Source: an uncultured Caproiciproducens sp. (lineage in GTDB: Bacteria; Bacillota; Clostridia; Oscillospirales; Acutalibacteraceae). Taken from it: a stretch of 64,000 nucleotides of DNA. The notes under the pieces were generated by a model that worked only from the letters and a program-made list of their open reading frames with translations, was not told the origin of the DNA and searched no databases. A program made the translations under genes and the position numbers. Below are positions 1 through 64,000 of the stretch, piece by piece. The stretch is taken from contig NZ_OY761810.1 in assembly GCF_963664915.1 (NCBI RefSeq), positions 572,661-636,660 of the forward strand, given 5' to 3'. Every line of letters starts with the position of its first letter. Position 1 is the first letter of the stretch.

Positions 1-519
1 GGCAACATCGTTTTATGCGGCTATATGGGCAGCGGCAAGACCTCGGTCGGAAGCCTTCTCGCAAAGATTACAGGCCGCACTTTTGTGGATATGGACCATT
101 ACATTGAGAAGAGGGAAGGTATGACGATTGCGGAAATTTTTTCCGCACGTGGAGAAGAGGCCTTTCGCATCATGGAGCGTGAAGCCGCAAAGGAGCTCAG
201 CCTTCAATACGGCCTGATTATCGCGACGGGCGGCGGGGCCTTATTGAACCCCGAGAATACGGCCGCGCTGAAAGAAAACGGTGTGGTGGTACTGCTGGAC
301 GCTTCGTTAGACGTCATCAGGGACCGTCTTTCCGGCGACGTTTCGCGTCCGCTGCTGGATGGACCGGACCGAAAAGAAAAAATGCAGCGGCTTTACAGCG
401 AGCGAGTCGGTGTTTATCGTGCAGCAGCGGATTTTAAAGTTGACGCAGACGGCTGTGTCATCCGCATTGCGGAAGAAATAAGGGAACTATTAAAAATCCC
501 GCTTATTCAAAATAAATAA
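1..519 (+). CDS. aroK: Shikimate kinase, 5' end cut by the window edge
   Basis: Phosphorylates shikimate at the 3-OH with ATP, step five of the chorismate pathway, in the cytoplasm. The reading frame is open from base 1, so the start lies outside the window; 172 codons are visible, close to a full-length shikimate kinase. The P-loop GYMGSGKT is at visible residues 7-14. It is followed by the DMDHYIEK segment, the EIFSARGEEAFR stretch and the ATGGGAL shikimate-binding motif. The TAA stop lies inside a hairpin (498-524). A diguanylate cyclase gene converges on it from the other strand. The rest of the pathway is encoded 1.8 kb downstream as a separate operon. Confidence 0.95.
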   Translation, partial: GNIVLCGYMGSGKTSVGSLLAKITGRTFVDMDHYIEKREGMTIAEIFSARGEEAFRIMEREAAKELSLQYGLIIATGGGALLNPENTAALKENGVVVLLDASLDVIRDRLSGDVSRPLLDGPDRKEKMQRLYSERVGVYRAAADFKVDADGCVIRIAEEIRELLKIPLIQNK

Positions 520-538
520 GCGGGTATCTGCTATTTTT
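498..538 (+). terminator. Hairpin at the aroK stop codon with a trailing T run
   Basis: A 10-bp perfect stem (498-507 with 515-524, loop of 7) contains the aroK stop codon and is followed after a short gap by a T run (533-538). It probably ends aroK transcription before the convergent gene. Confidence 0.6.
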
Positions 539-1907
539 TATATGCCGTAGCGGCATAAGTTCGGTAGGCGTCCTTTCCGCTGCTCTTCGCAGCGTACATG
601 GCCGCATCGGCCTTTGCAAACAGTTCATGATAGTCCTTTCCGTCCTGCGGATAAAAAGCAACTCCTATACTGCCCGAAACCTTAAACGGCATGTCGTCCT
701 GCAGATGAGCATCGCGAAAAATAGTTTGCAGCACTTTCGCTTTCTTCATCACATCCGCAGATAAAATATTTTTTAAAAACACGACAAATTCATCGCCGCC
801 GATTCTGCCGATGATGTCGTCCTCACGAAACTGGTCTTTAAGTTTGGCGGAAATCACTTCAATCACCTCGTCACCCAGCAGATGGCCCAGATGATCGTTC
901 ACATCTTTGAAATTGTCGATATCAATCAAAAACAGAGCGTGCTGGCTCCCGGCTTCGCTTTGGCTGATGGCTTTGTTGACCAGATTGGTTGTGGTCACGT
1001 GGTTGTAAAGCCCGCTCAAAAGGTCGCGCTCTGCTTGTTCCTTTAAGCTCATATTTTCTTTTTTCTGCCTGTCAATATCGGATATAAAGGCAATCATTCT
1101 GATCGGGACTTCCTTCTCATCGCGGATTACCGTACTGCGCACCCGGTACCACCGGTAATCGCCGTTCACATCCTTGAACCGGTACTCGGGATTCTTGGGG
1201 TTCTCTCCGTTTATAAATTGGTAAATGTCATTCATAATGTGCGATTTGTCCTCTTCAAAAATAACATCCGAATGAAACAGCGCGTCTAACAGGCCGTCCG
1301 CATTTACTTCAATGCCGAATTTTTCTTTAAACGGGGGCGAACAGTAAAGATCCTGCGTTATAAAATTATAGTCACAAATCGGATCGGCCGCCTGCTCCAT
1401 AATGATGCGGTAGCGTTCCTCGCTTGCCGCAAGTTCCTGCTTTGCTTTTTTTATGGTCTCAAGCTGTTCCCTCTCCTTTTTGAGAGAACGCCGTTTCTCC
1501 GTAATATCCTCCAGGCTGCAGCAAAAATAATCAATACCATCGTCTGTCATAAGGCGTACACAGCAGTTGGTCCAAATATGGTGGCCGTCTTTCCTTATGA
1601 GCTTCAGTTCAAGCTTAATGAAAGCACATTTTTTTAAACGAACAGCCAGCTTACTCCAGTTGATCCGCTGTTTGCGGCTCAGCACAAAGTTGGATTCTTC
1701 ACCGCACAGTTCCGTAATTTCGCCGACTTCGTACCCAATCATTCTGTAAAATGAGTTGCTCGCGTATACAATCGTCTGCACGCCATCATTCCTACAGCAG
1801 AAAATACCGCTGCCAAGATGATTAATTATTTTTTCTAAGGTGGGTGGATTCACGGGGGTTTTGGGCACCGACGTCACTTCCTTCTGTAAAGACACTTGCT
1901 CATTCAC
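531..1907 (-). CDS. PAS-PAS-GGDEF diguanylate cyclase
   Basis: Probably makes the second messenger c-di-GMP from two GTP. The 458-aa protein has two PAS-like sensor regions (about residues 25-135 and 165-280), a charged coiled-coil linker between them and a C-terminal GGDEF domain (about 290-450). The motif RIGGDEF is intact near residue 370. An RxxD inhibitory I-site (REDD) sits five residues ahead of it, so product feedback is likely. No membrane segment is seen, so the sensor should be cytoplasmic. The start is a GTG with a poor ribosome site, so the N-terminus is uncertain. It converges on aroK and diverges from the aromatic operon. The sensed signal is unknown. Confidence 0.9.
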   Translation of the reverse strand: MNEQVSLQKEVTSVPKTPVNPPTLEKIINHLGSGIFCCRNDGVQTIVYASNSFYRMIGYEVGEITELCGEESNFVLSRKQRINWSKLAVRLKKCAFIKLELKLIRKDGHHIWTNCCVRLMTDDGIDYFCCSLEDITEKRRSLKKEREQLETIKKAKQELAASEERYRIIMEQAADPICDYNFITQDLYCSPPFKEKFGIEVNADGLLDALFHSDVIFEEDKSHIMNDIYQFINGENPKNPEYRFKDVNGDYRWYRVRSTVIRDEKEVPIRMIAFISDIDRQKKENMSLKEQAERDLLSGLYNHVTTTNLVNKAISQSEAGSQHALFLIDIDNFKDVNDHLGHLLGDEVIEVISAKLKDQFREDDIIGRIGGDEFVVFLKNILSADVMKKAKVLQTIFRDAHLQDDMPFKVSGSIGVAFYPQDGKDYHELFAKADAAMYAAKSSGKDAYRTYAATAYKK

Positions 1908-2016
1908 ATGTTGATATTCTTAAAGATTATATCAAATTTACAGAAAACAATCAAGAAATTTCGTGCAGATTTTAACGATTCATTTTTTCTCTCCGCCGAT
2001 TTTGTCCAATTAAATC

Positions 2017-2045
2017 TTGACAGCGGTTCCAATCTGTATTATTAT
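2017..2045 (+). promoter_or_regulatory. Sigma-A type promoter of the aromatic operon leader
   Basis: TTGACA at 2017-2022, a 17-bp spacer and TATTAT at 2040-2045. Transcription would start near 2052, about 26 bases before the leader ORF and about 245 bases before aroF, leaving a long 5' leader. Confidence 0.8.
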
Positions 2046-2077
2046 ACAAAATAAGGTGAATATAAAGGAGTTACACA

Positions 2078-2197
2078 ATGAGCTTGACCGCATACACAAC
2101 ACGATTTACAGGATTTAGCTATCCCCGCTATTTTACGGCGTGGGATTTTTGTGCGTGCAATAAAATCAACTGTAAGCTTTTGTGTGAATGGATATAG
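2078..2197 (+). CDS. Candidate aromatic leader peptide, 39 codons
   Basis: A short ORF with an AAAGGAG ribosome site 7 bases before its ATG. It lies between the operon promoter and an intrinsic terminator ahead of the DAHP synthase gene. Nine of the 39 residues are aromatic (4 Phe, 3 Tyr, 2 Trp), with a dense stretch FSYPRYFTAWDF at residues 13-24. This is the layout of a ribosome-mediated attenuator in which stalling at Phe, Tyr or Trp codons reports charged tRNA levels. The composition, ribosome site and position are seen directly; the regulatory role is inferred. The C-terminal part also holds four Cys residues, for which I have no explanation. I do not recognise it as a described peptide. 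Confidence 0.65.
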   Translation: MSLTAYTTRFTGFSYPRYFTAWDFCACNKINCKLLCEWI

Positions 2198-2261
2198 CCG
2201 TATTGTAACAATAACCGGCTGATATTTTTAGCGGAGCTGACAGCAGCCCCGTTATTTTTTT
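2196..2261 (+). terminator. Two leader hairpins, the second an intrinsic terminator, ahead of aroF
   Basis: Hairpin 1 (about 2196-2219) pairs AGCCGTATTG with CAATA-CCGGCT, a 10-bp stem with a small bulge; it overlaps the last base of the leader stop codon. Hairpin 2 (2232-2251) pairs CGG-A-GCTG with CAGC-C-CCG around an ACAG loop and is followed by TTATTTTTTT (2252-2261), the form of a Rho-independent terminator 38 bases before aroF. Possible competing pairings are CGGCTG (about 2215-2220) with the 3' arm of hairpin 2, and CCGCTA (about 2124-2129) with TAGCGG (2229-2234). Their use is not shown. Confidence 0.65.
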
Positions 2262-2298
2262 ACTCATTTTTATCCGCTCAAATAAAAGGAGGAACGAC

Positions 2299-3324
2299 AT
2301 GATTATCGTATTAAAACCCGAATGCACCCCGCAGCAGCTCGCCGAGTTCACAGACTCGCTCACAAAAGAATACAGCATCAAGGTCAATACCTGGGTGGGA
2401 ACGCAAAGCACCGTGCTCGGCTTGATCGGCGACACCTCTGTGATCGATATCGACTTTATCGCCGCGCAGGATTTTGTGGAAAGCGTTAAACGGGTACAGG
2501 AGCCGTATAAAAAAGCCAACCGCAAATTTCATCCGGACGATACGGTCATTACCCTGCCGAACGGTCAAACAATCGGCGACGGCGGGCTTGCACTGATTGC
2601 GGGTCCCTGTTCCGTGGAAAGCGAAGAGCAGATCTGCGGCGTGGCCGAGCGGGTAAAGCTGGCGGGCGCGCAATTTTTGCGCGGCGGCGCCTTTAAACCG
2701 AGAACCTCTCCCTATGCCTTTCAGGGTTTGAAAGCTGAAGGCCTTAACCTTTTGAATGTGGCTAAGAAGAAAACCGGCCTGCCGATTGTAACGGAAATTA
2801 TGAGCATACGCCATATTGAGCTGTTCCTCAAGGACGACGTGGATATCATTCAGGTGGGCGCAAGGAACATGCAGAATTTTGAGCTCTTAAAAGAACTAGG
2901 AAAAATCAGAAAGCCCATCCTCCTTAAGCGCGGGCTGTCGAGCACAATCGAAGAACTTTTAATGAGCGCCGAATACATCATGTCCGGCGGCAACGATCAA
3001 GTCATTCTGTGCGAGCGCGGAATACGCACCTATGAAACGTACACGCGCAACACCCTCGATATTTCCGCGATTCCGATTCTAAAAAAGCTTTCCCATCTGC
3101 CCGTTCTGGTCGACCCGAGCCATGCTTCCGGCATTGCGTGGCTGGTGGAGCCGCTGGCGCTCGCGGCAGTTGCCGCAGGTGCCGACGGGTTGATTATAGA
3201 AGTGCACAACAACCCCGCCAAGGCGCTTTCCGACGGTGCGCAGTCGCTTACCCCCGACCAGTTTGACAAGGTGGCGGCACATGTTCTGACCGCCGCAAAA
3301 GCCTTTGGAAGAAAAGTGGATTAG
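2299..3324 (+). CDS. aroF: 3-deoxy-7-phosphoheptulonate (DAHP) synthase
   Basis: Condenses phosphoenolpyruvate and erythrose 4-phosphate, the first committed step of aromatic synthesis. The 341-aa protein is the type I-beta form. An N-terminal ferredoxin-like regulatory domain (about residues 1-70) is followed by the TIM barrel. GPCSVES begins near residue 102, then [41 protein letters not shown] and the metal-site region DPSHASG. In relatives the N-terminal domain mediates feedback by aromatic amino acids. A GGAGG-type site precedes the ATG. It is the first structural gene of the operon and sits directly behind the candidate attenuator. Confidence 0.96.
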
Positions 3325-3383
3325 TTCGCGGTTATTTGCTATAATAAAGCTTAAAAACAGACTGTGAACTGGGGGAAGCCTTT

Positions 3384-4220
3384 ATGAACAAAAACATCGT
3401 CATTGTCGGACTGGGGCTGATTGGCGGCTCGCTTGCGAAGGCCTTTCAAAAATACAGCGAATGTACCGTAGCCGGAATCGACCGGGACCCCGGCGTAATA
3501 AAAGCCGCGCTTGACTGCGGCGCGATTGACAAAATCGGCGGCGACGAGGATATTCAAACCGCCGACCTGCTTTATCTGTGCCTGTACCCTCAGGCGGACA
3601 TCGACTTTGCCGCTTCGCACATTCATTTGATTCCCCCTTCCTGCATAGTAACCGACACCTGCGGAATTAAATCCGAAATCTGCACGCATCTTCCGCGCAT
3701 GGCGGTGGAACACGGGTTCACTTTTGTGGGCGGACACCCCATGGCAGGTAAGGAACAAAACGGATTCGCGGCAAGCGACGCGGAACTGTTTTTGGGCGCA
3801 AGCTACCTTATTGTTCCGTGCGGTGCGCCGCAGCCGGCCGTTGACCTGCTGAAAGCAGTCGCCGTCGAGCTTGGTTTCGGCGGAACGGTGGTAACTACGC
3901 CCGAGCACCACGACCAGATGATCGCGTTCACCAGCCAGCTTCCCCATGTACTGGCCTGCGCCTACGTAATGAGCCCGCGATGCCCCGAACACAACGGATT
4001 TTCGGCAGGAAGTTATCGGGATGTCTCCCGGGTTGCCAATATTAATGAACAGCTTTGGGCGGAACTTTTTATCGACAATCAAAAAGCGCTTGTCGGCGAA
4101 CTGGACACGCTCATCACAAATATAACCGATATTAAAGAGGCGGTAGCCAAAAGCGACGCCGAATTACTGCGCACTCTTTTGCGCAGAGGAAGACTGATTA
4201 AGGAAAGGCTTGGTGAATGA
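3384..4220 (+). CDS. tyrA: Prephenate dehydrogenase
   Basis: Oxidatively decarboxylates prephenate to 4-hydroxyphenylpyruvate with NAD(P), the tyrosine branch. The 278-aa protein has an N-terminal Rossmann motif GLGLIGGS at residues 9-16, a DTCGIKSE segment and the HPMAGKE active-site motif. It has no C-terminal ACT domain, so it is the short monofunctional form. It starts 59 bases after aroF behind a GGGGGAAG-like ribosome site. Its stop overlaps the aroB start by four bases (ATGA), which suggests translational coupling. Confidence 0.95.
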   Translation: MNKNIVIVGLGLIGGSLAKAFQKYSECTVAGIDRDPGVIKAALDCGAIDKIGGDEDIQTADLLYLCLYPQADIDFAASHIHLIPPSCIVTDTCGIKSEICTHLPRMAVEHGFTFVGGHPMAGKEQNGFAASDAELFLGASYLIVPCGAPQPAVDLLKAVAVELGFGGTVVTTPEHHDQMIAFTSQLPHVLACAYVMSPRCPEHNGFSAGSYRDVSRVANINEQLWAELFIDNQKALVGELDTLITNITDIKEAVAKSDAELLRTLLRRGRLIKERLGE

Positions 4221-5272
4221 TGGAACTGACTGTTAACGCTTCCAAAAGCTATCAGATACTCATTGAGCGCGGCTGTATGGATCAAATTGGTACGCGTGCG
4301 GGGAAGCTGTTCAAACCCGGTGCCAAGGCTGTTGTCATCAGCGACAGCAACGTGCTGCCGCTGTACGGCGGGCGTGTCATGGATTCGCTGAATGCCGCCG
4401 GTTTTTCCGCCTCCCTGTTTTCATTTCCGGCTGGCGAGGAAAGCAAACGCCTCTCCTGTATTGAAGAAATGTACGCCGAATGTGCAAGCCGTCGGCTCAC
4501 CCGCACCGATTTTATCGTCGCTCTGGGCGGCGGAGTAACGGGTGACATGGCTGGTTTTGCCGCGGCGACTTATCTTCGCGGAATTTCATTCATCCAAATT
4601 CCCACAACACTTTTGGCGCAGATCGATTCCTCGGTCGGCGGAAAAACGGGCGTTGATTTGCCGCAGGGCAAAAACCTAGTCGGTGCTTTCCACCAGCCGA
4701 GCCTTGTTTTGATCGACCCCGACACGCTTACCACCCTGCCGCCGCGGTATTTTTCCGACGGAATGGCAGAGGCGATTAAATGCGGCTGCATTAAAAGCCG
4801 TGAGCTGTTTGACATGATTATCCAAGAAGATATTTCTCAAAATATAGAAGAATTGATTTTCCGCTGTGTCGATATCAAGCGCGATGTAGTGGAACGTGAT
4901 GAGTTTGACACCGGGGAACGCATGCTGCTGAATTTCGGGCACACATTCGGTCATGCGCTTGAAAAAATGTACAATTTCAGCAAGCTTTCCCATGGAGAAG
5001 CGGTCGGAATCGGCATGGTAATGATGGCAAAGTGCGGAGAAAAAGCGGGAATTACAAAAGTTGGAACGACCAGTGAAATTATTGCCGCGCTGAAAAAATA
5101 CAATCTTCCCACAACGGATGACATGCCGTTAGACAAAATTCTTTCCGCTACCGTGCTGGACAAAAAGAACAGCGGTTCAATGATCGGCCTGATCATGCTG
5201 AAAGAAATCGGCTCCGGTTTTGTGGACTGGGTTACCCACGGCCGCCTTGTTGAACTGGCCGAGGTACTGTAA
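4217..5272 (+). CDS. aroB: 3-dehydroquinate synthase
   Basis: Converts DAHP to 3-dehydroquinate using NAD and a divalent metal, step two of the pathway. The 351-aa length is usual. Visible motifs are GGGVTGDMAGF, the PTTLLAQIDSSVGGKTG active-site stretch, the metal-ligand glutamate in GMAEAIKCG, NFGHTFGHALE and SHGEAVGIGM. It overlaps tyrA by four bases and aroA by one (TAATG), so the genes are probably translated as a coupled set. Confidence 0.97.
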   Translation: MMELTVNASKSYQILIERGCMDQIGTRAGKLFKPGAKAVVISDSNVLPLYGGRVMDSLNAAGFSASLFSFPAGEESKRLSCIEEMYAECASRRLTRTDFIVALGGGVTGDMAGFAAATYLRGISFIQIPTTLLAQIDSSVGGKTGVDLPQGKNLVGAFHQPSLVLIDPDTLTTLPPRYFSDGMAEAIKCGCIKSRELFDMIIQEDISQNIEELIFRCVDIKRDVVERDEFDTGERMLLNFGHTFGHALEKMYNFSKLSHGEAVGIGMVMMAKCGEKAGITKVGTTSEIIAALKKYNLPTTDDMPLDKILSATVLDKKNSGSMIGLIMLKEIGSGFVDWVTHGRLVELAEVL

Positions 5273-6492
5273 TGGCAAGCGTGAAAATCTTTCCGTCCGT
5301 CCTGAACGGAAGCATTCGGGTTCCTTTTTCAAAAAGTGCGGCGCACCGCGCGGTGATCTGTTCGGCGCTCGCGGGCGGTGAAGTCCTTTTTGACGGCGAA
5401 CCTTTAAGTGACGACATAACGGCGACCTGCCGCGCGATGAAAGCCATTCGTAACGGCGGCGAATCCATAAGGATTGACTGCGGGGAATCCGGCTCCACCC
5501 TGCGTTTTTTGATTCCCATCGCGGCGGCGCTTGGGGTGAAAACGGAATTCAGTGGAAGAGGCCGTCTGCCTCAGCGTCCCATCGGCGTTTACCTTGACTG
5601 TCTGCCGCGGCACGGCGTTTCGTGCATCACAGCGGGCGGGCTGCCCCTTACAATCAGCGGACGGCTGACCCCGGGAAAATTTATGCTGCCGGGAAACGTC
5701 AGCTCCCAGTTTATCACCGGGCTGCTTCTCGCGCTCCCCCTTCTGGACAGCGACAGCGAACTGACGCTGTCTTCTCCACTTGAAAGCGCAGGGTATGTCG
5801 ATATGACAATCGAAATTATGCGTGAATTCGGCGTCGTGGCAAAAGCAGCGGAAAACGGCTGGCAAATACCGGGCCATCAGTCGTATCGGCCAAAAGATTA
5901 CCGTGTGGAGCGCGACTGGTCACAGGCGGCATTTTTTCTGGCCGCGGGCGCGCTCGGCGGAACTGTTCGGCTGGAAGGCCTGAACCGAAATTCCTGCCAG
6001 GGCGACCGCGCGGCGGAACGTTTTTTGGGGGAATTTGGTGCGACAACAGAGTGGAATGACTCTGTTTTAACGGTTTCTCCGAATGAATTAAAAGGAATTG
6101 AGATTGACGCTTCGCAGATACCCGATCTTGTGCCGGTTCTGGCGGCGACCGCCGCTCTTTGCCGCGGGCGCACAAGAATTTTCAACGCGCAGCGGCTGAG
6201 AATCAAGGAAAGCGACCGCCTCGCCGCCATGGTCGACGGGCTGACAAGACTCGGCGGCAAAGTGACCCAGACGGATGACGGCCTTCTTATAGACGGCGTT
6301 GACCGGCTGCACGGCGGTGAGGTTGACGGCTGCAATGACCACCGCATTGTGATGGCTTTTGCAATTGCTGCACTAAAATCTGACGGCTGTGTCACCATCA
6401 GCGATGCGCAGAGCATCCATAAAAGCTATCCGGCGTTTTTCGAAGATTACAATCAGCTTGGAGGGAAAGCGAATGTCGTCAGCATGGGGTGA
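5272..6492 (+). CDS. aroA: 3-phosphoshikimate 1-carboxyvinyltransferase (EPSP synthase)
   Basis: Transfers the enolpyruvyl group of phosphoenolpyruvate to shikimate 3-phosphate. The 406-aa protein has the expected landmarks: PFSKSAAHRAVICSAL near the N-terminus, CGESGSTLRFL, NVSSQFITGLLLALP, LRIKESDRLAAM and DHRIVMAFAIAAL near the C-terminus. It is slightly shorter than the usual 420-430 aa but shows no break. It overlaps aroB by one base and aroC by about 20 bases. Confidence 0.97.
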   Translation: MASVKIFPSVLNGSIRVPFSKSAAHRAVICSALAGGEVLFDGEPLSDDITATCRAMKAIRNGGESIRIDCGESGSTLRFLIPIAAALGVKTEFSGRGRLPQRPIGVYLDCLPRHGVSCITAGGLPLTISGRLTPGKFMLPGNVSSQFITGLLLALPLLDSDSELTLSSPLESAGYVDMTIEIMREFGVVAKAAENGWQIPGHQSYRPKDYRVERDWSQAAFFLAAGALGGTVRLEGLNRNSCQGDRAAERFLGEFGATTEWNDSVLTVSPNELKGIEIDASQIPDLVPVLAATAALCRGRTRIFNAQRLRIKESDRLAAMVDGLTRLGGKVTQTDDGLLIDGVDRLHGGEVDGCNDHRIVMAFAIAALKSDGCVTISDAQSIHKSYPAFFEDYNQLGGKANVVSMG

Positions 6493-7570
6493 AACTGTTA
6501 AAATATCCATATTCGGCGAAAGCCACGGAAAAGCAATCGGCGTGGTTCTGGACGGTCTGCCGGCGGGAGAATTGATTGACTTGGACGCCGTTGCGCTGCA
6601 AATGAGCCGCCGCGCGCCGGGCAGGGATTCCACCAGCACACCGCGCAAAGAAAGCGACCTGCCGCAGATTGTAAGCGGAATCTACAATGACAGGACAACC
6701 GGCGCGCCGCTGTGCGCGCTCATTGAAAATACAAACACCAAATCCGGCGACTACGACAACCTTAGATGTGTTCCCCGGCCGGGTCACGCGGATTTCCCCG
6801 CGCATCTGCGCTACGGCGGATTTAACGACGTGCGCGGCGGCGGTCACTTTTCCGGACGGCTGACAGCCCCCCTCGTTTTTGCGGGTGCGGTCTGCCGCCA
6901 GATTTTACAGCGGCGAGGCATCGTGATCGGTGCGCATGTTTCTTCCATAGCGGACGTGAAAGACAGCCTTTTTGACCCCGTCAATATTCCGGAGGAGCTG
7001 CTGTCCGAACTGTCCTCCGTTTATTTTCCCGTTATCAATGAAACTGTAAAGCAGACCATGCGGGACAAAATTGAAGCCGCCCGTCTTGCGCAGAACAGCG
7101 TGGGCGGCGTGGTCGAATGTGCTGTAATCGGTCTGGAAGCGGGAGTCGGCGGCCCCCTGTTTGGGGGAATTGAACCGATATTTTCGTCCATCCTGTTTGG
7201 AATTCCCGCTGTGAAGGGTGTGGAGTTCGGCGCGGGCTTCAGTGCTTCCGAGCTTCTGGGCAGCCAGAACAATGACGCCTATTATTTTGACGGCGACACG
7301 GTAAAAACAGCAACAAACAACGCGGGAGGAATTCTCGGCGGTATTTCCACCGGTATGCCGATCGTGTTCCGTACGGCGTTTAAGCCCACACCATCCATTT
7401 CGCTGGAACAGGACAGTGTTGACCTGACTGCAAAGACCGGCGCCAAACTCAGCGTTCACGGTCGGCACGACCCCTGCATTGTGCCGCGCGCCGTACCCGT
7501 GGTGGAAGCCGCGGCGGCGATTGCGCTGATGAATTTAATTAATATTCAGACTGGGGGGAACGGATTATGA
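6473..7570 (+). CDS. aroC: Chorismate synthase
   Basis: Makes chorismate from EPSP with reduced FMN as cofactor. The start chosen is the ATG at 6473 (MSSAWGETVKIS), because GGAGGGA lies 6-12 bases upstream and the family begins at this point; an in-frame ATG at 6389 would add 28 unlikely residues inside aroA. The protein is 365 aa. FGESHGKAIG is near the N-terminus, followed by MSRRAPGRDSTSTPRKE, RPGHADFPAHLRYG and the C-terminal RHDPCIVPRAVPVVEAA. The stop overlaps pheA by four bases. Confidence 0.96.
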   Translation: MSSAWGETVKISIFGESHGKAIGVVLDGLPAGELIDLDAVALQMSRRAPGRDSTSTPRKESDLPQIVSGIYNDRTTGAPLCALIENTNTKSGDYDNLRCVPRPGHADFPAHLRYGGFNDVRGGGHFSGRLTAPLVFAGAVCRQILQRRGIVIGAHVSSIADVKDSLFDPVNIPEELLSELSSVYFPVINETVKQTMRDKIEAARLAQNSVGGVVECAVIGLEAGVGGPLFGGIEPIFSSILFGIPAVKGVEFGAGFSASELLGSQNNDAYYFDGDTVKTATNNAGGILGGISTGMPIVFRTAFKPTPSISLEQDSVDLTAKTGAKLSVHGRHDPCIVPRAVPVVEAAAAIALMNLINIQTGGNGL

Positions 7571-8691
7571 CTCTTGATGAAATCAGAGAAGAAATTGACG
7601 GAATCGATACAAAGCTTCTGCCCCTTTTCACTCAGCGGATGGAGTGCGCGAAAAAAGTGGCTACTGTTAAAAAAGAACTTGGCCTCCCTGTATTCAACGG
7701 CGAACGCGAACAGGACATTCTGGAACGCATCGGCGGTAAAGCCGGCGAGTACGGCGGAGAAGCGCAAATCCTTTACTCCAATATGATGGATATGAGCCGG
7801 GCGCTGCAATATAATTTGCTTGGCAGCGGCGGTGAACTGCGTGAAAACATCCGTGCTGCCGGCACAGCTCCGGAAAAGACGGACAAAATTGCCTGTTTGG
7901 GGGAAAACGGCTCATTTTCCCATGAAGCGCTCAGTTTGCTTTATCCGACGGCCGCGCCGCAGTTTCACCAGGGCTTTGCCGGAATTTTTGCGGCGGTGGA
8001 AAACGGAAATGCAGATTTGGGAATTCTGCCGGTCGAAAACTCATCCGCCGGTTCGGTCAGCGAGGTCTACGACTTAATCCTGAAATATCGGTTTTATATT
8101 GTGGCGGCAACAACGCTCCGCGTTCATCACTGCCTTGCGGCGGCTAAAAAAGTAGATACCCACAGCATCGGCACGGCCTATTCCCATCCGCAGGCGCTGT
8201 CCCAGTGCTCGGATTATATTACCAAAAACGATTTGCACGCCCTGCCCTGTTCCAACACGGCCATGGCGGCCCAGATGATCGCACAGCGCCAGGAGGCGGG
8301 CATTGCCGCCATCTGTTCGGAACATGCGGCAAAGGAATACAAGTTGCAGATCCTTGAAAGGGACATTCAAAACAGTTCCAACAACTGCACGCGCTTTATC
8401 GTCATCAGCCGCCGACTGTTCATTCCGGACTGCGCACAGAAAATCAGTCTTTGTTTTTCCCTTCTGCACAAAACCGGCACGCTTTACAGCGTACTTGCGC
8501 GTTTTGCGGCGCTTGGGCTGAATTTAACCAAAATCGAAAGCCGTCCGATCAAAGATAAAAATTTTGAATATGATTTTTACCTTGATTTTACCGGAAATGT
8601 GCGGGAAGAACAAACGCTTAACTTGATTTGCTCGCTTCATGACGAACTGCCACGCTTTTCCTTTTTGGGAAACTACACCGAAAACGATTAA
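7567..8691 (+). CDS. pheA: Bifunctional chorismate mutase / prephenate dehydratase (P-protein)
   Basis: Converts chorismate to prephenate and then to phenylpyruvate. The 374-aa protein has three parts. An AroQ-type chorismate mutase helix bundle (about residues 1-90) begins with DEIREEIDGIDTKLL. A prephenate dehydratase domain (about 108-285) holds GILPVENSSAGSV and NNCTRFIVI. A C-terminal ACT domain (about 295-370) carries the ESRP phenylalanine-binding motif, so Phe feedback on the enzyme is likely, on top of any transcriptional attenuation. It is the last gene of the operon and is followed by a strong terminator. Confidence 0.96.
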   Translation: MTLDEIREEIDGIDTKLLPLFTQRMECAKKVATVKKELGLPVFNGEREQDILERIGGKAGEYGGEAQILYSNMMDMSRALQYNLLGSGGELRENIRAAGTAPEKTDKIACLGENGSFSHEALSLLYPTAAPQFHQGFAGIFAAVENGNADLGILPVENSSAGSVSEVYDLILKYRFYIVAATTLRVHHCLAAAKKVDTHSIGTAYSHPQALSQCSDYITKNDLHALPCSNTAMAAQMIAQRQEAGIAAICSEHAAKEYKLQILERDIQNSSNNCTRFIVISRRLFIPDCAQKISLCFSLLHKTGTLYSVLARFAALGLNLTKIESRPIKDKNFEYDFYLDFTGNVREEQTLNLICSLHDELPRFSFLGNYTEND

Positions 8692-8709
8692 CCTCCCACA
8701 AAAACACAG

Positions 8710-8749
8710 GAACCCGCAAAGCTGATGATCAGCTTTGCGGGTTCTTTTT
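8710..8749 (+). terminator. Strong intrinsic terminator of the aromatic operon
   Basis: A perfect 16-bp stem (8710-8725 with 8729-8744) with a 3-base loop is followed by TTTTTA. The minus-strand gene that ends at 8729 has its stop codon inside this hairpin, so the element sits between convergent genes. Confidence 0.95.
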
Positions 8750-8905
8750 ATCGTTTCTTACGCGTGCGCGGCGAGATTCTCGCTTGCAGTACGGCGGATG
8801 CTTTTTATTCTTTTCGTGATGCGCCATACACTCGGCGCACTTCCCGTGGCGCTCGCATTTGATCCGTGGGCAATTGCAGGTGTCCGCTCCGTTTTCCAAT
8901 ATCAT
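8729..8905 (-). CDS. Small cysteine-rich protein, possible metal binding
   Basis: A 58-aa protein with six cysteines in the pattern CNC-x3-KC-x4-KCAEC followed by HH and a distal PPYC, which suggests a small zinc- or iron-binding fold. Similar short KCxRHGxCxxC proteins recur in anaerobic Firmicutes as I recall; no function is known to me. The start at 8905 (MILENGAD) is preferred because GAGGCGG precedes it; an in-frame ATG at 8968 would overlap the regulator gene. It follows the XRE regulator on the same strand by 34 bases, probably in one transcript. The basic tail runs into the pheA terminator hairpin. Confidence 0.65.
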   Translation of the reverse strand: MILENGADTCNCPRIKCERHGKCAECMAHHEKNKKHPPYCKRESRRARVRNDKKNPQS

Positions 8906-8939
8906 GTTATCCGCCTCACAACCGATTTTATTATCTCTA

Positions 8940-9158
8940 TCAGAGGCACTCATCCCCGGAATTCGCAACGTACAGGGCGATATCCTGAATCCTGCAATTC
9001 AGAATGCGGCACAAATCATTGATCGTAACGGTCGAAAGCGGCTTGTTGTGCCGCAGCCGTGTCAAAGTACTGCTGCTGATTTTAAAATTTTTGATGAGGG
9101 CATATGTGGTAACGCCTTTTTTTTCCATGGTCTCCCAAAACGGTGTATATAGAATCAT
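8940..9158 (-). CDS. Small XRE/Cro-type helix-turn-helix regulator
   Basis: A 72-aa protein that is essentially one HTH domain. It has MEKKGVTTYALIKN as first helices, ISSSTLTRLRHNK as recognition region and a C-terminal TINDLCRILNCRIQDI typical of the YozG-like Cro/C1 group. GGAGGTT precedes the ATG. It lies upstream of the small Cys-rich gene and diverges from the 51-aa gene at 9251, with a 92-base intergenic region that could hold its operator. The target is unknown. Confidence 0.85.
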   Translation of the reverse strand: MILYTPFWETMEKKGVTTYALIKNFKISSSTLTRLRHNKPLSTVTINDLCRILNCRIQDIALYVANSGDECL

Positions 9159-9203
9159 ATCAACAACCTCCTATATTTAGAATAATAAAATATAGTCAGC
9201 ATA

Positions 9204-9232
9204 TTGCATATGTTCGATATAACGCCTATAAT
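9204..9232 (+). promoter_or_regulatory. Promoter ahead of the 51-aa protein gene
   Basis: TTGCAT at 9204-9209, a 17-bp spacer and TATAAT at 9227-9232. The predicted start of transcription falls near the ribosome site, so the leader would be very short. Confidence 0.55.
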
Positions 9233-9250
9233 AATTTTGGAGGTGTTTTT

Positions 9251-9406
9251 ATGCCTGATTATAGAAAAATGTATTATTATCTGTTTAATCAAATAACCAA
9301 TTCGATTCAAGCACTAACGGAAGCACAGCAAAAAACTGAAGAAATGTACCTCAACAGTGATGATGTGTCCATTCACATTTCGTCAGATGATGAAAACCCA
9401 CATTAA
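9251..9406 (+). CDS. Small conserved-type protein of unknown function
   Basis: A 51-aa acidic protein (MPDYRKMYYYLF start, then a predicted helix with ALTEAQQKTEEMY). TTGGAGG lies 8 bases before the ATG and a TATAAT promoter lies just upstream, which makes expression likely. Short proteins of this pattern are common in Clostridia from memory; no role is known to me. No signal peptide or cysteine is present. Confidence 0.6.
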   Translation: MPDYRKMYYYLFNQITNSIQALTEAQQKTEEMYLNSDDVSIHISSDDENPH

Positions 9407-9426
9407 AACTACCTTTATAAATAATT

Positions 9427-10344
9427 TTATTTTAATTTTGCGGCGAGGGCAACCCAGCCCTTTTCTGTTTTGCGGCTGATAATCTCAAACTTTTTTTCAA
9501 CTGCGGCAAGAACGTCCTGTTCGCGCGTATCAATAATCCCGCTCATCAGATAAACAGTGTCGCGGTACATAAACTGCTCAATATCCTTTGTCAGCAGAAT
9601 AATCACATCGGCAACGATATTTGCGACGACAATGTTGAATTTTCCGCTGACCCTGTCGGTCAAATCGCCGCAGATACCGGTAAAGCGGCCGGCAACATGA
9701 TTAATTTCCGCATTCTGTACGGCGGTTTTTACCGCAAGCGCGTCAATATCCACACCGACGGCCTTTTGTGCCCCCAGAAGCAATGCCGCGACGGATAAAA
9801 TTCCGCTACCGCAGCCGACGTCCAGAACATCACAGCCCGGCACGACATATTCCTCCAAAAGCTCCATGCACAGGCGCGTGGTTTCATGCGTACCGGTGCC
9901 GAACGCAAGGCCCGGCTCAAGATGCAGCACTTTACGGTCGCCGGCCTCGTATTCTTCCTCCCATGTGGGACGGATTAAAAGCTTTTTGCCCACCCGAATC
10001 GGCTTAAAGTATTTTTTCCAGTTGTTAATCCAGTCCTCTTCTACACAATTGGCGGTCGTGATCGTGTGCGGGATCCCCTCCGCTTTGTACCGCTCGCTTA
10101 AAAACGCAATTGCTTCGGCGGGACTCTCCTCCGGACTGATATAGACATGCACCATTGCTTTGGTGCGGTCTTTTTTCAGCAGTTCCTCGTCAATCAGATC
10201 AATATGGGCGATTTCTTCAACCTCTTCACACAGATGCGAATAATCTTCAATATAAATTCCGTACGGCACAACCATTTGCGCAATGTCGCCGGCTTTGTCA
10301 ATATCTTTTGCGTCCACCGCAGCCGTTACTTCCGTCCAGTCCAT
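9427..10344 (-). CDS. prmA: Ribosomal protein L11 methyltransferase
   Basis: Trimethylates lysines of ribosomal protein L11 using S-adenosylmethionine. The 305-aa protein has an N-terminal substrate-recognition domain (about residues 1-90), then the methyltransferase domain with LEPGLAFGTGTHETT, DVGCGSGILSVAALL and VVANIVADVI (the post-I motif). Length and motif order are those of PrmA. GGAGG precedes the ATG. It is not beside dnaJ or rsmE here; it diverges from a flippase gene. Confidence 0.95.
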   Translation of the reverse strand: MDWTEVTAAVDAKDIDKAGDIAQMVVPYGIYIEDYSHLCEEVEEIAHIDLIDEELLKKDRTKAMVHVYISPEESPAEAIAFLSERYKAEGIPHTITTANCVEEDWINNWKKYFKPIRVGKKLLIRPTWEEEYEAGDRKVLHLEPGLAFGTGTHETTRLCMELLEEYVVPGCDVLDVGCGSGILSVAALLLGAQKAVGVDIDALAVKTAVQNAEINHVAGRFTGICGDLTDRVSGKFNIVVANIVADVIILLTKDIEQFMYRDTVYLMSGIIDTREQDVLAAVEKKFEIISRKTEKGWVALAAKLK

Positions 10345-10464
10345 TTTTTCCTCCTGTTGTTTTATTCCTATTCATTATAACGCATGATTCAATAAATTTA
10401 TAGATTTATTTCGCACTGCGCGCGAATACATTTGATTAATAAAACTTATAAAGGTGTTAATCAA

Positions 10465-11838
10465 ATGAAAAAACGCGTTTTTTACCTGAATGCGATCATC
10501 CTGACGTCGAGCAGCGTAATTTTGCGGCTGAGCAACATCTGGTTTCGGGTTTTTATCTGCTCAAAGATCGGCGCGACCGGCATGGGGCTTTACCAGCTGA
10601 TCATCTCGGTCTTCATTCTCGGCATCACCCTTTGCACCTCGGGGGTGGGCCTTGCCGTCACACGCCTTGTAGCGGAAGGACGCGGCACAAGAAACTCCGT
10701 GCGCCACTGTGTGTTCTACTCGCTTACGCTCAGCATGATTGGAGCAGGCGCGCTGTTCTTTTGCGCTGATTTTATTTCCATAAAGTTTATCGGTGACGCT
10801 TCTGCCGCCGTACCGATTAAGCTTTTAGCCCCGGGACTGCCTTTCATTGCCATATGCTCCTGCCTGAAAGGTTATTTCCTTGCCATACGCAACACCATCA
10901 TCCCTGCGTGCGGCGAGTGGCTGGAGCAATTCGTAACCATCGGCGCCTCCCTGCTGCTGCTCACGAAAATCAGTGCGCCGCTGAACGCGCTGATGCTTGG
11001 TTCGACAATCGGCGAGGTATTTTCCTGCGCATATATTGTGCTGCTGTACCTTGTTTTCGCCGAAAGACGCGGTTTTTCAAAAGCGAAGAGCAGCGGGATT
11101 TTTCAGAGTGTACTTCACATTGCGGCGCCGGTGCTCTGCGGTTCCTTTTTTCGCAGTCTGCTGAGCAGCACCGAGAATATGCTGATTCCGCGCGGGTTGA
11201 GAAAATACGGAGCCGGCGACAGCGGTGCCCTTGCGCAGTACGGAACCATGCAGGGTATGGTGATGCCTATTTTGTTTTTTCCCTCCGCTTTTCTCGCTGC
11301 ACTGTCCATGCTGCTGATCCCTGAAATGGCAGAGGCCAATGCAGGCGGAAACCGGGCATCCATTCAAAGATCCGTTGAAAAGGCCATGCGCTTTACCCTC
11401 ACTTTTTCCTTTTTGATTACTTCGGTTCTCATCGTATTTGCGGACAATTTGGGAATGACGTTTTATAACAGCCCGCAGGTGGGTAATATTCTGCGCATTA
11501 TGGCGCCCATCATTCCGCTGATGTACCTTGACAGTGTGGTTGACGGCATGCTCAAAGGCCTTGACCAGCAGCTGTACTCCCTGAAATACAATTTCAGTGA
11601 TTCGGTGATGCGTGTCATTCTGATTGCGGTTTTAATCCCCTTTTTCGGACTGCGGGCATATATTGTAGTACTCTTTATGAGTGAAATTTACAATGCCTCT
11701 CTGAGCATTAACCGACTGTTAAAGGTAACCGCCATAGAAGTTGACATTATCGGCTGGATTCTCACTCCGGCGGTTTGCGCTGCGCTGCTGTATTATTTAC
11801 TGCTGCTGCTTCAAAAAACATTCTGTTTTGGTATTTGA
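10465..11838 (+). CDS. SpoVB-like lipid/polysaccharide flippase (MOP superfamily)
   Basis: A polytopic membrane protein of 457 aa with 12-14 hydrophobic segments, related to stage V sporulation protein B and MurJ-type flippases that export lipid-linked precursors. Visible features are the basic N-terminus MKKRVFYLNA, GLYQLIISVFILGITLCTSG and VAEG after the first helices, and MLIPRGLRKYG mid-protein. The start at 10465 is chosen because AAAGGTG precedes it; an upstream in-frame start at 10432 has no ribosome site. Clostridia carry several paralogues, so a role in spore cortex synthesis is likely but not certain. Confidence 0.85.
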   Translation: MKKRVFYLNAIILTSSSVILRLSNIWFRVFICSKIGATGMGLYQLIISVFILGITLCTSGVGLAVTRLVAEGRGTRNSVRHCVFYSLTLSMIGAGALFFCADFISIKFIGDASAAVPIKLLAPGLPFIAICSCLKGYFLAIRNTIIPACGEWLEQFVTIGASLLLLTKISAPLNALMLGSTIGEVFSCAYIVLLYLVFAERRGFSKAKSSGIFQSVLHIAAPVLCGSFFRSLLSSTENMLIPRGLRKYGAGDSGALAQYGTMQGMVMPILFFPSAFLAALSMLLIPEMAEANAGGNRASIQRSVEKAMRFTLTFSFLITSVLIVFADNLGMTFYNSPQVGNILRIMAPIIPLMYLDSVVDGMLKGLDQQLYSLKYNFSDSVMRVILIAVLIPFFGLRAYIVVLFMSEIYNASLSINRLLKVTAIEVDIIGWILTPAVCAALLYYLLLLLQKTFCFGI

Positions 11839-11893
11839 CAAAATAACGTTAAAAAGTTAAACTAGTATCTATCTTGCAGGATGAGGGAGAAAG

Positions 11894-12712
11894 ATGGATA
11901 ATTTTTGGATATTGTTTCTCGTTTTTACCATATACAGTTTTCTCGGCTGGTTAACCGAAAGCATCTTTTGCTCCATTCCGGCCGGAAAATTCATTAACCG
12001 TGGATTTTTAAACGGGCCGTTCTGTCCGATTTACGGCGTGGGCGGTGTGATCGTCGTATCAGTATTAACGCCTTTTAAAGGCAATCTCCTCGCTCTTTAT
12101 CTGACAGGGGTAATTCTGACAACCCTGCTCGAATATGTGACCGGTTTTGCACTTGAAAAAACATTTCACACGAAATATTGGGACTATTCCACTCATCGAT
12201 TTAACATTCAGGGCAGAATCTGCCTTGAAAATTCACTTTTATTCGGGGTCATGTGCGTGGTCGGCATCCTATTCATCCACCCCGCGCTCATGCGAATTCT
12301 TTATTCTATTCCCGCGCTGATTCTGCCTTTCATCTCCGGCGGTTTCATTCTGTATTTCATCAGCGACACCGTGCTGACGGTGCACACCATCTTCCAGCTC
12401 AACGGAAAGCTAGACGAGATGCAGCAGGTACTTGACGAAATTAAAGAGAAAGCCTCCGCTTTAAAAGCGGAAAAAATCGAGAATCTACAGGCCGCGCTTG
12501 GCGGCCTGATTGACGAGGAGACAAAGGCAGCCTACCTGAAAGCTCTGTATGAGCTTTATTTGAAGAAAGACAAAATTGAAGAGGAAGTTAAGTTTTTTCA
12601 GTGCCGTGTGATCAGCGCATTCCCAACTATGAAATCCTTAAAATGCAATGAATCCCTTCAGCGGATGAAGGAAGTTATTCAGGACAAAACAAAGAATATC
12701 CGCCGCGGGTAA
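11894..12712 (+). CDS. CmpB-type putative ABC transporter permease, membrane protein
   Basis: A 272-aa protein of the CmpB/putative permease family found in Clostridia. It has five to six predicted membrane helices in the first 175 residues, with the family's FTIYSFLGWLTES start, NRGFLNGPFCPIYGVG loop and LENSLLFG segment, followed by a cytoplasmic coiled coil of about 95 residues rich in Lys/Glu. GAGGGAG precedes the ATG. No ATPase gene is nearby, so the transporter label is only a family name; the substrate is unknown. Confidence 0.8.
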   Translation: MDNFWILFLVFTIYSFLGWLTESIFCSIPAGKFINRGFLNGPFCPIYGVGGVIVVSVLTPFKGNLLALYLTGVILTTLLEYVTGFALEKTFHTKYWDYSTHRFNIQGRICLENSLLFGVMCVVGILFIHPALMRILYSIPALILPFISGGFILYFISDTVLTVHTIFQLNGKLDEMQQVLDEIKEKASALKAEKIENLQAALGGLIDEETKAAYLKALYELYLKKDKIEEEVKFFQCRVISAFPTMKSLKCNESLQRMKEVIQDKTKNIRRG

Positions 12713-12713
12713 G

Positions 12714-12756
12714 ATCTGAAGAGGCCCCCTGACTGTATCAGGGGGCCTCTTCAGAT
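12714..12756. terminator. 19-bp perfect hairpin between convergent genes
   Basis: Arms 12714-12732 and 12738-12756 pair perfectly around a 5-base loop. It sits two bases after the upstream stop and 18 bases before the end of the convergent gene. Neither strand has a clean T tract next to it, so it may act by stalling or as an mRNA 3' end rather than as a classic terminator. Confidence 0.6.
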
Positions 12757-12774
12757 AAAAACCGGCAAGCAATT

Positions 12775-13215
12775 TCACTGTTCTGATTTCCCTCTTACAA
12801 GATGCTTCAAGGCATAGACGAGCGCGATGATTGCCCACATGGTCAGGCAGGCAAAAGATAATATATCTCCGCCCGTGTCCGCTGACGGTTGAATATGAAC
12901 CCTTGAAAGCGCAAATCCCGCGGCGAGTACCGCGACCGCCGCCGCAAGAATGATCATTCCGGCCGCTTTCGTCGTCAGCCGTTTCGGGTTTTCTTTAGGT
13001 CCTACCAGTGCGTCGCCCCAGATGCACCGGCAGATAAAATAAGTGCATCCGGCTAGCAGGAGAAGGAATGTGTTTGTCGGGGGCGCGATCCAGACGATGC
13101 CCATACCGCTTATTGCGGTGTCGGCCAAGATTAGAAACGCCAAAAGAATAAAGGATTGATAACCGTACCGATAACGGCGGCTCTGCTGTAATTCGTCAAA
13201 TTCAATTTTTTTCAT
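12775..13215 (-). CDS. Small membrane protein paired with an XRE regulator
   Basis: A 146-aa protein with four predicted membrane helices (about residues 20-42, 48-70, 90-112 and 122-142). Small membrane proteins next to a short HTH gene are a common Firmicutes pair. The start at 13215 (MKKIEFDELQQ) is chosen because GGGAGG lies 9 bases upstream; the in-frame ATG at 13224 touches that site. The gene overlaps the end of the XRE gene by 14 bases. The function is not known; a membrane partner or target of the regulator is an inference. Confidence 0.7.
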   Translation of the reverse strand: MKKIEFDELQQSRRYRYGYQSFILLAFLILADTAISGMGIVWIAPPTNTFLLLLAGCTYFICRCIWGDALVGPKENPKRLTTKAAGMIILAAAVAVLAAGFALSRVHIQPSADTGGDILSFACLTMWAIIALVYALKHLVRGKSEQ

Positions 13216-13417
13216 TGCTTTCATCCTCCCAAAACAACTGGTCCAGCGTTTTTCCTAAAACTCTGCATATGGCGATGCACAGATTTACCGACGGATTGTA
13301 ATCTCCGTTTTCTATCGCATTTAATGTTTGCCGCGTGACCCCGACCGCTTCCGCAACCTCTTTTTGTGACATATCCAGCGCGGCCCTTGCGGACTTTAGA
13401 CGAAGATTTTTACTCAA
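13202..13417 (-). CDS. XRE-family regulator with TTG start
   Basis: A 71-aa helix-turn-helix protein of the YgzD/Cro type: RLKSARAALDMSQKEVAEAV, GVTRQTLNAIENGDYNPS as recognition helix region and LCIAICRVLGKTLDQLFW. The start is a TTG at 13417 with AAGGGGG 8 bases upstream; the nearby ATG reads into a stop, so TTG is the only good start. A TTGACA/TATTAT promoter lies upstream at 13449-13477. The downstream membrane protein gene is translationally linked. Confidence 0.88.
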   Translation of the reverse strand: MSKNLRLKSARAALDMSQKEVAEAVGVTRQTLNAIENGDYNPSVNLCIAICRVLGKTLDQLFWEDESNEKN

Positions 13418-13448
13418 GTGTGTTGCCCCCTTGCATCTCTATGTCCGT

Positions 13449-13477
13449 ATAATATCATATTTTATACATAATGTCAA
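13449..13477 (-). promoter_or_regulatory. Sigma-A promoter of the XRE/membrane protein pair
   Basis: On the minus strand TTGACA (13477-13472), a 17-bp spacer and TATTAT (13454-13449). The match to consensus is strong. Confidence 0.8.
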
Positions 13478-13518
13478 ATATATATTACACATTGTATTGA
13501 ATACCAGACAACAAGAAA

Positions 13519-13535
13519 AGGACCTACTCCCTGAG
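13519..13535. repeat. Left copy of the 17-bp direct repeat flanking the IS element
   Basis: The same 17 bases occur at 15378-15394, just outside the other end of the IS, in direct orientation. It is the probable target-site duplication. The repeat covers one arm and the loop of a terminator hairpin. Confidence 0.75.
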
Positions 13536-13550
13536 GGTTAATTGTAGAGA

Positions 13551-13670
13551 GAGAATCCCGTTTGCAAAACAAGAATCCCAATTTGAAAATGAAAGCTGAC
13601 AATTTGTAATTGAAAAGCCCGATTTGTAAATGAGAATCCCCTTTTGAAAACGAGATTCCCGGATTTCTAC
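13551..13670. repeat. Six degenerate 20-bp tandem repeats in the IS left arm
   Basis: Six consecutive 20-bp units share the pattern GAGAATCCC-xx-TTTG-x-AAA. Unit 3 is the most diverged and the last is truncated in similarity. The TTTG cores are 20-21 bp apart, about two helical turns. They lie just inside the terminal inverted repeat at the 3' side of the transposase gene. Binding sites for the transposase are a reasonable guess. Confidence 0.7.
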
Positions 13671-13834
13671 ACAGTTCCCCTCAAAAAGGCGTATACTGGT
13701 TTCAGCTGTTCCGAAAAAAGCGTACAGCAAATAAAGGCACAAATCCCGCTCAGCTTTTTTGCAACTGGAGATTCCCGCCCTGCAGTGTGGTCTTTTAGGG
13801 AGTATGTCGGCGGCTATGCGTGTGTTGCTTCGGA

Positions 13835-15136
13835 TCAGCGCTTGAGGAGACGCGGCTTCAAAATAATGTTCTCCGGGGCAACTGGTGAACATCCTAACTT
13901 TTGAGCAGTATCCTCCCCATAGTAGAAGCTGAACGCCTCGTAGGGACTGCGGCCGTTCAGCTTCTTTCTTGTGTAGGAATTAATGTGGTTCATCATCAAA
14001 AAGATATCCTTTTGTGTCAAATCATCAAAGGATGTACCCTTAGGCAAAATGCGTCGAATCAATTCATGATTCACCTCAATTGAGCCTTTCTGGTAAGGGC
14101 TGCTGGGGTCACAATAGAAAATGTGAGTGCGCAAAATGTCCTTTTGCTCCGGGCCATATTCGATTGCTTTCGGATTAGAAAACTCGCTGCCATTGTCCGT
14201 GAGGATGACAGGAAAAAGCTTTTGGAAACATTCCCGCCCAAGAATTCCGAAAAGAGCGTCCAAAAGATGCGTAACGGATTGTGAGGTATTGGCATCGCGC
14301 AAAAAGGCCAACATCAAGCTGGTGTCCACAAAATAAATCGTGAGCAAAACTTTACCGCCTTTATTTCCAATCACAGAGTCCATTTGGACTACTGGAGTAT
14401 CAGGGCGTTTTTCCATGAAATCTTTAAAGTCTTCGTAACTGCGGCTAAGACGACAACCGCGATCGACCTTAAATTCCGGTTTCTTGTAACGCGGACGATA
14501 CTTTACTTTTCGGGGTAAGTCAATATTTCTCACGTCAAACAGCGTGGCATCGATGTAATTGTAAAGCGTTTTCTCACTGCAAATCATTTCATCTGCATGA
14601 GCATAATAGATCTGATGCAGAGATTGACCATTCCGAATCAACGGCGTAATCAAAGCGTTCAGACGGGCAAGTTCGACCTCGTTTGAAAGAATTCCGCTCC
14701 GGGACTCCGATACAGCTGCTGAAAAGCGAGTGTGGGCATCCGCTGCGTCGTACCAGTGCTTTTTCAGAGTACACTTTCCAAGCGAAGAACAGCCGTTGCA
14801 CACATACGGCGGCTTTTGAATCACGGTGCAAACGTCCTCTTCAAACTCAGCACAGAGAGTGTTGCAGTTGCTGCACAGACTGCATTTGTAAGCAGACTGG
14901 TGGGTACAAGACTGTTTTCCGCAAATCATCTTTAATTTGCAAATGCTGCGTTTCTTGCAGGCATTATACGGATAGGCGGAATAACCGCTTTTCTTTTCAT
15001 AAGAATACTTCTTAATTTCCTTAGCAACTGTCGTACGGTCTTTTCCAATCTCTTTACTAATCTTTCCAAAAGACTTATGCTCTGTAAGTCCCTTTTCAAT
15101 GACAAGGCGGTCTTGATAGCTCATGAACTTCGACAT
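13835..15136 (-). CDS. IS30-family transposase
   Basis: A 433-aa DDE transposase that should cut and join the ends of its element. An N-terminal helix-turn-helix (about residues 1-60, RLVIEKGLTEHKSFGKISKE) is followed by a cysteine-rich zinc-binding-like region (about 60-130), then the catalytic core. The DDE triad is visible as the Asp in VVQMDSVIG, the Asp in ILTDNGSEF and the Glu in KGSIEVNHELIRR. AAGGAG precedes the ATG. No frameshift or stop is seen. The Cys-rich insert is shared with a subset of Firmicutes IS30 elements from memory. Confidence 0.93.
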   Translation of the reverse strand: MSKFMSYQDRLVIEKGLTEHKSFGKISKEIGKDRTTVAKEIKKYSYEKKSGYSAYPYNACKKRSICKLKMICGKQSCTHQSAYKCSLCSNCNTLCAEFEEDVCTVIQKPPYVCNGCSSLGKCTLKKHWYDAADAHTRFSAAVSESRSGILSNEVELARLNALITPLIRNGQSLHQIYYAHADEMICSEKTLYNYIDATLFDVRNIDLPRKVKYRPRYKKPEFKVDRGCRLSRSYEDFKDFMEKRPDTPVVQMDSVIGNKGGKVLLTIYFVDTSLMLAFLRDANTSQSVTHLLDALFGILGRECFQKLFPVILTDNGSEFSNPKAIEYGPEQKDILRTHIFYCDPSSPYQKGSIEVNHELIRRILPKGTSFDDLTQKDIFLMMNHINSYTRKKLNGRSPYEAFSFYYGEDTAQKLGCSPVAPENIILKPRLLKR

Positions 15137-15216
15137 GGCAGGGCTCCTTCCTGCCGCCGACAGAATTTAGCATATCAGACAATGTCAGCTGCGGAAAGTC
15201 CCCAAACGCGCAAACG

Positions 15217-15262
15217 GCCCCGGAAAGGCTTTTTCGCTACGCTTCAAAAGTCTTTCCGGGGC
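15217..15262. repeat. Hairpin upstream of the transposase gene
   Basis: GCCCCGGAAAGGCTTTT pairs with AAAAGTCTTTCCGGGGC across a 12-base loop, with one G-T pair. It lies 80 bases before the transposase start inside the IS. There is no T tract, so it is not an ordinary terminator; in other IS elements such hairpins limit read-in transcription. Confidence 0.55.
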
Positions 15263-15377
15263 TGCAACTCCAGACGAAACTCCTTGCAACCGGAAAATCC
15301 ATACTTTTTCACTCGGGAGTTTCATTACAACTGTATTCTGCTCTGGCGGGAAGGTATGGATTCTCGCTTTACAATTC

Positions 15378-15404
15378 AGGACCTACTCCCTGAGCAGGTC
15401 CTTT
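15378..15404 (-). terminator. ridA terminator hairpin disrupted by the IS; right direct-repeat copy
   Basis: On the minus strand a 5' arm AAAGGACCTGCTC can pair with GAGTAGGTCCT across an AGG loop, but the T run that should follow has been separated and now lies beyond the left repeat at 13519. Removing the IS restores a 13-bp hairpin followed by TTTTCTTG. Bases 15378-15394 are the second copy of the 17-bp direct repeat. Confidence 0.7.
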
Positions 15405-15430
15405 AAAACGCAAATTCGCGGATCCATCCG

Positions 15431-15805
15431 TTATTTGACCGCAATGACTTCCACTTCAACCAGCACATTCTTCGGCAGCTGCTTAACAGCCACGCAGGAA
15501 CGTGCCGGTTTGCCTGTAAAGTACTTTTCGTAGACGGCATTGAAAGCGGCGAAATCCGCCATGTCAGCCAGAAAGCAGGTAGTCTTTACGGCATTTGCAA
15601 ATTCCACATTTGCCGCGCTTAAAACCGCGCCAATATTTTTCATGACCTGCTCCGTCTGCACCGTGATATCGCCCGCCGCGATTTCACCGGTTGCGGGAAT
15701 AATCGGAATCTGGCCGCTGAGATAAACGGTGTTTCCCGCGGAAATCGCCTGAGAATACGGGCCTATCGCGGCCGGAGCGCCTTTTGTTAAAATTACCTGA
15801 CTCAT
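15431..15805 (-). CDS. ridA: RidA-family reactive intermediate deaminase
   Basis: Hydrolyses 2-aminoacrylate and 2-aminocrotonate type enamines/imines released by PLP enzymes. The 124-aa protein has the family pattern: IGPYSQAISAGNTVYLSGQIP, the VKTTCFLADMADFAAFNAVY segment with the substrate-binding region, and a C-terminal PARSCVAVKQLPKNVLVEVE holding the conserved Arg. GGGGGAG precedes the ATG. It lies 25 bases downstream of ilvA, whose product it detoxifies, so the pairing is functionally coherent. An IS30 element sits directly behind it. Confidence 0.95.
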   Translation of the reverse strand: MSQVILTKGAPAAIGPYSQAISAGNTVYLSGQIPIIPATGEIAAGDITVQTEQVMKNIGAVLSAANVEFANAVKTTCFLADMADFAAFNAVYEKYFTGKPARSCVAVKQLPKNVLVEVEVIAVK

Positions 15806-15830
15806 TATAATATCTCCCCCGTTTTATAAT

Positions 15831-17030
15831 TTACATGTTTGCGATATGATAGCCCGCATCAATAATTGCCCTGCGAATCTGCTCCAGATGTTCATGGTTT
15901 CTGGTTTCCATACGGATATGCAGGTAGCAGTCGTTGATACCGGTATTTTCTCCGCCGCGGTCATGATGAACGCTTACCACATTCCCGCCCAAATCGGCAA
16001 TAATCGCTGAAACGTCCTTCAACTGACCCGGCTTATCCATCATGGCGATCACAAGGTCGCCCGAGCGTCCGGCTTTTAATAGGCCGCGGCTGATGACTCT
16101 TGAAAGAATTGTCACGTCGATATTGCCTCCGGACAGCAGGCAGACAACTTTTTTTCCTTTCACATCTACCTTGTTGAACATGGCGGCCGCAACGGCAACC
16201 GCGCCCGCTCCTTCGGCAATCAGCTTTTGCTGTTCAATCAGCGTAAGAATCGCCGTGGCGATTTCGTCATCCGTGACTGTGACAATCTTATCAACGTATT
16301 TGCTGCAGATATCAAAGGTTGTGTCTCCCGGACATTTTACCGCAATGCCATCCGCGAAGGTGGAAACACATTCAAGTGCCTCCACTTTATTTTGGGCAAG
16401 CGCCTGTACCATACTTGGCGCGCCGCTGGCCTGTACCCCGTAAACCTTGCAGTTCGGATTCAGTGACTTGACGGCATAGGCTACGCCGGAAATCAGTCCG
16501 CCGCCGCCGACCGGAACGATCACCGCGTCGACATCCGGCAGCTGGTTCAAAATTTCCAGTCCGATGGTACCCTGTCCTGCAATGACATCCGGATCGTTAA
16601 AAGGATGAATAAAGGTCGCGCCGCTTTCTTTTTGCAATTCACATGCTTTTTGATACGCATCGTCATAGACGCCCTTGACCAGGCACACCTGCGCCCCGTA
16701 GCTCTTGGTCGCTTCAACCTTGGAAATCGGCGCGCTGTCCGGTATGCAAATAAGTGACTGGATGCCGTTTTTTGCAGCGGCAAGAGCCACACCCTGCGCG
16801 TGGTTTCCCGCTGAACAGGCAATGACGCCTTTCGCCTTTTCTTCGTCGGTCAGCTGTGATATTTTGTAGTATGCGCCGCGCACTTTAAACGATCCTGTAA
16901 TCTGAAGATTTTCAGTTTTCAGATAAATTTGACTTTCCGGATTGATAAGCGGTGCGTGAATCATTGCCGTTTCACGGATAACACCCTTTAAAACATAGGC
17001 GGCGTGGTAAACCTGATCTAAAGTTAACAA
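15831..17030 (-). CDS. ilvA: Threonine ammonia-lyase
   Basis: Deaminates threonine to 2-oxobutanoate with PLP, the entry to isoleucine. The 399-aa protein is the short form. The PLP lysine is in ITGSFKVRGAYYK, the glycine-rich phosphate loop is VPVGGGGLISG, and a single C-terminal ACT domain starts at about residue 325 (DLVIAMMDKPGQL). The start is TTG with AGGGGAT 8 bases upstream. Short ACT-type forms can be either biosynthetic or catabolic; its place after ilvB and ilvN behind an Ile-type T-box argues for synthesis. Confidence 0.9.
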   Translation of the reverse strand: MLTLDQVYHAAYVLKGVIRETAMIHAPLINPESQIYLKTENLQITGSFKVRGAYYKISQLTDEEKAKGVIACSAGNHAQGVALAAAKNGIQSLICIPDSAPISKVEATKSYGAQVCLVKGVYDDAYQKACELQKESGATFIHPFNDPDVIAGQGTIGLEILNQLPDVDAVIVPVGGGGLISGVAYAVKSLNPNCKVYGVQASGAPSMVQALAQNKVEALECVSTFADGIAVKCPGDTTFDICSKYVDKIVTVTDDEIATAILTLIEQQKLIAEGAGAVAVAAAMFNKVDVKGKKVVCLLSGGNIDVTILSRVISRGLLKAGRSGDLVIAMMDKPGQLKDVSAIIADLGGNVVSVHHDRGGENTGINDCYLHIRMETRNHEHLEQIRRAIIDAGYHIANM

Positions 17031-17057
17031 GCTGATATCCCCTAACGTATTATTATT

Positions 17058-17546
17058 TTACTTCATCATTGCCATTGCGCCGGTACGCAGAATTTTCAGA
17101 ACATGATATGGATTGTATAATTCAATAAAGGAGTTGATTGTATTCGCGTCCCCAGTCAGCTCCATAATCATGGAATTCGTCTGCACGTTTAAAATACCGG
17201 CGTGGAATACATTTGCGATCTCCACCAGCTTTTCGCTGTTCTGCAGACTGCGTTCCACCTTTAAAAGCAGATGTTCGCGCACAACGGCTTCTTCACGGTT
17301 GAGCACGGTCACTTCTTCTACATCAATCAGTTTACTCACCTGTTTATCCACCTGGCGCACAATGCGGTCGTCGCCTGAAACGACAATCAAGATGCGTGAA
17401 TATTCTGTGTTTTCCGTCTGGGCCGCAACAATGCTTAAAATATTGTAGCAGCGGCGGCTGAACAGGCCGGCGATGCGAAGAAGAACGCCCGGGTTGTTTC
17501 TGGCAAGTACGGATAATACATATTCTTTATCGGTAATATTATTCAT
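17058..17546 (-). CDS. ilvN: Acetolactate synthase small (regulatory) subunit
   Basis: Regulatory partner of IlvB that confers valine feedback. The 162-aa protein has the ACT domain first (YVLSVLARNNPGVLLRIAGL, residues 8-27) and the usual C-terminal region (LVEIANVFHAGILNVQ). The ATG at 17546 is chosen because AGGGGG lies 9 bases upstream; a GTG at 17564 overlapping the ilvB stop is the alternative. It is coupled to ilvB. Confidence 0.94.
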   Translation of the reverse strand: MNNITDKEYVLSVLARNNPGVLLRIAGLFSRRCYNILSIVAAQTENTEYSRILIVVSGDDRIVRQVDKQVSKLIDVEEVTVLNREEAVVREHLLLKVERSLQNSEKLVEIANVFHAGILNVQTNSMIMELTGDANTINSFIELYNPYHVLKILRTGAMAMMK

Positions 17547-17560
17547 GATCATACGCCCCC

Positions 17561-19231
17561 TCACATTTCCAGAATCGGGTCTTCCACGGAGCCGCCTGCC
17601 GGAACCATCGGCAGCACATTGACGTCCGGGTCAATATGGCAGTTAATCAGAACCGGCTCGTGCAGCGAAAGCGCTTCTTTCAGCACCGGTTCAATTTCAC
17701 TCCTGCGGCTAATGGTAAACGCTTTCATGCCGAACGCCTGCGCCAACATTTCATAATTGGTTTTTTTGTCAAGCGTAGTCTGCGAAAAACGGCTGTCATA
17801 GAAAAGCTTTTGCCATTGCCGCACCATTCCAAGAACCTGATTGTTAAAGATCAGTTCGATAATCGGGATATTATACTGCGCCGCGGTCGACAGCTCATTA
17901 CAGTTCATATGGAAACTTCCGTCGCCCGCCATATTGATGACGCGTTTATCCGGATTGGCCACCTGCGCACCGAGCGCCGCGCCCAGACCGTATCCCATTG
18001 TTCCAAGGCCGCCGGAACTGATGAAATGCCGGGGAGACCGGAACTGGTAGAACTGAGCCGTCCATATCTGGTGCTGTCCGACCTCAGTAACCAGGATTGC
18101 TTCGGAATCCGTAAGCCTGTCAAGCGTTTCAATAACCTCCTGCGGCATGACCTCATCCTCCGAGGAACCTTCCTGAATAAGCGGATACAGTTCCTTCCAT
18201 TCGGCAAGCTGCTCCATCCACAGCTTGTGCTGACACTGTGAAAGCAGTTCATTCAGATGTGCTAATATTTCTTTGGCGTCGCCCTTCATTTTTAGATCCA
18301 CATCAATATTTTTATTGAATTCCGCCGTGTCTATCTCGATCTGAATGATTGGGCAGTGTTGTGCAAATAAATTTGCATTGCACAGCACGCGGTCGGAAAA
18401 ACGCGTGCCGATGGCAATCAGCAAGTCACAATTTTTGATCGCGAGTGCCGACGTGTTCGTTCCGTGCATTCCGAGCATGCCAATATAGCGGGAGTCGGTC
18501 TGGTCATATCCACCCTGGCACATCAGCGATGAAGAAACGGGTGCGTCAAGACGCTCTGCGAATTCTTTCAGCTCATCAAAGGCTTCCGCGGCAATGACGC
18601 CGCCGCCCGAATAAATAAACGGTCTTTCGCTCTTTTGAAGCATTTCCAGCGCCTGCTCAAAACGCTCATCATACGGGAAGTCGCCTTTAGGAGCTGGAAA
18701 TGGCTTTTGAGGCGTATATTCGCATTTCTGTGCCGTTATATCCTTGGGAATATCCACAAGCACCGGACCTTTTCGACCCGTACCCGCAATTAAGAACGCC
18801 TTGCGGATGGTATCGGCCAAATCTTCAATATTTTTTACCAGATAATTGTGCTTTGTAATCGGCATGGTGATGCCCGTGATGTCTACCTCCTGAAAGCTGT
18901 CCAATCCCAAAAGAGCACTGCTCACATTCCCGGTGATAGCGACCATCGGCACGGAATCCATGTAGGCAGTGGCAATTCCCGTCACGAGATTGGTCGCCCC
19001 CGGACCGGATGTTGCGATGCAAACTCCGGTTTTTCCGGTTGAACGGGCGTAGCCGTCCGCCGCATGAGCCGCACTCTGTTCATGAGCTGTGCGGATGTGG
19101 TTGATTCTGTCCTTATACTCGTAAATCGCGTCATAAATATAAAGCACTGACCCACCCGGATACCCGAAAACCGTATCCACCCCCTGCTCGAGCAGACACT
19201 CCATAATAATTTGTGCTCCTGTTAACTGCAT
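17561..19231 (-). CDS. ilvB: Acetolactate synthase large (catalytic) subunit
   Basis: Thiamine-diphosphate enzyme that joins two pyruvates, or pyruvate and 2-oxobutanoate, in valine, leucine and isoleucine synthesis. The 556-aa protein starts with GAQIIMECLLEQGVDTVFGYPG and has the catalytic Glu in RTAHEQSAAHAADGYAR. It continues with GPGATNLVTGIATAYMDS and ends with the ThDP motif GDGSFHMNCNEL. GGAGGAA precedes the ATG. It heads the ilvB-ilvN-ilvA-ridA operon behind a T-box leader. ilvC, ilvD and the leu genes are not in this window. Confidence 0.97.
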   Translation of the reverse strand: MQLTGAQIIMECLLEQGVDTVFGYPGGSVLYIYDAIYEYKDRINHIRTAHEQSAAHAADGYARSTGKTGVCIATSGPGATNLVTGIATAYMDSVPMVAITGNVSSALLGLDSFQEVDITGITMPITKHNYLVKNIEDLADTIRKAFLIAGTGRKGPVLVDIPKDITAQKCEYTPQKPFPAPKGDFPYDERFEQALEMLQKSERPFIYSGGGVIAAEAFDELKEFAERLDAPVSSSLMCQGGYDQTDSRYIGMLGMHGTNTSALAIKNCDLLIAIGTRFSDRVLCNANLFAQHCPIIQIEIDTAEFNKNIDVDLKMKGDAKEILAHLNELLSQCQHKLWMEQLAEWKELYPLIQEGSSEDEVMPQEVIETLDRLTDSEAILVTEVGQHQIWTAQFYQFRSPRHFISSGGLGTMGYGLGAALGAQVANPDKRVINMAGDGSFHMNCNELSTAAQYNIPIIELIFNNQVLGMVRQWQKLFYDSRFSQTTLDKKTNYEMLAQAFGMKAFTISRRSEIEPVLKEALSLHEPVLINCHIDPDVNVLPMVPAGGSVEDPILEM

Positions 19232-19275
19232 TTGTGATTCCTCCTTGAAAAAACATATCTTCCACAGAATAAAAC

Positions 19276-19535
19276 AAAAAAGCCTTCGCCTCCATGTATA
19301 GAGGCGAAGACTTTACTTCGCGGTACCACTCTAAATTCGCCGATAAAACGGCCTTAATGTGCATCAAACAATGCACTCTCGCTTAACGGTGAGAAACCGG
19401 ACTTACCTACTTAACGACTGTTCAGCAGCCTGCTCCGGGGTGATATCATGCAAACACCGCACCGTCTTTCACCCTTCGACGGCTCTCTGTGAGCGGAAAG
19501 AATGCAGTCTGTCCCCATCTGCGCATTTTAGTTAT
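19276..19535 (-). promoter_or_regulatory. T-box leader of the ilv operon, apparent Ile (AUC) specifier
   Basis: On the minus strand the T-box AGAGTGGTACCGCG is present (about 19316-19333), followed by the terminator hairpin CTTCGCCTC/GAGGCGAAG and a T6 run (about 19276-19309). Stem I carries an AGAGAG element, and a GATATCACC segment near 19436-19446 fits a specifier loop with AUC (Ile) followed by A. Uncharged tRNA(Ile) would favour the antiterminator and let ilvB be transcribed. The T-box sequence and terminator are clear; the codon assignment is by eye. Confidence 0.9.
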
Positions 19536-19591
19536 TAACTTATATTTTATGATATTCCGTCTGGCTTGTCAAGTGTTTTATAAAAAAGCAA

Positions 19592-19852
19592 TCATCGGGA
19601 CCCACTGTTCGTATACGCAGCGGGATCTTTGCGGTGAGGCATGATGACCGGATCCACAGGTTCATTGGTGTAGTAAGGCATGATGACCGGGTTTACAGGT
19701 TCATTGGTATAATAAGGCATAATGGACGGTTCGGTTCTTGCAGTAAAGCCCGAACTGTTTTTTGACCCGGCTGGTACTTTTGCCGCATATGCAGATTCGC
19801 AAAGCGACAGCATGATAGCCGTCAGCATCAACATACTTGCTATTTTTTTCAT
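19592..19852 (-). CDS. Small secreted protein with a 13-residue repeat
   Basis: An 86-aa protein with a signal peptide (MKKIASMLMLTAIMLSL, probable cleavage after AYA) and a proline-rich mature part containing IMPYYTNEPVNPV repeated twice plus a third partial IMPHR copy. GGGATGA precedes the ATG at 19852; an in-frame ATG at 19870 lacks a good site. It is not recognised. The composition suggests a surface or extracellular peptide. It lies downstream of the ilv T-box region but is a separate unit. Confidence 0.5.
   Translation of the reverse strand: MKKIASMLMLTAIMLSLCESAYAAKVPAGSKNSSGFTARTEPSIMPYYTNEPVNPVIMPYYTNEPVDPVIMPHRKDPAAYTNSGSR
19638..19729. repeat. 39-bp tandem repeat inside the small secreted protein gene
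   Basis: Units 19638-19676 and 19677-19715 are nearly identical, with differences mainly at single bases, and a third 14-base partial copy follows. The repeat is in frame (13 codons), so copy number could change without a frameshift. Confidence 0.85.
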
Positions 19853-19934
19853 GCATATCATCCCATTCAAGAATATTCAGACTAAGCGACAATACTATTT
19901 GTATTATTTCATTCTGTTTCAACAAAATTATATA

Positions 19935-20225
19935 TTATTTGAGCCAATATTCACTTCCGTCGCTTTTTCTGTCCATATATCCAAGTTCGATCAGGCCGCG
20001 GCGTAAAGTGGAATAATCGTCCGGATAAATTTGCTTCAAAATGCCATTTACATCCATCTCTGAATAGTGTTTCCCATTTTCAAACTGACCGGCTATTTTT
20101 TTGAAAATAACCGCCTTTTTCTTCGCTTTTGAAGAAATTACTTTCAGTTTTAAAGGTTCGATCGAGCTGAAAACATTGTTTAAGATTTTTTCTTCCTCTT
20201 CTGGGGTCACATCAAGCGTATCCAT
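19935..20225 (-). CDS. DUF2087 domain protein
   Basis: A 96-aa protein that is almost entirely one DUF2087 domain: KKKAVIFKKIAGQFENGKHYSE, VNGILKQIYPDDYSTLRRGLIE and LGYMDRKSDGSEYWL. This domain is often found behind HTH domains or alone and is thought to be regulatory; no activity is established that I know of. AGGAGGAT precedes the ATG. No operon partner is evident. Confidence 0.85.
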   Translation of the reverse strand: MDTLDVTPEEEEKILNNVFSSIEPLKLKVISSKAKKKAVIFKKIAGQFENGKHYSEMDVNGILKQIYPDDYSTLRRGLIELGYMDRKSDGSEYWLK

Positions 20226-20384
20226 ATTTATCCTCCTGTATTGTTCATTAAGATAAATTTTACATCACATTTTAAAAATGTCAAGCCAAAGAAGCCAAAT
20301 GCAAAAGACATTATTTCACGTTTAGAATTTTTTTGAATAAATAAAAAGAAAGTGATCATAATAAAAACAGAAGGAGTGAATAGA

Positions 20385-20591
20385 ATGTTAGATAAAATCG
20401 CATTGCTCTTGGTTATCATCGGCGGCATTAACTGGGGTTCGATTGGAATTTTTCAGTTTGATCTTGTGGCGTGGATTGGCGGCGGACAGTCAGGCATGTT
20501 CAGCAGAATCATTTATGTACTTGTTGCAATCGCAGCAATCTGGTGCGTTTCACTGCTGTTCAGAGATGACGAGGCTGTTCATGCCACCTAA
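20385..20591 (+). CDS. DUF378 family small membrane protein
   Basis: A 68-aa protein with two membrane helices and the family's GGINWGSIGIFQFDLVAWI motif between them. AAGGAG precedes the ATG at 20385; the longer frame from 20352 lacks a site. The function of DUF378 proteins is unknown. It is followed by a strong terminator and looks monocistronic. Confidence 0.88.
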   Translation: MLDKIALLLVIIGGINWGSIGIFQFDLVAWIGGGQSGMFSRIIYVLVAIAAIWCVSLLFRDDEAVHAT

Positions 20592-20599
20592 TGAATCAA

Positions 20600-20632
20600 A
20601 GCCCTCCCGATTTTGGGAGGGCTTATTTTTTT
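20600..20632 (+). terminator. Intrinsic terminator after the DUF378 gene
   Basis: AGCCCTCCC (20600-20608) pairs with GGGAGGGCT (20615-20623) around a 6-base loop and is followed by TATTTTTTT. The convergent gene ends four bases later. Confidence 0.92.
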
Positions 20633-20635
20633 CCG

Positions 20636-20896
20636 CTATCTGTTTTTTTCCGGAATATCATCTTCCATTTCTGGCTCGGCAAGATCTTTTCCTTCACTGG
20701 TTGTCGTGCCACGGCCGCCTAGATTGACGGATGACTTTTTTTCATCCTTTTTTGAAAGAGCACTGTTGGACATGTCTGACCGCGTCTTTTTATCATCGTT
20801 TTGACCAAGACAATTCGAATCGGTTAAGAAATCACAGCTTTTTTCATCATTATACGTTTCACCGTTTACGTTTTCTATACTATATTTTTTATCCAT
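20636..20896 (-). CDS. Hydrophilic small protein of unknown function
   Basis: An 86-aa, strongly charged protein (rich in Asp, Glu, Lys and Ser) with no signal peptide, membrane segment or recognisable domain; probably disordered. AAAAGGAG 7 bases before the ATG supports expression. It has two cysteines about 8 residues apart. I do not recognise it. Confidence 0.5.
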   Translation of the reverse strand: MDKKYSIENVNGETYNDEKSCDFLTDSNCLGQNDDKKTRSDMSNSALSKKDEKKSSVNLGGRGTTTSEGKDLAEPEMEDDIPEKNR

Positions 20897-21000
20897 AATT
20901 TTCTCCTTTTAAAAATAGCTTTTTCACTTCGGAACATTTTTAATATTTCCGAATTAAACGATAATATACTATTTTTAAACGAACGGACATTGATCGCCTA

Positions 21001-21615
21001 CTACTCATTTGTTTTTCGCTTTTCTTTATATTTATGGATCTGGGCAGAATACCGGATTGACCAGAAGACTAAAAAAACACACAATACGGCAACCACAGCC
21101 TTTATCCAGACTGTAAACGGCTCTAAATTACTGCTGGACGCGTGGCCGAATACAATCAGCAAAACCAGCATTGCGCTTGTAAATGCATACATATTTCGTA
21201 TTTTTCGGGAGTATTCAATTAGATCATCCAAATCCGTATGCAGTTCAAAAGGGTTGCCGTCCTTTTTCTTTTCCAATATTAACAATTCTTTATTGATGCT
21301 TCCGGGAGAGGTCGCGAGTTGTCCGCTCCACGGCCTCCATCTTACTTTACCGATGGAATAGTTAATGTTTATATTCTTAGAGAAGGAATGAAAACCCATT
21401 TCAGCCAGAAAATCACGATATCTTAACAATTCACGATAGGATTTATCGCCTACAAATTCGACTCTATATTCGTATTCCGATGGTTTGCAGTCTTCAAACT
21501 GATAGGTCAGCGTTGTTGTTGTTATTAATCGAAATCCCTTTGAAGCCATTTTATTCAGCCAATTTTCTTGACCCTCTATCGCGTTAAAAAAATACCTGAC
21601 AACTGTTTTTGTCAT
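21001..21615 (-). CDS. DUF2812 membrane protein, partner of a PadR regulator
   Basis: A 204-aa protein with an N-terminal soluble DUF2812 domain (about residues 1-125, with WLNKMASKGFRL and YEYRVEFV) and two C-terminal membrane helices (about 143-160 and 165-188). Genes of this family usually follow a PadR-type regulator, as here, where the two overlap by four bases (ATGA). A role in sensing envelope stress or drugs is sometimes proposed; nothing here proves it. Confidence 0.85.
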   Translation of the reverse strand: MTKTVVRYFFNAIEGQENWLNKMASKGFRLITTTTLTYQFEDCKPSEYEYRVEFVGDKSYRELLRYRDFLAEMGFHSFSKNININYSIGKVRWRPWSGQLATSPGSINKELLILEKKKDGNPFELHTDLDDLIEYSRKIRNMYAFTSAMLVLLIVFGHASSSNLEPFTVWIKAVVAVLCVFLVFWSIRYSAQIHKYKEKRKTNE

Positions 21616-21944
21616 GTCGTGTTCCCTCCTCGTGTAATCCTTATGCCAGTTTGATATACCTGATTTAAACGTTTCAGTTCAGACTCCGCAACTTGCCTTC
21701 CTGCATCTGAAATAATGTACTCTTTTTTCCTGTCATTTGTTTCATCGCCGCAGGGTATAATCCATCCTTTTTTTAGCAGAGTATGAATGGCTCCATAGAG
21801 TGTACCCGCACCCAGCACTAATCGCCCCCCTGTTTCACTTGAAATAAACTGCATAATACCGTAACCGTGGCTAGGCTTATAAACCGATAGAAGGATAAAA
21901 AAAGTGGTTTCTGTTAATGCACCGCCATTAATATTATCTCTCAT
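21612..21944 (-). CDS. PadR-family transcriptional regulator
   Basis: A 110-aa winged-helix protein: TETTFFILLSVYKPSHGYGIM, GAGTLYGAIHTLLKKGWI as recognition region and KKEYIISDAGRQVAESEL. The start at 21944 is chosen because GAGGT lies 6 bases upstream and the family begins here; an ATG at 22100 would add 52 unrelated residues. It is probably a repressor of its own two-gene operon through the inverted repeat at 21972-22010. Confidence 0.92.
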   Translation of the reverse strand: MRDNINGGALTETTFFILLSVYKPSHGYGIMQFISSETGGRLVLGAGTLYGAIHTLLKKGWIIPCGDETNDRKKEYIISDAGRQVAESELKRLNQVYQTGIRITRGGNTT

Positions 21945-21971
21945 TGAAACCTCACTTATTGTGAAAATATT

Positions 21972-22019
21972 AGTACGTTTACTGTAATATACTATAACGC
22001 TAAACGTACTATCTGTCAA
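21972..22019 (-). promoter_or_regulatory. PadR promoter with a 10-bp perfect inverted-repeat operator
   Basis: On the minus strand TTGACA (22019-22014), a 17-bp spacer and TATAGT (21996-21991). Perfect 10-bp arms AGTACGTTTA (21972-21981) and TAAACGTACT (22001-22010) flank the -10 box with a 19-bp gap, one arm inside the spacer and one at the start of transcription. This is a typical autorepressor layout. Confidence 0.85.
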
Positions 22020-22062
22020 GCACAAACCTTGTGACCATATTTTGTGAAAAACATAAAACCGG

Positions 22063-22118
22063 ATGGCAAAAAAACAACAAGCACACCGTTTCATATACAT
22101 GAAGCGATGTGCCTGTTG
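22063..22118 (-). terminator. Terminator at the end of the glycerol/dihydroxyacetone operon
   Basis: An imperfect stem of about 20 bp (22075-22094 with 22099-22118, loop ATAC) is followed on the minus strand by TTGTTTTTTT. It lies 53 bases after the dhaM stop. Confidence 0.85.
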
Positions 22119-22171
22119 CTATGGTGTGTGTCGAAACATGGAATAAGTAAAGGAGTAATCAAAATTTAATT

Positions 22172-22552
22172 TCAGAGCTTTTTCTCTGAAGCGGCATCCT
22201 GCACGGCCTCAGCAATCTCCGCCATGCTCTGTTTTGAGCTGGAGCCGATTGCCGCCACAACCGCGCCTTCTACCAGAGGGCAGTCGAGCATCTGAATTTT
22301 CCTGTCGGGCATATTTTCAATCACCATCTCAGCTGTCATAACCGCGCTGCCCATATCCATCAGGATAACCACGCCGTCATCGGAATATACTGAATCAATG
22401 GCTGTACTAATTTTTTCAAAGCTGGTGCCAAAGGTACCGTCATCAAGACCGCCCGCCGCTACAACCGGTGCATCGTCAGCCATCATTTTAGCCAACTCAG
22501 CAACTCCTTCGGCAAGCTTGGCACTGTGGGATACAATTATAATTCCTACCAT
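22172..22552 (-). CDS. dhaM: PTS-type phosphocarrier subunit of dihydroxyacetone kinase
   Basis: Passes phosphate from HPr to DhaL-bound ADP in the PEP-dependent dihydroxyacetone kinase. The 126-aa protein is the single EIIA(Man)-like domain form with the phosphorylatable His at residue 9 (IIIVSHSAKLAEG) and the ILMDMGSAVMTAEM segment. It lacks the HPr and EI domains seen in the E. coli protein, as usual in Firmicutes. It is the last of dhaK-dhaL-dhaM, 22 bases after dhaL. Confidence 0.93.
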   Translation of the reverse strand: MVGIIIVSHSAKLAEGVAELAKMMADDAPVVAAGGLDDGTFGTSFEKISTAIDSVYSDDGVVILMDMGSAVMTAEMVIENMPDRKIQMLDCPLVEGAVVAAIGSSSKQSMAEIAEAVQDAASEKKL

Positions 22553-22574
22553 ATTAACCCCTCTCCTGTTTAAA

Positions 22575-23198
22575 TTACAGCATTCTGTTGATTACTTTCA
22601 GCATTAAGCAGGCGGAAGTTGCTCCCGGGTCCTGATGACCAAGGCTTCTTTCACCAAGGTAGCTGGCTCTTCCTTTGGTTGCAATAATGGTTTTTGTATA
22701 TTCAACACCTTTTTCGGCCGCTTCCACACCCAATGTAAGCGCGGCTTTGAAGTCGTTATTCTCTTCATAACTTTTTTTAATGGCATTCAGAGCCGGAATC
22801 AAAGCATCCAGCATAGTTTTTTCGCCTTCATGCGCCTTGCCTCTCATTTCGATTCCACCGATTGCCGCTTCCAGTGCGGAAATAAAGTCTTTGCCATCCA
22901 TTTCGTTCTTGGCACCTACCGCGGCACCGGCTTTCAAAAACGCAGTTCCGTAAAGGGGGCCGGATGCTCCTCCAACGGTAGAAACCAACGACATTCCAAC
23001 AGTCTTAAGAATAGACCCAATGTCTTTTCCGGAAAGATCGGCCAGCTTCTTCTCTACATCTTTAAAACCCCTGGCCATATTGATTCCATGGTCACCATCA
23101 CCGATCACATTATCCAGTTCTGTTAAAAATTCTTTTTCCATCTGAATTTGCTCGCCAATCTGCGTCAATATTTCTATTACTTTTGTGTTGTCCGTCAT
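22575..23198 (-). CDS. dhaL: Dihydroxyacetone kinase ADP-binding subunit
   Basis: Holds ADP permanently and relays phosphate from DhaM to dihydroxyacetone on DhaK. The 207-aa protein shows the Mg-binding cluster in NVIGDGDHGINMARG, the GASGPLYGTAF loop and the C-terminal RASYLGERSLGHQDPGATS. The start at 23198 is chosen for GAAAGGGAA upstream; an ATG at 23234 is less likely. A hairpin separates it from dhaK. Confidence 0.94.
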   Translation of the reverse strand: MTDNTKVIEILTQIGEQIQMEKEFLTELDNVIGDGDHGINMARGFKDVEKKLADLSGKDIGSILKTVGMSLVSTVGGASGPLYGTAFLKAGAAVGAKNEMDGKDFISALEAAIGGIEMRGKAHEGEKTMLDALIPALNAIKKSYEENNDFKAALTLGVEAAEKGVEYTKTIIATKGRASYLGERSLGHQDPGATSACLMLKVINRML

Positions 23199-23274
23199 AA
23201 CAATTTCCCTTTCAAAAATATATATCCATATCATTCAATAATAAATGATATATATGCAAACAGATGAAAATTAT

Positions 23275-23300
23275 GCGGCGGAACGGTGGGGCTCCGCCGC
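23275..23300 (-). other. Hairpin between dhaK and dhaL
   Basis: GCGGCGGA and TCCGCCGC arms (23275-23282 and 23293-23300) pair perfectly. An A/T-rich hairpin (ATATCATT/AATGATAT) follows on the minus strand just before dhaL. There is no strong T run, so mRNA processing or stability control is more likely than termination. Confidence 0.6.
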
Positions 23301-23313
23301 ACACAATAAACAA

Positions 23314-24303
23314 TTATTCTTTAAATGCAGGTGTGTCGGCTTTCGCGTCAAGCAATTCTTTCAGTTCTGCATCAAGACGGAGCAATGAAATGGAGAAACC
23401 CGCCATTTCAATGGACGTCATGTAGTTGCCGACATACGTCTTATAAATTTTGATTCCCTTTTCAGTTAGGTAATCGTGAACCTTATTATTGATGATAAAG
23501 AGTTCCATTAATGGGGTGGCGCCAGAGCCATTAACCATAACCGCAACTTCTTTTCCGACAAAATCAATGTCTGCTACAATTTTGTCCAGAAGCATGGTCG
23601 CAATTTCATCCGCGCTCTTAATCTTCTCTCTGTGCGTACCGGGCTCGCCGTGAATGCCGATTCCGATTTCCATTTCATCCTCGCCAAGCTCAAAGCCGGG
23701 TTTCCCTGCCGCAGGAACGGTACAGGGCGTAAGAGCCATGCCCATTGTTCTCACGTTATCAACCACTTTTTGCGCTACACGGTGAACTTCATTCAGATCC
23801 GCCCCGGTTTCGGCTTTCGCACCGGCAATTTTATGAATAAATACGGTGCCGGCGACGCCGCGGCGTCCGGTTGTGTAAAGACTGTCTTTGACTGCAACAT
23901 CATCGTTTGAAACAACATATTTTACAGCAACACCGTCTGCATCAGCCATTTCTGCCGCCATTTCAAAGTTCATAACATCGCCTGTGTAGTTCTTCACTAC
24001 CATCAGCACGCCTTTGTCGGTGGCAATTGCTTTAATGCCTTCATAAATCTGATCAGGAGTCGGTGACGTAAACACTGGCCCTGCCACGGCGCAATCAAGC
24101 ATTCCTTCGCCGACATATCCGCCATGCGCAGGCTCATGTCCGCTGCCGCCGCCACTGATAAGCGCAACCTTGCCTTCCTTTTTGTGAGCTCTGACAACAA
24201 CATTTCCGCAATCCAGCTTTTTAATGTGGTTAGGATATGCTTTTACCATACCAACAATCATTTCCTGTTCCACATTATCCACGCTGTTTATTAACTTCTT
24301 CAC
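23314..24303 (-). CDS. dhaK: Dihydroxyacetone kinase substrate-binding subunit
   Basis: Binds dihydroxyacetone covalently through a histidine and presents it for phosphorylation. The 329-aa protein has ALISGGGSGHEPAHGGYVG near residue 50, VKNYTGDVMNFEMAAE, and GIGIHGEPGTHRE, which holds the hemiaminal His. The start is GTG at 24303 with AGGAGGCG 7 bases upstream. It follows the DUF1667 gene by 55 bases in the same direction as glpK, glpF and the oxidoreductases. Confidence 0.95.
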   Translation of the reverse strand: MKKLINSVDNVEQEMIVGMVKAYPNHIKKLDCGNVVVRAHKKEGKVALISGGGSGHEPAHGGYVGEGMLDCAVAGPVFTSPTPDQIYEGIKAIATDKGVLMVVKNYTGDVMNFEMAAEMADADGVAVKYVVSNDDVAVKDSLYTTGRRGVAGTVFIHKIAGAKAETGADLNEVHRVAQKVVDNVRTMGMALTPCTVPAAGKPGFELGEDEMEIGIGIHGEPGTHREKIKSADEIATMLLDKIVADIDFVGKEVAVMVNGSGATPLMELFIINNKVHDYLTEKGIKIYKTYVGNYMTSIEMAGFSISLLRLDAELKELLDAKADTPAFKE

Positions 24304-24358
24304 AAAGAGCGCCTCCTGTCATTTATTTTAATTTTATCATTACGGCTTATACCGCAAT

Positions 24359-24712
24359 TTACTCCAGCTCTTTCGTAGCGATGATATTGACCGGCGTACC
24401 GCACACATTTTTGATAATAACTTCTCCGATGTGTATTGGGCGCATGACTGTGTGACTTGAAATTTCCTTCAAACAGTCAAATATTTTGCTCTTTTCAATC
24501 GGCTGTGAGGTTTTTACGGAAAGCGGCTGAGTGGTTCCGTACACATCCATTAACGCGGTTACCATTCTGGTTGGAACCGTCAATTCTTCCTGTGCATATT
24601 TCTTACCAATATTGCAGGTATAACCCTCGATGGATAAAATTTTATCTCCATCCACCTCGGCGGTAATTCTGCAGCCCATCGGGCAGCCGATACAGGTAAT
24701 TTCTTTTATCAT
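24359..24712 (-). CDS. DUF1667 cysteine-motif protein
   Basis: A 117-aa protein with an N-terminal CIGCPMGC motif (Cys 7, 10 and 14) and a fourth Cys in GYTCNIGKKYA, likely ligands of an iron-sulfur cluster or zinc. The family is the usual third member of a glycerol-3-phosphate oxidation set with the GlpA-like and FAD oxidoreductase proteins, so an electron-transfer role is inferred. It overlaps the oxidoreductase gene by four bases. Confidence 0.88.
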   Translation of the reverse strand: MIKEITCIGCPMGCRITAEVDGDKILSIEGYTCNIGKKYAQEELTVPTRMVTALMDVYGTTQPLSVKTSQPIEKSKIFDCLKEISSHTVMRPIHIGEVIIKNVCGTPVNIIATKELE

Positions 24713-25977
24713 GACTGCTGCACCTCCACTCTTACAGTGATTTTGTCAGCATTGGTATTTTTTTGCAGATATTCCGGACTGAATTTTAGTGTTACCATTT
24801 CACCGGGTGTAAGGATCCGGCTTTTTTTAGCAGCAGCTTGAACATCCCCGACATCAATGCAAACCTGTGCGTCTTTATAAACGCCTCTTGGGCGGAACAT
24901 GATGGTGATCGGCTCATCAAGCTTTTTGGAAATATGCTGCGGAACAGCGCCCGAAACACCGAAACCATTCACGACTTCAAGCGTTTCTTTATCTTCGACG
25001 AGTTGGCCCTGCACATATTTATATGCATTGACGCCCGCTTTGGCGGACTCTTCTGAAACGAAATCCACTAAATCATGAACGTGCAAAACATTTCCGCAGG
25101 AGAAAATCCCGTCAACGGAAGTCTGAAGATTCTCATTTACTTCCGCTCCGTTTGTCGCCGGAGAAATTTTGACACCGGCCATGGAGGTCAGCTCATTTTC
25201 CGGAATCAGACCCACGGAAAGCAGGAGCGTATCGCACTCATAATACTGTTCCGTCCCGGAGATGGGTTTCAATGTCTTTGGATCGACTTCGGCGACCGTT
25301 ACGCCTTCAAGGCGTTCTCTGCCCGCAATATCAACAACCGTGTGGCTTAGCAAAAGCGGAATATCGTAATCGTCAAGGCATTGTACAATATTTCTCTTTA
25401 GTCCCGCGGAGAAGGGCATTAATTCTACGCATGCAAGAACTTTCGCGCCCAAAAAAGTCATTCTGCGTGCCATAATCAGGCCAATATCGCCGGAACCGAG
25501 AATCACGACGCGTTTACCGGGCATCAAGCCCTTTAAGTTCGTAAATTTTTGTGCGGTACCCGCAGTGTAAATACCAGAGCATCTCCAGCCCGGTGTGGCA
25601 AGGGAACCTCTCGGACGCTCACGGCAGCCCATCGCAAGAATAATCGACTTTGCCTGAAAATGCTCTAAACCGGCTCCTCTGCTGACTGCCGTCACCACCT
25701 TGTCCGGGGTGATATGAATGACCATGGTGTCACACTGAGAAGGAATGCCATATTCGAGCACCTTGTCAATATATCTCTGAGCATATTCCGGTCCGGTAAG
25801 CTCTTCTTTAAAAGTATGCAAACCAAAACCGTTATGAATGCATTGCTTCAGAATGCCGCCAAGGTTTTCTTCTCTTTCGAGAATCAAAATATTCCTGCTG
25901 CCCGCTTCATAAGCGGAAACCGCAGCTGCTAAACCGGCAGGGCCGCCGCCAATAATTAAAATGTCAACATTACGCAT
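24709..25977 (-). CDS. NAD(P)/FAD-dependent oxidoreductase of the glycerol-3-phosphate locus
   Basis: A 422-aa flavoprotein with an N-terminal FAD motif (ILIIGGGPAGLAAA), a second dinucleotide site (VVILGSGDIGLIMARR, about residue 155) and a GIFSCGNVLHVHD flavin-closing motif. It resembles the partner of GlpA-like dehydrogenases in Clostridia and probably moves electrons from glycerol 3-phosphate to NAD or another acceptor with the DUF1667 protein. The start at 25977 is set by AAGGGG 9 bases upstream. It overlaps the glpA-like gene by eight bases. Confidence 0.9.
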   Translation of the reverse strand: MRNVDILIIGGGPAGLAAAVSAYEAGSRNILILEREENLGGILKQCIHNGFGLHTFKEELTGPEYAQRYIDKVLEYGIPSQCDTMVIHITPDKVVTAVSRGAGLEHFQAKSIILAMGCRERPRGSLATPGWRCSGIYTAGTAQKFTNLKGLMPGKRVVILGSGDIGLIMARRMTFLGAKVLACVELMPFSAGLKRNIVQCLDDYDIPLLLSHTVVDIAGRERLEGVTVAEVDPKTLKPISGTEQYYECDTLLLSVGLIPENELTSMAGVKISPATNGAEVNENLQTSVDGIFSCGNVLHVHDLVDFVSEESAKAGVNAYKYVQGQLVEDKETLEVVNGFGVSGAVPQHISKKLDEPITIMFRPRGVYKDAQVCIDVGDVQAAAKKSRILTPGEMVTLKFSPEYLQKNTNADKITVRVEVQQS

Positions 25978-27421
25978 CTTCATTATCCCCTTTCCCAAAA
26001 AGGTAGCTTTCCAGATATTTGGAGTTTCCTCCGAACTTTGTTACCTCAAGCGGAGACATATGAAGTTCTTCACACAATATTTCTACAGTTCTCGGGGTGC
26101 AGAAACCAGCCTGACATCTGCCCATTCCGGCTCTGGTTCTTCTCTTGATTCCATCCACCGATCTTGCGCCGACAGGTCTGCGGATTGCTTCCCTGATTTC
26201 GGCTTCCGTTACGGTTTCGCATCTGCAGACAACCTTTGCATAATCCGGATTTACCGCAATCGCTTTGGCTCTTTGTTCATCCGTCATCTCTCTGAACTTC
26301 GGTATCCCTTTTCTGATCGGGTTGAAGTCGTCCTTCTTTTTCGCGTTTAGCTTGTCCGCAATCATCTCCGACAAATATTCGGCGATGGCCGGGGACGAGG
26401 TTAGTCCGGGGGACTCCACACCGGCAGCGTTAAAGAACATTGGCGCGTCCGGAATTTCACCGAGGACAAAATCATTCTTGTCGCAATGCGCGCGGAGCCC
26501 GGAGAAAGTCGTAATAAAGTTTCTTCCCGGAATATGCTCCCACGTAAGGCTTGCATACTTCAGTACTTTGGCAAGGCCCTCTGTGGTTGTTCTGGTGTCT
26601 GCCTTATCGTCAATATCCTCCGCCGTAGGACCAATCAAAATTGTTCCGTCAACAGTAGGGGTAACTAAAATTCCCTTTCCCATTTTTGTCGGGAGCTGGA
26701 AAATGGATGCATGAAATGCGTCACAAAACTTCTTATCAACAATATAATATTCTCCTCTGCGGGGAACAATCGTAATCTTATCTTCGGATACCATATTGTT
26801 GATTACATCGGAATAAAGTCCAGCGCAGTTTACGACTGTTTTTGCTGTAAAGGTACCGGCCTTGCTTATAACTTTCCATCCGCCTTCAGTTTTCTCAATT
26901 GCGGTTACTTCTGCTTCACGGTAGAAATTAACACCGTTCATTGCGGCGTTTTCAGCAAATGCTTCTGTCAGCTCATACGGGCAGACGATCCCGCCGGTTT
27001 CGACCAGCAAAGCCTCATATGCTGTTGCGCCAATGTTCGGTTCTCTTTTTCTAAGTTCATCTTGTCCAATAACGCTAAGTCCCGGGACTCCGTTTTCTAT
27101 TCCTTGCAGTCTTAATTCTTCAAGGCTATCGTGATCATCCGGACTAAAGGAAACAACAAGGGATGTGTTGCGCTTGTGCGGAACATCCAGTTCCTCACAG
27201 ACCTTATCGTACATCGTGTTGCCAAGCACATTGAATTTTGCTTTCAGGGTACCTGGATGGGCATCATAACCGCCATGGATAATTGCGGTATTTGCCTTGC
27301 TTTGGCCGTTGCTGATATCATCGGTTTTTTCCAGCAGCGCAATGTTCAAACTGTATCTTGACAGCTCTCTGGCCACCGCGCAGCCCACAACGCCCCCGCC
27401 AATGATAATTACATCTACCAT
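25970..27421 (-). CDS. GlpA-like glycerol-3-phosphate dehydrogenase with BFD-type [2Fe-2S] domain
   Basis: Oxidises glycerol 3-phosphate to dihydroxyacetone phosphate, by family. The 483-aa protein starts with VIIIGGGVVGCAVARELSRY (FAD), has AIIHGGYDAHPGT and a C-terminal cysteine domain (VVCRCETVTE, then MGRCQAGFC) that fits a BFD-like [2Fe-2S] site. The start at 27421 (MVDVIIIGG) fits the flavin motif; an upstream start at 27478 lacks support. It lies 151 bases after glpF with a hairpin between. It could be named glpA, but the clostridial proteins differ from E. coli GlpA, so the symbol is left blank. Confidence 0.9.
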   Translation of the reverse strand: MVDVIIIGGGVVGCAVARELSRYSLNIALLEKTDDISNGQSKANTAIIHGGYDAHPGTLKAKFNVLGNTMYDKVCEELDVPHKRNTSLVVSFSPDDHDSLEELRLQGIENGVPGLSVIGQDELRKREPNIGATAYEALLVETGGIVCPYELTEAFAENAAMNGVNFYREAEVTAIEKTEGGWKVISKAGTFTAKTVVNCAGLYSDVINNMVSEDKITIVPRRGEYYIVDKKFCDAFHASIFQLPTKMGKGILVTPTVDGTILIGPTAEDIDDKADTRTTTEGLAKVLKYASLTWEHIPGRNFITTFSGLRAHCDKNDFVLGEIPDAPMFFNAAGVESPGLTSSPAIAEYLSEMIADKLNAKKKDDFNPIRKGIPKFREMTDEQRAKAIAVNPDYAKVVCRCETVTEAEIREAIRRPVGARSVDGIKRRTRAGMGRCQAGFCTPRTVEILCEELHMSPLEVTKFGGNSKYLESYLFGKGDNEDA

Positions 27422-27467
27422 TTTGTGAACACCACTCTTTAATTTATTTGAATTTATTTTAAAATAA

Positions 27468-27496
27468 TGCAGGGGCAAATTTTGTTCGCCCCTGCA
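27468..27496 (-). terminator. Hairpin between glpF and the glpA-like gene
   Basis: TGCAGGGGC pairs with GCCCCTGCA around an 11-base loop; on the minus strand TTATTTTAAAA follows. It may end part of the glpKF transcripts or protect the 3' end. Confidence 0.7.
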
Positions 27497-27572
27497 AATA
27501 TTTTATGAATTCATGGCTATGTACTTACAAGGCATATTAACACTATAATATAACCTAATACATCTTATGAAT

Positions 27573-28289
27573 TTACCACGGAATAGCAGCATATAAGAAA
27601 GCAGCGCAGAGAGCACCGATGATTGGCCCAATGATCGGGACAACAAGGCCATAGCTCCAGTTGGAATCGCCCTTGCCTTTGATGGGGAGGATTGCATGAG
27701 CAAGACGAGGTCCAAGGTCACGGGCAGGGTTAAGAGCATATCCTGTGAGCCCGCCTAATGACATACCGATGGAAGTGATGATTCCGAATACGAACAGATA
27801 GTTCACGCCAGCTGCACCGGCACCAGTTACATTGCCGAAACCGATTATGGCGAAGACAAGTATGAAAGTTGCAACAGCTTCGCAGAAGATGTTACGTGGA
27901 ATATTGCGGATGGACGGACCTGTTGCGAAAACGCCGAGTTTTGTTCCGGCATCTTCTGTTGCGTCGAACTGATCTTTAAACATAAGATAAACAACGACAG
28001 CGCCCACAAAAGCACCTGCGATCTGAGCAATAATATAACCGGGAACCATGGCCCAGCTAAATTTTCCTATTGCAGCCAGACCAATGGTCAGCGCAGGATT
28101 GAAGCTCGCGCCGGAAGCAGCACCAAAAATACACGCAGGAACCATAACTGCAAGGCCCCATGCAATACCGGTTTGGACAGAGCCGCCGCCCTTTTGTCCC
28201 GATTTGTTCAAGCTTACGTTGCAGACAACACCGTCGCCAAGGATGATCAGCATCATTGTTCCCAAAAATTCCGCAAGATATGGTAACAT
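27573..28289 (-). CDS. glpF: Glycerol uptake facilitator (aquaglyceroporin)
   Basis: A 238-aa MIP-family channel for passive glycerol entry. Six membrane helices and two re-entrant half helices are expected. The NPA boxes are FNPALTIG (about residue 66) and LNPARDLGPR near residue 190; the Asp after the second box is the glycerol-facilitator mark. It lies 119 bases after glpK with a folded spacer between. Confidence 0.95.
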   Translation of the reverse strand: MLPYLAEFLGTMMLIILGDGVVCNVSLNKSGQKGGGSVQTGIAWGLAVMVPACIFGAASGASFNPALTIGLAAIGKFSWAMVPGYIIAQIAGAFVGAVVVYLMFKDQFDATEDAGTKLGVFATGPSIRNIPRNIFCEAVATFILVFAIIGFGNVTGAGAAGVNYLFVFGIITSIGMSLGGLTGYALNPARDLGPRLAHAILPIKGKGDSNWSYGLVVPIIGPIIGALCAAFLYAAIPW

Positions 28290-28316
28290 TAATAATACAC
28301 CTCAATCTTTTTTAAT

Positions 28317-28362
28317 ACCGGCCCCCACAAACGGGAAGTTTCTCCTGATGATAGGAGCCGGT
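28317..28362 (-). other. Folded spacer ahead of glpF, possible three-way junction
   Basis: On the minus strand ACCGGC and GCCGGT close a 46-base element with two inner hairpins (CTCCT-atcat-AGGAG and CCC-gtttgt-GGG). No T run follows. It sits 28 bases before the glpF start codon. A processing site or regulatory fold is possible; I match it to no known riboswitch. Confidence 0.45.
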
Positions 28363-28408
28363 TTAAATAATAATGGTTTCATTCCAACCACAATGCAAAA
28401 CAAGCAAA

Positions 28409-29959
<1,551 letters not shown>

Positions 29960-30205
29960 CTAAGGCACCTTCCCATAACTTTGGTTTTCCGGCTAATGCC
30001 GTATTACCATCTATGCACATATCATAGCACTCTCAAGTTGTTTTGTATTTAGACAATTCCCGTTCTTTGTTTAGATTTGATAATAATTATAGGATTCAAT
30101 TATTTTTTTTGGTTATTCTTGTGTAGCATGCTAGTTGAATTATTTATTATTTCTACAATAGATTGATAATATTTAGTTAACTTTGATCTATATTTTACTT
30201 ATAGA

Positions 30206-30236
30206 ACAAAAAAAACCCGTACTTTATGTACGGGAT
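30206..30236 (-). terminator. Terminator of the DhaS-like regulator gene
   Basis: On the minus strand CCCGTAC and GTACGGG pair around a 5-base loop and are followed by an unbroken run of eight T, just after the stop at 30241. Confidence 0.92.
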
Positions 30237-30240
30237 TAAG

Positions 30241-30810
30241 TCATATTACCATTCTTTTTTGTCGTTCGGTGCCATGATAAATCATTCGGAGCAGAGCTTT
30301 TATTTTTCCAATAACATATTCCTCATCTTCCTGCATTCCGTGACTGACCCATTGTATGCCATAATTTACAAAAGCAGTGGTGAAAAAATCCACAAGAAAT
30401 TCCGCATCTTCTTTGCTTATGTATTTGCAGTTAGCAATATCGATGCCCAATTTCTCAACCCAGCTGCGTACAACGGGCTGCAAAAAACCTTCCATGTACT
30501 CTTTCTTAATAGAACGAATGGTATTTCTGCAAAACGCACGGTTGGATTTACAATACCGCATAATCTGCAGCACCACCGTTTCCCACTGCTCATCCTGTTC
30601 ATCCTGTTCCACCATCTGGTTCAAGATATCGTTGCGATAAATCCAGCTCAGGAGTTCGTACATGTCCTTAAAATGGTAATAAAATGTCTGTCGGTTTAAA
30701 CCGCAATTGCTCGTCACATTTTGAACGGTGATCTTGTTAAATGGGATCCGGCCCATCAGATCTTTCAAAGAGTTCGCAAGTTGCTGCTTTGTTTGGGACG
30801 CATATTCCAT
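30241..30810 (-). CDS. TetR-family regulator, DhaS-like
   Basis: A 189-aa protein with an N-terminal TetR HTH (LANSLKDLMGRIPFNKITVQ, then NCGLNRQTFYYHF) and an all-helical C-terminal domain ending YGIQWVSHGMQ. In lactic acid bacteria DhaS activates dihydroxyacetone kinase genes with a DhaQ co-sensor; no dhaQ is visible here, so ligand sensing is unclear. The start at 30810 is set by GGAGGAAAAAG. Its position upstream of glpK and the dha genes, on the same strand but with its own terminator, makes it the likely local regulator. Confidence 0.85.
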   Translation of the reverse strand: MEYASQTKQQLANSLKDLMGRIPFNKITVQNVTSNCGLNRQTFYYHFKDMYELLSWIYRNDILNQMVEQDEQDEQWETVVLQIMRYCKSNRAFCRNTIRSIKKEYMEGFLQPVVRSWVEKLGIDIANCKYISKEDAEFLVDFFTTAFVNYGIQWVSHGMQEDEEYVIGKIKALLRMIYHGTERQKRMVI

Positions 30811-30882
30811 GCTTTTTCCTCCATTTTCACATTCAACTATAATTAGAAAAATAGATAAAGCAAACACTCACCCATAATGTAT

Positions 30883-30912
30883 ATTATACTATAGAATGTC
30901 ATTATGATTCAA
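30883..30912 (-). promoter_or_regulatory. Promoter of the DhaS-like regulator gene
   Basis: On the minus strand TTGAAT (30912-30907), an 18-bp spacer and TATAAT (30888-30883), about 70 bases before the start codon. Confidence 0.7.
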
Positions 30913-30974
30913 GAGGAATTTTAAATGCAAAAAACGGTTAATTTCTGCTCTTGCCTTGAATTTGTTAAAGTCTA

Positions 30975-31541
30975 TCATATACTGGATGCGCCATTCTTTT
31001 GTTGTGTTAAGACCATGGCAGTAAAACAGGCAATCCCCAAGCCCAGAAGAATATCCCCCACGCTGATAAACCCTCCGATCAGAGGAACCGGAACAGGAAT
31101 GACATCGCCCAGAAAATAAAACCTGGTACCGCTTCCGGCAATAAAATAGTTGGCTTTCTTCGCATACACAGCCGCAGCGGTCATCCCGGGATACATGGCA
31201 AGTGCCTTCGGGGAAACAGGCATGCGAAAATTATTGCAGACAATGACCAATAGGTTGCAAAGAGTGCCGGCTCCGGCTAAAACGGCCGCCAGCCATCTGC
31301 GCCGGTTCAGAATTAAAAAAATAATAATACACAGATAGCTCAATCCGGTAAAGAGCCATGGAATTTTTGCAGCAAAAGCCGGAAAGTATGAGAATGGGAG
31401 TTCCGACAGCAGCCCCGCCACCGGGAGCCACACCCCCCTGATATCAGCAATATTATCATATTGACTTTTTACGCCTCTGGAACGATTTACAGCAATGGCG
31501 ACGAGGATACCCGCCAGCACAAAAAGAAACAAAACCATCAT
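30975..31541 (-). CDS. DUF5317 membrane protein
   Basis: A 188-aa hydrophobic protein with five predicted membrane helices and the family's NNFRMPVSPKALAMYPGMT loop and FLGDVIPVPVPLIGGFISVGD segment. The function is unknown. It follows the HD-GYP gene by 16 bases and is probably co-transcribed; DUF5317 proteins are often next to HD-domain signalling proteins in Clostridia from memory. Confidence 0.85.
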   Translation of the reverse strand: MMVLFLFVLAGILVAIAVNRSRGVKSQYDNIADIRGVWLPVAGLLSELPFSYFPAFAAKIPWLFTGLSYLCIIIFLILNRRRWLAAVLAGAGTLCNLLVIVCNNFRMPVSPKALAMYPGMTAAAVYAKKANYFIAGSGTRFYFLGDVIPVPVPLIGGFISVGDILLGLGIACFTAMVLTQQKNGASSI

Positions 31542-31557
31542 TATTCCCCGGATTCTA

Positions 31558-32850
31558 TTAAATTTCGCCCTTCGTATGCAGGACTTCTAAAAACGCGGAA
31601 ACCACTTTTGGATGAAACTGCTTTCCGCTCTCTTCTTTTAAAATTTCAACAACCCGTTCAATCGGTATGCTGGAGCAATACGGGCGGTCGCTCGTCATTG
31701 CGTCATAGGCGTCGGCCACACCGATAATATAGATCGCAATATGAATCTCGTCCCCCTTGGTGTGATCGGGATATCCTCCCCCGTCGTACCGTTCGTGATG
31801 ATGGAGGATCGCTTCACGCACCGCGTTGTTGAGCTTCACATTTTTCAAAATGGAAGCACTGATCTGAGGATGAGTCATAATCACCTTCCGCTCCTCAGGG
31901 GTAAGCGGACCGGGCTTATTCAATATTTTTTCGTCAATACCGATTTTCCCAATGTCGTGCAGCAGAGCGGCTACTCTGATGTCTTCGATTTCACCCTGGG
32001 AACAGTGCATTTTGCGCGCAATCAGCTCGGCATAGTCCTCCACCCGGTGCGAATGACCCTCGGTATATTTATCCTTCGCTTCAAGGGCGGCCGTCAGCGT
32101 CTTTACCATATTGTAATAATTCTTTTTCGCTTCCAAATACAAAACAAAACTGTACCGCGCAAGGAGCAGCGGCAGCATAATCAAAAGCACCAGATATAAT
32201 CCGTTTTCCATCGTGAGAATATTGCCGATAAAATAAGCAATGGGCGCAGATGCAACAATGTTAGGAAAAAATTCCCATAAATTTTTTAAGAGTGCAGGAA
32301 AAAAAGGAGTTTGTCCATTTAATGAAAACAATAGCAACAGAATTCCGCAATTTAATACAAAAAACGAAAGGATCGCGGTAATTCCAGGAAACAGCATGTT
32401 CGGCAGTTTCAAATTACCAATCACGCCTCCGGCTTTTTCATATATCACACCGGCAATAAAAGCTGAAAGCGCAATATTACCGGCATTAAATGCCGTTTTG
32501 ATCGGTGGCCTGTTAAAAATATGCGTAATAGTTTTTTCTTCAGTGTTGGTTGGTATGATAATAAAAGGAATACTAATGATAACCATCGCAGCAGAAAAAA
32601 CAGGCCCATAACAAAAAATTGATGCCAGATTGCAGATAAAAGACATATCAATGGAATAATCATCCCGTATATAAATTGGAAGGCAGCGACAGACAATATA
32701 CAAAAATGTTAATACGCCAAACTGTGCCAGTTCCCTTTTGGGATTTGCACAGGTGAAAATGAATTGCAAATATAAATAAACACAGTATGAGCCAAGAGAG
32801 AGTCCGATTATTGAAATGAAGTAAGCATAAATTTTTGAAGAACGGCTCAT
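31558..32850 (-). CDS. Membrane-anchored HD-GYP domain phosphodiesterase
   Basis: Probably hydrolyses c-di-GMP. The 430-aa protein has about seven N-terminal membrane helices (residues 8-230), then the HD-GYP domain: EGHSHRVEDYAELIARKM, LLHDIGKIG with the HD pair at residues 298-299, HPQISASIL, HHHERYDGGGYPD with the GYP motif, and GVADAYDAMTSDRPY. All expected metal-ligand and GYP residues are present. The sensory part is a membrane domain with no periplasmic PAS. AAAAGGAGG precedes the ATG. A 25-codon peptide gene lies directly upstream. Confidence 0.92.
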   Translation of the reverse strand: MSRSSKIYAYFISIIGLSLGSYCVYLYLQFIFTCANPKRELAQFGVLTFLYIVCRCLPIYIRDDYSIDMSFICNLASIFCYGPVFSAAMVIISIPFIIIPTNTEEKTITHIFNRPPIKTAFNAGNIALSAFIAGVIYEKAGGVIGNLKLPNMLFPGITAILSFFVLNCGILLLLFSLNGQTPFFPALLKNLWEFFPNIVASAPIAYFIGNILTMENGLYLVLLIMLPLLLARYSFVLYLEAKKNYYNMVKTLTAALEAKDKYTEGHSHRVEDYAELIARKMHCSQGEIEDIRVAALLHDIGKIGIDEKILNKPGPLTPEERKVIMTHPQISASILKNVKLNNAVREAILHHHERYDGGGYPDHTKGDEIHIAIYIIGVADAYDAMTSDRPYCSSIPIERVVEILKEESGKQFHPKVVSAFLEVLHTKGEI

Positions 32851-32869
32851 ATGTACCTCCTTTTATATG

Positions 32870-33075
32870 AAAAAATCAGGTTTGCAAAGTTATGAACTAA
32901 TAGTTATTGCCAAGAGAAACTCGCGCCAGCAGTTACTATTACAGATAGTATGGATACTAATGCAAATAGAACTTTTTTCATCGATATAGCCTCCGTCAAA
33001 CAGGCTCTGTTCTCCGCTAGTAAACAGGCTATATCCGCTACGCTTATGAAATCTGGCTGCAAACCTGATTTTTTT
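32870..33075. repeat. 17-bp perfect inverted repeat enclosing a peptide gene
   Basis: Arms 32870-32886 and 33058-33074 (core ATCAGGTTTGCA / TGCAAACCTGAT plus A/T runs) are perfectly complementary and 171 bases apart. Inside lie a 25-codon ORF, two AAACAGGCT repeats 24 bases apart (32998 and 33022), and a second 9-bp inverted repeat (32983-32991 and 33027-33035) that overlaps the ribosome site of the ORF. The 3' arm ends right before the HD-GYP ribosome site. No target-site duplication is evident. Confidence 0.8.
32904..32981 (-). CDS. 25-aa secreted-type or membrane peptide
   Basis: A short ORF, MKKVLFALVSILSVIVTAG followed by ASFSWQ. It has a Lys-Lys start and one hydrophobic helix, so it resembles a signal peptide with a very short tail. 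GGAGG lies exactly 8 bases before the ATG, which argues for translation. It sits 54 bases before the HD-GYP start in the same direction. Possible roles are a secreted signal, a small membrane partner of the HD-GYP sensor domain, or a leader peptide. It has no Cys, so it is not a classical AgrD thiolactone precursor. I do not recognise it. Confidence 0.55.
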   Translation of the reverse strand: MKKVLFALVSILSVIVTAGASFSWQ

Positions 33076-33091
33076 CCGAATTGATGGTGCC

Positions 33092-33724
33092 TTATGTAAT
33101 CGAGATTTTGCGGTTCAATGCGTCAAGTGTCGCTTTCACGACGGCGGAACTCGCGTCATCCCCGACAAAGGAGCTGCCCAAAAATCGCTCCACATTGTCC
33201 TGAACTTTCACCGCAATGCACACGGCAATCGCTTTTTCACCCGTAAGGTCAAATGCCTTTACGTCAATTGGCGAAAGCAAAATTCCCGGATCTACAAAAT
33301 TGCAAACCGCATTCAAAGTCGCTTGGCAAACCATTTTATTGACTTCCATGCTGTCATTCAGCGCGGAGGCCTCGCCATTAAAAGTGGATTCTCCGTCACA
33401 AAGGGTGACTGAAGCAGAGGAACGGTTTTTATTTTTTGAGATACTGATCTCTTCAAAAACAAGCCTGTCCTTTATTTTTAAGCTGTTTTCCGACGGAATC
33501 TGTGCGATACTGATCAGCTTATGGTCAATCGTTACCCCGAACTGTACGAGAATGGCGGATTGTATGTCGCGCGCAATTTGTTTTGGCGAACGGCTCGTAT
33601 CAGAAAGCACATGAATTTCGGTGATTACATCATCGGATCGTACGATATTGGACTTCATAACGCCCGGCAGCTTGTCAATAAGATTTGAATACTCTTTGCC
33701 TATTTCACTTTGATTGTTCTCCAT
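33092..33724 (-). CDS. Two-domain protein of unknown function, first gene of the HD-GYP operon
   Basis: A 210-aa soluble protein. The N-terminal half has EIHVLSDTSRSPKQIARDIQ and FGVTIDHKLISIAQI; the C-terminal half is a mixed alpha/beta region ending VVKATLDALNRKI. Proteins with the first pattern occur in Clostridia and some thermophiles from memory, without known function. The ALNR ending faintly recalls a LeuA-type dimerisation fold, which I cannot support further. GGGAGG sets the start at 33724. A strong promoter lies 95-125 bases upstream. There are two cysteines and no signal peptide. Confidence 0.7.
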   Translation of the reverse strand: MENNQSEIGKEYSNLIDKLPGVMKSNIVRSDDVITEIHVLSDTSRSPKQIARDIQSAILVQFGVTIDHKLISIAQIPSENSLKIKDRLVFEEISISKNKNRSSASVTLCDGESTFNGEASALNDSMEVNKMVCQATLNAVCNFVDPGILLSPIDVKAFDLTGEKAIAVCIAVKVQDNVERFLGSSFVGDDASSAVVKATLDALNRKISIT

Positions 33725-33818
33725 TTGAGGGCCTCCCATATGATAATAACTTTACAGAAACATCTGACCATCTGCGCCGATATGATATGATTAAACTGAT
33801 TTCTACATATTCGTTTAA

Positions 33819-33847
33819 ATTATATTAAATTACATCTTGATTATCAA
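33819..33847 (-). promoter_or_regulatory. Sigma-A promoter of the HD-GYP operon
   Basis: On the minus strand TTGATA (33847-33842), a 17-bp spacer and TATAAT (33824-33819). The leader to the first gene is about 88 bases. The rest of the interval 33725-34011 holds no gene that I can support. Confidence 0.8.
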
Positions 33848-34011
33848 TGCTTTTTGGAAAATTTTAGAAATATTATTACATAATTCACGAATAATATCCC
33901 CGTGTTCCCCTCTACAGGATATTTTATGTTCCTTTCATTTGTTCTTCGTAAGATTGCGGCAGATTCTGTATCGTGCGGACCGGGCAGCCGCTGCGGATTC
34001 CACTGTTGAAA

Positions 34012-34054
34012 GAAGCCGCATGGTTTGCTGGCTAGCAGCGAACCATGCGGCTTC
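34012..34054 (-). terminator. Long hairpin terminator after the zinc-ribbon protein gene
   Basis: GAAGCCGCATGGTT and AACCATGCGGCTTC form the outer stem, extended by GCTG/CAGC around a short loop. On the minus strand TTTCTTTC follows. It lies four bases past the stop at 34058. Confidence 0.8.
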
Positions 34055-34057
34055 ATA

Positions 34058-34483
34058 TTAAGTTTTTTTGATGAACTGGTTTTTACAGACCGGACAGGTG
34101 ATGCTGATTTTTCCCTTTCCTTTGGGGACACGCAGGGTATTAGAACAATGGGGACATTTATAATACCGATGGGTTTTGCTGTCCTTCATCCTGTATGCTG
34201 TATTGCGCATCCAGGACTGGAATTGATATAATCCGCGGCGGAACCATTCACGCACAGGACCCCACCATTTTAAAAATTTATTGTTTTCCTGATAGCGCCT
34301 GCTGATATTTCTTGACAGCATTCTGTAAAAGCAAAAGGCAAGGGGAACAAATGCAATCAGTGATAAAACCGTCAGTCTTGTAAGCTGCGCTGTTAAAGAA
34401 AGCAGCATATAAAGCACCATCAGCGCAATCGTCAGCTGATCCGTGCCGTATCTTCCCGTCATCATTCTTCTAAACCAGTCCAT
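34058..34483 (-). CDS. Membrane protein with C-terminal zinc ribbon
   Basis: A 141-aa protein with two predicted membrane helices (about residues 18-58), a basic amphipathic stretch and a C-terminal zinc ribbon, KCPHCSNTLRVP and TCPVCKNQF (Cys ligands CxxC and CxxC). The start at 34483 (MDWFRR) is set by AAGGAG 9 bases upstream rather than the ATG at 34501. The function is unknown; such ribbons often bind nucleic acid or act as structural tags. Confidence 0.8.
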   Translation of the reverse strand: MDWFRRMMTGRYGTDQLTIALMVLYMLLSLTAQLTRLTVLSLIAFVPLAFCFYRMLSRNISRRYQENNKFLKWWGPVREWFRRGLYQFQSWMRNTAYRMKDSKTHRYYKCPHCSNTLRVPKGKGKISITCPVCKNQFIKKT

Positions 34484-34599
34484 AAAATAGCTCTCCTTCA
34501 TCGATTCGGCAGTCAGGGTGGCCCCCCTTGAGCTGCAATGATATGATTATACCGTATGCGGATGAAAAATATCTGAATGAACCGTAAACTTTTTTGTTC

Positions 34600-35637
34600 C
34601 TATTGAGCAAACTTCAGTTCCGGGGTTTTGACCAGTTCGGAAATCATAGTGCTGTGAAGATCGGCCGGACGACCGTCTGCAAGCCGAACCGTCCCGTTCC
34701 TGCCGATAATTAAATCCGTGCCACACAAAATTGCGCTGCCAATATAACGTTCGTCACGGTTAAGATCAAACACAAACAGCGGTTCTCCTTTTTTTCCGCG
34801 TTTGGAGCATACATAGCTGTAAATCCTGTCTTGCAGCTCCTGATCGCTGAGATCAGTGCTGACATAGCAGCCGAAGATGCAGCCGCAGTCGATCATCCGC
34901 TGCCTGAATTCATCCGACATCAGCCACTGCGCGTTTTCTCTTGTGTAACGGACATAAAATCCGTAAAAGCATTTTCCGTCATGCAGCTGCCGGAGTGCGC
35001 AATTCGCCTCGTCCTCCCCGCATCCCGCCGACATGTCAACCGAAAGTATCAGATTCGGTGTTTTCAATAGCTGTTTCTTATGGCTGTTAAATATAAAATC
35101 CGGGGTTACGGCGGCGAAAAAGCAGCACTCCTCATGATTTTGGCAAAGTTCCAAAATCTGGCCCAGCCGTTCCACGGAACCTTCAATCTGAAAAACGAAG
35201 GTGTAGATTCCAAGAGAAACAGCATCTGAAATAATGGTTTCCATCTGAGGCAGTCCAAGCGAATTTTCATCATCCGAGCCGCAGTCGAAGCGCAGCAGCC
35301 ATGGGATATTTTTCTTTGCGGCGGCTTCCTGTGCCCGAAGCACCTCGGCACCGTAATTCAGCCCGGTGTAGCCAAAATTCAGACTTACGGTCTTGATGGT
35401 AGCGGCGTCAACATTCCGAATCATATTCAGGATCAGTTCATTGTATGGATTGTCCGGATTTTTTAAAACCTCGTGCGCAAGTTCAAAAAATCGTTTCTGC
35501 GCGGGTGTTTTTGAAAAATTGTCACCCATATCCGCCAGATTGCGAATGCTGCGGCGGGGATCATCCTGTATATCGCGGATTGCCTTTTCAATAACTGCGC
35601 CCACAGCCGTGCGCATCATTTTATGTCTGTATTCCAT
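34600..35637 (-). CDS. Radical-SAM-like protein lacking the cluster cysteines
   Basis: A 345-aa protein that follows the pattern of a clostridial radical SAM family: KKNIPWLLRFD where those proteins carry a CxxxCxxC loop, then a SLGIYTFVFQIEG strand, ICELCQ-like ILELCQNHEECCFFAAVT, and FYVRYTRENAQWLMSDEFR. At the expected cluster site it reads CGSDDENSLGLPQ, so only one Cys remains and no [4Fe-4S]-SAM motif is possible. It may be a pseudo-enzyme, for example a structural or regulatory paralogue. The fold assignment is from pattern memory and needs a profile search. The flanking genes give no hint. Confidence 0.5.
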   Translation of the reverse strand: MEYRHKMMRTAVGAVIEKAIRDIQDDPRRSIRNLADMGDNFSKTPAQKRFFELAHEVLKNPDNPYNELILNMIRNVDAATIKTVSLNFGYTGLNYGAEVLRAQEAAAKKNIPWLLRFDCGSDDENSLGLPQMETIISDAVSLGIYTFVFQIEGSVERLGQILELCQNHEECCFFAAVTPDFIFNSHKKQLLKTPNLILSVDMSAGCGEDEANCALRQLHDGKCFYGFYVRYTRENAQWLMSDEFRQRMIDCGCIFGCYVSTDLSDQELQDRIYSYVCSKRGKKGEPLFVFDLNRDERYIGSAILCGTDLIIGRNGTVRLADGRPADLHSTMISELVKTPELKFAQ

Positions 35638-35825
35638 TCTTTACGCTCCGTTTGCATACTAATATTTTTACAGCAATTCCACTAATGCCGGAAGAGATGA
35701 TGTGTTTTCTGTTAACCAGCCGGAAATGCCGATAGAATAAATATAAAATAGATGTCGGAAGAAGGGAATAGACAGTTTAATATTCTGTCCTGTTTTTTGA
35801 CAAATCAGGGGATATGTCTAAAATT

Positions 35826-35863
35826 TAAAAGCATCCGGTACGCCGATGCATAAACCGGATGCT
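35826..35863 (-). terminator. Terminator of the LacI-controlled sugar operon
   Basis: On the minus strand AGCATCCGGT and ACCGGATGCT arms (35830-35839 and 35854-35863) pair around a 14-base loop, followed by TTTAAATTTT. It lies 24 bases after the rbsD-like stop. The adjoining 35638-35825 has no gene I can support. Confidence 0.8.
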
Positions 35864-35886
35864 CTATATAAAATTGTATTTGCTTC

Positions 35887-36285
35887 TCAGTTAAACACAC
35901 AGCCAGCCCTTAAAACCACATTGGAAAAAGGCGTAAATTCGCCCGTTCGAATGGCGAATTTGCAGTTCTGGGTGGATTTTTTCAAATCGACATGGGGCAG
36001 TTCCTCATGTGGCACCCCGCTCAGTTCTTCCTTTAAAAGCGCATAAGTACTTGGGTTGACCATTTTTGTCTCTTCCGAAATGGAATAAAATTCGATTTTG
36101 GTTTCCGCAAGCACGGATTTGAGTACCTGCTCAAAGGTCGGCACGCCCCCCGTCAAAGCCAGATCAACAATCGGAACCCCTTTAGGCACGGGCATTCCCG
36201 CGTCGCCGATCAAAAAAGTGTCGGTATGCCCTAAGCCCGCAATATACTGCATAAGCTGGGCATTTAAAATTCCTGTTTTTTTCAT
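35887..36285 (-). CDS. rbsD: D-ribose pyranase-type sugar mutarotase
   Basis: Interconverts ring forms of a sugar (beta-pyranose and furanose of ribose in the type enzyme). The 132-aa protein has the start MKKTGILNAQLMQYIAGLGHTD with the catalytic His near residue 20, IGDAGMPVPKGV, DLALTGGVP and the C-terminal RTGEFTPFSNVVLRAGC. GGGAGGGT precedes the ATG. It is the last gene of the operon. Its presence suggests an aldopentose-like substrate, not necessarily ribose. Confidence 0.93.
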   Translation of the reverse strand: MKKTGILNAQLMQYIAGLGHTDTFLIGDAGMPVPKGVPIVDLALTGGVPTFEQVLKSVLAETKIEFYSISEETKMVNPSTYALLKEELSGVPHEELPHVDLKKSTQNCKFAIRTGEFTPFSNVVLRAGCVFN

Positions 36286-36309
36286 GAAGACCCTCCCTGT
36301 TCCATTGTA

Positions 36310-37371
36310 TTATTTGCTGCTGTTGCGCTGCTGAAGTGCCATTTTTTCCTGCATTCTGCGCTGGAACTGATCAATAATGACGGCGAATACGATAACGATC
36401 CCTTTGATGACCATCTGCCAGAATTCGGAAACGCCGCACATTACCATGCCGTCATTCAGAATACCGATTACAAATGCGCCGACGATGGTGCCGCCGATGG
36501 TACCGACACCGCCGGACATGGACGTGCCGCCCAGAACCGTAGCGGCGATAGCGTTCATTTCCCATCCTTCACCGGAGGCCGGGTGGGCTGCGACCAGCTG
36601 GGATGCGGTGATTAAGCCGACAACCGCTGCGCATGCGCCGGAAATAACATATACCAGAATTTTGACCTTGTTCACCTTGACACCGGAAAGCTTTGCAGCT
36701 CTTTCGTTGCCGCCGATAGAGAAAATGTGCCAGCCGATCGGTGTGTTTTTCAGCACAAAACCCGCTACCAGTGCAATGATAATCAAAATAATTGCCGCTA
36801 CCGGAATACCCCCGACATTGCTGCCGAGAAACTCAAAGCCCGTATTGCCCAGTTCGGCCTTGCCGATCAGATTCGGGAAAGTCGCACCGTTGGAACGCAG
36901 CATGGCGAAACCGCGCGCCACATACATCATGCCGAGCGTCGCGATAAACGGTGCAACATTGAATCTTGTAATAATCAGCCCGTTGCACATGCCGATCAGC
37001 GCGCCCAAAACCACAACGATCAGGAAGATGGACGGTACGCTGAAATAAAGGTTTACACCGAACATCTGAAGCGGAAGACCTTCGTTAAGCAGTCCGCCGG
37101 CAATCATGCCGCCCAGTCCGACGATAGCACCCACGGAAAGGTCGATACCTCCGGTGATGATGACATACGTCATGCCGATGCCGAGAATGCCGTAAAGGGC
37201 GACGTGCTTTGCAATGAGCAGAAGGCTCTGGGGATTCAAAAAGTTATCAGCGGCAAAGCTGAAAAAAATGACCAGCACAATCAACGCGATAAATGTCCTG
37301 CCCTTGAGCAGTATCATCCCAAGCGAGCTTGGCGCATCCGATCCAGCCTTTTTAGCAACCGTGTTTTTCAT
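36310..37371 (-). CDS. RbsC-type sugar ABC transporter permease
   Basis: A 353-aa inner-membrane permease with about 8-10 helices. Family landmarks are GITYVIITGGIDLSVG-like MTYVIITGGIDLSVGAIVGL, RFNVAPFIATLGMMYVARG, the GGNERAAKLSGVKVNKVKI cytoplasmic loop and GGTSMSGGVGTIGGTIVGA. It works with the RbsA-type ATPase and RbsB-type binding protein of the same operon. The substrate is not determined by sequence, so no gene symbol is given. Confidence 0.93.
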   Translation of the reverse strand: MKNTVAKKAGSDAPSSLGMILLKGRTFIALIVLVIFFSFAADNFLNPQSLLLIAKHVALYGILGIGMTYVIITGGIDLSVGAIVGLGGMIAGGLLNEGLPLQMFGVNLYFSVPSIFLIVVVLGALIGMCNGLIITRFNVAPFIATLGMMYVARGFAMLRSNGATFPNLIGKAELGNTGFEFLGSNVGGIPVAAIILIIIALVAGFVLKNTPIGWHIFSIGGNERAAKLSGVKVNKVKILVYVISGACAAVVGLITASQLVAAHPASGEGWEMNAIAATVLGGTSMSGGVGTIGGTIVGAFVIGILNDGMVMCGVSEFWQMVIKGIVIVFAVIIDQFQRRMQEKMALQQRNSSK

Positions 37372-37396
37372 ATTGATTTACTCCTTTTTAAAACGA

Positions 37397-38947
37397 TTAA
37401 GCCCTGACATGGCCTTTATAGGATGCTGTTACCAGCGTTTGCTCGTTGATTTCATCGAGAGAAAACTCCCCGGTCAGCAGACCGTTGGAAAGCACGATAA
37501 TCCTGTCGGCTATTGCAACAATTTCTTTCAGTTCGGAGGAAATAACAATGATAGACAGGCCGCGCTCCGCGCACTGGTTGATAATATCAAACACCTCGGC
37601 CTTTGCGCCGACGTCAATGCCGCGGCTCGGCTCATCCATCAGCAGAATATGCGGGTCGGTAAGAATGCCCTTGCCGATAACCACCTTTTGCTGATTACCG
37701 CCGGAAAGCGACAAAATCGGAAGGGTGGGATCCGCTACTTTGATATGAATGTCCTTGATTGTTTCCTTAACGGCATCAAATTCCGTTTTACGGTCAATGA
37801 CTCCTGTTTTTGCATATCGTTCCATGCTGGAAAGAGAGATGTTCTTTCCTATATTCAGCGTCTGCACAAGACCCTCGCGCTGACGGTCCTCGGGGACAAG
37901 GGCAAACCCTTTGGCAATCTGCTCGGAAATATTGCCGATTTTCATTTCCTTGCCGTGCAAATAAAATTTTCCCGTATGTTCCGGGCGCATTCCCATGATG
38001 CACTCAAAGATTTCCGTGCGGCCCGCGCCGAGCAATCCGTAAATCCCGAGGATTTCGCCCTTGTGCAGCGCAAAGCTGACATGGTTCAAAAGCCAGCCGC
38101 CGCCGCGCTTTGGCAAACAGAGATCCTCCACCTTCAGCACGGTTTCTTCCTTTGAAAAATCGGTGTTGTTCTGTTTCTTTGTATAGGTTTTATCACTGCC
38201 GATCATATTCTGGACAATCCAGCCGACACTGATGTTTTTCACGTCGTCCTCAGCGACTTTTTTGCCGTCGCGCAGAATGGTGACATAATCGCCGATGCGC
38301 ATGATTTCCTCAAGACGGTGGGAAATATACACGATGGAAATTCCGGAGGCCTTCAGTTCATTGATAATTTTGAACAGTACCTCAACCTCCTGTGAGCTGA
38401 GCGAGGAAGTCGGTTCATCCATGATGAGAATCCTAAGCCCCTCCTGCACCAGGTTACGCGCGATTTCCACCATTTGCTGCTGTCCGACGCGCAGATCACC
38501 GACAATAGTATTGGGATCAATCGGATACTCCAGTTTTGCAAGCACCTTTTTGGCAAGCTTGATGTGTTCATTATTATCAAGAAGCGTTTTGCCTCTCGTA
38601 TGTTCATTAGCCATAAAAATATTCTGGTAAACATTGAGGTTGGGGAACAGGCTGAGTTCCTGATGAATAATCCCGATACCCATTGCCCGGGCCTCAGCGG
38701 TATCCTTAAAGGAGATCTCTTTTCCATCCATTATAATTTTGCCGCTGGACGGGCTTTCAATGCCTGCCACAATTTTCATAAGAGTGGATTTTCCGGCACC
38801 GTTCTCCCCAATCAGGACATTGACCTTCCCGGTCTTCACTTCAAAGGAAACGTCGTCCAGCGCCTTGGTGCCCGGGTAAATTTTATCTATGCTTTCGCAG
38901 TAAAGGCAGACATCCGGGTTCTGCGTGTTTTGTGCTTGATTATCCAT
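37397..38947 (-). CDS. RbsA-type sugar ABC transporter ATPase (double cassette)
   Basis: A 516-aa protein with two fused ATPase domains. The N-terminal one has Walker A GENGAGKSTLMK and signature LRVGQQQMVEIAR; the C-terminal one has the degenerate Walker A GLLGAGRTEIFE typical of this family and LSGGNQQKVVIGKG. AGGAGG precedes the ATG. It powers the RbsC-like permease, 25 bases downstream. Confidence 0.94.
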   Translation of the reverse strand: MDNQAQNTQNPDVCLYCESIDKIYPGTKALDDVSFEVKTGKVNVLIGENGAGKSTLMKIVAGIESPSSGKIIMDGKEISFKDTAEARAMGIGIIHQELSLFPNLNVYQNIFMANEHTRGKTLLDNNEHIKLAKKVLAKLEYPIDPNTIVGDLRVGQQQMVEIARNLVQEGLRILIMDEPTSSLSSQEVEVLFKIINELKASGISIVYISHRLEEIMRIGDYVTILRDGKKVAEDDVKNISVGWIVQNMIGSDKTYTKKQNNTDFSKEETVLKVEDLCLPKRGGGWLLNHVSFALHKGEILGIYGLLGAGRTEIFECIMGMRPEHTGKFYLHGKEMKIGNISEQIAKGFALVPEDRQREGLVQTLNIGKNISLSSMERYAKTGVIDRKTEFDAVKETIKDIHIKVADPTLPILSLSGGNQQKVVIGKGILTDPHILLMDEPSRGIDVGAKAEVFDIINQCAERGLSIIVISSELKEIVAIADRIIVLSNGLLTGEFSLDEINEQTLVTASYKGHVRA

Positions 38948-38958
38948 GCCTGAACCTC

Positions 38959-39603
38959 CTATTTTACAGTAATTTCAAATGGCGTAATCAGGATTTCATC
39001 CGATTGTTCATTTGCAAATGTTCCGTAAAAGTCAATCGTTTTTCCCTTCAGATCATTGACCTTCACCTTTGATATAACATTCTCCGCAATATTTTTATGA
39101 ATTGCAGAGGAAAGGGCGGCAAACGTTACCTGATTCTTGTAGTCGTCGAATTTAATGGCTTCAATGGAATCCCTGGTTGAAGTTCCCTTGAAAACCGGGC
39201 CAACCGCCATTTTAACAGCTGCATCGCCGGTATAACCGGTCACTTTTAAAACAAGGTAGCCTGCGCGAAGATCGGTTTTTGCCTCTTCCACAGTCGCCGT
39301 TCCTTTTACTGTAAAGTTGTAGGGGCTGCTTGCCTCTGAATGTCTGCCGTATTTTTCAACGACTGTTTTCAAATCCCCGTTCGCTTCGGTCATCAGCTTT
39401 GAAAAGTCGACCGCCTTTTTCTTGAGCGCTGGAACGGCTTCTTTTTGAAACATTCCATTTATATACGTTTCAGCGTCCCCTTCTCCCTCGGCTGCGCCGC
39501 CCGCTGTACTGCTGGCTGTAAGCGGAACAACCTTTACGCATCCGGTAAGGGCCGCACATGCCAGCGCAAGAATCAAGGTGATGGCTAAAATTCGTTTTTT
39601 CAT
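38959..39603 (-). CDS. DUF2291 lipoprotein of the sugar transporter
   Basis: A 214-aa protein with a lipoprotein signal peptide (MKKRILAITLILALACAALTGC, lipobox LTGC). DUF2291 proteins accompany RbsABC-type transporters in many bacteria with unknown role. The start at 39603 is set by GAAGGAAT and the signal peptide; the longer frame from 39825 is not credible. It lies between the binding protein and ATPase genes behind a strong hairpin. Confidence 0.88.
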   Translation of the reverse strand: MKKRILAITLILALACAALTGCVKVVPLTASSTAGGAAEGEGDAETYINGMFQKEAVPALKKKAVDFSKLMTEANGDLKTVVEKYGRHSEASSPYNFTVKGTATVEEAKTDLRAGYLVLKVTGYTGDAAVKMAVGPVFKGTSTRDSIEAIKFDDYKNQVTFAALSSAIHKNIAENVISKVKVNDLKGKTIDFYGTFANEQSDEILITPFEITVK

Positions 39604-39740
39604 GTTGATTCCTTCATTTCTCCGTGCTGAATTGGTATTGCCTGTCACCGTTGCACGGAGAGCAGCAGGCAAATATCTATAAACCGAATCGAATTCATTG
39701 TGTTCAAATTTAAAAAAAATACCGGATTTTTTTAATGTGC

Positions 39741-39769
39741 GGGGGGTGCGGTGCAACACCGCACCCCCC
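39741..39769 (-). other. 13-bp GC-rich hairpin after the binding-protein gene
   Basis: GGGGGGTGCGGTG and CACCGCACCCCCC pair perfectly around a 3-base loop, 19 bases after the binding protein stop. No T run follows on the minus strand. In ABC operons such hairpins stabilise the upstream binding-protein mRNA relative to the downstream genes. Confidence 0.8.
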
Positions 39770-39787
39770 ATAAGAGAAGTAGATGGA

Positions 39788-40927
<1,140 letters not shown>

Positions 40928-42412
40928 TCATCGAGCTAAGACCATGGACACCGCCTCTTTCCAACCGGCGGTACGGCGCTGTCTTTCCAGCGCGTCCATC
41001 AGCGGTTCAAAGGTGGTCTTGCTGATTTTTTGAAAGATGGTTTCCCTGTCATATACGCCGAGCGCTATGCCCGCCGCATACGCGGAGCCCACGCCTGAAA
41101 GCTCTTCTGTCGCGGGGACTATGACGGGAATATCCAATATATCGCTTTGGAACTGCATCAGAAACGAATCCTTTGTCGGGCCTCCGTCCACGCGGAGCGT
41201 CTGAATATCAATACCCGATTCCTTGCTCATAACACGAATGATATCCGCAATCTGATAGGCGATGCATTCCTCCGCGGCCCTCACAAGTTCGGCCTTTCCG
41301 GTGCTGCGGGTCATTCCGCAGATCATTGCTTTCGCTTTGCTGTCCCAGTAGGGCGCGCCCAGCCCGGTGAAAGCAGGCACAAGGTAGGTTTCGTCCGCTT
41401 TGTTCGCCGCAGCGGCCACCTTTGACGCTTCCTTCGCCGAGGGAATCAGGCCAAGATCATCCACAATCCATTTCATCACCGCGCCGGTATAATTGATGTT
41501 GCCCTCCAGCACATAATCGACCTTGCCGTCCATGCTCCAGGCAATGGAGGTGACCACGCCGTTTTTGGAAAACACCGGCGTTTTACCGATGTTCATCATG
41601 ACGGAGGATCCGGTGCCGTAGGTTGTTTTAATCATGCCCCGTGAAAGGCATCCCTGACCGAACAGCGCACCGTGGGAATCTCCCATCACACTGTGAATCG
41701 GAACGGGCTTCGGCAGATAGCCCTCAAAGTCCGTTTCACCAAAGAGGCTGTTGGAATCGCAGACCTGTGCAAGCCATTCCGTTTTAATCCCAAACAGACC
41801 GCAGACGGTTTCATCCCATTTCAATTTACAGATGTTGAACATCTGTGTTCTGGAAGCGTTGCTGAAATCCGTCTTAAAGCTTTTGCCATGGGTGAGTTTG
41901 TACACCAGCCAGCTGTCCATCGTACCGCAGTACAAATTCCCCTCATTTGCGGCCGACTGCGCCAGCGGCACATTCTGCAAAATCCACGCGAGCTTTGCCG
42001 CGGAAAAGTATGGGGAAACATGCAGCCCGGTAGCAGCTTTTACCTCGTCGCCGAAGCCGTTTGCGGCAATCGCGCTGCAGATTGCCTCCCCCCTTGTGCA
42101 CTGCCAGACAATCGCGTGAAAAACGGGTTCTCCGCTTTGTTTATTCCAGGCCATTGCCGTTTCACGCTGATTGCTGATTCCGACCCCGAGAATATCCTCT
42201 TTATTAATTCCCGTCTTTTCAACGACGTCTTTGACGACGCAGACAGTGTTTTGATAAATTTCATTCGCGTCGTGCTCCACCCATCCCCTGTCATTGACAA
42301 TCTGTCTGTGGGGACGGTCACAGCGGCCGATCAATTCGCCGTCCTGTGAAAACAGGAGTGCTTTTGTTCCGCTGGTACTTTGATCAATCGCTAAAATATA
42401 CTGCTCGCTCAT
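40928..42412 (-). CDS. FGGY-family sugar kinase, GlpK-like
   Basis: A 494-aa kinase, close in pattern to glycerol kinase (GWVEHDANEIY, GISNQRETAMAW, SGEPVFHAIVWQC, FSNASRTQMFNI) but with changes around the substrate site (GLHVSPYFSAAKLAW). It sits between a split transketolase and a sugar ABC transporter, so a ketose formed by the isomerase is a more likely substrate than glycerol. It overlaps the transketolase C-subunit gene by four bases. Candidates are D-apulose, a tetrulose or a pentulose; none is proven. Confidence 0.88.
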   Translation of the reverse strand: MSEQYILAIDQSTSGTKALLFSQDGELIGRCDRPHRQIVNDRGWVEHDANEIYQNTVCVVKDVVEKTGINKEDILGVGISNQRETAMAWNKQSGEPVFHAIVWQCTRGEAICSAIAANGFGDEVKAATGLHVSPYFSAAKLAWILQNVPLAQSAANEGNLYCGTMDSWLVYKLTHGKSFKTDFSNASRTQMFNICKLKWDETVCGLFGIKTEWLAQVCDSNSLFGETDFEGYLPKPVPIHSVMGDSHGALFGQGCLSRGMIKTTYGTGSSVMMNIGKTPVFSKNGVVTSIAWSMDGKVDYVLEGNINYTGAVMKWIVDDLGLIPSAKEASKVAAAANKADETYLVPAFTGLGAPYWDSKAKAMICGMTRSTGKAELVRAAEECIAYQIADIIRVMSKESGIDIQTLRVDGGPTKDSFLMQFQSDILDIPVIVPATEELSGVGSAYAAGIALGVYDRETIFQKISKTTFEPLMDALERQRRTAGWKEAVSMVLAR

Positions 42413-43341
42413 GCCATCAACTCCGTTGCAGCCTTTACCAGATTTTCCTTTTTGAGGCCGTAATAGGCAAACACTTCCTGTGAATTTCCTGCAATAACGG
42501 GTGCGTCGGGCAAAGCAATATTGATCACCTTTTTCGGGCAGTTCGCTGAAACAATCTGACTGACCATTGCGCCCAGTCCGCCGATTGCCGTATGCTCCTC
42601 AATTGTAATAATCGCTTTTGTTTCCCTTGCCGCCTTTAGAACGGCTTCTTTGTCAATGGGTTTTACACAGTACATATCGAGTACGCGGCAGGAAATATTT
42701 TTCTCTTTCAGCGTCTGTGCCGCTTCCTGCGCCGACTTCACCATTTCGCCGCAGGCGATGATGGTGAGGTCGGTTCCTTCTGTTACGGTGGTTGCCTGAT
42801 CCATTACAAAAGGAACGCTGCTTTCCTCGTAGACATCCTCGACCGCGCTGCGGCCGATGCGGATATACGCGGGTTTGTTGTCCTTTAAAAGTGCCTCGAA
42901 AAGCACTTTGGTTTGCAGACGGTCACTCGGCATATAAAAGCGCATATTGGGGATCGAAGCCATGGTTGCGATATCATTGGCGGAATGGTGGGTCATTCCC
43001 AGTGCGCCGTAGCTGATGCCGCCGCTGATGCCGATTAATTTCACGTTGGTATTGGAATACGCAACATCCACTTTGGCCTGCTCCATGCTTCTTGTGGAAA
43101 GGAAGCTGGCAGGGGACGCGACATACGGTTTTTTTCCGCAGCTGGCAAGTCCCGCCGCAATAGAAACGATATTCTGTTCCGCAATGCCGGTTTCGACAAA
43201 CTGTTTAGGATGCGCGGCAACAAAGTTGCCCATAGACGCGGAACCGCGGGAATCACTGCAAAGGACGACGATATCCTGATCGGCATTCGCTTTTTCGGTT
43301 AAAACATCACAAATGACCTGACGGTTCGCTATCTTATTCAT
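42409..43341 (-). CDS. Transketolase-like C-terminal subunit
   Basis: A 310-aa protein covering the pyrimidine-binding and C-terminal domains of transketolase: CSDSRGSASMGNFVAAHP, ETGIAEQNIVSIAAGLAS with the catalytic Glu, GMTHHSANDIATMA and AYIRIGRSA. It forms a heteromer with the adjacent N-terminal subunit. The start at 43341 (MNKIANRQVICD) is set by GGAGGG; longer frames have no support. It would move a two-carbon unit from a ketose phosphate to an aldose phosphate. Split pairs of this kind occur in several sugar-specific pathways. Confidence 0.92.
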   Translation of the reverse strand: MNKIANRQVICDVLTEKANADQDIVVLCSDSRGSASMGNFVAAHPKQFVETGIAEQNIVSIAAGLASCGKKPYVASPASFLSTRSMEQAKVDVAYSNTNVKLIGISGGISYGALGMTHHSANDIATMASIPNMRFYMPSDRLQTKVLFEALLKDNKPAYIRIGRSAVEDVYEESSVPFVMDQATTVTEGTDLTIIACGEMVKSAQEAAQTLKEKNISCRVLDMYCVKPIDKEAVLKAARETKAIITIEEHTAIGGLGAMVSQIVSANCPKKVINIALPDAPVIAGNSQEVFAYYGLKKENLVKAATELMA

Positions 43342-44159
43342 ATCGCCTGTTCCCTCCTTTGTGCAAGCTCCTGTGCTGCCAATTTGTATTCTTCCTCCGT
43401 CGGCACTTTGTGGTGCCAAGGAGCGGAATTTTGTATAAAGGAAACGCCATAGCCTTTAATGGTGTCGGCGATAATCATCGTGGGCTTGTCCTTAATCGTT
43501 TTGGCCTTGTCAAAAGCGGCATTAAGTGAGTTGATGTCGTTGCCGACGGCATGGAGAACATACCAGCCGAACGAACGCCAGCGGTCGTCCTGACTGTCCT
43601 GCGCCATTACGTCTTCCGTCGAACCGGAAATCTGGAGGCGGTTGCGGTCAACGACCGCTGTCAGGTTGTCAAGCTTATAGTGTCCGGCGGCCATCGCGCC
43701 TTCCCAGACGGAACCTTCGGCAAGCTCGCCGTCACCCATGACGGTGTAAACACGGTACGGGGCGTCGTTCATTTTACCCGCAAGCGCCATGCCGACGCAG
43801 ACGGACAACCCGTGCCCGAGAGAACCGGAGTTCATTTCGATGCCGTTGACTTTATTGTTCGGATGACCGATATATTTGGAGTTGTACTGCGATACGGTTT
43901 TCAAATCTTCCTTTGGGAAAAAGCCGCGGCTCGCAAGCACGGCGTAGAGCGCCTCAACGGAATGTCCCTTGCTCAAAACGAACCGATCCCTGTTGGGATC
44001 GTGGATGTTCTCGGGGCTTACGTTCATCTGGCCGTAGTAAAGAGCGGTCAAAATATCACAGACACTGAAATCGCCGCCGATGTGCCCCGTTTTCGCACGA
44101 TAGATAATATCAAGAATATCCTGTCTGATTTCAAATGATTTCGCTGTTAAATTTTCCAT
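43338..44159 (-). CDS. Transketolase-like N-terminal subunit
   Basis: A 273-aa thiamine-diphosphate-binding subunit: KTGHIGGDFSVCDILTALYY, DRFVLSKGHSVEALYAVL, GSLGHGLSVCVGMALAGKM and the ThDP motif MGDGELAEGSVWEGAMAA followed by DRNRLQISGSTEDVM. AAGGAGAG sets the start at 44159. It overlaps the C-subunit gene by four bases, as for paired subunits. Confidence 0.93.
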   Translation of the reverse strand: MENLTAKSFEIRQDILDIIYRAKTGHIGGDFSVCDILTALYYGQMNVSPENIHDPNRDRFVLSKGHSVEALYAVLASRGFFPKEDLKTVSQYNSKYIGHPNNKVNGIEMNSGSLGHGLSVCVGMALAGKMNDAPYRVYTVMGDGELAEGSVWEGAMAAGHYKLDNLTAVVDRNRLQISGSTEDVMAQDSQDDRWRSFGWYVLHAVGNDINSLNAAFDKAKTIKDKPTMIIADTIKGYGVSFIQNSAPWHHKVPTEEEYKLAAQELAQRREQAI

Positions 44160-44189
44160 TCGTACTCTCCTTACTGCCACAGCGTTCTC

Positions 44190-45620
44190 TTAAATGCTGC
44201 CCCTCATCCATGCTTTGATTTCCTCTTCCGTTGGGTCGACAGGGTCAGGGGAAAGACCGGGGATATATTTGCAGGCTTCATACAGAGCGGGAACAATATT
44301 TTGGTGAACACCCGCGCAGTGGTGGATATACGGCCCTTCAACCAGCTTGGTTTCCCAAAGCGGCCAGTCGTTGACCTCAACATACAGGTAGGTGCCGCGC
44401 GAGAATTTTCCGTGCGTGCCTTTACATTTGCCCATGAACAGCTGATAGTCGCCGTGATCTCCGTCAAACCGCACCATCGTCAGCTCGCCGCCTTTGATTT
44501 CCCCCTCGTGGGTGCCGGGGCAGTGGTCGTCAAACAGAAAATGATTGTTAAAGCAGGTCTGGCATCCGGACGGTACAAGGCTGGGCGGGAAATTTCCGCA
44601 GTGGGTCAGCAGTTCCACATTGTCATTCGTGGTTTGTCTGACGGTTAAGTCCGCAAGGAACGGCGGCGTTTGCTCCAAAGTCGCGGCATAAGCCATAATT
44701 TCTGAAACCGCGCCGCAGATATCGGTCTCGCAGGATACAGGCAGACCCTCGTCGGTCAGAAGCGCGTTCGCAAGGCAGGGCATGATGTGCATGCTCTTCT
44801 GCATCGCGTCCCAGCACTGAATGGCGACAGCGGTGCAAAGCTCGCGGTCCGCGTAATATCTCATTGCCAGCTTCAGAGCGGCAACGCGTTTGACGGACGC
44901 CGCATCCTCCGGCTTGCATTTCACAATTTGCATAATATTTTCAGTAGTTTCTTTCAGCTCCGCGGAATCGGATTTTTCGATTTCCTCGGTCTTAAGCTGA
45001 AGCTCAACCACACTGATCGGATAAATCTGAATCCCAAATTTTTCAATCAGCTCGCCCTCATTGCAGATAACCGACCAGAAGCCGGAAGGACGGGGCCCGA
45101 TTTGCAGAATACGGATTTTATTGAATGCTTTGACCACGTTCGCCGCGCGCAGAAAATTTTCAAATCCACGGATGAAAACGGGATCGTCCACACTGGTATT
45201 GGGAATATAAGTAAAGGGAACATTGAAGCGCCGAAGCACTTTTCCGGTAGCAAACAGACCGCACTGCGTGTCCCTCAGACGAAAACCGTTCTCAAGCGGA
45301 TCTTCATCGCGCGGGCCCCAAAGCAGAACCGGTTTGCCGACCGCTTTACAAACCTTGGCAACCGTATCCTCGGTGCCGAAATTGCAGTGGGGAACGAACA
45401 CAGCGTCAACGTGGTTCGCAATGAATTTTTCCGAAACCCGGTTCGCCATTGCGGTGGAGTCGTACAGAAGACCTTCCTCATTGATGTCGTCTATGCCCAC
45501 AATTTCAATACTGTCGTATTGCTGCATGAACTTAAAAATCAGATCTTTATACTTGCGTGCATCTTCCGCACTGAAGGTAAATCTTCTTGTTGGTGCATAG
45601 CCGATTTTCAATTTTTCCAT
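44190..45620 (-). CDS. L-fucose/L-arabinose isomerase family protein
   Basis: A 476-aa aldose-ketose isomerase-like protein with an N-terminal alpha/beta region (GYAPTRRFTFSAEDARKY, VDAVFVPHCNFGTED, RIGP-like ILQIGPRPSGFW) and a C-terminal domain with CETDICGAVSEIMAYAA and HHCAGVHQNIVPAL that fits the metal site of the FucI/AraA group. It is the first structural gene behind lacI, starting one base after the lacI stop. The substrate is probably an aldopentose or branched aldose. Confidence 0.85.
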   Translation of the reverse strand: MEKLKIGYAPTRRFTFSAEDARKYKDLIFKFMQQYDSIEIVGIDDINEEGLLYDSTAMANRVSEKFIANHVDAVFVPHCNFGTEDTVAKVCKAVGKPVLLWGPRDEDPLENGFRLRDTQCGLFATGKVLRRFNVPFTYIPNTSVDDPVFIRGFENFLRAANVVKAFNKIRILQIGPRPSGFWSVICNEGELIEKFGIQIYPISVVELQLKTEEIEKSDSAELKETTENIMQIVKCKPEDAASVKRVAALKLAMRYYADRELCTAVAIQCWDAMQKSMHIMPCLANALLTDEGLPVSCETDICGAVSEIMAYAATLEQTPPFLADLTVRQTTNDNVELLTHCGNFPPSLVPSGCQTCFNNHFLFDDHCPGTHEGEIKGGELTMVRFDGDHGDYQLFMGKCKGTHGKFSRGTYLYVEVNDWPLWETKLVEGPYIHHCAGVHQNIVPALYEACKYIPGLSPDPVDPTEEEIKAWMRGSI

Positions 45621-45621
45621 A

Positions 45622-46644
45622 TTATACGATCTCCTTTTCGTTTGCAAAAAGCCGCCGTGTGCTCTCCCGTTCGACGAACTCCGTGCATATTTGTGTTTTA
45701 GTTTTTATAGTGCTGCCTGATTTAATGATGCTAACCAGACGCCGAACGGCGAGCGCGCCCATTTCCTGTTTAAAAACCTTGATGGTCGTGAGCGACGGGG
45801 AAGAAATTTCGCAGAAAGGCATGTCGTCAAATCCGATAACAGAAACATCCTTCGGAATACGGTAGCCATGCTCCATCAGCGCCTTGCATGCTCCCAGCGC
45901 AATGTTATCGTTGTCCGAACAAAATGCGGTCGGCAAATCTTTGTGCCTGTCAAGGTAAGCGTTCATATCGCGGTAAGATCCGTCCATGCTTGGGGCAAGC
46001 GGAATCGTATACTGCGGATTGATCGTAAGGCCCGCCCTGTGAAGCGCTCTGCGGTAACCGATTTCCCGGTAATAAAAGTTCTTGATCGGGGTACTGCTTT
46101 TCAGATATCCTATTTTTTCATGTCCGTTTTCAATTAAAAACGTTGCCGCATTGTAAACGGAATCTGTGTTGTCTATAATAACAGCGTCAAAGCTCATGTC
46201 CTCAAACCAGCAGTCCAGCATTACCACCGGACAAACCGCCTGCTTAAACGGCGCCGCGTCTTTTTCGTTAAACTCGGTTGCAAGTACCAGATTTGCAGAA
46301 GTTCTGTCGTTTATAATCTGTTCCAGCAGCCTTGTAAAATTTTCATCGGTCTTATCAAGGTGGCAAATCTCGGTTCTGTATCCGCAGGCCCTGCATTCGT
46401 TTTCCACACCGGAAATCAGCTCCGAAAAGAACGGTGTGTCCGCCACAACGCGGCCGTGTTTTTTATATACGATAAAGCGTATGCTGTTTAACTTCGTATC
46501 ATTGACGTATCCCGCTTCCATGGCTGCCTTAAAAATCAAATCCGAGGTTTCCTTGTTAACCCCTCTTTTATTGTTCAGTGCGTTGGAAATGGTCGCCGGA
46601 GAGAAGCCTGTTATTTCACTGAGTTGTTTAATACTTGTTTTCAT
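45622..46644 (-). CDS. LacI-family repressor of the sugar operon
   Basis: A 340-aa regulator with an N-terminal HTH and hinge (SIKQLSEITGFSPATISNAL, NNKRGVNKET) and a periplasmic-binding-protein-like effector domain (INPQYTIPLAP, FCSDNDNIALGACKALMEHG, PKDVSVIGFDDMPF). GGGAGGAA precedes the ATG. It is the first gene of the operon it should control, and its own promoter carries a candidate operator between -35 and -10, so autoregulation is likely. The inducer would be the operon's sugar or a phosphorylated product. Confidence 0.92.
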   Translation of the reverse strand: MKTSIKQLSEITGFSPATISNALNNKRGVNKETSDLIFKAAMEAGYVNDTKLNSIRFIVYKKHGRVVADTPFFSELISGVENECRACGYRTEICHLDKTDENFTRLLEQIINDRTSANLVLATEFNEKDAAPFKQAVCPVVMLDCWFEDMSFDAVIIDNTDSVYNAATFLIENGHEKIGYLKSSTPIKNFYYREIGYRRALHRAGLTINPQYTIPLAPSMDGSYRDMNAYLDRHKDLPTAFCSDNDNIALGACKALMEHGYRIPKDVSVIGFDDMPFCEISSPSLTTIKVFKQEMGALAVRRLVSIIKSGSTIKTKTQICTEFVERESTRRLFANEKEIV

Positions 46645-46669
46645 CGGATTTCCTCCCTTGACTGTTCAA

Positions 46670-46698
46670 AGTATAAAATATTTATATAAACATTTCAA
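46670..46698 (-). promoter_or_regulatory. lacI operon promoter with operator in the spacer
   Basis: On the minus strand TTGAAA (46698-46693), a 17-bp spacer and TATACT (46675-46670). The spacer is an imperfect A/T palindrome. The same TAAAATATTTA core recurs at 46844-46866, about 170 bases upstream, so two operators could bridge by looping. Confidence 0.75.
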
Positions 46699-46843
46699 TT
46701 AAAATATAGCCTAAAATTATTAGTTTATCTCTTTTTTGTTTAATCATACGGATTACAGTTTAAAATTTTTAGCTATTTACATGATTTGTTTTCCTTAGTT
46801 TTCGTAATAACCGTTATAATATGGATTTTTAGATATAATATAA

Positions 46844-46866
46844 TAAAATATTTAAATAAATCGTTT
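46844..46866 (-). promoter_or_regulatory. Second candidate LacI operator, distal copy
   Basis: TAAAATATTTAAATAAATCGTTT shares its first 17 positions with the promoter copy at 46674-46695 except one base. The interval between (46699-46843) is A/T rich and has no gene I can support. Confidence 0.5.
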
Positions 46867-46916
46867 GTATGTTTTAGATTGTAAAAGCAGGTCCTATTTG
46901 CAGGATGATTTTAGAA

Positions 46917-46955
46917 TAAAAGCCGTGAATACCAGAAGGTATCCGCGGCTTTTAT
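46917..46955 (-). terminator. Bidirectional-looking terminator after ybaK
   Basis: AGCCG-TGAATACC and GGTATCC-GCGGCT form a 13-bp imperfect stem with an AGAA loop; T runs flank both sides. It lies 66 bases downstream of the ybaK stop. Confidence 0.8.
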
Positions 46956-47020
46956 TGATGTGCGTATTGGGAAAGCGGTTTTACACGCGGGATCATCCCG
47001 ATCCTCCTACACATGTATTC

Positions 47021-47503
47021 CTACTGTGTAAGCGCCGCGGTCTTTCCGCCGATGAAACGGAGCAGTTCCAAGGGGGCAACCTCCACCTGCGAGCCGATTT
47101 TCCCGGCGCTGACAATGATGGTCGGCAGCTGTTCACAGCTGCTGTCAATCACCGTTTTAAACTGCTTTTTCATGCCGATGGGGGAACAGCCGCCGCGGAT
47201 ATACCCGGTGACTTTATTGATTTCATCCACATGAATCATTCCAACCGATTTTTCACCCACGCTTTTTGCGGCCGCCTTCAGATTCAGTTCCAATGCAACC
47301 GGAATCACAAAAACGAAATAGTCACGGCTCGCCCCGCGGGTCACCAGCGTTTTGAAAACCTGCTCCTCATTCTGCCCCAGTTTATGTGCGACGGAAACAC
47401 CGTCGATTTTGCCGTCCTCATGGTCGTAAAAATAATATTGATACGGTATTTTTGCCTGATCCAGAATTCGCATTACATTCGTTTTATTGTTGTCTTTTGC
47501 CAT
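47021..47503 (-). CDS. ybaK: Cys-tRNA(Pro)/Cys-tRNA(Cys) deacylase
   Basis: Hydrolyses cysteine wrongly attached to tRNA(Pro) by prolyl-tRNA synthetase. The 160-aa single YbaK/EbsC domain has NVMRILDQAKIPYQYY, EEQVFKTLVTRG with the key Lys, FVFVIPVALELNLKAAAK and the GYIRGGCSPIGMKK loop. It is the third gene behind the Cys T-box, after cysE and cysS, so a quality-control step for Cys-tRNA is tied to cysteine supply. Confidence 0.93.
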   Translation of the reverse strand: MAKDNNKTNVMRILDQAKIPYQYYFYDHEDGKIDGVSVAHKLGQNEEQVFKTLVTRGASRDYFVFVIPVALELNLKAAAKSVGEKSVGMIHVDEINKVTGYIRGGCSPIGMKKQFKTVIDSSCEQLPTIIVSAGKIGSQVEVAPLELLRFIGGKTAALTQ

Positions 47504-47536
47504 TTCTGTTCTGCCTTTCGTTTCAGCGCAGCGAAT

Positions 47537-48943
47537 TTATTGCTCTATTTTCCATTTGATGCCCTGTGCCGTATCTTCCAGCACCACATGCCGTGCTTTC
47601 AGTTCGTCGCGTATTTTATCGGCCGTCACCCAGTCCTTGTCTTTTCTCGCCTGTGTGCGCGCGGCAATCAAATCTTCAATTTCCTCGTCGATCGAAGTCT
47701 CTTTTTTCACATAAAGCAGGCCGAGCACGTCGGCAAGCTCCTGAAACAAGTTCAGCGCAAAACGGCACAGCTCTTTTGACGGCGCGGTAGAAGCGTTTAG
47801 GCTGGAATTAATGTCGCGCGCCAGATCAAACAGCGCGGAAATCGCATCGGCTGTGTTCAGGTCGTCTTCCATCGCTTCGATGAAATGGTCCTGATATTCG
47901 CTTAACCTGCGGCGGACGGCATGTTCGCCCTCTTTTTCACCGGACAGGGCATGGTCAATTAAAAACAGCAGATTGTCGCGGCAATTGTAAAGCCGTTCAA
48001 GCGCGGCCTGACACTGTTCGATCACATCTTCGCTGTAATTGATGGGGGTACGGTAATGCGAAGCAACCATCAGGTAGCGGATGGGTTCATAACCGTACCG
48101 TTCGGCAACGTCGCGCACCGTGAAGAAATTTCCAAGGCTCTTGCTCATTTTACGGTTGTCTACATTGATGTAACCGTTGTGCATCCAGTAGTTCGCAAAC
48201 TGCACGCCGTTGCAGGATTCGCTCTGAGCAATTTCATTCTCGTGGTGCGGAAAAATTAAATCCTGTCCGCCGCAGTGAATGTCAATTGTTTTTCCGAGAT
48301 AGCGGCGCGCCATGGCAGAGCACTCAATGTGCCAGCCCGGCCGACCCTCACCCCATGGGGAAATCCAGCTGGGTTCGCCGGGCTTTGCACCTTTCCAAAG
48401 GGCAAAATCCATGGCGTCCTCTTTAATTTCACCGGTGGCAATGCGCGCGCCGGCCTGCAGATCCTCCAGCGGCTGATGGGACAGCTTTCCGTAGTCCGCG
48501 TCCTTCTTCGTGCGGAAATAAACATCCCCGTTGCTGGTGGGATAGGCAAAGCCCTTTTCAACCAGATCGGTAATGATATTGATAATTTCATCGATATTTT
48601 CGGTTGCGAGCGGATGAACCGTTGCGGGGCGCACGTTGAGTCCCTTCGCATCCGACTGATACTCTTCGATATACCGCTCTGAAACCGCCAGGTAATCGCT
48701 GCCTTCTTCCTTCGCCTTATTGATGATCTTATCATCGATATCGGTAAAGTTCTGGACAAAGGTGACCTTCATGCCCCGGTATTCAAAATAGCGGCGCAGT
48801 ACGTCAAACACACAGATCGGCCGTGCGTTGCCGATATGGATGTAGTTGTACACCGTAGGACCGCACGCGTATATTTTCGCTTCTCCCACGGTCAGCGGAA
48901 CAAATTCTTCTTTTTGGCGCGTCAACGTATTGTAAATTTTCAT
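47537..48943 (-). CDS. cysS: Cysteinyl-tRNA synthetase
   Basis: Charges tRNA(Cys). The 468-aa class I enzyme has the HIGH-type motif YIHIGNARP, KMSKS in NRKMSKSLGNFF, and zinc ligands in YACGPTVYN, a central Cys region and GGQDLIFPHHENEIAQ. Its start overlaps the cysE stop by four bases, so translation is coupled. Confidence 0.97.
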   Translation of the reverse strand: MKIYNTLTRQKEEFVPLTVGEAKIYACGPTVYNYIHIGNARPICVFDVLRRYFEYRGMKVTFVQNFTDIDDKIINKAKEEGSDYLAVSERYIEEYQSDAKGLNVRPATVHPLATENIDEIINIITDLVEKGFAYPTSNGDVYFRTKKDADYGKLSHQPLEDLQAGARIATGEIKEDAMDFALWKGAKPGEPSWISPWGEGRPGWHIECSAMARRYLGKTIDIHCGGQDLIFPHHENEIAQSESCNGVQFANYWMHNGYINVDNRKMSKSLGNFFTVRDVAERYGYEPIRYLMVASHYRTPINYSEDVIEQCQAALERLYNCRDNLLFLIDHALSGEKEGEHAVRRRLSEYQDHFIEAMEDDLNTADAISALFDLARDINSSLNASTAPSKELCRFALNLFQELADVLGLLYVKKETSIDEEIEDLIAARTQARKDKDWVTADKIRDELKARHVVLEDTAQGIKWKIEQ

Positions 48944-49593
48944 CTCTGCATTTCCTCTCTTTGACTGATCGTTATATTAAGCTGTTTTTGCATATCCTGT
49001 AGTTTTATCTGCATTTGACACAGTTCCTGCGCGATTGGGTCGGCGATATGAATCTGATCCAGATTGCACGGCCGCACACCGTTCAGACGGACGATCCTTG
49101 CCGGCACGCCGACCGCCGTCGCATTGTCCGGCACCTCGTCGAGCACCACAGCGCCCGCCGCAACGCGGGCATTGTCCCCCACGCGGAACGGGCCGAGCAC
49201 CTTTGCCCCCGAGCCGACCATCACGTTGTCACCGAGGGTGGGGTGACGCTTTCCGTGATCTTTTCCGGTGCCGCCGAGCGTGACGCCCTGATAGAGCGTG
49301 CAGTTGTCGCCGATAACGGCAGTTTCGCCGATCACCACGCCCATGCCATGGTCGATAAACAGTCCCTTGCCGATCTGCGCGCCGGGGTGTATCTCAATTC
49401 CAGTCTTATGCCGTGCGCGCTGCGATAAATACCGCGCAATAAATTTCATGTTATGCTGGTAAAACCAGTGCGCCTTTCGGTAGGCGTGAACCGCCTTGAA
49501 ACCGGAATAAAGAAAATACACCTCTATTCTGGATCTTGCCGCCGGATCACGGTCCATGACCGAATCAAGTTCCTCTTTGAGTTTTGTAAACAT
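48940..49593 (-). CDS. cysE: Serine O-acetyltransferase
   Basis: Acetylates serine with acetyl-CoA to O-acetylserine, the first step of cysteine synthesis. The 217-aa protein has an N-terminal helical domain and a left-handed beta-helix with hexapeptide repeats (IHPGAQIGKGLFIDHGMGVV, GETAVIGDNCTLYQGVTLGG, GDNVMVGSGAKVLGP). The start at 49593 follows GGAGG with short spacing; an upstream ATG at 49608 is less likely. It heads cysE-cysS-ybaK behind the T-box. Confidence 0.95.
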   Translation of the reverse strand: MFTKLKEELDSVMDRDPAARSRIEVYFLYSGFKAVHAYRKAHWFYQHNMKFIARYLSQRARHKTGIEIHPGAQIGKGLFIDHGMGVVIGETAVIGDNCTLYQGVTLGGTGKDHGKRHPTLGDNVMVGSGAKVLGPFRVGDNARVAAGAVVLDEVPDNATAVGVPARIVRLNGVRPCNLDQIHIADPIAQELCQMQIKLQDMQKQLNITISQREEMQR

Positions 49594-49606
49594 ATCTGCC
49601 TCCAAC

Positions 49607-49840
49607 AAAAAAAGACCGCCCGCGTCCCCAAATAGGGACGGAGGCGGTCATTATACCGCGGTTCCACTCCGTTTTATTACTCGTAGGCCCGTAACGGTGC
49701 CAGCCGTGCGGGGATACTTTATTTCCCCCCGCCTGCTTACGGATGCATTTCGCCGCCCGCCGTGCAAAAAGCGCTTCCAGCCCAGGCGCTTTCTCTCTGA
49801 TACCCGCGTTGCGGTTACTTCTTCCGCTCATCGCATTTTA
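49607..49840 (-). promoter_or_regulatory. T-box leader of cysE-cysS-ybaK, apparent Cys (UGC) specifier
   Basis: On the minus strand the T-box GGAGTGGAACCGCGG is present (about 49658-49672), followed by the terminator stem GACCGCC..../GGCGGTC and a T7 run (about 49607-49649). In stem I a GAAATGCATCC stretch near 49741-49752 fits a specifier loop with UGC (Cys). Uncharged tRNA(Cys) would switch the operon on. A weak promoter (TTGTCA near 49875-49880 with TATA-rich sequence after it) may serve it. Confidence 0.9.
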
Positions 49841-49955
49841 ATCGTACTGATAATATAGCATGGTTATAAAAGAATGTGACAATAGTATATACCAAAATAT
49901 TTGTTAAGTAAACCCCCGCCAAAGGGCATGTAAAATATTTACTATTCGCCAGCAC

Positions 49956-50555
49956 CTATTTCGTCGTATTGATAACCCCGATATTCTGCACGATGTAAAT
50001 CACGCCGGAAAGCAGCGCAAAAAAGGTCGCGATCAAAATCAAAGCATATCCGATTCCGTCAAATACCGCCGCGCTTGATACTCCGCCAAACGTAAAGGGA
50101 GAAATCCGCCCCAGCGAAACCAGCTCCTGAACATACTGAAAAACAAGGATGGCGGTAATCGCGACGATCTGACTGACCGTCTTTATTTTTCCCCATCTGT
50201 TCGCGGCAATGACAACGCCGTTGTCAATGGCAACAAGGCGGATGGAGGTTACCATAAATTCACGCGCGATAATTAAAATAACACACCATGAAGCCGCCAG
50301 TCTGAGGTCAACAAAACAGACAAGAGCCGAAACCACAAGGATTTTATCGGCAAGAGGGTCAAGGAATTTCCCGAAATTGGTAACCTGATTGTTTTTGCGG
50401 GCCAGTTTGCCGTCATAGTGGTCGGTGAGCGCCGCGCCCCCGAACAGGATCGCCGCCCAAAGGTAATGATGCGGAATTCCAGGAATCAAAAGCACTGCGA
50501 CAAAAAAAGGAACCAGTATAATGCGCATAACGGTTAATTTATTTGGCAGGTTCAT
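49956..50555 (-). CDS. pgsA: CDP-diacylglycerol-glycerol-3-phosphate 3-phosphatidyltransferase
   Basis: Makes phosphatidylglycerol phosphate in the membrane. The 199-aa protein has four to six helices and the CDP-alcohol phosphotransferase motif (DHYDGKLAR, eight residues, then G-x3-D-x3-D in GKFLDPLAD) near residues 42-68. It overlaps the rimO stop by four bases and ends the recA-recX-rimO-pgsA run. Confidence 0.96.
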   Translation of the reverse strand: MNLPNKLTVMRIILVPFFVAVLLIPGIPHHYLWAAILFGGAALTDHYDGKLARKNNQVTNFGKFLDPLADKILVVSALVCFVDLRLAASWCVILIIAREFMVTSIRLVAIDNGVVIAANRWGKIKTVSQIVAITAILVFQYVQELVSLGRISPFTFGGVSSAAVFDGIGYALILIATFFALLSGVIYIVQNIGVINTTK

Positions 50556-51898
50556 TCCCGCGCCTCCTCGATAACGATTTCTCCGGTCAGGTCACAATCA
50601 ACACACTCTGTTATTTTTACAGCCACAAAGCTTCCGCTTTTTGGCTTTACGCCTTTTGCAGTAAAGAATATTTTACCGTCCACATCGGGGGAATCGGCAC
50701 AGGAGCGGCCGAACCAGCAATCCGCGTAACGGTCAAACCCTTCCACAAGCACACGAACGGTTTTTCCGATCTGCTTTTCTCCCCATTCCTGCATGATATT
50801 CATTTGGTCTTCCATAATCAGATCCATATGGTGCCGCTTGACATCTTCGTCAATCTGATCCGGCATTTCCGCTGCGGCGGTGCCTTCCTCCTGCGAATAC
50901 GTGAAACAGCCGAGCCGTTCGAACCGGATTTCACGGACGAATTCGGCAAGCTGTGTAAAGTCCTCTTCCGTTTCGCCGGGGAACCCGGTGATGAGCGTGG
51001 TTCGCAAAATAAGGTTTGGAATTGTTGCACGCATTTTCTCAATCAGCGCGGTCAATTCTTTTCTGCTTCCTGTGCGGTGCATCGCTTTTAAAAGGCGTGC
51101 GCTGCAATGCTGAAGCGGTAAATCCATATATTTTACGATTTTATCTTCAGTAGCGATGGTTTGCAGCAGTTCGTCGGTAATATAGTCGGGGTAACAGTAC
51201 AAAATACGAATCCATTCAATGCCATCAATTTTGCAAAGTTCCTTTAACAGCTGAGGGAGCATCAACTTGCCATTCAGATCCCAGCCATAACGCGTGGTGT
51301 CCTGTGCGATTAAAATCAGCTCTTTCGCGCCGCCGCGGACAAGCGTTTGTGCTTCACAGACAATGTCTTCCATCGTCCTTGAGCGGTAACGCCCGCGGAT
51401 AAACGGAATTGCGCAGTATGCGCAGCGGTTGTCGCATCCTTCCGCGATTTTAAGATAAGCAAAATATCCCGGTGTGGACAAACGTCGTTCCCCGTTGAGT
51501 GGCAGAAGCGTTTTTTCGGGAAAACTCTCCACTTTTACACCGCTCAGAGCCTGTTCGATCACTGCGGCAATGTCGCTGTCCGCGCCGATTCCGGCAACGG
51601 CGTCCACCTCCGGCAGTTCTTTCAGAATTTCCTCGCGGTAGCGCTCAGCCAAACACCCGGTGACGATAATTGCCTTGATTTTCCCCTCGGCCTTCAATTT
51701 GGCAAGCTCCAGGATTTCCTCAATGGATTCTTTTTTCGCCGCATCGATAAAACCGCAGGTATTGACGATTGCGGCATCCGCAAGAGCGGCGTCGTCCCGG
51801 ATTTCATAGCCCGCCTTTTGCAGCGTGGCCATCATCATTTCGCCGTCAACCTGATTTTTGGCGCAGCCAAGGCTCACCAGTCCTACACTATATGACAT
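50552..51898 (-). CDS. rimO: Ribosomal protein S12 methylthiotransferase
   Basis: Radical SAM enzyme that methylthiolates Asp of ribosomal protein S12. The 448-aa protein has the N-terminal cluster domain (SLGCAKNQVDGEMM, VNTCGFIDAAKKES and VTGCLAERY holding the three Cys), the radical SAM CxxxCxxC in EGCDNRCAYCAIP, and a C-terminal TRAM domain. It starts directly at the recX stop. Confidence 0.97.
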   Translation of the reverse strand: MSYSVGLVSLGCAKNQVDGEMMMATLQKAGYEIRDDAALADAAIVNTCGFIDAAKKESIEEILELAKLKAEGKIKAIIVTGCLAERYREEILKELPEVDAVAGIGADSDIAAVIEQALSGVKVESFPEKTLLPLNGERRLSTPGYFAYLKIAEGCDNRCAYCAIPFIRGRYRSRTMEDIVCEAQTLVRGGAKELILIAQDTTRYGWDLNGKLMLPQLLKELCKIDGIEWIRILYCYPDYITDELLQTIATEDKIVKYMDLPLQHCSARLLKAMHRTGSRKELTALIEKMRATIPNLILRTTLITGFPGETEEDFTQLAEFVREIRFERLGCFTYSQEEGTAAAEMPDQIDEDVKRHHMDLIMEDQMNIMQEWGEKQIGKTVRVLVEGFDRYADCWFGRSCADSPDVDGKIFFTAKGVKPKSGSFVAVKITECVDCDLTGEIVIEEARE

Positions 51899-52510
51899 TT
51901 ATTCGTCCTCATTTTCAAATTGATTTAACGCGGTCCGTATGTCGTCCCAGCTGTAGCCGAGTCTTTGCAGCGCGGCAATACTTCGGCGGCGGCCTTTTTC
52001 GTCGTCCAGCAGCCGTCCGTATTTTTTATGAATCAGTTCCGTGATTTTTTGCACGGGGTCGGGGGCGATTTCGTCAACAATCTGCTGGGCAAGCTCGTCT
52101 TCAATCCCTTTTTGCAGAAGCTCGCGCCGCACGCGCGACGCGGAAAATCCCTTGCGGCGCAGAAGATCCGCTGCCAGACTGCGCGCATATTCTTCATCGT
52201 TGACAAGGCCGATCTCCACCATATGCTGCGCCGCCGCTTCGGCGGCCTCCCGGGATGCGACCCTGCTGATTTTTTCAGCCAGTTCCTTTTTCGAATGGCT
52301 CCGGTGTTCCAGAAGATAGAGCGCCTTTTCCCCCGCGCGCCGGTTCTCACTCGATATCATCAGCTCATGAAGCTGTTCGTCATCCATTTCGCGCCCGGGT
52401 TTTAAACCCGATTTCAAAAGCGTTTCCGTGTCGATATTGACGGCGAATTCGCCGTCAATAAACAGTGCCGAAAGCCCTTTCCTGCGCGGTTCAATCGCTG
52501 TGATCAGCAT
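51899..52510 (-). CDS. recX: Regulatory protein RecX
   Basis: Binds RecA filaments and modulates recombination. The 203-aa protein is made of tandem three-helix repeats, for example ALYLLEHRSHSKKELAEKIS and RKGFSASRVRRELLQKGI. It overlaps the recA stop by one base (ATGA/TGATG junction), so it is translationally coupled to recA as in many Firmicutes. Confidence 0.93.
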   Translation of the reverse strand: MLITAIEPRRKGLSALFIDGEFAVNIDTETLLKSGLKPGREMDDEQLHELMISSENRRAGEKALYLLEHRSHSKKELAEKISRVASREAAEAAAQHMVEIGLVNDEEYARSLAADLLRRKGFSASRVRRELLQKGIEDELAQQIVDEIAPDPVQKITELIHKKYGRLLDDEKGRRRSIAALQRLGYSWDDIRTALNQFENEDE

Positions 52511-53619
52511 CAGTCGTCGGCAGAAATGTCAATGCTGGCAGACTTGCCGCGTCCGCTTGCTTTTGCCGGCGCAGGAGGCGCTACCTCCACCGGTTTCGCA
52601 GCAGAAGCGGTCGTCGGAGCATTCTTGGTGTAAAGCTTCAGCACATTTTCCTTGACAAGTACTTCCACTTCACTGGCAATATCGGCGTTTTCCGCCAAAA
52701 AGGTTTTCGAGTTGTCACGGCCCTGCCCGAGCCGCGTTTCCTTAAACGAGAACCAAGCGCCGCTCTTCTGAATAATCTCAAGTTTTACCGCCAGATCCAG
52801 CAGCTCCCCTTCGCGGGAAATTCCCCTGCCGTACATTACGTCAAACTCCGCCTCGCGGAACGGCGGAGCTATTTTATTTTTTACAACCTTCGCGCGGGTG
52901 CGCGAGCCGATCATTTCGGTACCGTTTTTCAGGGTTTCAATTTTGCGGATATCAATTCTGACGGAAGCATAAAATTTCAGTGCGCGGCCGCCGGGGGTCA
53001 CCTCGGGACTGCCGTACATCACGCCGACCTTTTCACGGAGCTGATTGATGAAAATAGCGACGCAGTTAGATTTGGAAATCGCGCCTGCCAGCTTGCGCAG
53101 CGCCTGGCTCATCAGGCGGGCCTGCAAACCAACGTGGCTGTCGCCCATTTCTCCCTCGATTTCGGCACGCGGCACAAGCGCCGCCACCGAGTCGATAACA
53201 ATAACGTCAATGGCGCCGGAGCGCACAAGCGCCTCTGTAATTTCCAATGCCTGTTCGCCGGTATCCGGCTGTGAAACAAGCAAGGAATCGACATCAACAC
53301 CCAAAGCACGGGCGTATATCGGGTCGAGCGCATGCTCCACGTCGATAAACGCCGCATTGCCCCCGTTTTTTTGTCCCTGTGCGATACAGTGGAGGGCAAG
53401 CGTAGTTTTACCGGAACTTTCCGGTCCGTAAATTTCGACGATACGGCCACGCGGAAGTCCGCCGATGCCAAGCGCTAAATCAAGCGACAGGGAGCCGGTC
53501 GGGATTGCCTCCACGTGCATTGCCTCGTTTTGACCCAGGCGCATGACCGCGCCCTTGCCGAACTGCTTTTCAATCTGCGCCAGCGCCGTTTCAAGTGCTG
53601 CGTTTTTATCTGTCGCCAT
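52510..53619 (-). CDS. recA: RecA recombinase
   Basis: Forms filaments on single-stranded DNA for strand exchange and drives LexA self-cleavage. The 369-aa protein has Walker [13 protein letters not shown], the [21 protein letters not shown] Walker B region (quoted in part as [12 protein letters not shown]), [14 protein letters not shown] and [14 protein letters not shown]. The C-terminal tail is Ala/Pro-rich. GGAGGG precedes the ATG. A SOS box and promoter lie upstream. Confidence 0.97.
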
Positions 53620-53700
53620 AGTTTCCCTCCGATTTTATGACAGGCCGCGGTTTCCATGATTCTTCTGTCACGGCCTCAAGTTTGTTATCACGTTAAGAAA

Positions 53701-53762
53701 ATTATATCGTATTTTATTTTGAAAATCAATACATCAGGCGAAAATATTCGAACAAATGTTTA
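53701..53762 (-). promoter_or_regulatory. recA promoter and SOS (LexA/DinR) box
   Basis: On the minus strand TTGATT (53729-53724), a 17-bp spacer and TATAAT (53706-53701). The sequence CGAACAAATGTT at 53749-53760, with its flanks, fits the Gram-positive LexA consensus CGAAC-N4-GTTC at all but its last position. The box is about 20 bp upstream of -35 and overlaps the prmC stop codon. Confidence 0.82.
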
Positions 53763-54620
53763 ATCTTTTTCATTTATCCCCGTTACCACACGTTCAATAT
53801 TATTGAAATCCTTCAAAATGCGGATCTTCGACAGCCCGGTAGCCTGAAAAAGCGCCGCAACCTGCGCCGCCTGATCTTCGCCGACTTCTGCCGCCGCGAC
53901 GCCGCCGTGTTTCAGCTTCGGAATCCAAAGCGCCGCGATTGCGCGGTAAAACAACAGACCGTCCCTTCCCCCGTCGAGCGCCGTCTGCGGCTCCCTTTGC
54001 ACTTCGGTCTGGAGGGTTTCCAGTTCCCCAGTGGTCACATAAGGCGGGTTCGACACGATGCAGTCGGGCAAAGGGAATTCTGCCGTACTCTCCGGATTCA
54101 AAATATCCGTTTGAACGGCTCTTACATTTTGAAAGCCTGTATTTTTTATATTGAGATTGAGGTAACCAAACGCTTTGTCGTAACGCTCCGCAGCATAGAT
54201 GGACGCACCGGGAAAAAGCGAAGCGAGTCCGAGCGCCACCGCGCCGGTTCCGGAGCAGAGATCGATAATTTTTGGGGTTTCCGTTCCCTTTAAAAGCTGT
54301 GCGGCCGCAGTTACCAGAAGTTCGGTTTCCTCACGCGGAATCAGTACGCCCTCGCCAACTTTGAGCGTAAGCTCCATAAAAGGCCAGCTGCCCAGAATAT
54401 ATTGAAGCGGCCTGCCGTCGGCGCGCTCACGCACCAGCCGGAAGTATTCCTCCGTCTTTCCCGGCCCGGCCGATTCCCCGGAGTGAACCACCAGCGCCTG
54501 CCGGTCAAGCCCGAACACTTTTTTAAAAAGGCATGCCGCGTCAAATGCAGGGGTTTCGTTCCCCGCATGAAAAAGAATGGTTTTTCCCTGCCGGTATGCT
54601 TCGCCTAACGTCAATTCCAT
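53760..54620 (-). CDS. prmC: Release factor glutamine methyltransferase
   Basis: Methylates the Gln of the GGQ motif in release factors RF1 and RF2. The 286-aa protein has an N-terminal helical domain, GSWPFMELTLKVGEGVLIPREETE, DLCSGTGAVALGLASLFPG (motif I) and the catalytic NPPYV. The start is ATG at 54620 or GTG at 54626 (ribosome site unclear). It follows the DUF1385 gene by 21 bases; that pair plus prfA is a common clostridial cluster. Confidence 0.93.
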   Translation of the reverse strand: MELTLGEAYRQGKTILFHAGNETPAFDAACLFKKVFGLDRQALVVHSGESAGPGKTEEYFRLVRERADGRPLQYILGSWPFMELTLKVGEGVLIPREETELLVTAAAQLLKGTETPKIIDLCSGTGAVALGLASLFPGASIYAAERYDKAFGYLNLNIKNTGFQNVRAVQTDILNPESTAEFPLPDCIVSNPPYVTTGELETLQTEVQREPQTALDGGRDGLLFYRAIAALWIPKLKHGGVAAAEVGEDQAAQVAALFQATGLSKIRILKDFNNIERVVTGINEKD

Positions 54621-54641
54621 CAGCACCCACGTCTCTTTGTT

Positions 54642-55595
54642 TTATACTGGAATTTTGTCCTCGCCGTTTTCAGGTATGACCTTCTTCATAGCGGCAATCG
54701 CGACTTCGATCATGCTGTCGTCCGGTTCCTTCGTGGTAATGCGCTGTACCCACAGCCCTGGCGCGGAGATGATGCGGGTGGCCATGTTGTCACAGCGGCC
54801 GCATAAACGGATAAACTCGTAGCCGATTCCCACGATGAGCGGAACACACAGAATTTTAACGATTGTCCTGATAAACGGATTACCAAATGGAATGAAGAAT
54901 CCCACAATGATGCCCAGAATCAGCATGATAACCAAAAAGCTTGTTCCGCAGCGCGGATGGAAACGGCTGTGCTTCCGCACGTTTTCAACGGTCAGCTCTT
55001 CATTGTTTTCATAGCAGAAGATGGTCTTATGTTCCGCGCCGTGATACTGAAAGACCCTGTGAATTTCCGGCATACGCGCGCATAAAATAATGTACACAAG
55101 AAAGATTGCGATGCGCATGACGCCTTCAACGAGGGAGCGCCACGGAGCAATGGCCGAACCTGCCGCGTAGTCGCGGATCAAATTGAATATAAAGGTAGGC
55201 AGTACGAAAAACAATCCGACCGCAAGTAAAAGGCCCAGCACAGTACTTGCTATCATAATCACGTTCATCATTTTATCGCCGAAAGTTTTTTCAACCCACT
55301 TGTCAAATTTGGACGGCTCTTCGTCCTCTTCAATTCCCGCCTTGTCAACGGAATAGGAAAGCGCCTTGTAGCCCATGGAGAGGGAGTCGATAAAACCCGC
55401 GATCCCGCGCAGCAGCGGCAGACGCATAATAGAATATTTGTCCCTGATAAAGTTGGTTTCCATCTCTTCCATGGAAACGGTTCCGTCGCTCATGCGCACG
55501 GCCACCTGGGTCTTTTTTGGTCCGCGCATTAAAATTCCCTCTATCAGCGCCTGTCCCCCGATGGACGTGATGCATTTTGTTTTTTCTCTAGCCAT
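54642..55595 (-). CDS. DUF1385 membrane protein (YqhQ family)
   Basis: A 317-aa polytopic membrane protein with the family marks GGQALIEGILMRGPKK near the N-terminus, YHGAEHKTIFCYENNEELTV, RFHPRCGTSFLVIMLILGI and a C-terminal GLWVQRITTKEPDDSMIEVA. The function is unclear in most species. It overlaps the histidine kinase gene by eight bases and precedes prmC. Confidence 0.92.
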   Translation of the reverse strand: MAREKTKCITSIGGQALIEGILMRGPKKTQVAVRMSDGTVSMEEMETNFIRDKYSIMRLPLLRGIAGFIDSLSMGYKALSYSVDKAGIEEDEEPSKFDKWVEKTFGDKMMNVIMIASTVLGLLLAVGLFFVLPTFIFNLIRDYAAGSAIAPWRSLVEGVMRIAIFLVYIILCARMPEIHRVFQYHGAEHKTIFCYENNEELTVENVRKHSRFHPRCGTSFLVIMLILGIIVGFFIPFGNPFIRTIVKILCVPLIVGIGYEFIRLCGRCDNMATRIISAPGLWVQRITTKEPDDSMIEVAIAAMKKVIPENGEDKIPV

Positions 55596-57057
55596 TATTT
55601 TCGGAGTTCCTTTCTTCGTTCAGTGTCTCTTCAGGCTGAGGCTTGTTTTCAAGCCGCCTTAATGTCGGTATAAAAATAGTTACGGCCGTGCCCACGTTTT
55701 CATGGCTCTCAATATCCAGACTGCCTGAATGGAGCTTCATGATTTCGTCGGCAAGTGCAAGGCCGATTCCTGAACCGCGGATGGTCTGATTTGCCTTGTA
55801 AAATTTCTTCTTTACATTCGGCAGATGTTCAGCCGGAATCCCGCAGCCGTTGTCGCTGATGACAACCCTGATAAATCCGCCCGATTCCGTAGCGGTCACG
55901 CTGATGGTGCCGCCCTCTTCCGTGTATTTCAACGCGTTGTCAATGATGTTGACAAACACCTGCCGTAAACGGTTGATATCGCCCAACACCGGCGAAAGCA
56001 TGGCGGGTTCTTCGTAAAGAAGAAATTTATGTTCCATGTTGGCGCGTTCGCTGAACATGTAGACCGCTTCGCCCAATTCGGCAAGGATGTCGATCTTATC
56101 CATGGTCAGTGTCATGCGCCCGCTCTGCATGCGGGAAAAGTCAAGCAGCTCCTCCACAATACCGGAAAGACGTTCGGATTCACGGATGATGATGCCCATC
56201 CCGCGGTCATACGTCTCTTTATCGTTCCCGCCGCTCTGCATGGTTTCGGCCCAGCCTTTAATAGCGGTGAGCGGCGTGCGCAGTTCGTGGGACACCGAGG
56301 AGATGAAGTCATTTTTCAATTTTTCAGCGGCACCCAACTCGACGGCCATATCGTTAATATTGTCGCAGAGCTGACCGATTTCGTCGTCGTTGGTTTTTTC
56401 TATTCTCGCCTTAAAGTCACCCTGCGCAATCCGCTTTGCGGTCGCGCCGATTTCCTTAATAGGCGTAATAATCGAATTCATAAAATAGTAGCTGGATACA
56501 ATGACAAACAGGATAATCAGAAGTCCGGCAAGAATCAGCGTACCCAATATAACGGCAACCTGCTTGTCGGCTTCTTCAAGCGATACCACATAGCGGATCG
56601 CGCCGACAAAACCGCCTTCATTGTTGCGCATAACACGCGTAACGGCAATGACTTTTTCCCCGCTGGTCAGATTGCCCGTCCACGTACCGTATCCTTCGGT
56701 GCTGTTCAGCGCCAGTTTATAGTCGGGCATGGGCTGGCTTTCGTCCGGCGCAAAACCGACGGAAGTGTTGATGATTTTTCCGTTTGAATTAAAAACCATC
56801 AGTTCCATGCTTTCTTTGTTTGGAAAGTTTTCAACATAATTGCGGGCGGCGGTGCTGAATTCCTGCGGTGATTTTCTGCCGTAATCCGCAAATACATTGG
56901 TCAGCTCGTCGGAACGGCTGCTCAGAGCCGTTTGAATTCCGTCGTAAACATAACCGCGTATGACGTAGGAAAGGATGAGAATAAGCGTAATTAAAATGAG
57001 CAGTATCACGCCCAGGCTGTTTAAAAGCCAGCGCCTTGTAATACCGGTCGTCTTCAT
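55588..57057 (-). CDS. Sensor histidine kinase with HAMP domain
   Basis: A 489-aa membrane kinase. A first helix (about residues 10-32), an extracellular sensor of about 130 residues and a second helix (about 170-195) are followed by HAMP, the HisKA box SSVSHELRTPLTAIKG with the phosphoacceptor at His257, and an ATPase domain with NIIDNALKYTEEGG, VVISDNGCGIP and GSGIGLALADEIM. It is paired with the response regulator gene 52 bases upstream in the same direction. The sensor ligand is unknown. Confidence 0.93.
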   Translation of the reverse strand: MKTTGITRRWLLNSLGVILLILITLILILSYVIRGYVYDGIQTALSSRSDELTNVFADYGRKSPQEFSTAARNYVENFPNKESMELMVFNSNGKIINTSVGFAPDESQPMPDYKLALNSTEGYGTWTGNLTSGEKVIAVTRVMRNNEGGFVGAIRYVVSLEEADKQVAVILGTLILAGLLIILFVIVSSYYFMNSIITPIKEIGATAKRIAQGDFKARIEKTNDDEIGQLCDNINDMAVELGAAEKLKNDFISSVSHELRTPLTAIKGWAETMQSGGNDKETYDRGMGIIIRESERLSGIVEELLDFSRMQSGRMTLTMDKIDILAELGEAVYMFSERANMEHKFLLYEEPAMLSPVLGDINRLRQVFVNIIDNALKYTEEGGTISVTATESGGFIRVVISDNGCGIPAEHLPNVKKKFYKANQTIRGSGIGLALADEIMKLHSGSLDIESHENVGTAVTIFIPTLRRLENKPQPEETLNEERNSENNG

Positions 57058-57108
57058 GCTGATTTTCCCCTTTCTGAATCATTCATTTCATCTTGAACAG
57101 ACAGTCCT

Positions 57109-57813
57109 TTATGCCTCCCACTTATAACCGAGACCCCAGACCGTAACAATGTGTTTGGGGTTGGAAGGCTCGTCTTCCACTTTCATTCGGAGACGGCGGA
57201 TGTTCACATCCACAATCTTCTCCTCGCCGAAATACGCGTCTCCCCATACATGCCTGAGAATATCGGTACGGTCAAGGGCAGTGGTCGGACTGGAAAAGAA
57301 ATACTCCATGATCTGAAATTCAACCTGTGTCAGTTCAATGGGCACACCTTTTTTCATCAGGGTCCGGTTGCGCAGATTAAGGGCAAATTCCCCCGAACGG
57401 ATTTCTTCTTTGAAATTATTCTCGTTCCTCATCTGCTCCAGCGCAACACGGCGATATACGGCGTCCACCCTTGCAACAAGCTCGCTCGGGCTGAACGGCT
57501 TGGTAACATAATCGTCTGCGCCCATCATCAGGCCGCTGACTTTATCCATTTCCTGCGTGCGCGCGGTCAGAAGAATGATGCCGATGGAGCCGCTTTTCTG
57601 GCGCAGTTCCTTGCATACGGCAAGGCCGTCGAACTTTCCGGGCATCATAATATCCAGTACCGCCACGTCGATATTGCCACCCTCATGGTCATAAAGCGCA
57701 AGCGCTTCTTCCCCGTTGGACGCCTCAAAGGCGTTGTAGCCGGCGCGTTTCAGATTGATTACTACAAATTCGCGAATTGCCTGTTCATCTTCGGCAACAA
57801 GGATATTTTTCAT
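57109..57813 (-). CDS. OmpR/PhoB-type response regulator
   Basis: A 234-aa DNA-binding regulator with a receiver domain (acidic pair DE at 9-10, phospho-Asp54 in VLDIMMPG, Lys near 104 in DYVTKPFSPSE) and a C-terminal winged helix (EFALNLRNRTLMKKGVPIEL, RLRMKVEDEPSNPKHIVTV, GYKW). It lies between a lipoprotein gene and its cognate kinase. Confidence 0.95.
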   Translation of the reverse strand: MKNILVAEDEQAIREFVVINLKRAGYNAFEASNGEEALALYDHEGGNIDVAVLDIMMPGKFDGLAVCKELRQKSGSIGIILLTARTQEMDKVSGLMMGADDYVTKPFSPSELVARVDAVYRRVALEQMRNENNFKEEIRSGEFALNLRNRTLMKKGVPIELTQVEFQIMEYFFSSPTTALDRTDILRHVWGDAYFGEEKIVDVNIRRLRMKVEDEPSNPKHIVTVWGLGYKWEA

Positions 57814-57836
57814 ATCCGTTCCTCCATTATGCTGAT

Positions 57837-59171
57837 TTAGTCCTGACTGATGAGTTCAAAGCTGTTTTTCACATCGCTGATACTGAGAGAGAGCGCATTG
57901 TCCGGTGACGGGGAGTTAGCTGCAAACACCAAATTATCGGAGTCAAGAAGCTTATAAAAGCCGACAGTTCCCGTACCGTCGTCCCATTCCTGCTTCGAAA
58001 ACACCTGAATTTTTAGAAGCGCGGCGCCGATTAACCCCGAATTTTTCCCGGCGGCCTTCCACTCATAAAATGTGATTGTGCGCGTTACGGTGTCCGTTTT
58101 GGTCGTGACTTTTCCGCGCCACATGTCCGGCATTAAAAACCAGTACCCGTCGGAATAATTAAGGACCATGCTCATGACCCGGACAAACGTGTTGGTCTGG
58201 GTATCATAGCGGTGCCAGTTGGTAATATAGGCGGTGTCATCCGGCTTTTCATCGCTTTGACCCGGCATCAGATTGACAATCGGCACCTCGATAATTTTAT
58301 CCCCATTGATATCCTTTGAGACAACGGACGTGCTTCGCAGCGTATAATTGGCTGTCTGCGTACCCGCATCATAGAAAGGTGATTTCAGAACCTTAGCCTT
58401 TTTATCCCAGTAAAGCAACTCCGTTACAAGGGAATCCGCACTCTTCATTCCGTCCAGCACAATCCCGTTTTGTTTTTCGTTAATCAAACCTGCCTGCGTA
58501 GAGGCATATTTGGTGACCCCGCTGTCCATGCGGCAGGAGCCCATCACTTCCACGGCGCCGTCCTTGACCCGAAACAGGCGGGCAAGCGCGGGCTGGTCGC
58601 CGGCGCTGACATTAGCGGTAAAAATCTCATCCCTGCCGTCGCCGTCAAAATCCATGACCGCCAGCTCGGTGTAGGTCTGGTCAAGTTTAAGCTCGTTCAT
58701 CTTTCCGCCTTTATAATAATAAACGCAGATAGTGCTTGTGTTGTTCAGGCTGCTGCCCCAGCCGACAATCACTTCATCCTTGCCGTCGCCGTCCAGATCC
58801 CCGAAACAGACTTTATCCACCTGCGCCACAGGATTGTTGAAGGAACCCATGTCAACCCATTTGCTGTCTTTCTTCATAAACATGATGTTGGTTCCGGAAG
58901 TCTCGTCGCCCTTCTGATAAATCGCCATGGCTTCGTCGTTTTTATCACCGCAGACGTCATGGGTAATAATCGCTGAACGATAGTCCCCGCTCGAAGGATA
59001 TTTCAGTGTCATTTTACCATCGGTCTTACTTTCAAGCAGAGCGTGAATATCCGCTTTTTCGCCGGTCGGTTTTGGCGGGTGCATAAGCGTCTGAGCATCA
59101 AGGCCCACAAAGGAACAGCCCGACAGCGTCAGCGCGAGCACAAGCGCCATTGCAACAGCTTTCAGCTTCAT
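57837..59171 (-). CDS. Lipoprotein with FG-GAP/VCBS-like repeats, partner of the two-component system
   Basis: A 444-aa secreted lipoprotein (lipobox LSGC near residue 19). Repeated DGDGKDE and DGDGRDE motifs with preceding hydrophobic strands (CFGDLDGDGKDEVIVGWG, VMDFDGDGRDEIFTANV, SKDINGDKIIEVPI) suggest a calcium-binding beta-propeller. It is the first gene of the lipoprotein-regulator-kinase run, so it may pass an extracellular cue to the kinase or be a target of it. The ligand is not known. Confidence 0.75.
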   Translation of the reverse strand: MKLKAVAMALVLALTLSGCSFVGLDAQTLMHPPKPTGEKADIHALLESKTDGKMTLKYPSSGDYRSAIITHDVCGDKNDEAMAIYQKGDETSGTNIMFMKKDSKWVDMGSFNNPVAQVDKVCFGDLDGDGKDEVIVGWGSSLNNTSTICVYYYKGGKMNELKLDQTYTELAVMDFDGDGRDEIFTANVSAGDQPALARLFRVKDGAVEVMGSCRMDSGVTKYASTQAGLINEKQNGIVLDGMKSADSLVTELLYWDKKAKVLKSPFYDAGTQTANYTLRSTSVVSKDINGDKIIEVPIVNLMPGQSDEKPDDTAYITNWHRYDTQTNTFVRVMSMVLNYSDGYWFLMPDMWRGKVTTKTDTVTRTITFYEWKAAGKNSGLIGAALLKIQVFSKQEWDDGTGTVGFYKLLDSDNLVFAANSPSPDNALSLSISDVKNSFELISQD

Positions 59172-59256
59172 TTCACCACGCCTTTCATTTTTATATTGAT
59201 TATTTATTATATCATTATATACCGAAAATGAACAGTATCAAATATGTTACGAAAAA

Positions 59257-59286
59257 CGCGCCGGACTTCCCCACCCGGCGCGATCA
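59257..59286 (-). terminator. Second, GC-rich hairpin behind the DUF5107 gene
   Basis: CGCGCCGG and CCGGCGCG arms pair around a 10-base loop, followed on the minus strand by TTTTTCG. It backs up the terminator at 59328-59374. Confidence 0.75.
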
Positions 59287-59327
59287 AAAATAAAAGCTTT
59301 AAAGATTATGCCCAAATTTCTGTTCAT

Positions 59328-59374
59328 AAAAACAGGGCAGCCATACGGTTCGGTTTGAACCTACGGCTGCCCTG
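59328..59374 (-). terminator. Terminator of the DUF5107 gene
   Basis: CAGGGCAGCC and GGCTGCCCTG form a 10-bp stem with an inner GGTTC/GAACC hairpin; TTTTTATG follows on the minus strand. Confidence 0.85.
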
Positions 59375-59396
59375 AAACAATTCTGCCATTTCATTT

Positions 59397-61433
59397 TCAG
59401 CGCGTCGGCAGCGTCATGCGGAAATCCAGATTATAAGGCGGGTCGAGTGAAGCCCTGACCTCATTCAAAAGGGTATGCCAGTCCGGTTCTCCCCTTTGCT
59501 TCGCCAACCGCACGGCCTGTACCATGAACCACGTATCAATCAGCATGGTTTCCCCCTCGCGCATGATGGCAAAATTTGAAGCAAACTGCTCCTCCAGAAA
59601 CTCCCATTTCTTCAGTTCAAACGCGGGATGCACGGTGTTGAGCCTGATTCGCTCGACGGCTTTCAGCTCGTCGGGCAGATTGACATAGCAGTCCCACGCC
59701 TGCCCAAAGCGCCCGGCCTTTGTGAAAATTTCAATTGCGTCCTGTGCAACCACTACCGACTGTTTGGCTCCGCCAAGGGACAGCGCTTCTTCAATATATG
59801 CACATGCTTCGTCCAGCCTGTTTTCCTGCACCATGGCCTGCGCAAGGTTCCTGCAGCAGATCGCCGTTGGGCGCAAAACAAGCGATTGCTTCATCGCATT
59901 GATTCCATCCTGCCATTTACCGCTTTCATAAAGCATCAGCCCAAAATGGAGAAATGCTCCCTCTCTCCTGTTTTCTTCTGTTTCAAGAGACGATGCCAAA
60001 AGTTTCATCCAGCGGGAATCGGTCATCCACGCGGCGGGCAAACGATCTTCTTCTAGCGCGGGCATTTTCCCCGTCTCCAAAAGCGCAAGCCACGCAGCCT
60101 GCTTTTCGCCCAGCGTTTCCTTTGGAAAAACAAGGCCCTTGGGTATTAAATCCGGATCACGGGCGGCTTCCAGCGCGCCCCAGCCGCTTCCGAAATGCAG
60201 TACCTCGTCCGGTACGGCATCTTCAAGCGTCTCATACAAATTTTCGGCCCGCTCAAGCTCTTCTTCGCTCAGGCGGCTGTCAATGACACCGTGAATATAT
60301 TCTTTTGACGGTTCCCACCCGCCAAAGGCATCATCCGTATTGATGTTCATTCCGCCGAACACCTGTGTGAAGCGCACACAGCCTTTTGGAGCAATGTCTT
60401 CCCCGTGTACCTGCGAACGTGAAAGTCCAGCCTGAATTTCAAGATAGTTCCCCGCTCCGTCCAGCGAAAGGAAGTCCTTCCAGTGCACGCCGCCGCGCTG
60501 CATTCCCCAGCAGAACATTTTGCGGTGGCACAGTGCGGCGGTGGAGCGTTCCCAAAAAGCGGTCCCGTCATCATAAACCGCCGCTTCCCATGCATCGGAT
60601 GCAGCGTGCCGGTTCTGGAAGAAGTATTCATTGGAATAAGACAGGTTCCCCGGATAGCTCGCGTCCAGCCCGTTCAGACTTTTAAGAAACGGCATGGTGT
60701 CGTGGGCAAAGCCGTGAGCGGTATTCTGAGAGCTCATTGTCTCCGGCTTAATGCAGATGACCCCGTCGCTTTGTGAAAAGACACGGACATTCTTTTCTTC
60801 GCGCACGGCAATGTTGGTCCACCAGTACAGCGGCACCTTCTCGTCTTTCGTATTGAGAATTTTTACATGGGCGAAAAGGCGGTCGGAATCTTCCGGCAGG
60901 TGAAAATCAATCTGCAGGAAGAAACACTTCTGACGTTCGTACTCGTACATGCGCAGAAACGGATCACCGTTTTGATCCGTGCAGCGAGCAAAAAACATTG
61001 GCTCGCAGGTCAAACAAGTATGGCCGAACTGCCCAAGATTCCATTCAATGCCTCCGGAAAACCACGCGTCGCGGATGGCTAGGTTTGCAAGACGAAAAAC
61101 CGGGTTGGTGAACAGAAGCTCGCGCCCGGCTTTTTTATCAAAAAGGGACCAGAGCCGTCCGCCGAAGTCGGCAAGGAAGGTGGCGCGCAGAAAATCGTTT
61201 TCCATCACGACAGTTTTCATGTCCTGCTGTTTCAGTTCCCTGTGAAAATCGTCCTGCACCGTATAGGGCAGTTCGCGGAATCCGGTCTGGTAAGCGAATC
61301 CGGCCCGCTCGTTTTCGAGCAGGCCGGCGTCGACCAGTTCCTTGTTCTGCGCTCGGTCGCGGAAACGCGGCAGAGGATTCCCGCTTTCAAGAGCGACCCC
61401 CTGTATTTTCAGCAGCGATTGATATATCTTCAA
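59397..61433 (-). CDS. DUF5107 and TPR domain protein
   Basis: A 678-aa cytoplasmic protein with an N-terminal DUF5107 region (FLRATFLADFGGRLWSLFDK, NPVFRLANLAIRDAWFSGG) that resembles galactose-mutarotase-like domains, then a helical TPR-type region (about residues 480-600, HFGLMLYESGKWQDGINAMK and LAQAMVQENRLDEACAYIEE). The start is TTG with GGGGGA upstream. DUF5107 genes usually lie beside carbohydrate-active enzymes and sugar transporters, as here. A role in sensing or binding sugar is inferred. Confidence 0.88.
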   Translation of the reverse strand: MKIYQSLLKIQGVALESGNPLPRFRDRAQNKELVDAGLLENERAGFAYQTGFRELPYTVQDDFHRELKQQDMKTVVMENDFLRATFLADFGGRLWSLFDKKAGRELLFTNPVFRLANLAIRDAWFSGGIEWNLGQFGHTCLTCEPMFFARCTDQNGDPFLRMYEYERQKCFFLQIDFHLPEDSDRLFAHVKILNTKDEKVPLYWWTNIAVREEKNVRVFSQSDGVICIKPETMSSQNTAHGFAHDTMPFLKSLNGLDASYPGNLSYSNEYFFQNRHAASDAWEAAVYDDGTAFWERSTAALCHRKMFCWGMQRGGVHWKDFLSLDGAGNYLEIQAGLSRSQVHGEDIAPKGCVRFTQVFGGMNINTDDAFGGWEPSKEYIHGVIDSRLSEEELERAENLYETLEDAVPDEVLHFGSGWGALEAARDPDLIPKGLVFPKETLGEKQAAWLALLETGKMPALEEDRLPAAWMTDSRWMKLLASSLETEENRREGAFLHFGLMLYESGKWQDGINAMKQSLVLRPTAICCRNLAQAMVQENRLDEACAYIEEALSLGGAKQSVVVAQDAIEIFTKAGRFGQAWDCYVNLPDELKAVERIRLNTVHPAFELKKWEFLEEQFASNFAIMREGETMLIDTWFMVQAVRLAKQRGEPDWHTLLNEVRASLDPPYNLDFRMTLPTR

Positions 61434-61476
61434 TAAAAACGTCCCCCATCAGTCTTGTTAAAACACACGCCAAGCA

Positions 61477-62343
61477 TCAGCCTTTGATTGCGCCCCCGGT
61501 AACGCTGGCGATAATTTTTTCGGAAAGGAAAATGTAAAGAATGAACGTCGGCAGGAAAACAATGACCACGGCGGCAAACATACCGCCCCAGTCGCCCGTG
61601 TAGCGCATGGACTGAATCATGGAGTACAATCCGACCGCAACCGGACGGGTTTTCGCCGTGTTCGCAAAGATAAGAGAAATGAAATATTCATTCCATATTG
61701 TAATAAAGTTAAAAATGGTTACCGTGATAATGCCGGGCTGTGCCAGCGGCAGCATAATCATCCAGAAGGTTTTCATAGGGGAACAGCCGTCGATCGCGGC
61801 AGCCTCCTCAAAGGTAACGGAAAGATTATGGAAGAACGTGTTTAAAAAAAAGATTGTAAACGGAACGTTAATCGCTATATACAGGAAGATCACCAGCCCT
61901 CTGGACTGGTTGACATGCATCTGACTGAAAAGCGAAAACAAAGGCATGATAATCATAATTGCCGGAATACCGAGAGCGGTCGCAAATAAATTCTGAAGAA
62001 GACCCCTGCCCCGAAATTTAAAGCGGCTGAGCACATAGGCGGCCGGTGCCGCAATGATGATCACGACTGTGCAGGACACCAGCGTGTAGAGCAGTGAGTT
62101 CATAAAATAGCTTGAAACTTTCTGAGTTTTCCACGCCTTCACGTAGTTTTCCGGATGCAGGCCGGTGGCAAATTTGAACAGATTGCCGTCAAAAATCTCT
62201 CTTGTAGTGGAGAATGACGCCAAAACAATCCAGGCGATGAGCACAAATGTAAAAACGACCCAAATTCCGACAATCAGATAGCCCGGAGCAAGGGCCAATT
62301 CTTTTTTCCAGTTCATTTTTTGCTTAATTTTAGTTTTAGCCAT
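61477..62343 (-). CDS. Sugar ABC transporter permease, MalG type
   Basis: A 288-aa membrane permease with six predicted helices and the EAA-type cytoplasmic loop (EEAAAIDGCSPMKTFWMIML) that contacts the ATPase. It lies 14 bases after its MalF-type partner. No ATPase gene is visible in the window; MsmK-type shared ATPases are common. The substrate is unknown. Confidence 0.92.
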   Translation of the reverse strand: MAKTKIKQKMNWKKELALAPGYLIVGIWVVFTFVLIAWIVLASFSTTREIFDGNLFKFATGLHPENYVKAWKTQKVSSYFMNSLLYTLVSCTVVIIIAAPAAYVLSRFKFRGRGLLQNLFATALGIPAIMIIMPLFSLFSQMHVNQSRGLVIFLYIAINVPFTIFFLNTFFHNLSVTFEEAAAIDGCSPMKTFWMIMLPLAQPGIITVTIFNFITIWNEYFISLIFANTAKTRPVAVGLYSMIQSMRYTGDWGGMFAAVVIVFLPTFILYIFLSEKIIASVTGGAIKG

Positions 62344-62357
62344 TTGTTCATTCCCCC

Positions 62358-63266
62358 TTAAAGCTCGACATCATCATGTCTGACAATGAGCTGCGTAAAC
62401 ATAAACACGACAATGACGACCAAAGTCAGAATCACGCCGATTGCCGCGCCCGCACCCGAATCACGCACCGTGATGGCCGAAGAACTTGCGCCGAACACCA
62501 ACTCATACATGTAGGACATCGGCGTAACGGTGCTTGAGCTCAGATTCACGGGCGAAAACAGCTGGCTCCATACAAAGAACGCCATGGTGCTGACGGTCCA
62601 AAGAACAATATTGGTGCGCAAAACCCCTTTTAAAAGAGGCAGGGTGATTTTCGAAAACCGCTGGAACACGTTGGCCCCTTCGATGGTGGCCGCTTCATAA
62701 AAATCCACCGGTATCCTCTCGATGCCGCTCATCCAGATCAGCATATGATACCCCACCATGCCGAAGCAATAGGCGATCAGCATGCTCCAGAAAACCTGCT
62801 CCGGACCGGTCCACTGCGTAGCCGCATTTTTAAATCCAAGCATTTTTAAGGTCGAATTGATCAGCCCAAAGTCGGGATTGTAAACATAATTGATCCACAT
62901 GGTGCCCATGGCGACCGCCGAAATAACGTTTGGCAGGTAAATAACGGAGCGTAAAAAGCTTTTTCCGTGAACGCCGCTAGTGAGCACAACGCCGAACAGC
63001 AGCGAAACCAGCATAACGCCGATGCCGCCCACAAGCCAAATCAGGCCGATGTTGCTGAGCGCGCTTATAAAAAGAGGGGTGCTGAAAAGTGTCTTAAAAT
63101 TGCCGATCCCGAAAAATTTCCATGTCGAGACGGCGTCCGTAACGCCCTCCACCTTGAAGAAACTCATGATGACGGTCCTTATGGTAGGATAAAGGAAAAC
63201 CATGGTATACAGAAAAACCGCGGGTGCCAGAAAAATGACGATCATTGATTTATTTTTTGTTTTCAT
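62358..63266 (-). CDS. Sugar ABC transporter permease, MalF type
   Basis: A 302-aa membrane permease with six helices and the EAA loop YEAATIEGANVFQRFSKITL. It follows the binding protein gene by 84 bases. The MalFG-type pair imports an oligosaccharide or sugar; the DUF5107 neighbour fits carbohydrate use. Confidence 0.92.
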   Translation of the reverse strand: MKTKNKSMIVIFLAPAVFLYTMVFLYPTIRTVIMSFFKVEGVTDAVSTWKFFGIGNFKTLFSTPLFISALSNIGLIWLVGGIGVMLVSLLFGVVLTSGVHGKSFLRSVIYLPNVISAVAMGTMWINYVYNPDFGLINSTLKMLGFKNAATQWTGPEQVFWSMLIAYCFGMVGYHMLIWMSGIERIPVDFYEAATIEGANVFQRFSKITLPLLKGVLRTNIVLWTVSTMAFFVWSQLFSPVNLSSSTVTPMSYMYELVFGASSSAITVRDSGAGAAIGVILTLVVIVVFMFTQLIVRHDDVEL

Positions 63267-63350
63267 AAGAACCTCCCGAGAATTCCATGAACAAAAGGGC
63301 TGCAGCGCGTAAACACGATGCCGCCCTTTTCCTGCCGTTCTATGAGTAAA

Positions 63351-64000
63351 TTATTTTTTCATTCCGTCCGCAAAGCCTTTTGCGTCAAGCTTGCCACTGA
63401 CAAGCAATGCGAAGTTTGTTTTGATTTTTGCGTTGATATCCGCTTCGTTTTCCATGCCAACTGCCCATGGGTATCTGGTTGTGGTTGCATCAATAACCGT
63501 TTTGGCTTCCGTCAGCTGTTTCGGCCATGTTGCGTCATTTGCCATCGGAACGCCGATGGAGTCCGCCGCAAGTTTATTGTCCCACTCGCCTGTTGTCATG
63601 AATACGATAAATTTGAAAGCTTCTTCAGCGTGTTTTGTGCTCTTGTTGATGCCGAAGCACTGCGCGCCGTACTGGTTGGCTTCCGTTGAGTCCCCGTCTT
63701 TGCCGATTGCGGGATAAGCAAAAGAACCCCAGTTAAAGTCCGCGGGAGCGGAATTCTTAATTTCATTCGGGAGCCATGTTCCGTTCAAGTACATGGCGAC
63801 ATTTCCGCTTGCAACTTCCTGCTGGCCGGCAGGATAAATGTTTCCGGCTGCATTCTTGGAAATATAGCCTTTGTCATACATTTCTTTCCACTGCTCGCCA
63901 AAAGTCAAAACGGCCGGATCGTCTATCTTTTTATTCGTCACCATGGCAAGCGTCTTGTCCTTGCCGATCAGACGGGCCATATGATAGCCGAACAGGGAAG
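63351..64000 (-). CDS. Sugar ABC transporter substrate-binding protein, 5' end cut by the window edge
   Basis: The C-terminal 216 codons of a family 1 extracellular solute-binding protein are visible, and the frame stays open to base 64000, so the signal peptide is outside. Features include VASGNVAMYLNGTWLPNEI, CFGINKSTKHAEEAFKFIVF and WDNKLAADSIGVPM. It delivers its ligand to the adjacent MalFG-type permeases; the sugar cannot be read from this part. Confidence 0.88.
   Translation of the reverse strand, partial: SLFGYHMARLIGKDKTLAMVTNKKIDDPAVLTFGEQWKEMYDKGYISKNAAGNIYPAGQQEVASGNVAMYLNGTWLPNEIKNSAPADFNWGSFAYPAIGKDGDSTEANQYGAQCFGINKSTKHAEEAFKFIVFMTTGEWDNKLAADSIGVPMANDATWPKQLTEAKTVIDATTTRYPWAVGMENEADINAKIKTNFALLVSGKLDAKGFADGMKK

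Follow-up and report, generated by a model that had tools for sequence, protein, structure and literature searches.

In the trp, pheA and his attenuators of Enterobacteria, control codons lie within a short ORF, an antiterminator and a terminator exclude each other, and a protecting pairing acts when the ORF is untranslated. The first-pass annotation of the DNA analyzed here held that Firmicutes usually rely on T-boxes or TRAP; this needs qualifying, as leader peptides have been reported there too. Attenuation by a Leu-rich leader peptide has been proposed, with genetic support, for ilvD in the ilv genes of S. aureus (PMC5794164), a His leader peptide is predicted in bacilli on hisS and hisZ, genes that elsewhere are under T-box control (PMC2965389), and uORFC-13-1, found ahead of aroF in Acholeplasma, combines a uORF containing Phe codons with a base-paired element and a terminator (PMC8632094).

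How does an aro leader of the Clostridia compare with these systems? The window, a stretch of 64,000 nucleotides from an uncultured Caproiciproducens sp., contains an aroF-tyrA-aroB-aroA-aroC-pheA operon preceded by a leader that the first-pass annotation had named a candidate leader-peptide attenuator. The recurrence of its ORF in relatives, the aromatic bias, the internal hairpin and the terminator support that candidate. We propose, with a probability of about 0.88, that the operon is controlled by a ribosome-mediated transcription attenuator of the trp/phe type; its response to tRNA charging in vivo is an inference.

All of the elements named in that annotation are present: a consensus promoter, a ribosome-binding site, a 39-codon ORF with nine aromatic residues, a hairpin at the stop codon, a terminator with a T7 run and a DAHP synthase gene downstream. 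On the forward strand, a sigma-70-type promoter (TTGACA-17-TATTAT, 2017-2045) matches the consensus at 11 of 12 positions and is followed by a Shine-Dalgarno sequence (AAGGAG, 2065-2070) and by the leader ORF (2078-2197), which starts with ATG at 2078 and encodes 39 amino acids with nine F/Y/W codons, MSLTAYTTRFTGFSYPRYFTAWDFCACNKINCKLLCEWI, a peptide that matched no Pfam family. The codon pair CGA-UUU (Arg9-Phe10, 2102-2107), identical in 37 of 37 close leaders, opens the aromatic cluster, and the proposed sensor codons are F10, F13, Y15, Y18, F19, W22 and F24 (2105-2149). Within the ORF lies a covarying hairpin, P1 (2121-2146), a candidate transcription-pause hairpin, and directly 3' of it a partly conserved U-rich tract with TGCGTGC (2147-2158) that may be a pause site. 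Three strands make up the proposed switch. Strand 1 (2071-2086) comprises the Shine-Dalgarno spacer, the start codon and codons 2-3, and was placed from the minimum free energy (MFE) fold of the untranslated leader. Strand 2 (2170-2185), the antiterminator 5' strand, lies within the last ORF codons and was placed by folding and pairing tests. Its partner, strand 3 (2231-2243), is the terminator 5' arm plus loop in the fold, which also shows a hairpin across the stop codon (about 2190-2227) enclosed by the antiterminator. The intrinsic terminator (2229-2261) consists of a stem at 2229-2254 (-12.6 kcal/mol) and a T7 run at 2255-2261; it was listed by a hairpin search run without a chance control, and was missing from a simple terminator scan of the window, probably because of an A.C mismatch in its stem. 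The region 2052-2272 folds with a z-score of -3.25, and 1 of 200 shuffles folded equally well.

The first gene of the operon, aroF (2299-3324, forward strand), encodes 3-deoxy-7-phosphoheptulonate (DAHP) synthase and is followed, at 3384-8691 on the same strand, by a prephenate dehydrogenase-like gene, aroB, aroA, aroC and a gene for prephenate dehydratase with a chorismate mutase domain. The matches to DAHP synthase, 3-dehydroquinate synthase, EPSP synthase, chorismate synthase and prephenate dehydratase exceed curated cut-offs; those to prephenate dehydrogenase and chorismate mutase fall below them. From these matches, the products of the operon are therefore Phe, Tyr and, for Trp, chorismate. 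As for the neighbourhood, a PAS-GGDEF (diguanylate cyclase) gene (531-1907, reverse strand) stands between a shikimate kinase-like gene (25-519) and the aroF leader (2017), and in three relatives (L021, L022, L024) an apparent shikimate kinase gene ends, as judged by eye, just upstream of aroF. A 433-aa ORF at 13835-15136 (reverse strand) resembles, again by eye, an IS30-type transposase. The genome encodes a second DAHP synthase (G000:C1:995620-996630, reverse strand; L002, L169) that is 49% identical; no such leader was seen there, and the sequence upstream of it looks by eye like a 5S rRNA gene.

We propose that the attenuator would work as follows. RNA polymerase would start at the promoter (2017-2045) and perhaps pause after P1 while a ribosome loads. 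When Phe-, Tyr- and Trp-tRNA are ample, the ribosome would reach the end of the ORF and cover strand 2; strand 3 would then join the terminator and transcription would stop. Shortage of one aromatic tRNA would stall the ribosome within codons 10-24, and strand 2 (2170-2185), left free, would capture the terminator 5' arm and loop (2231-2243), allowing the operon to be read. If the leader is untranslated, strand 1 would capture strand 2 and the terminator would form.

Is the leader ORF conserved? Relatives of the DAHP synthase were collected as the best 80 of 591 encoding loci, together with 29 additional loci from the window's family, in which 150 genomes were scanned and 99 had a match. From 66 upstream regions scanned, 37 non-duplicate close leaders were kept, with Arg-Phe forming part of the selection: L102 and L118 repeat L005 and L011, L032 and L036 were moved to the second set considered below, L028 and L031 were dropped because their matches lay in other frames or places, and the remaining regions had, by this rule, no Arg-Phe ORF. 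The 37 ORFs take the form M-x(5-13)-Arg-Phe-aromatic cluster. Counted from the CGA, 265 of 740 codons are aromatic in frame, the other two frames giving 78 and 156; in 35 of the 37 leaders no frame is richer than the true one. A search that made no use of Arg-Phe found a Shine-Dalgarno-preceded ORF with at least six aromatics in 15 codons ahead of aroF at 51 of 79 related loci (L014 was too short), as compared with 1 of 79 in antisense and 2.2% of shuffles. The first-pass annotation had staked its proposal on a conserved ORF and an aromatic bias in relatives, and this comparative search found both. Likewise, 28 of 40 further upstream regions of the family carry such an ORF with at least five aromatics, L208 being too short for the scan. 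Species known by name that carry such an ORF include Clostridium tyrobutyricum, C. ganghwense, C. thailandense and C. mediterraneense (example peptide FYFEFSFSWGYYYFSAGYLFCKK), and the peptide of L192, from another family of the order, appears intermediate between the two leader types (NRFFGYFNLGYYFSTGYFCCEK). A promoter-like site matching at least 10 of 12 positions occurs within 110 nt before the start codon in 35 of the 37 close leaders (3.4% of mononucleotide shuffles), and the hairpin search, with no chance control, found a terminator-like hairpin in 36, L107 being the one in which it found none.

The composition of these peptides bears on which amino acids are sensed. Phe and Tyr are both present in 33 of 37 close leaders, Trp in 23 and all three in 20, and the regular signals are thus Phe and Tyr, which qualifies the earlier idea that one peptide would integrate Phe, Tyr and Trp. 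A model of the leader gave a single strong match in its own genome (6.2e-17; 150 of 1257 candidates scored), the aroF leader itself; the next match (E 0.02) falls within an open coding frame and was rejected as a second copy. In a scan of 394 genomes of the order, 27 gave a match at E up to 0.01, of which 18 belong to the window's family and nine lie outside it. All nine were inspected: three are ahead of DAHP synthase (L192, L196, L198) and five look like chance. The ninth, a weak and ambiguous match (L194, around 1501, E 8.6e-4), has CGATTT, aromatic codons and a hairpin with a T run, but it lacks a usual start codon, and DAHP synthase was not seen downstream of it. Separately, in three records titled Treponema, Thermoguttaceae and Oligosphaeraceae (L050, L067, L081), aroF is close in sequence to the clostridial aroF genes, and these are perhaps mis-binned contigs.

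Across a 76-nt block of the 37 leaders, mean column identity is 53%, and CGATTT plus one T are the only invariant positions (seven columns); the picking of leaders had used the CG and TT of the hexamer, leaving the A and the last T free. Apart from the opening pair, 10 of the 89 Arg codons of the 37 leaders are CGA, and CGA is rare in the aro operon (4 of 102). Among the eight other Arg-Phe pairs of the 37 leaders, four also use CGA, which weakens them as an internal control for the idea of a slow CGA. In a wider set of 82 leaders picked by aromatic content, 42 Arg-Phe pairs read CGATTT and nine do not, and by eye these nine are not at the opening of the conserved cluster. The hexamer is also more often unpaired than its surroundings (0.56 versus 0.38, 0.25 and 0.29). 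The tRNA-Arg anticodons found in the genome are TCT, CCT, ACG and CCG; the tRNA search (150 of 173 candidates scored; 55 matches, one of which, L168, was not called as a tRNA) found none with TCG, so CGA would be read by I34. According to work attributed to Curran from 1995, I.A pairs reportedly decode inefficiently. Contrary to the idea of a slow CGA, in B. subtilis four CGA codons left lacZ activity undiminished (PMC10454642). Any special role of CGA-UUU is conjectural. As a speculation that we consider unlikely, the pair could be a sensitiser, in which the I.A pair of tRNA-Arg(ICG) slows the next codon and lets the first control codon sense small drops in Phe-tRNA; more broadly, and with the same low expectation, Clostridia might use a multi-residue leader peptide where Phe, Tyr and Trp have to be summed in one signal, and T-boxes for single tRNAs where they must be kept apart.

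Could the constancy of Arg-Phe reflect an arrest peptide instead? TnaC stalls the ribosome in response to tryptophan, and a conserved Arg-Phe nascent chain might similarly stall it on a free aromatic compound. The opening Arg-Phe is identical in 37 of 37 close leaders, where it formed part of the selection. However, the remaining peptide varies while its aromatic content stays, other Clostridia retain the aromatic run without Arg-Phe, and a constraint at the level of the peptide leaves the constant CGA codon for Arg unexplained. We consider an arrest peptide very unlikely, and favour aromatic codons that would be read out by attenuation.

P1 lies inside the ORF after the first aromatic codons and is predicted in nearly every close leader, with a mean z-score of -2.24 and values below -1.5 in 31 of 37. 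Over the 37 leaders, 76.5% of the cells are paired versus 62.3% after shuffling, and 38 cells are changed on both sides versus a shuffled mean of 13.8, a count reached in 0 of 500 shuffles. RNAalifold, run on the plain alignment of the close leaders, returned no consensus structure, which we think is due to bulges that shift the register; P1 was accordingly counted as a named hairpin instead of an RNAalifold consensus. P1 and the motif after it are candidates for a pause element that would synchronise the ribosome with transcription.

Which strand excludes the terminator? The first-pass annotation could not make out a convincing exclusive antiterminator by eye. We propose the pairing 2170-2185 x 2231-2243, mutually exclusive with the terminator, which is supported over the set and is not significant for the window alone. 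In the window, CTGT and AGCTT (2170-2179) are complementary to GAGCT and ACAG (2234-2243), and L103, L100 and L099 appear by eye to be variants in which strands 2 and 3 differ together. Support for this pairing over 36 leaders is moderate: the cognate pairing of strand 2 with the terminator arm ranks in the top 10% against non-cognates for 12 of the 36 leaders, where three control regions do so for 0, 2 and 6, and in the top 10% against shuffles for 14, where the controls do so for 2, 8 and 7. For reference, the terminator arms themselves reach this level in 25 (non-cognates) and 29 (shuffles) of 36. The window's own strand 2 pairing is at chance level, with 43% of non-cognates and 35% of shuffles equally stable. 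Two other partners were rejected: the P1 arms, in the best 10% of non-cognates in 2 and 6 of 36, and the stretch between stop codon and terminator, in 0 of 36. In five Clostridium loci (L045, L047, L051, L053, L066), CTAATGAG or a near variant close to the ORF end complements, by eye, CTCATTA of the terminator and is a candidate antiterminator; in the stall test described next, however, neither L051 nor L047 is conspicuous.

How would the position of the ribosome choose between these pairings? For each position, we calculated the free energy needed to open the terminator 5' arm before its 3' arm exists. In these equilibrium folds, which ignore co-transcriptional order, the mean cost over 36 leaders was 8.9 kcal/mol with the ribosome stalled at the Phe after CGA and 6.6 with a shuffled core (P = 8e-6, treating related leaders as independent, as do all P values here); taken one by one, 14 of the 36 leaders had no more than 10% of shuffles as high. 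With the ribosome at the stop codon the cost was 3.7 kcal/mol, a value that benefits from the shorter RNA; the stall cost exceeded it by over 1 in 32 of 36 leaders. The untranslated RNA is the longest, yet its terminator arm is freer, the mean being 4.3 kcal/mol versus 7.3 with the upstream part shuffled (P = 1.3e-8; 19 of 36 at or under 10%). Shuffling of the upstream part raises the cost, and therefore the region of the start codon tends to hold strand 2 when no ribosome is present. In the MFE fold of the untranslated window leader, strand 1 pairs with 2173-2187, which would hide both strand 2 and the start codon. For the window alone, the untranslated cost was 4.0 versus 6.0 shuffled, with 12% of shuffles as low, and in the stall test 12% of shuffles were at least as high. 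With the ribosome exactly at the window's stop codon the cost was still 7.1; it was 2.8-3.8 at codons 30-36 and 6.7-7.3 at codons 37-40.

A second set comprised 40 of the 43 non-close loci with at least five aromatics, L044, L058 and L069 being left out for doubtful starts. A terminator was found in 37 of the 40 and none in L033, L049 and L072; that of L041, probably misplaced inside the ORF, was nevertheless counted. In these 37 leaders of other types, the stall cost was 8.0 versus 5.0 shuffled (P = 1.3e-8), and the untranslated cost was 4.8 versus 6.8 with the upstream part shuffled (P = 5e-10). L051 behaved opposite to prediction (stall 1.8, shuffles 5.3). Along the ORF of the close set, sampled at every second codon, the cost stood at 7.9-8.3 even four to two codons ahead of CGA, a stretch with few aromatic codons. 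It was 8.4-9.4 over codons 0-16 after CGA, fell to 3.2-3.8 over codons 22-26 and rose again to 4.1-5.3 at codons 28-32. Aromatic codons are frequent at several positions up to codon 17, and their share does not exceed 0.09 over codons 18-27. Thus, the sensor codons sit where stalling would matter and end where it would not.

Taken as an attenuator, then, the leader has a short ORF preceded by a Shine-Dalgarno sequence, predicted to be translated and rich in codons for the end products, and an intrinsic terminator between the ORF and the first gene (36 of 37). Folding over the sets adds an exclusive antiterminator that depends on the position of the ribosome and a terminator that is favoured when the leader is untranslated. 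Alternatively, the leader RNA could be bound by a protein or small molecule, with the ORF incidental or a mere uORF; the conserved P1, the unpaired invariant CGAUUU and the partly conserved motif after P1 could form such a binding element. Against this, it is the frame of the ORF itself that carries the aromatic bias (265 versus 78 and 156), no Rfam family matched at E up to 1, and folding separates the stalled from the untranslated state in the way attenuation predicts. We rank a bound leader just behind an arrest peptide, as highly improbable. Control by a T-box or by TRAP, whose target leaders carry an array of (G/U)AG triplets, is the usual Firmicutes mode and would be in keeping with the 12 T-box matches of the genome, including those at tyrS, pheS and trpE, and with two relatives (L062, L030) that have a T-box directly ahead of aroF, but the window leader gave no T-box match at E up to 1, and we give this explanation next to no weight.

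Ribosome-mediated attenuation, the reading we prefer, would operate in a genome that also has T-boxes. The 12 matches, at E up to 0.001 and seven of them over the cut-off, precede tyrS, pheS, trpE, a gene for a TrpX-like transporter protein (below cut-off), cysE, leuA, acetolactate synthase, hisS, methylenetetrahydrofolate reductase, thrS, alaS and ileS; two lie in the window on the reverse strand, ahead of acetolactate synthase (19297-19530) and of serine O-acetyltransferase (49637-49840). With T-boxes on tyrS, pheS and trpE and a leader peptide on aroF, the cell would, on this reading, appear to monitor aromatic tRNAs one at a time through T-boxes and any of them through the leader peptide. 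The aroF leader itself had no match to the T-box family (RF00230), and Rfam 15 gave no family, including Phe, Trp and His leaders, for 1900-2400 at gathering scores or E up to 1. The leaders of 15 related loci likewise matched no Rfam family at gathering scores, so a new family could be proposed. No T-box was found ahead of aroF in the 15 leader-bearing loci scanned. Among 19 of the 22 loci that scored under five aromatics (without L025, L038 and L067), two have a T-box directly ahead of aroF (L030, 442-699; L062, 3665-3917), possibly a switch of sensor on the same gene.

If the proposal is true, leader-peptide attenuation, mostly taught as proteobacterial, commonly controls the aromatic pathway of Clostridia. 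A simple rule may then apply, in which a pathway common to several amino acids calls for a sensor able to respond to any one of them, and a genome that holds both kinds of sensor makes a rule of leader versus T-box directly testable. CGA-UUU, in turn, offers a chance to ask whether a synonymous codon tunes the sensor of an attenuator. In the open-access papers searched we identified no description of an aro leader peptide in Clostridia; an earlier mention is possible in a 2010 study by Lopatovskaya, cited in PMC4833913, which is said to treat attenuation across bacteria. As far as descriptions were found, the lineage and the operon are new for a ribosome-mediated attenuator, the kind itself being known from trp and phe.

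Finally, the aroF leader can be set beside the systems with which we began. With ilvD of S. aureus it shares a proposed leader-peptide attenuation in a Firmicute, although ilvD concerns branched-chain amino acids and another operon (PMC5794164). Similarly, hisS and hisZ of bacilli share a predicted leader peptide in Firmicutes and differ in sensing histidine and in serving aminoacyl-tRNA synthetase genes (PMC2965389). Like uORFC-13-1, the closest case that the literature offered and compared here by its description, the aroF leader has a uORF with Phe codons, a base-paired element and a terminator; uORFC-13-1 comprises 24 sequences, solely from Acholeplasma and environmental samples (PMC8632094). 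Unlike the trp, pheA and his attenuators, the aroF leader has its strand 2 within the end of the ORF, mixes aromatic residues, opens its cluster with CGA-UUU and matches no Rfam family. Like them, it combines control codons, an antiterminator and terminator that would exclude each other, and a pairing that would protect the terminator when the leader is untranslated.
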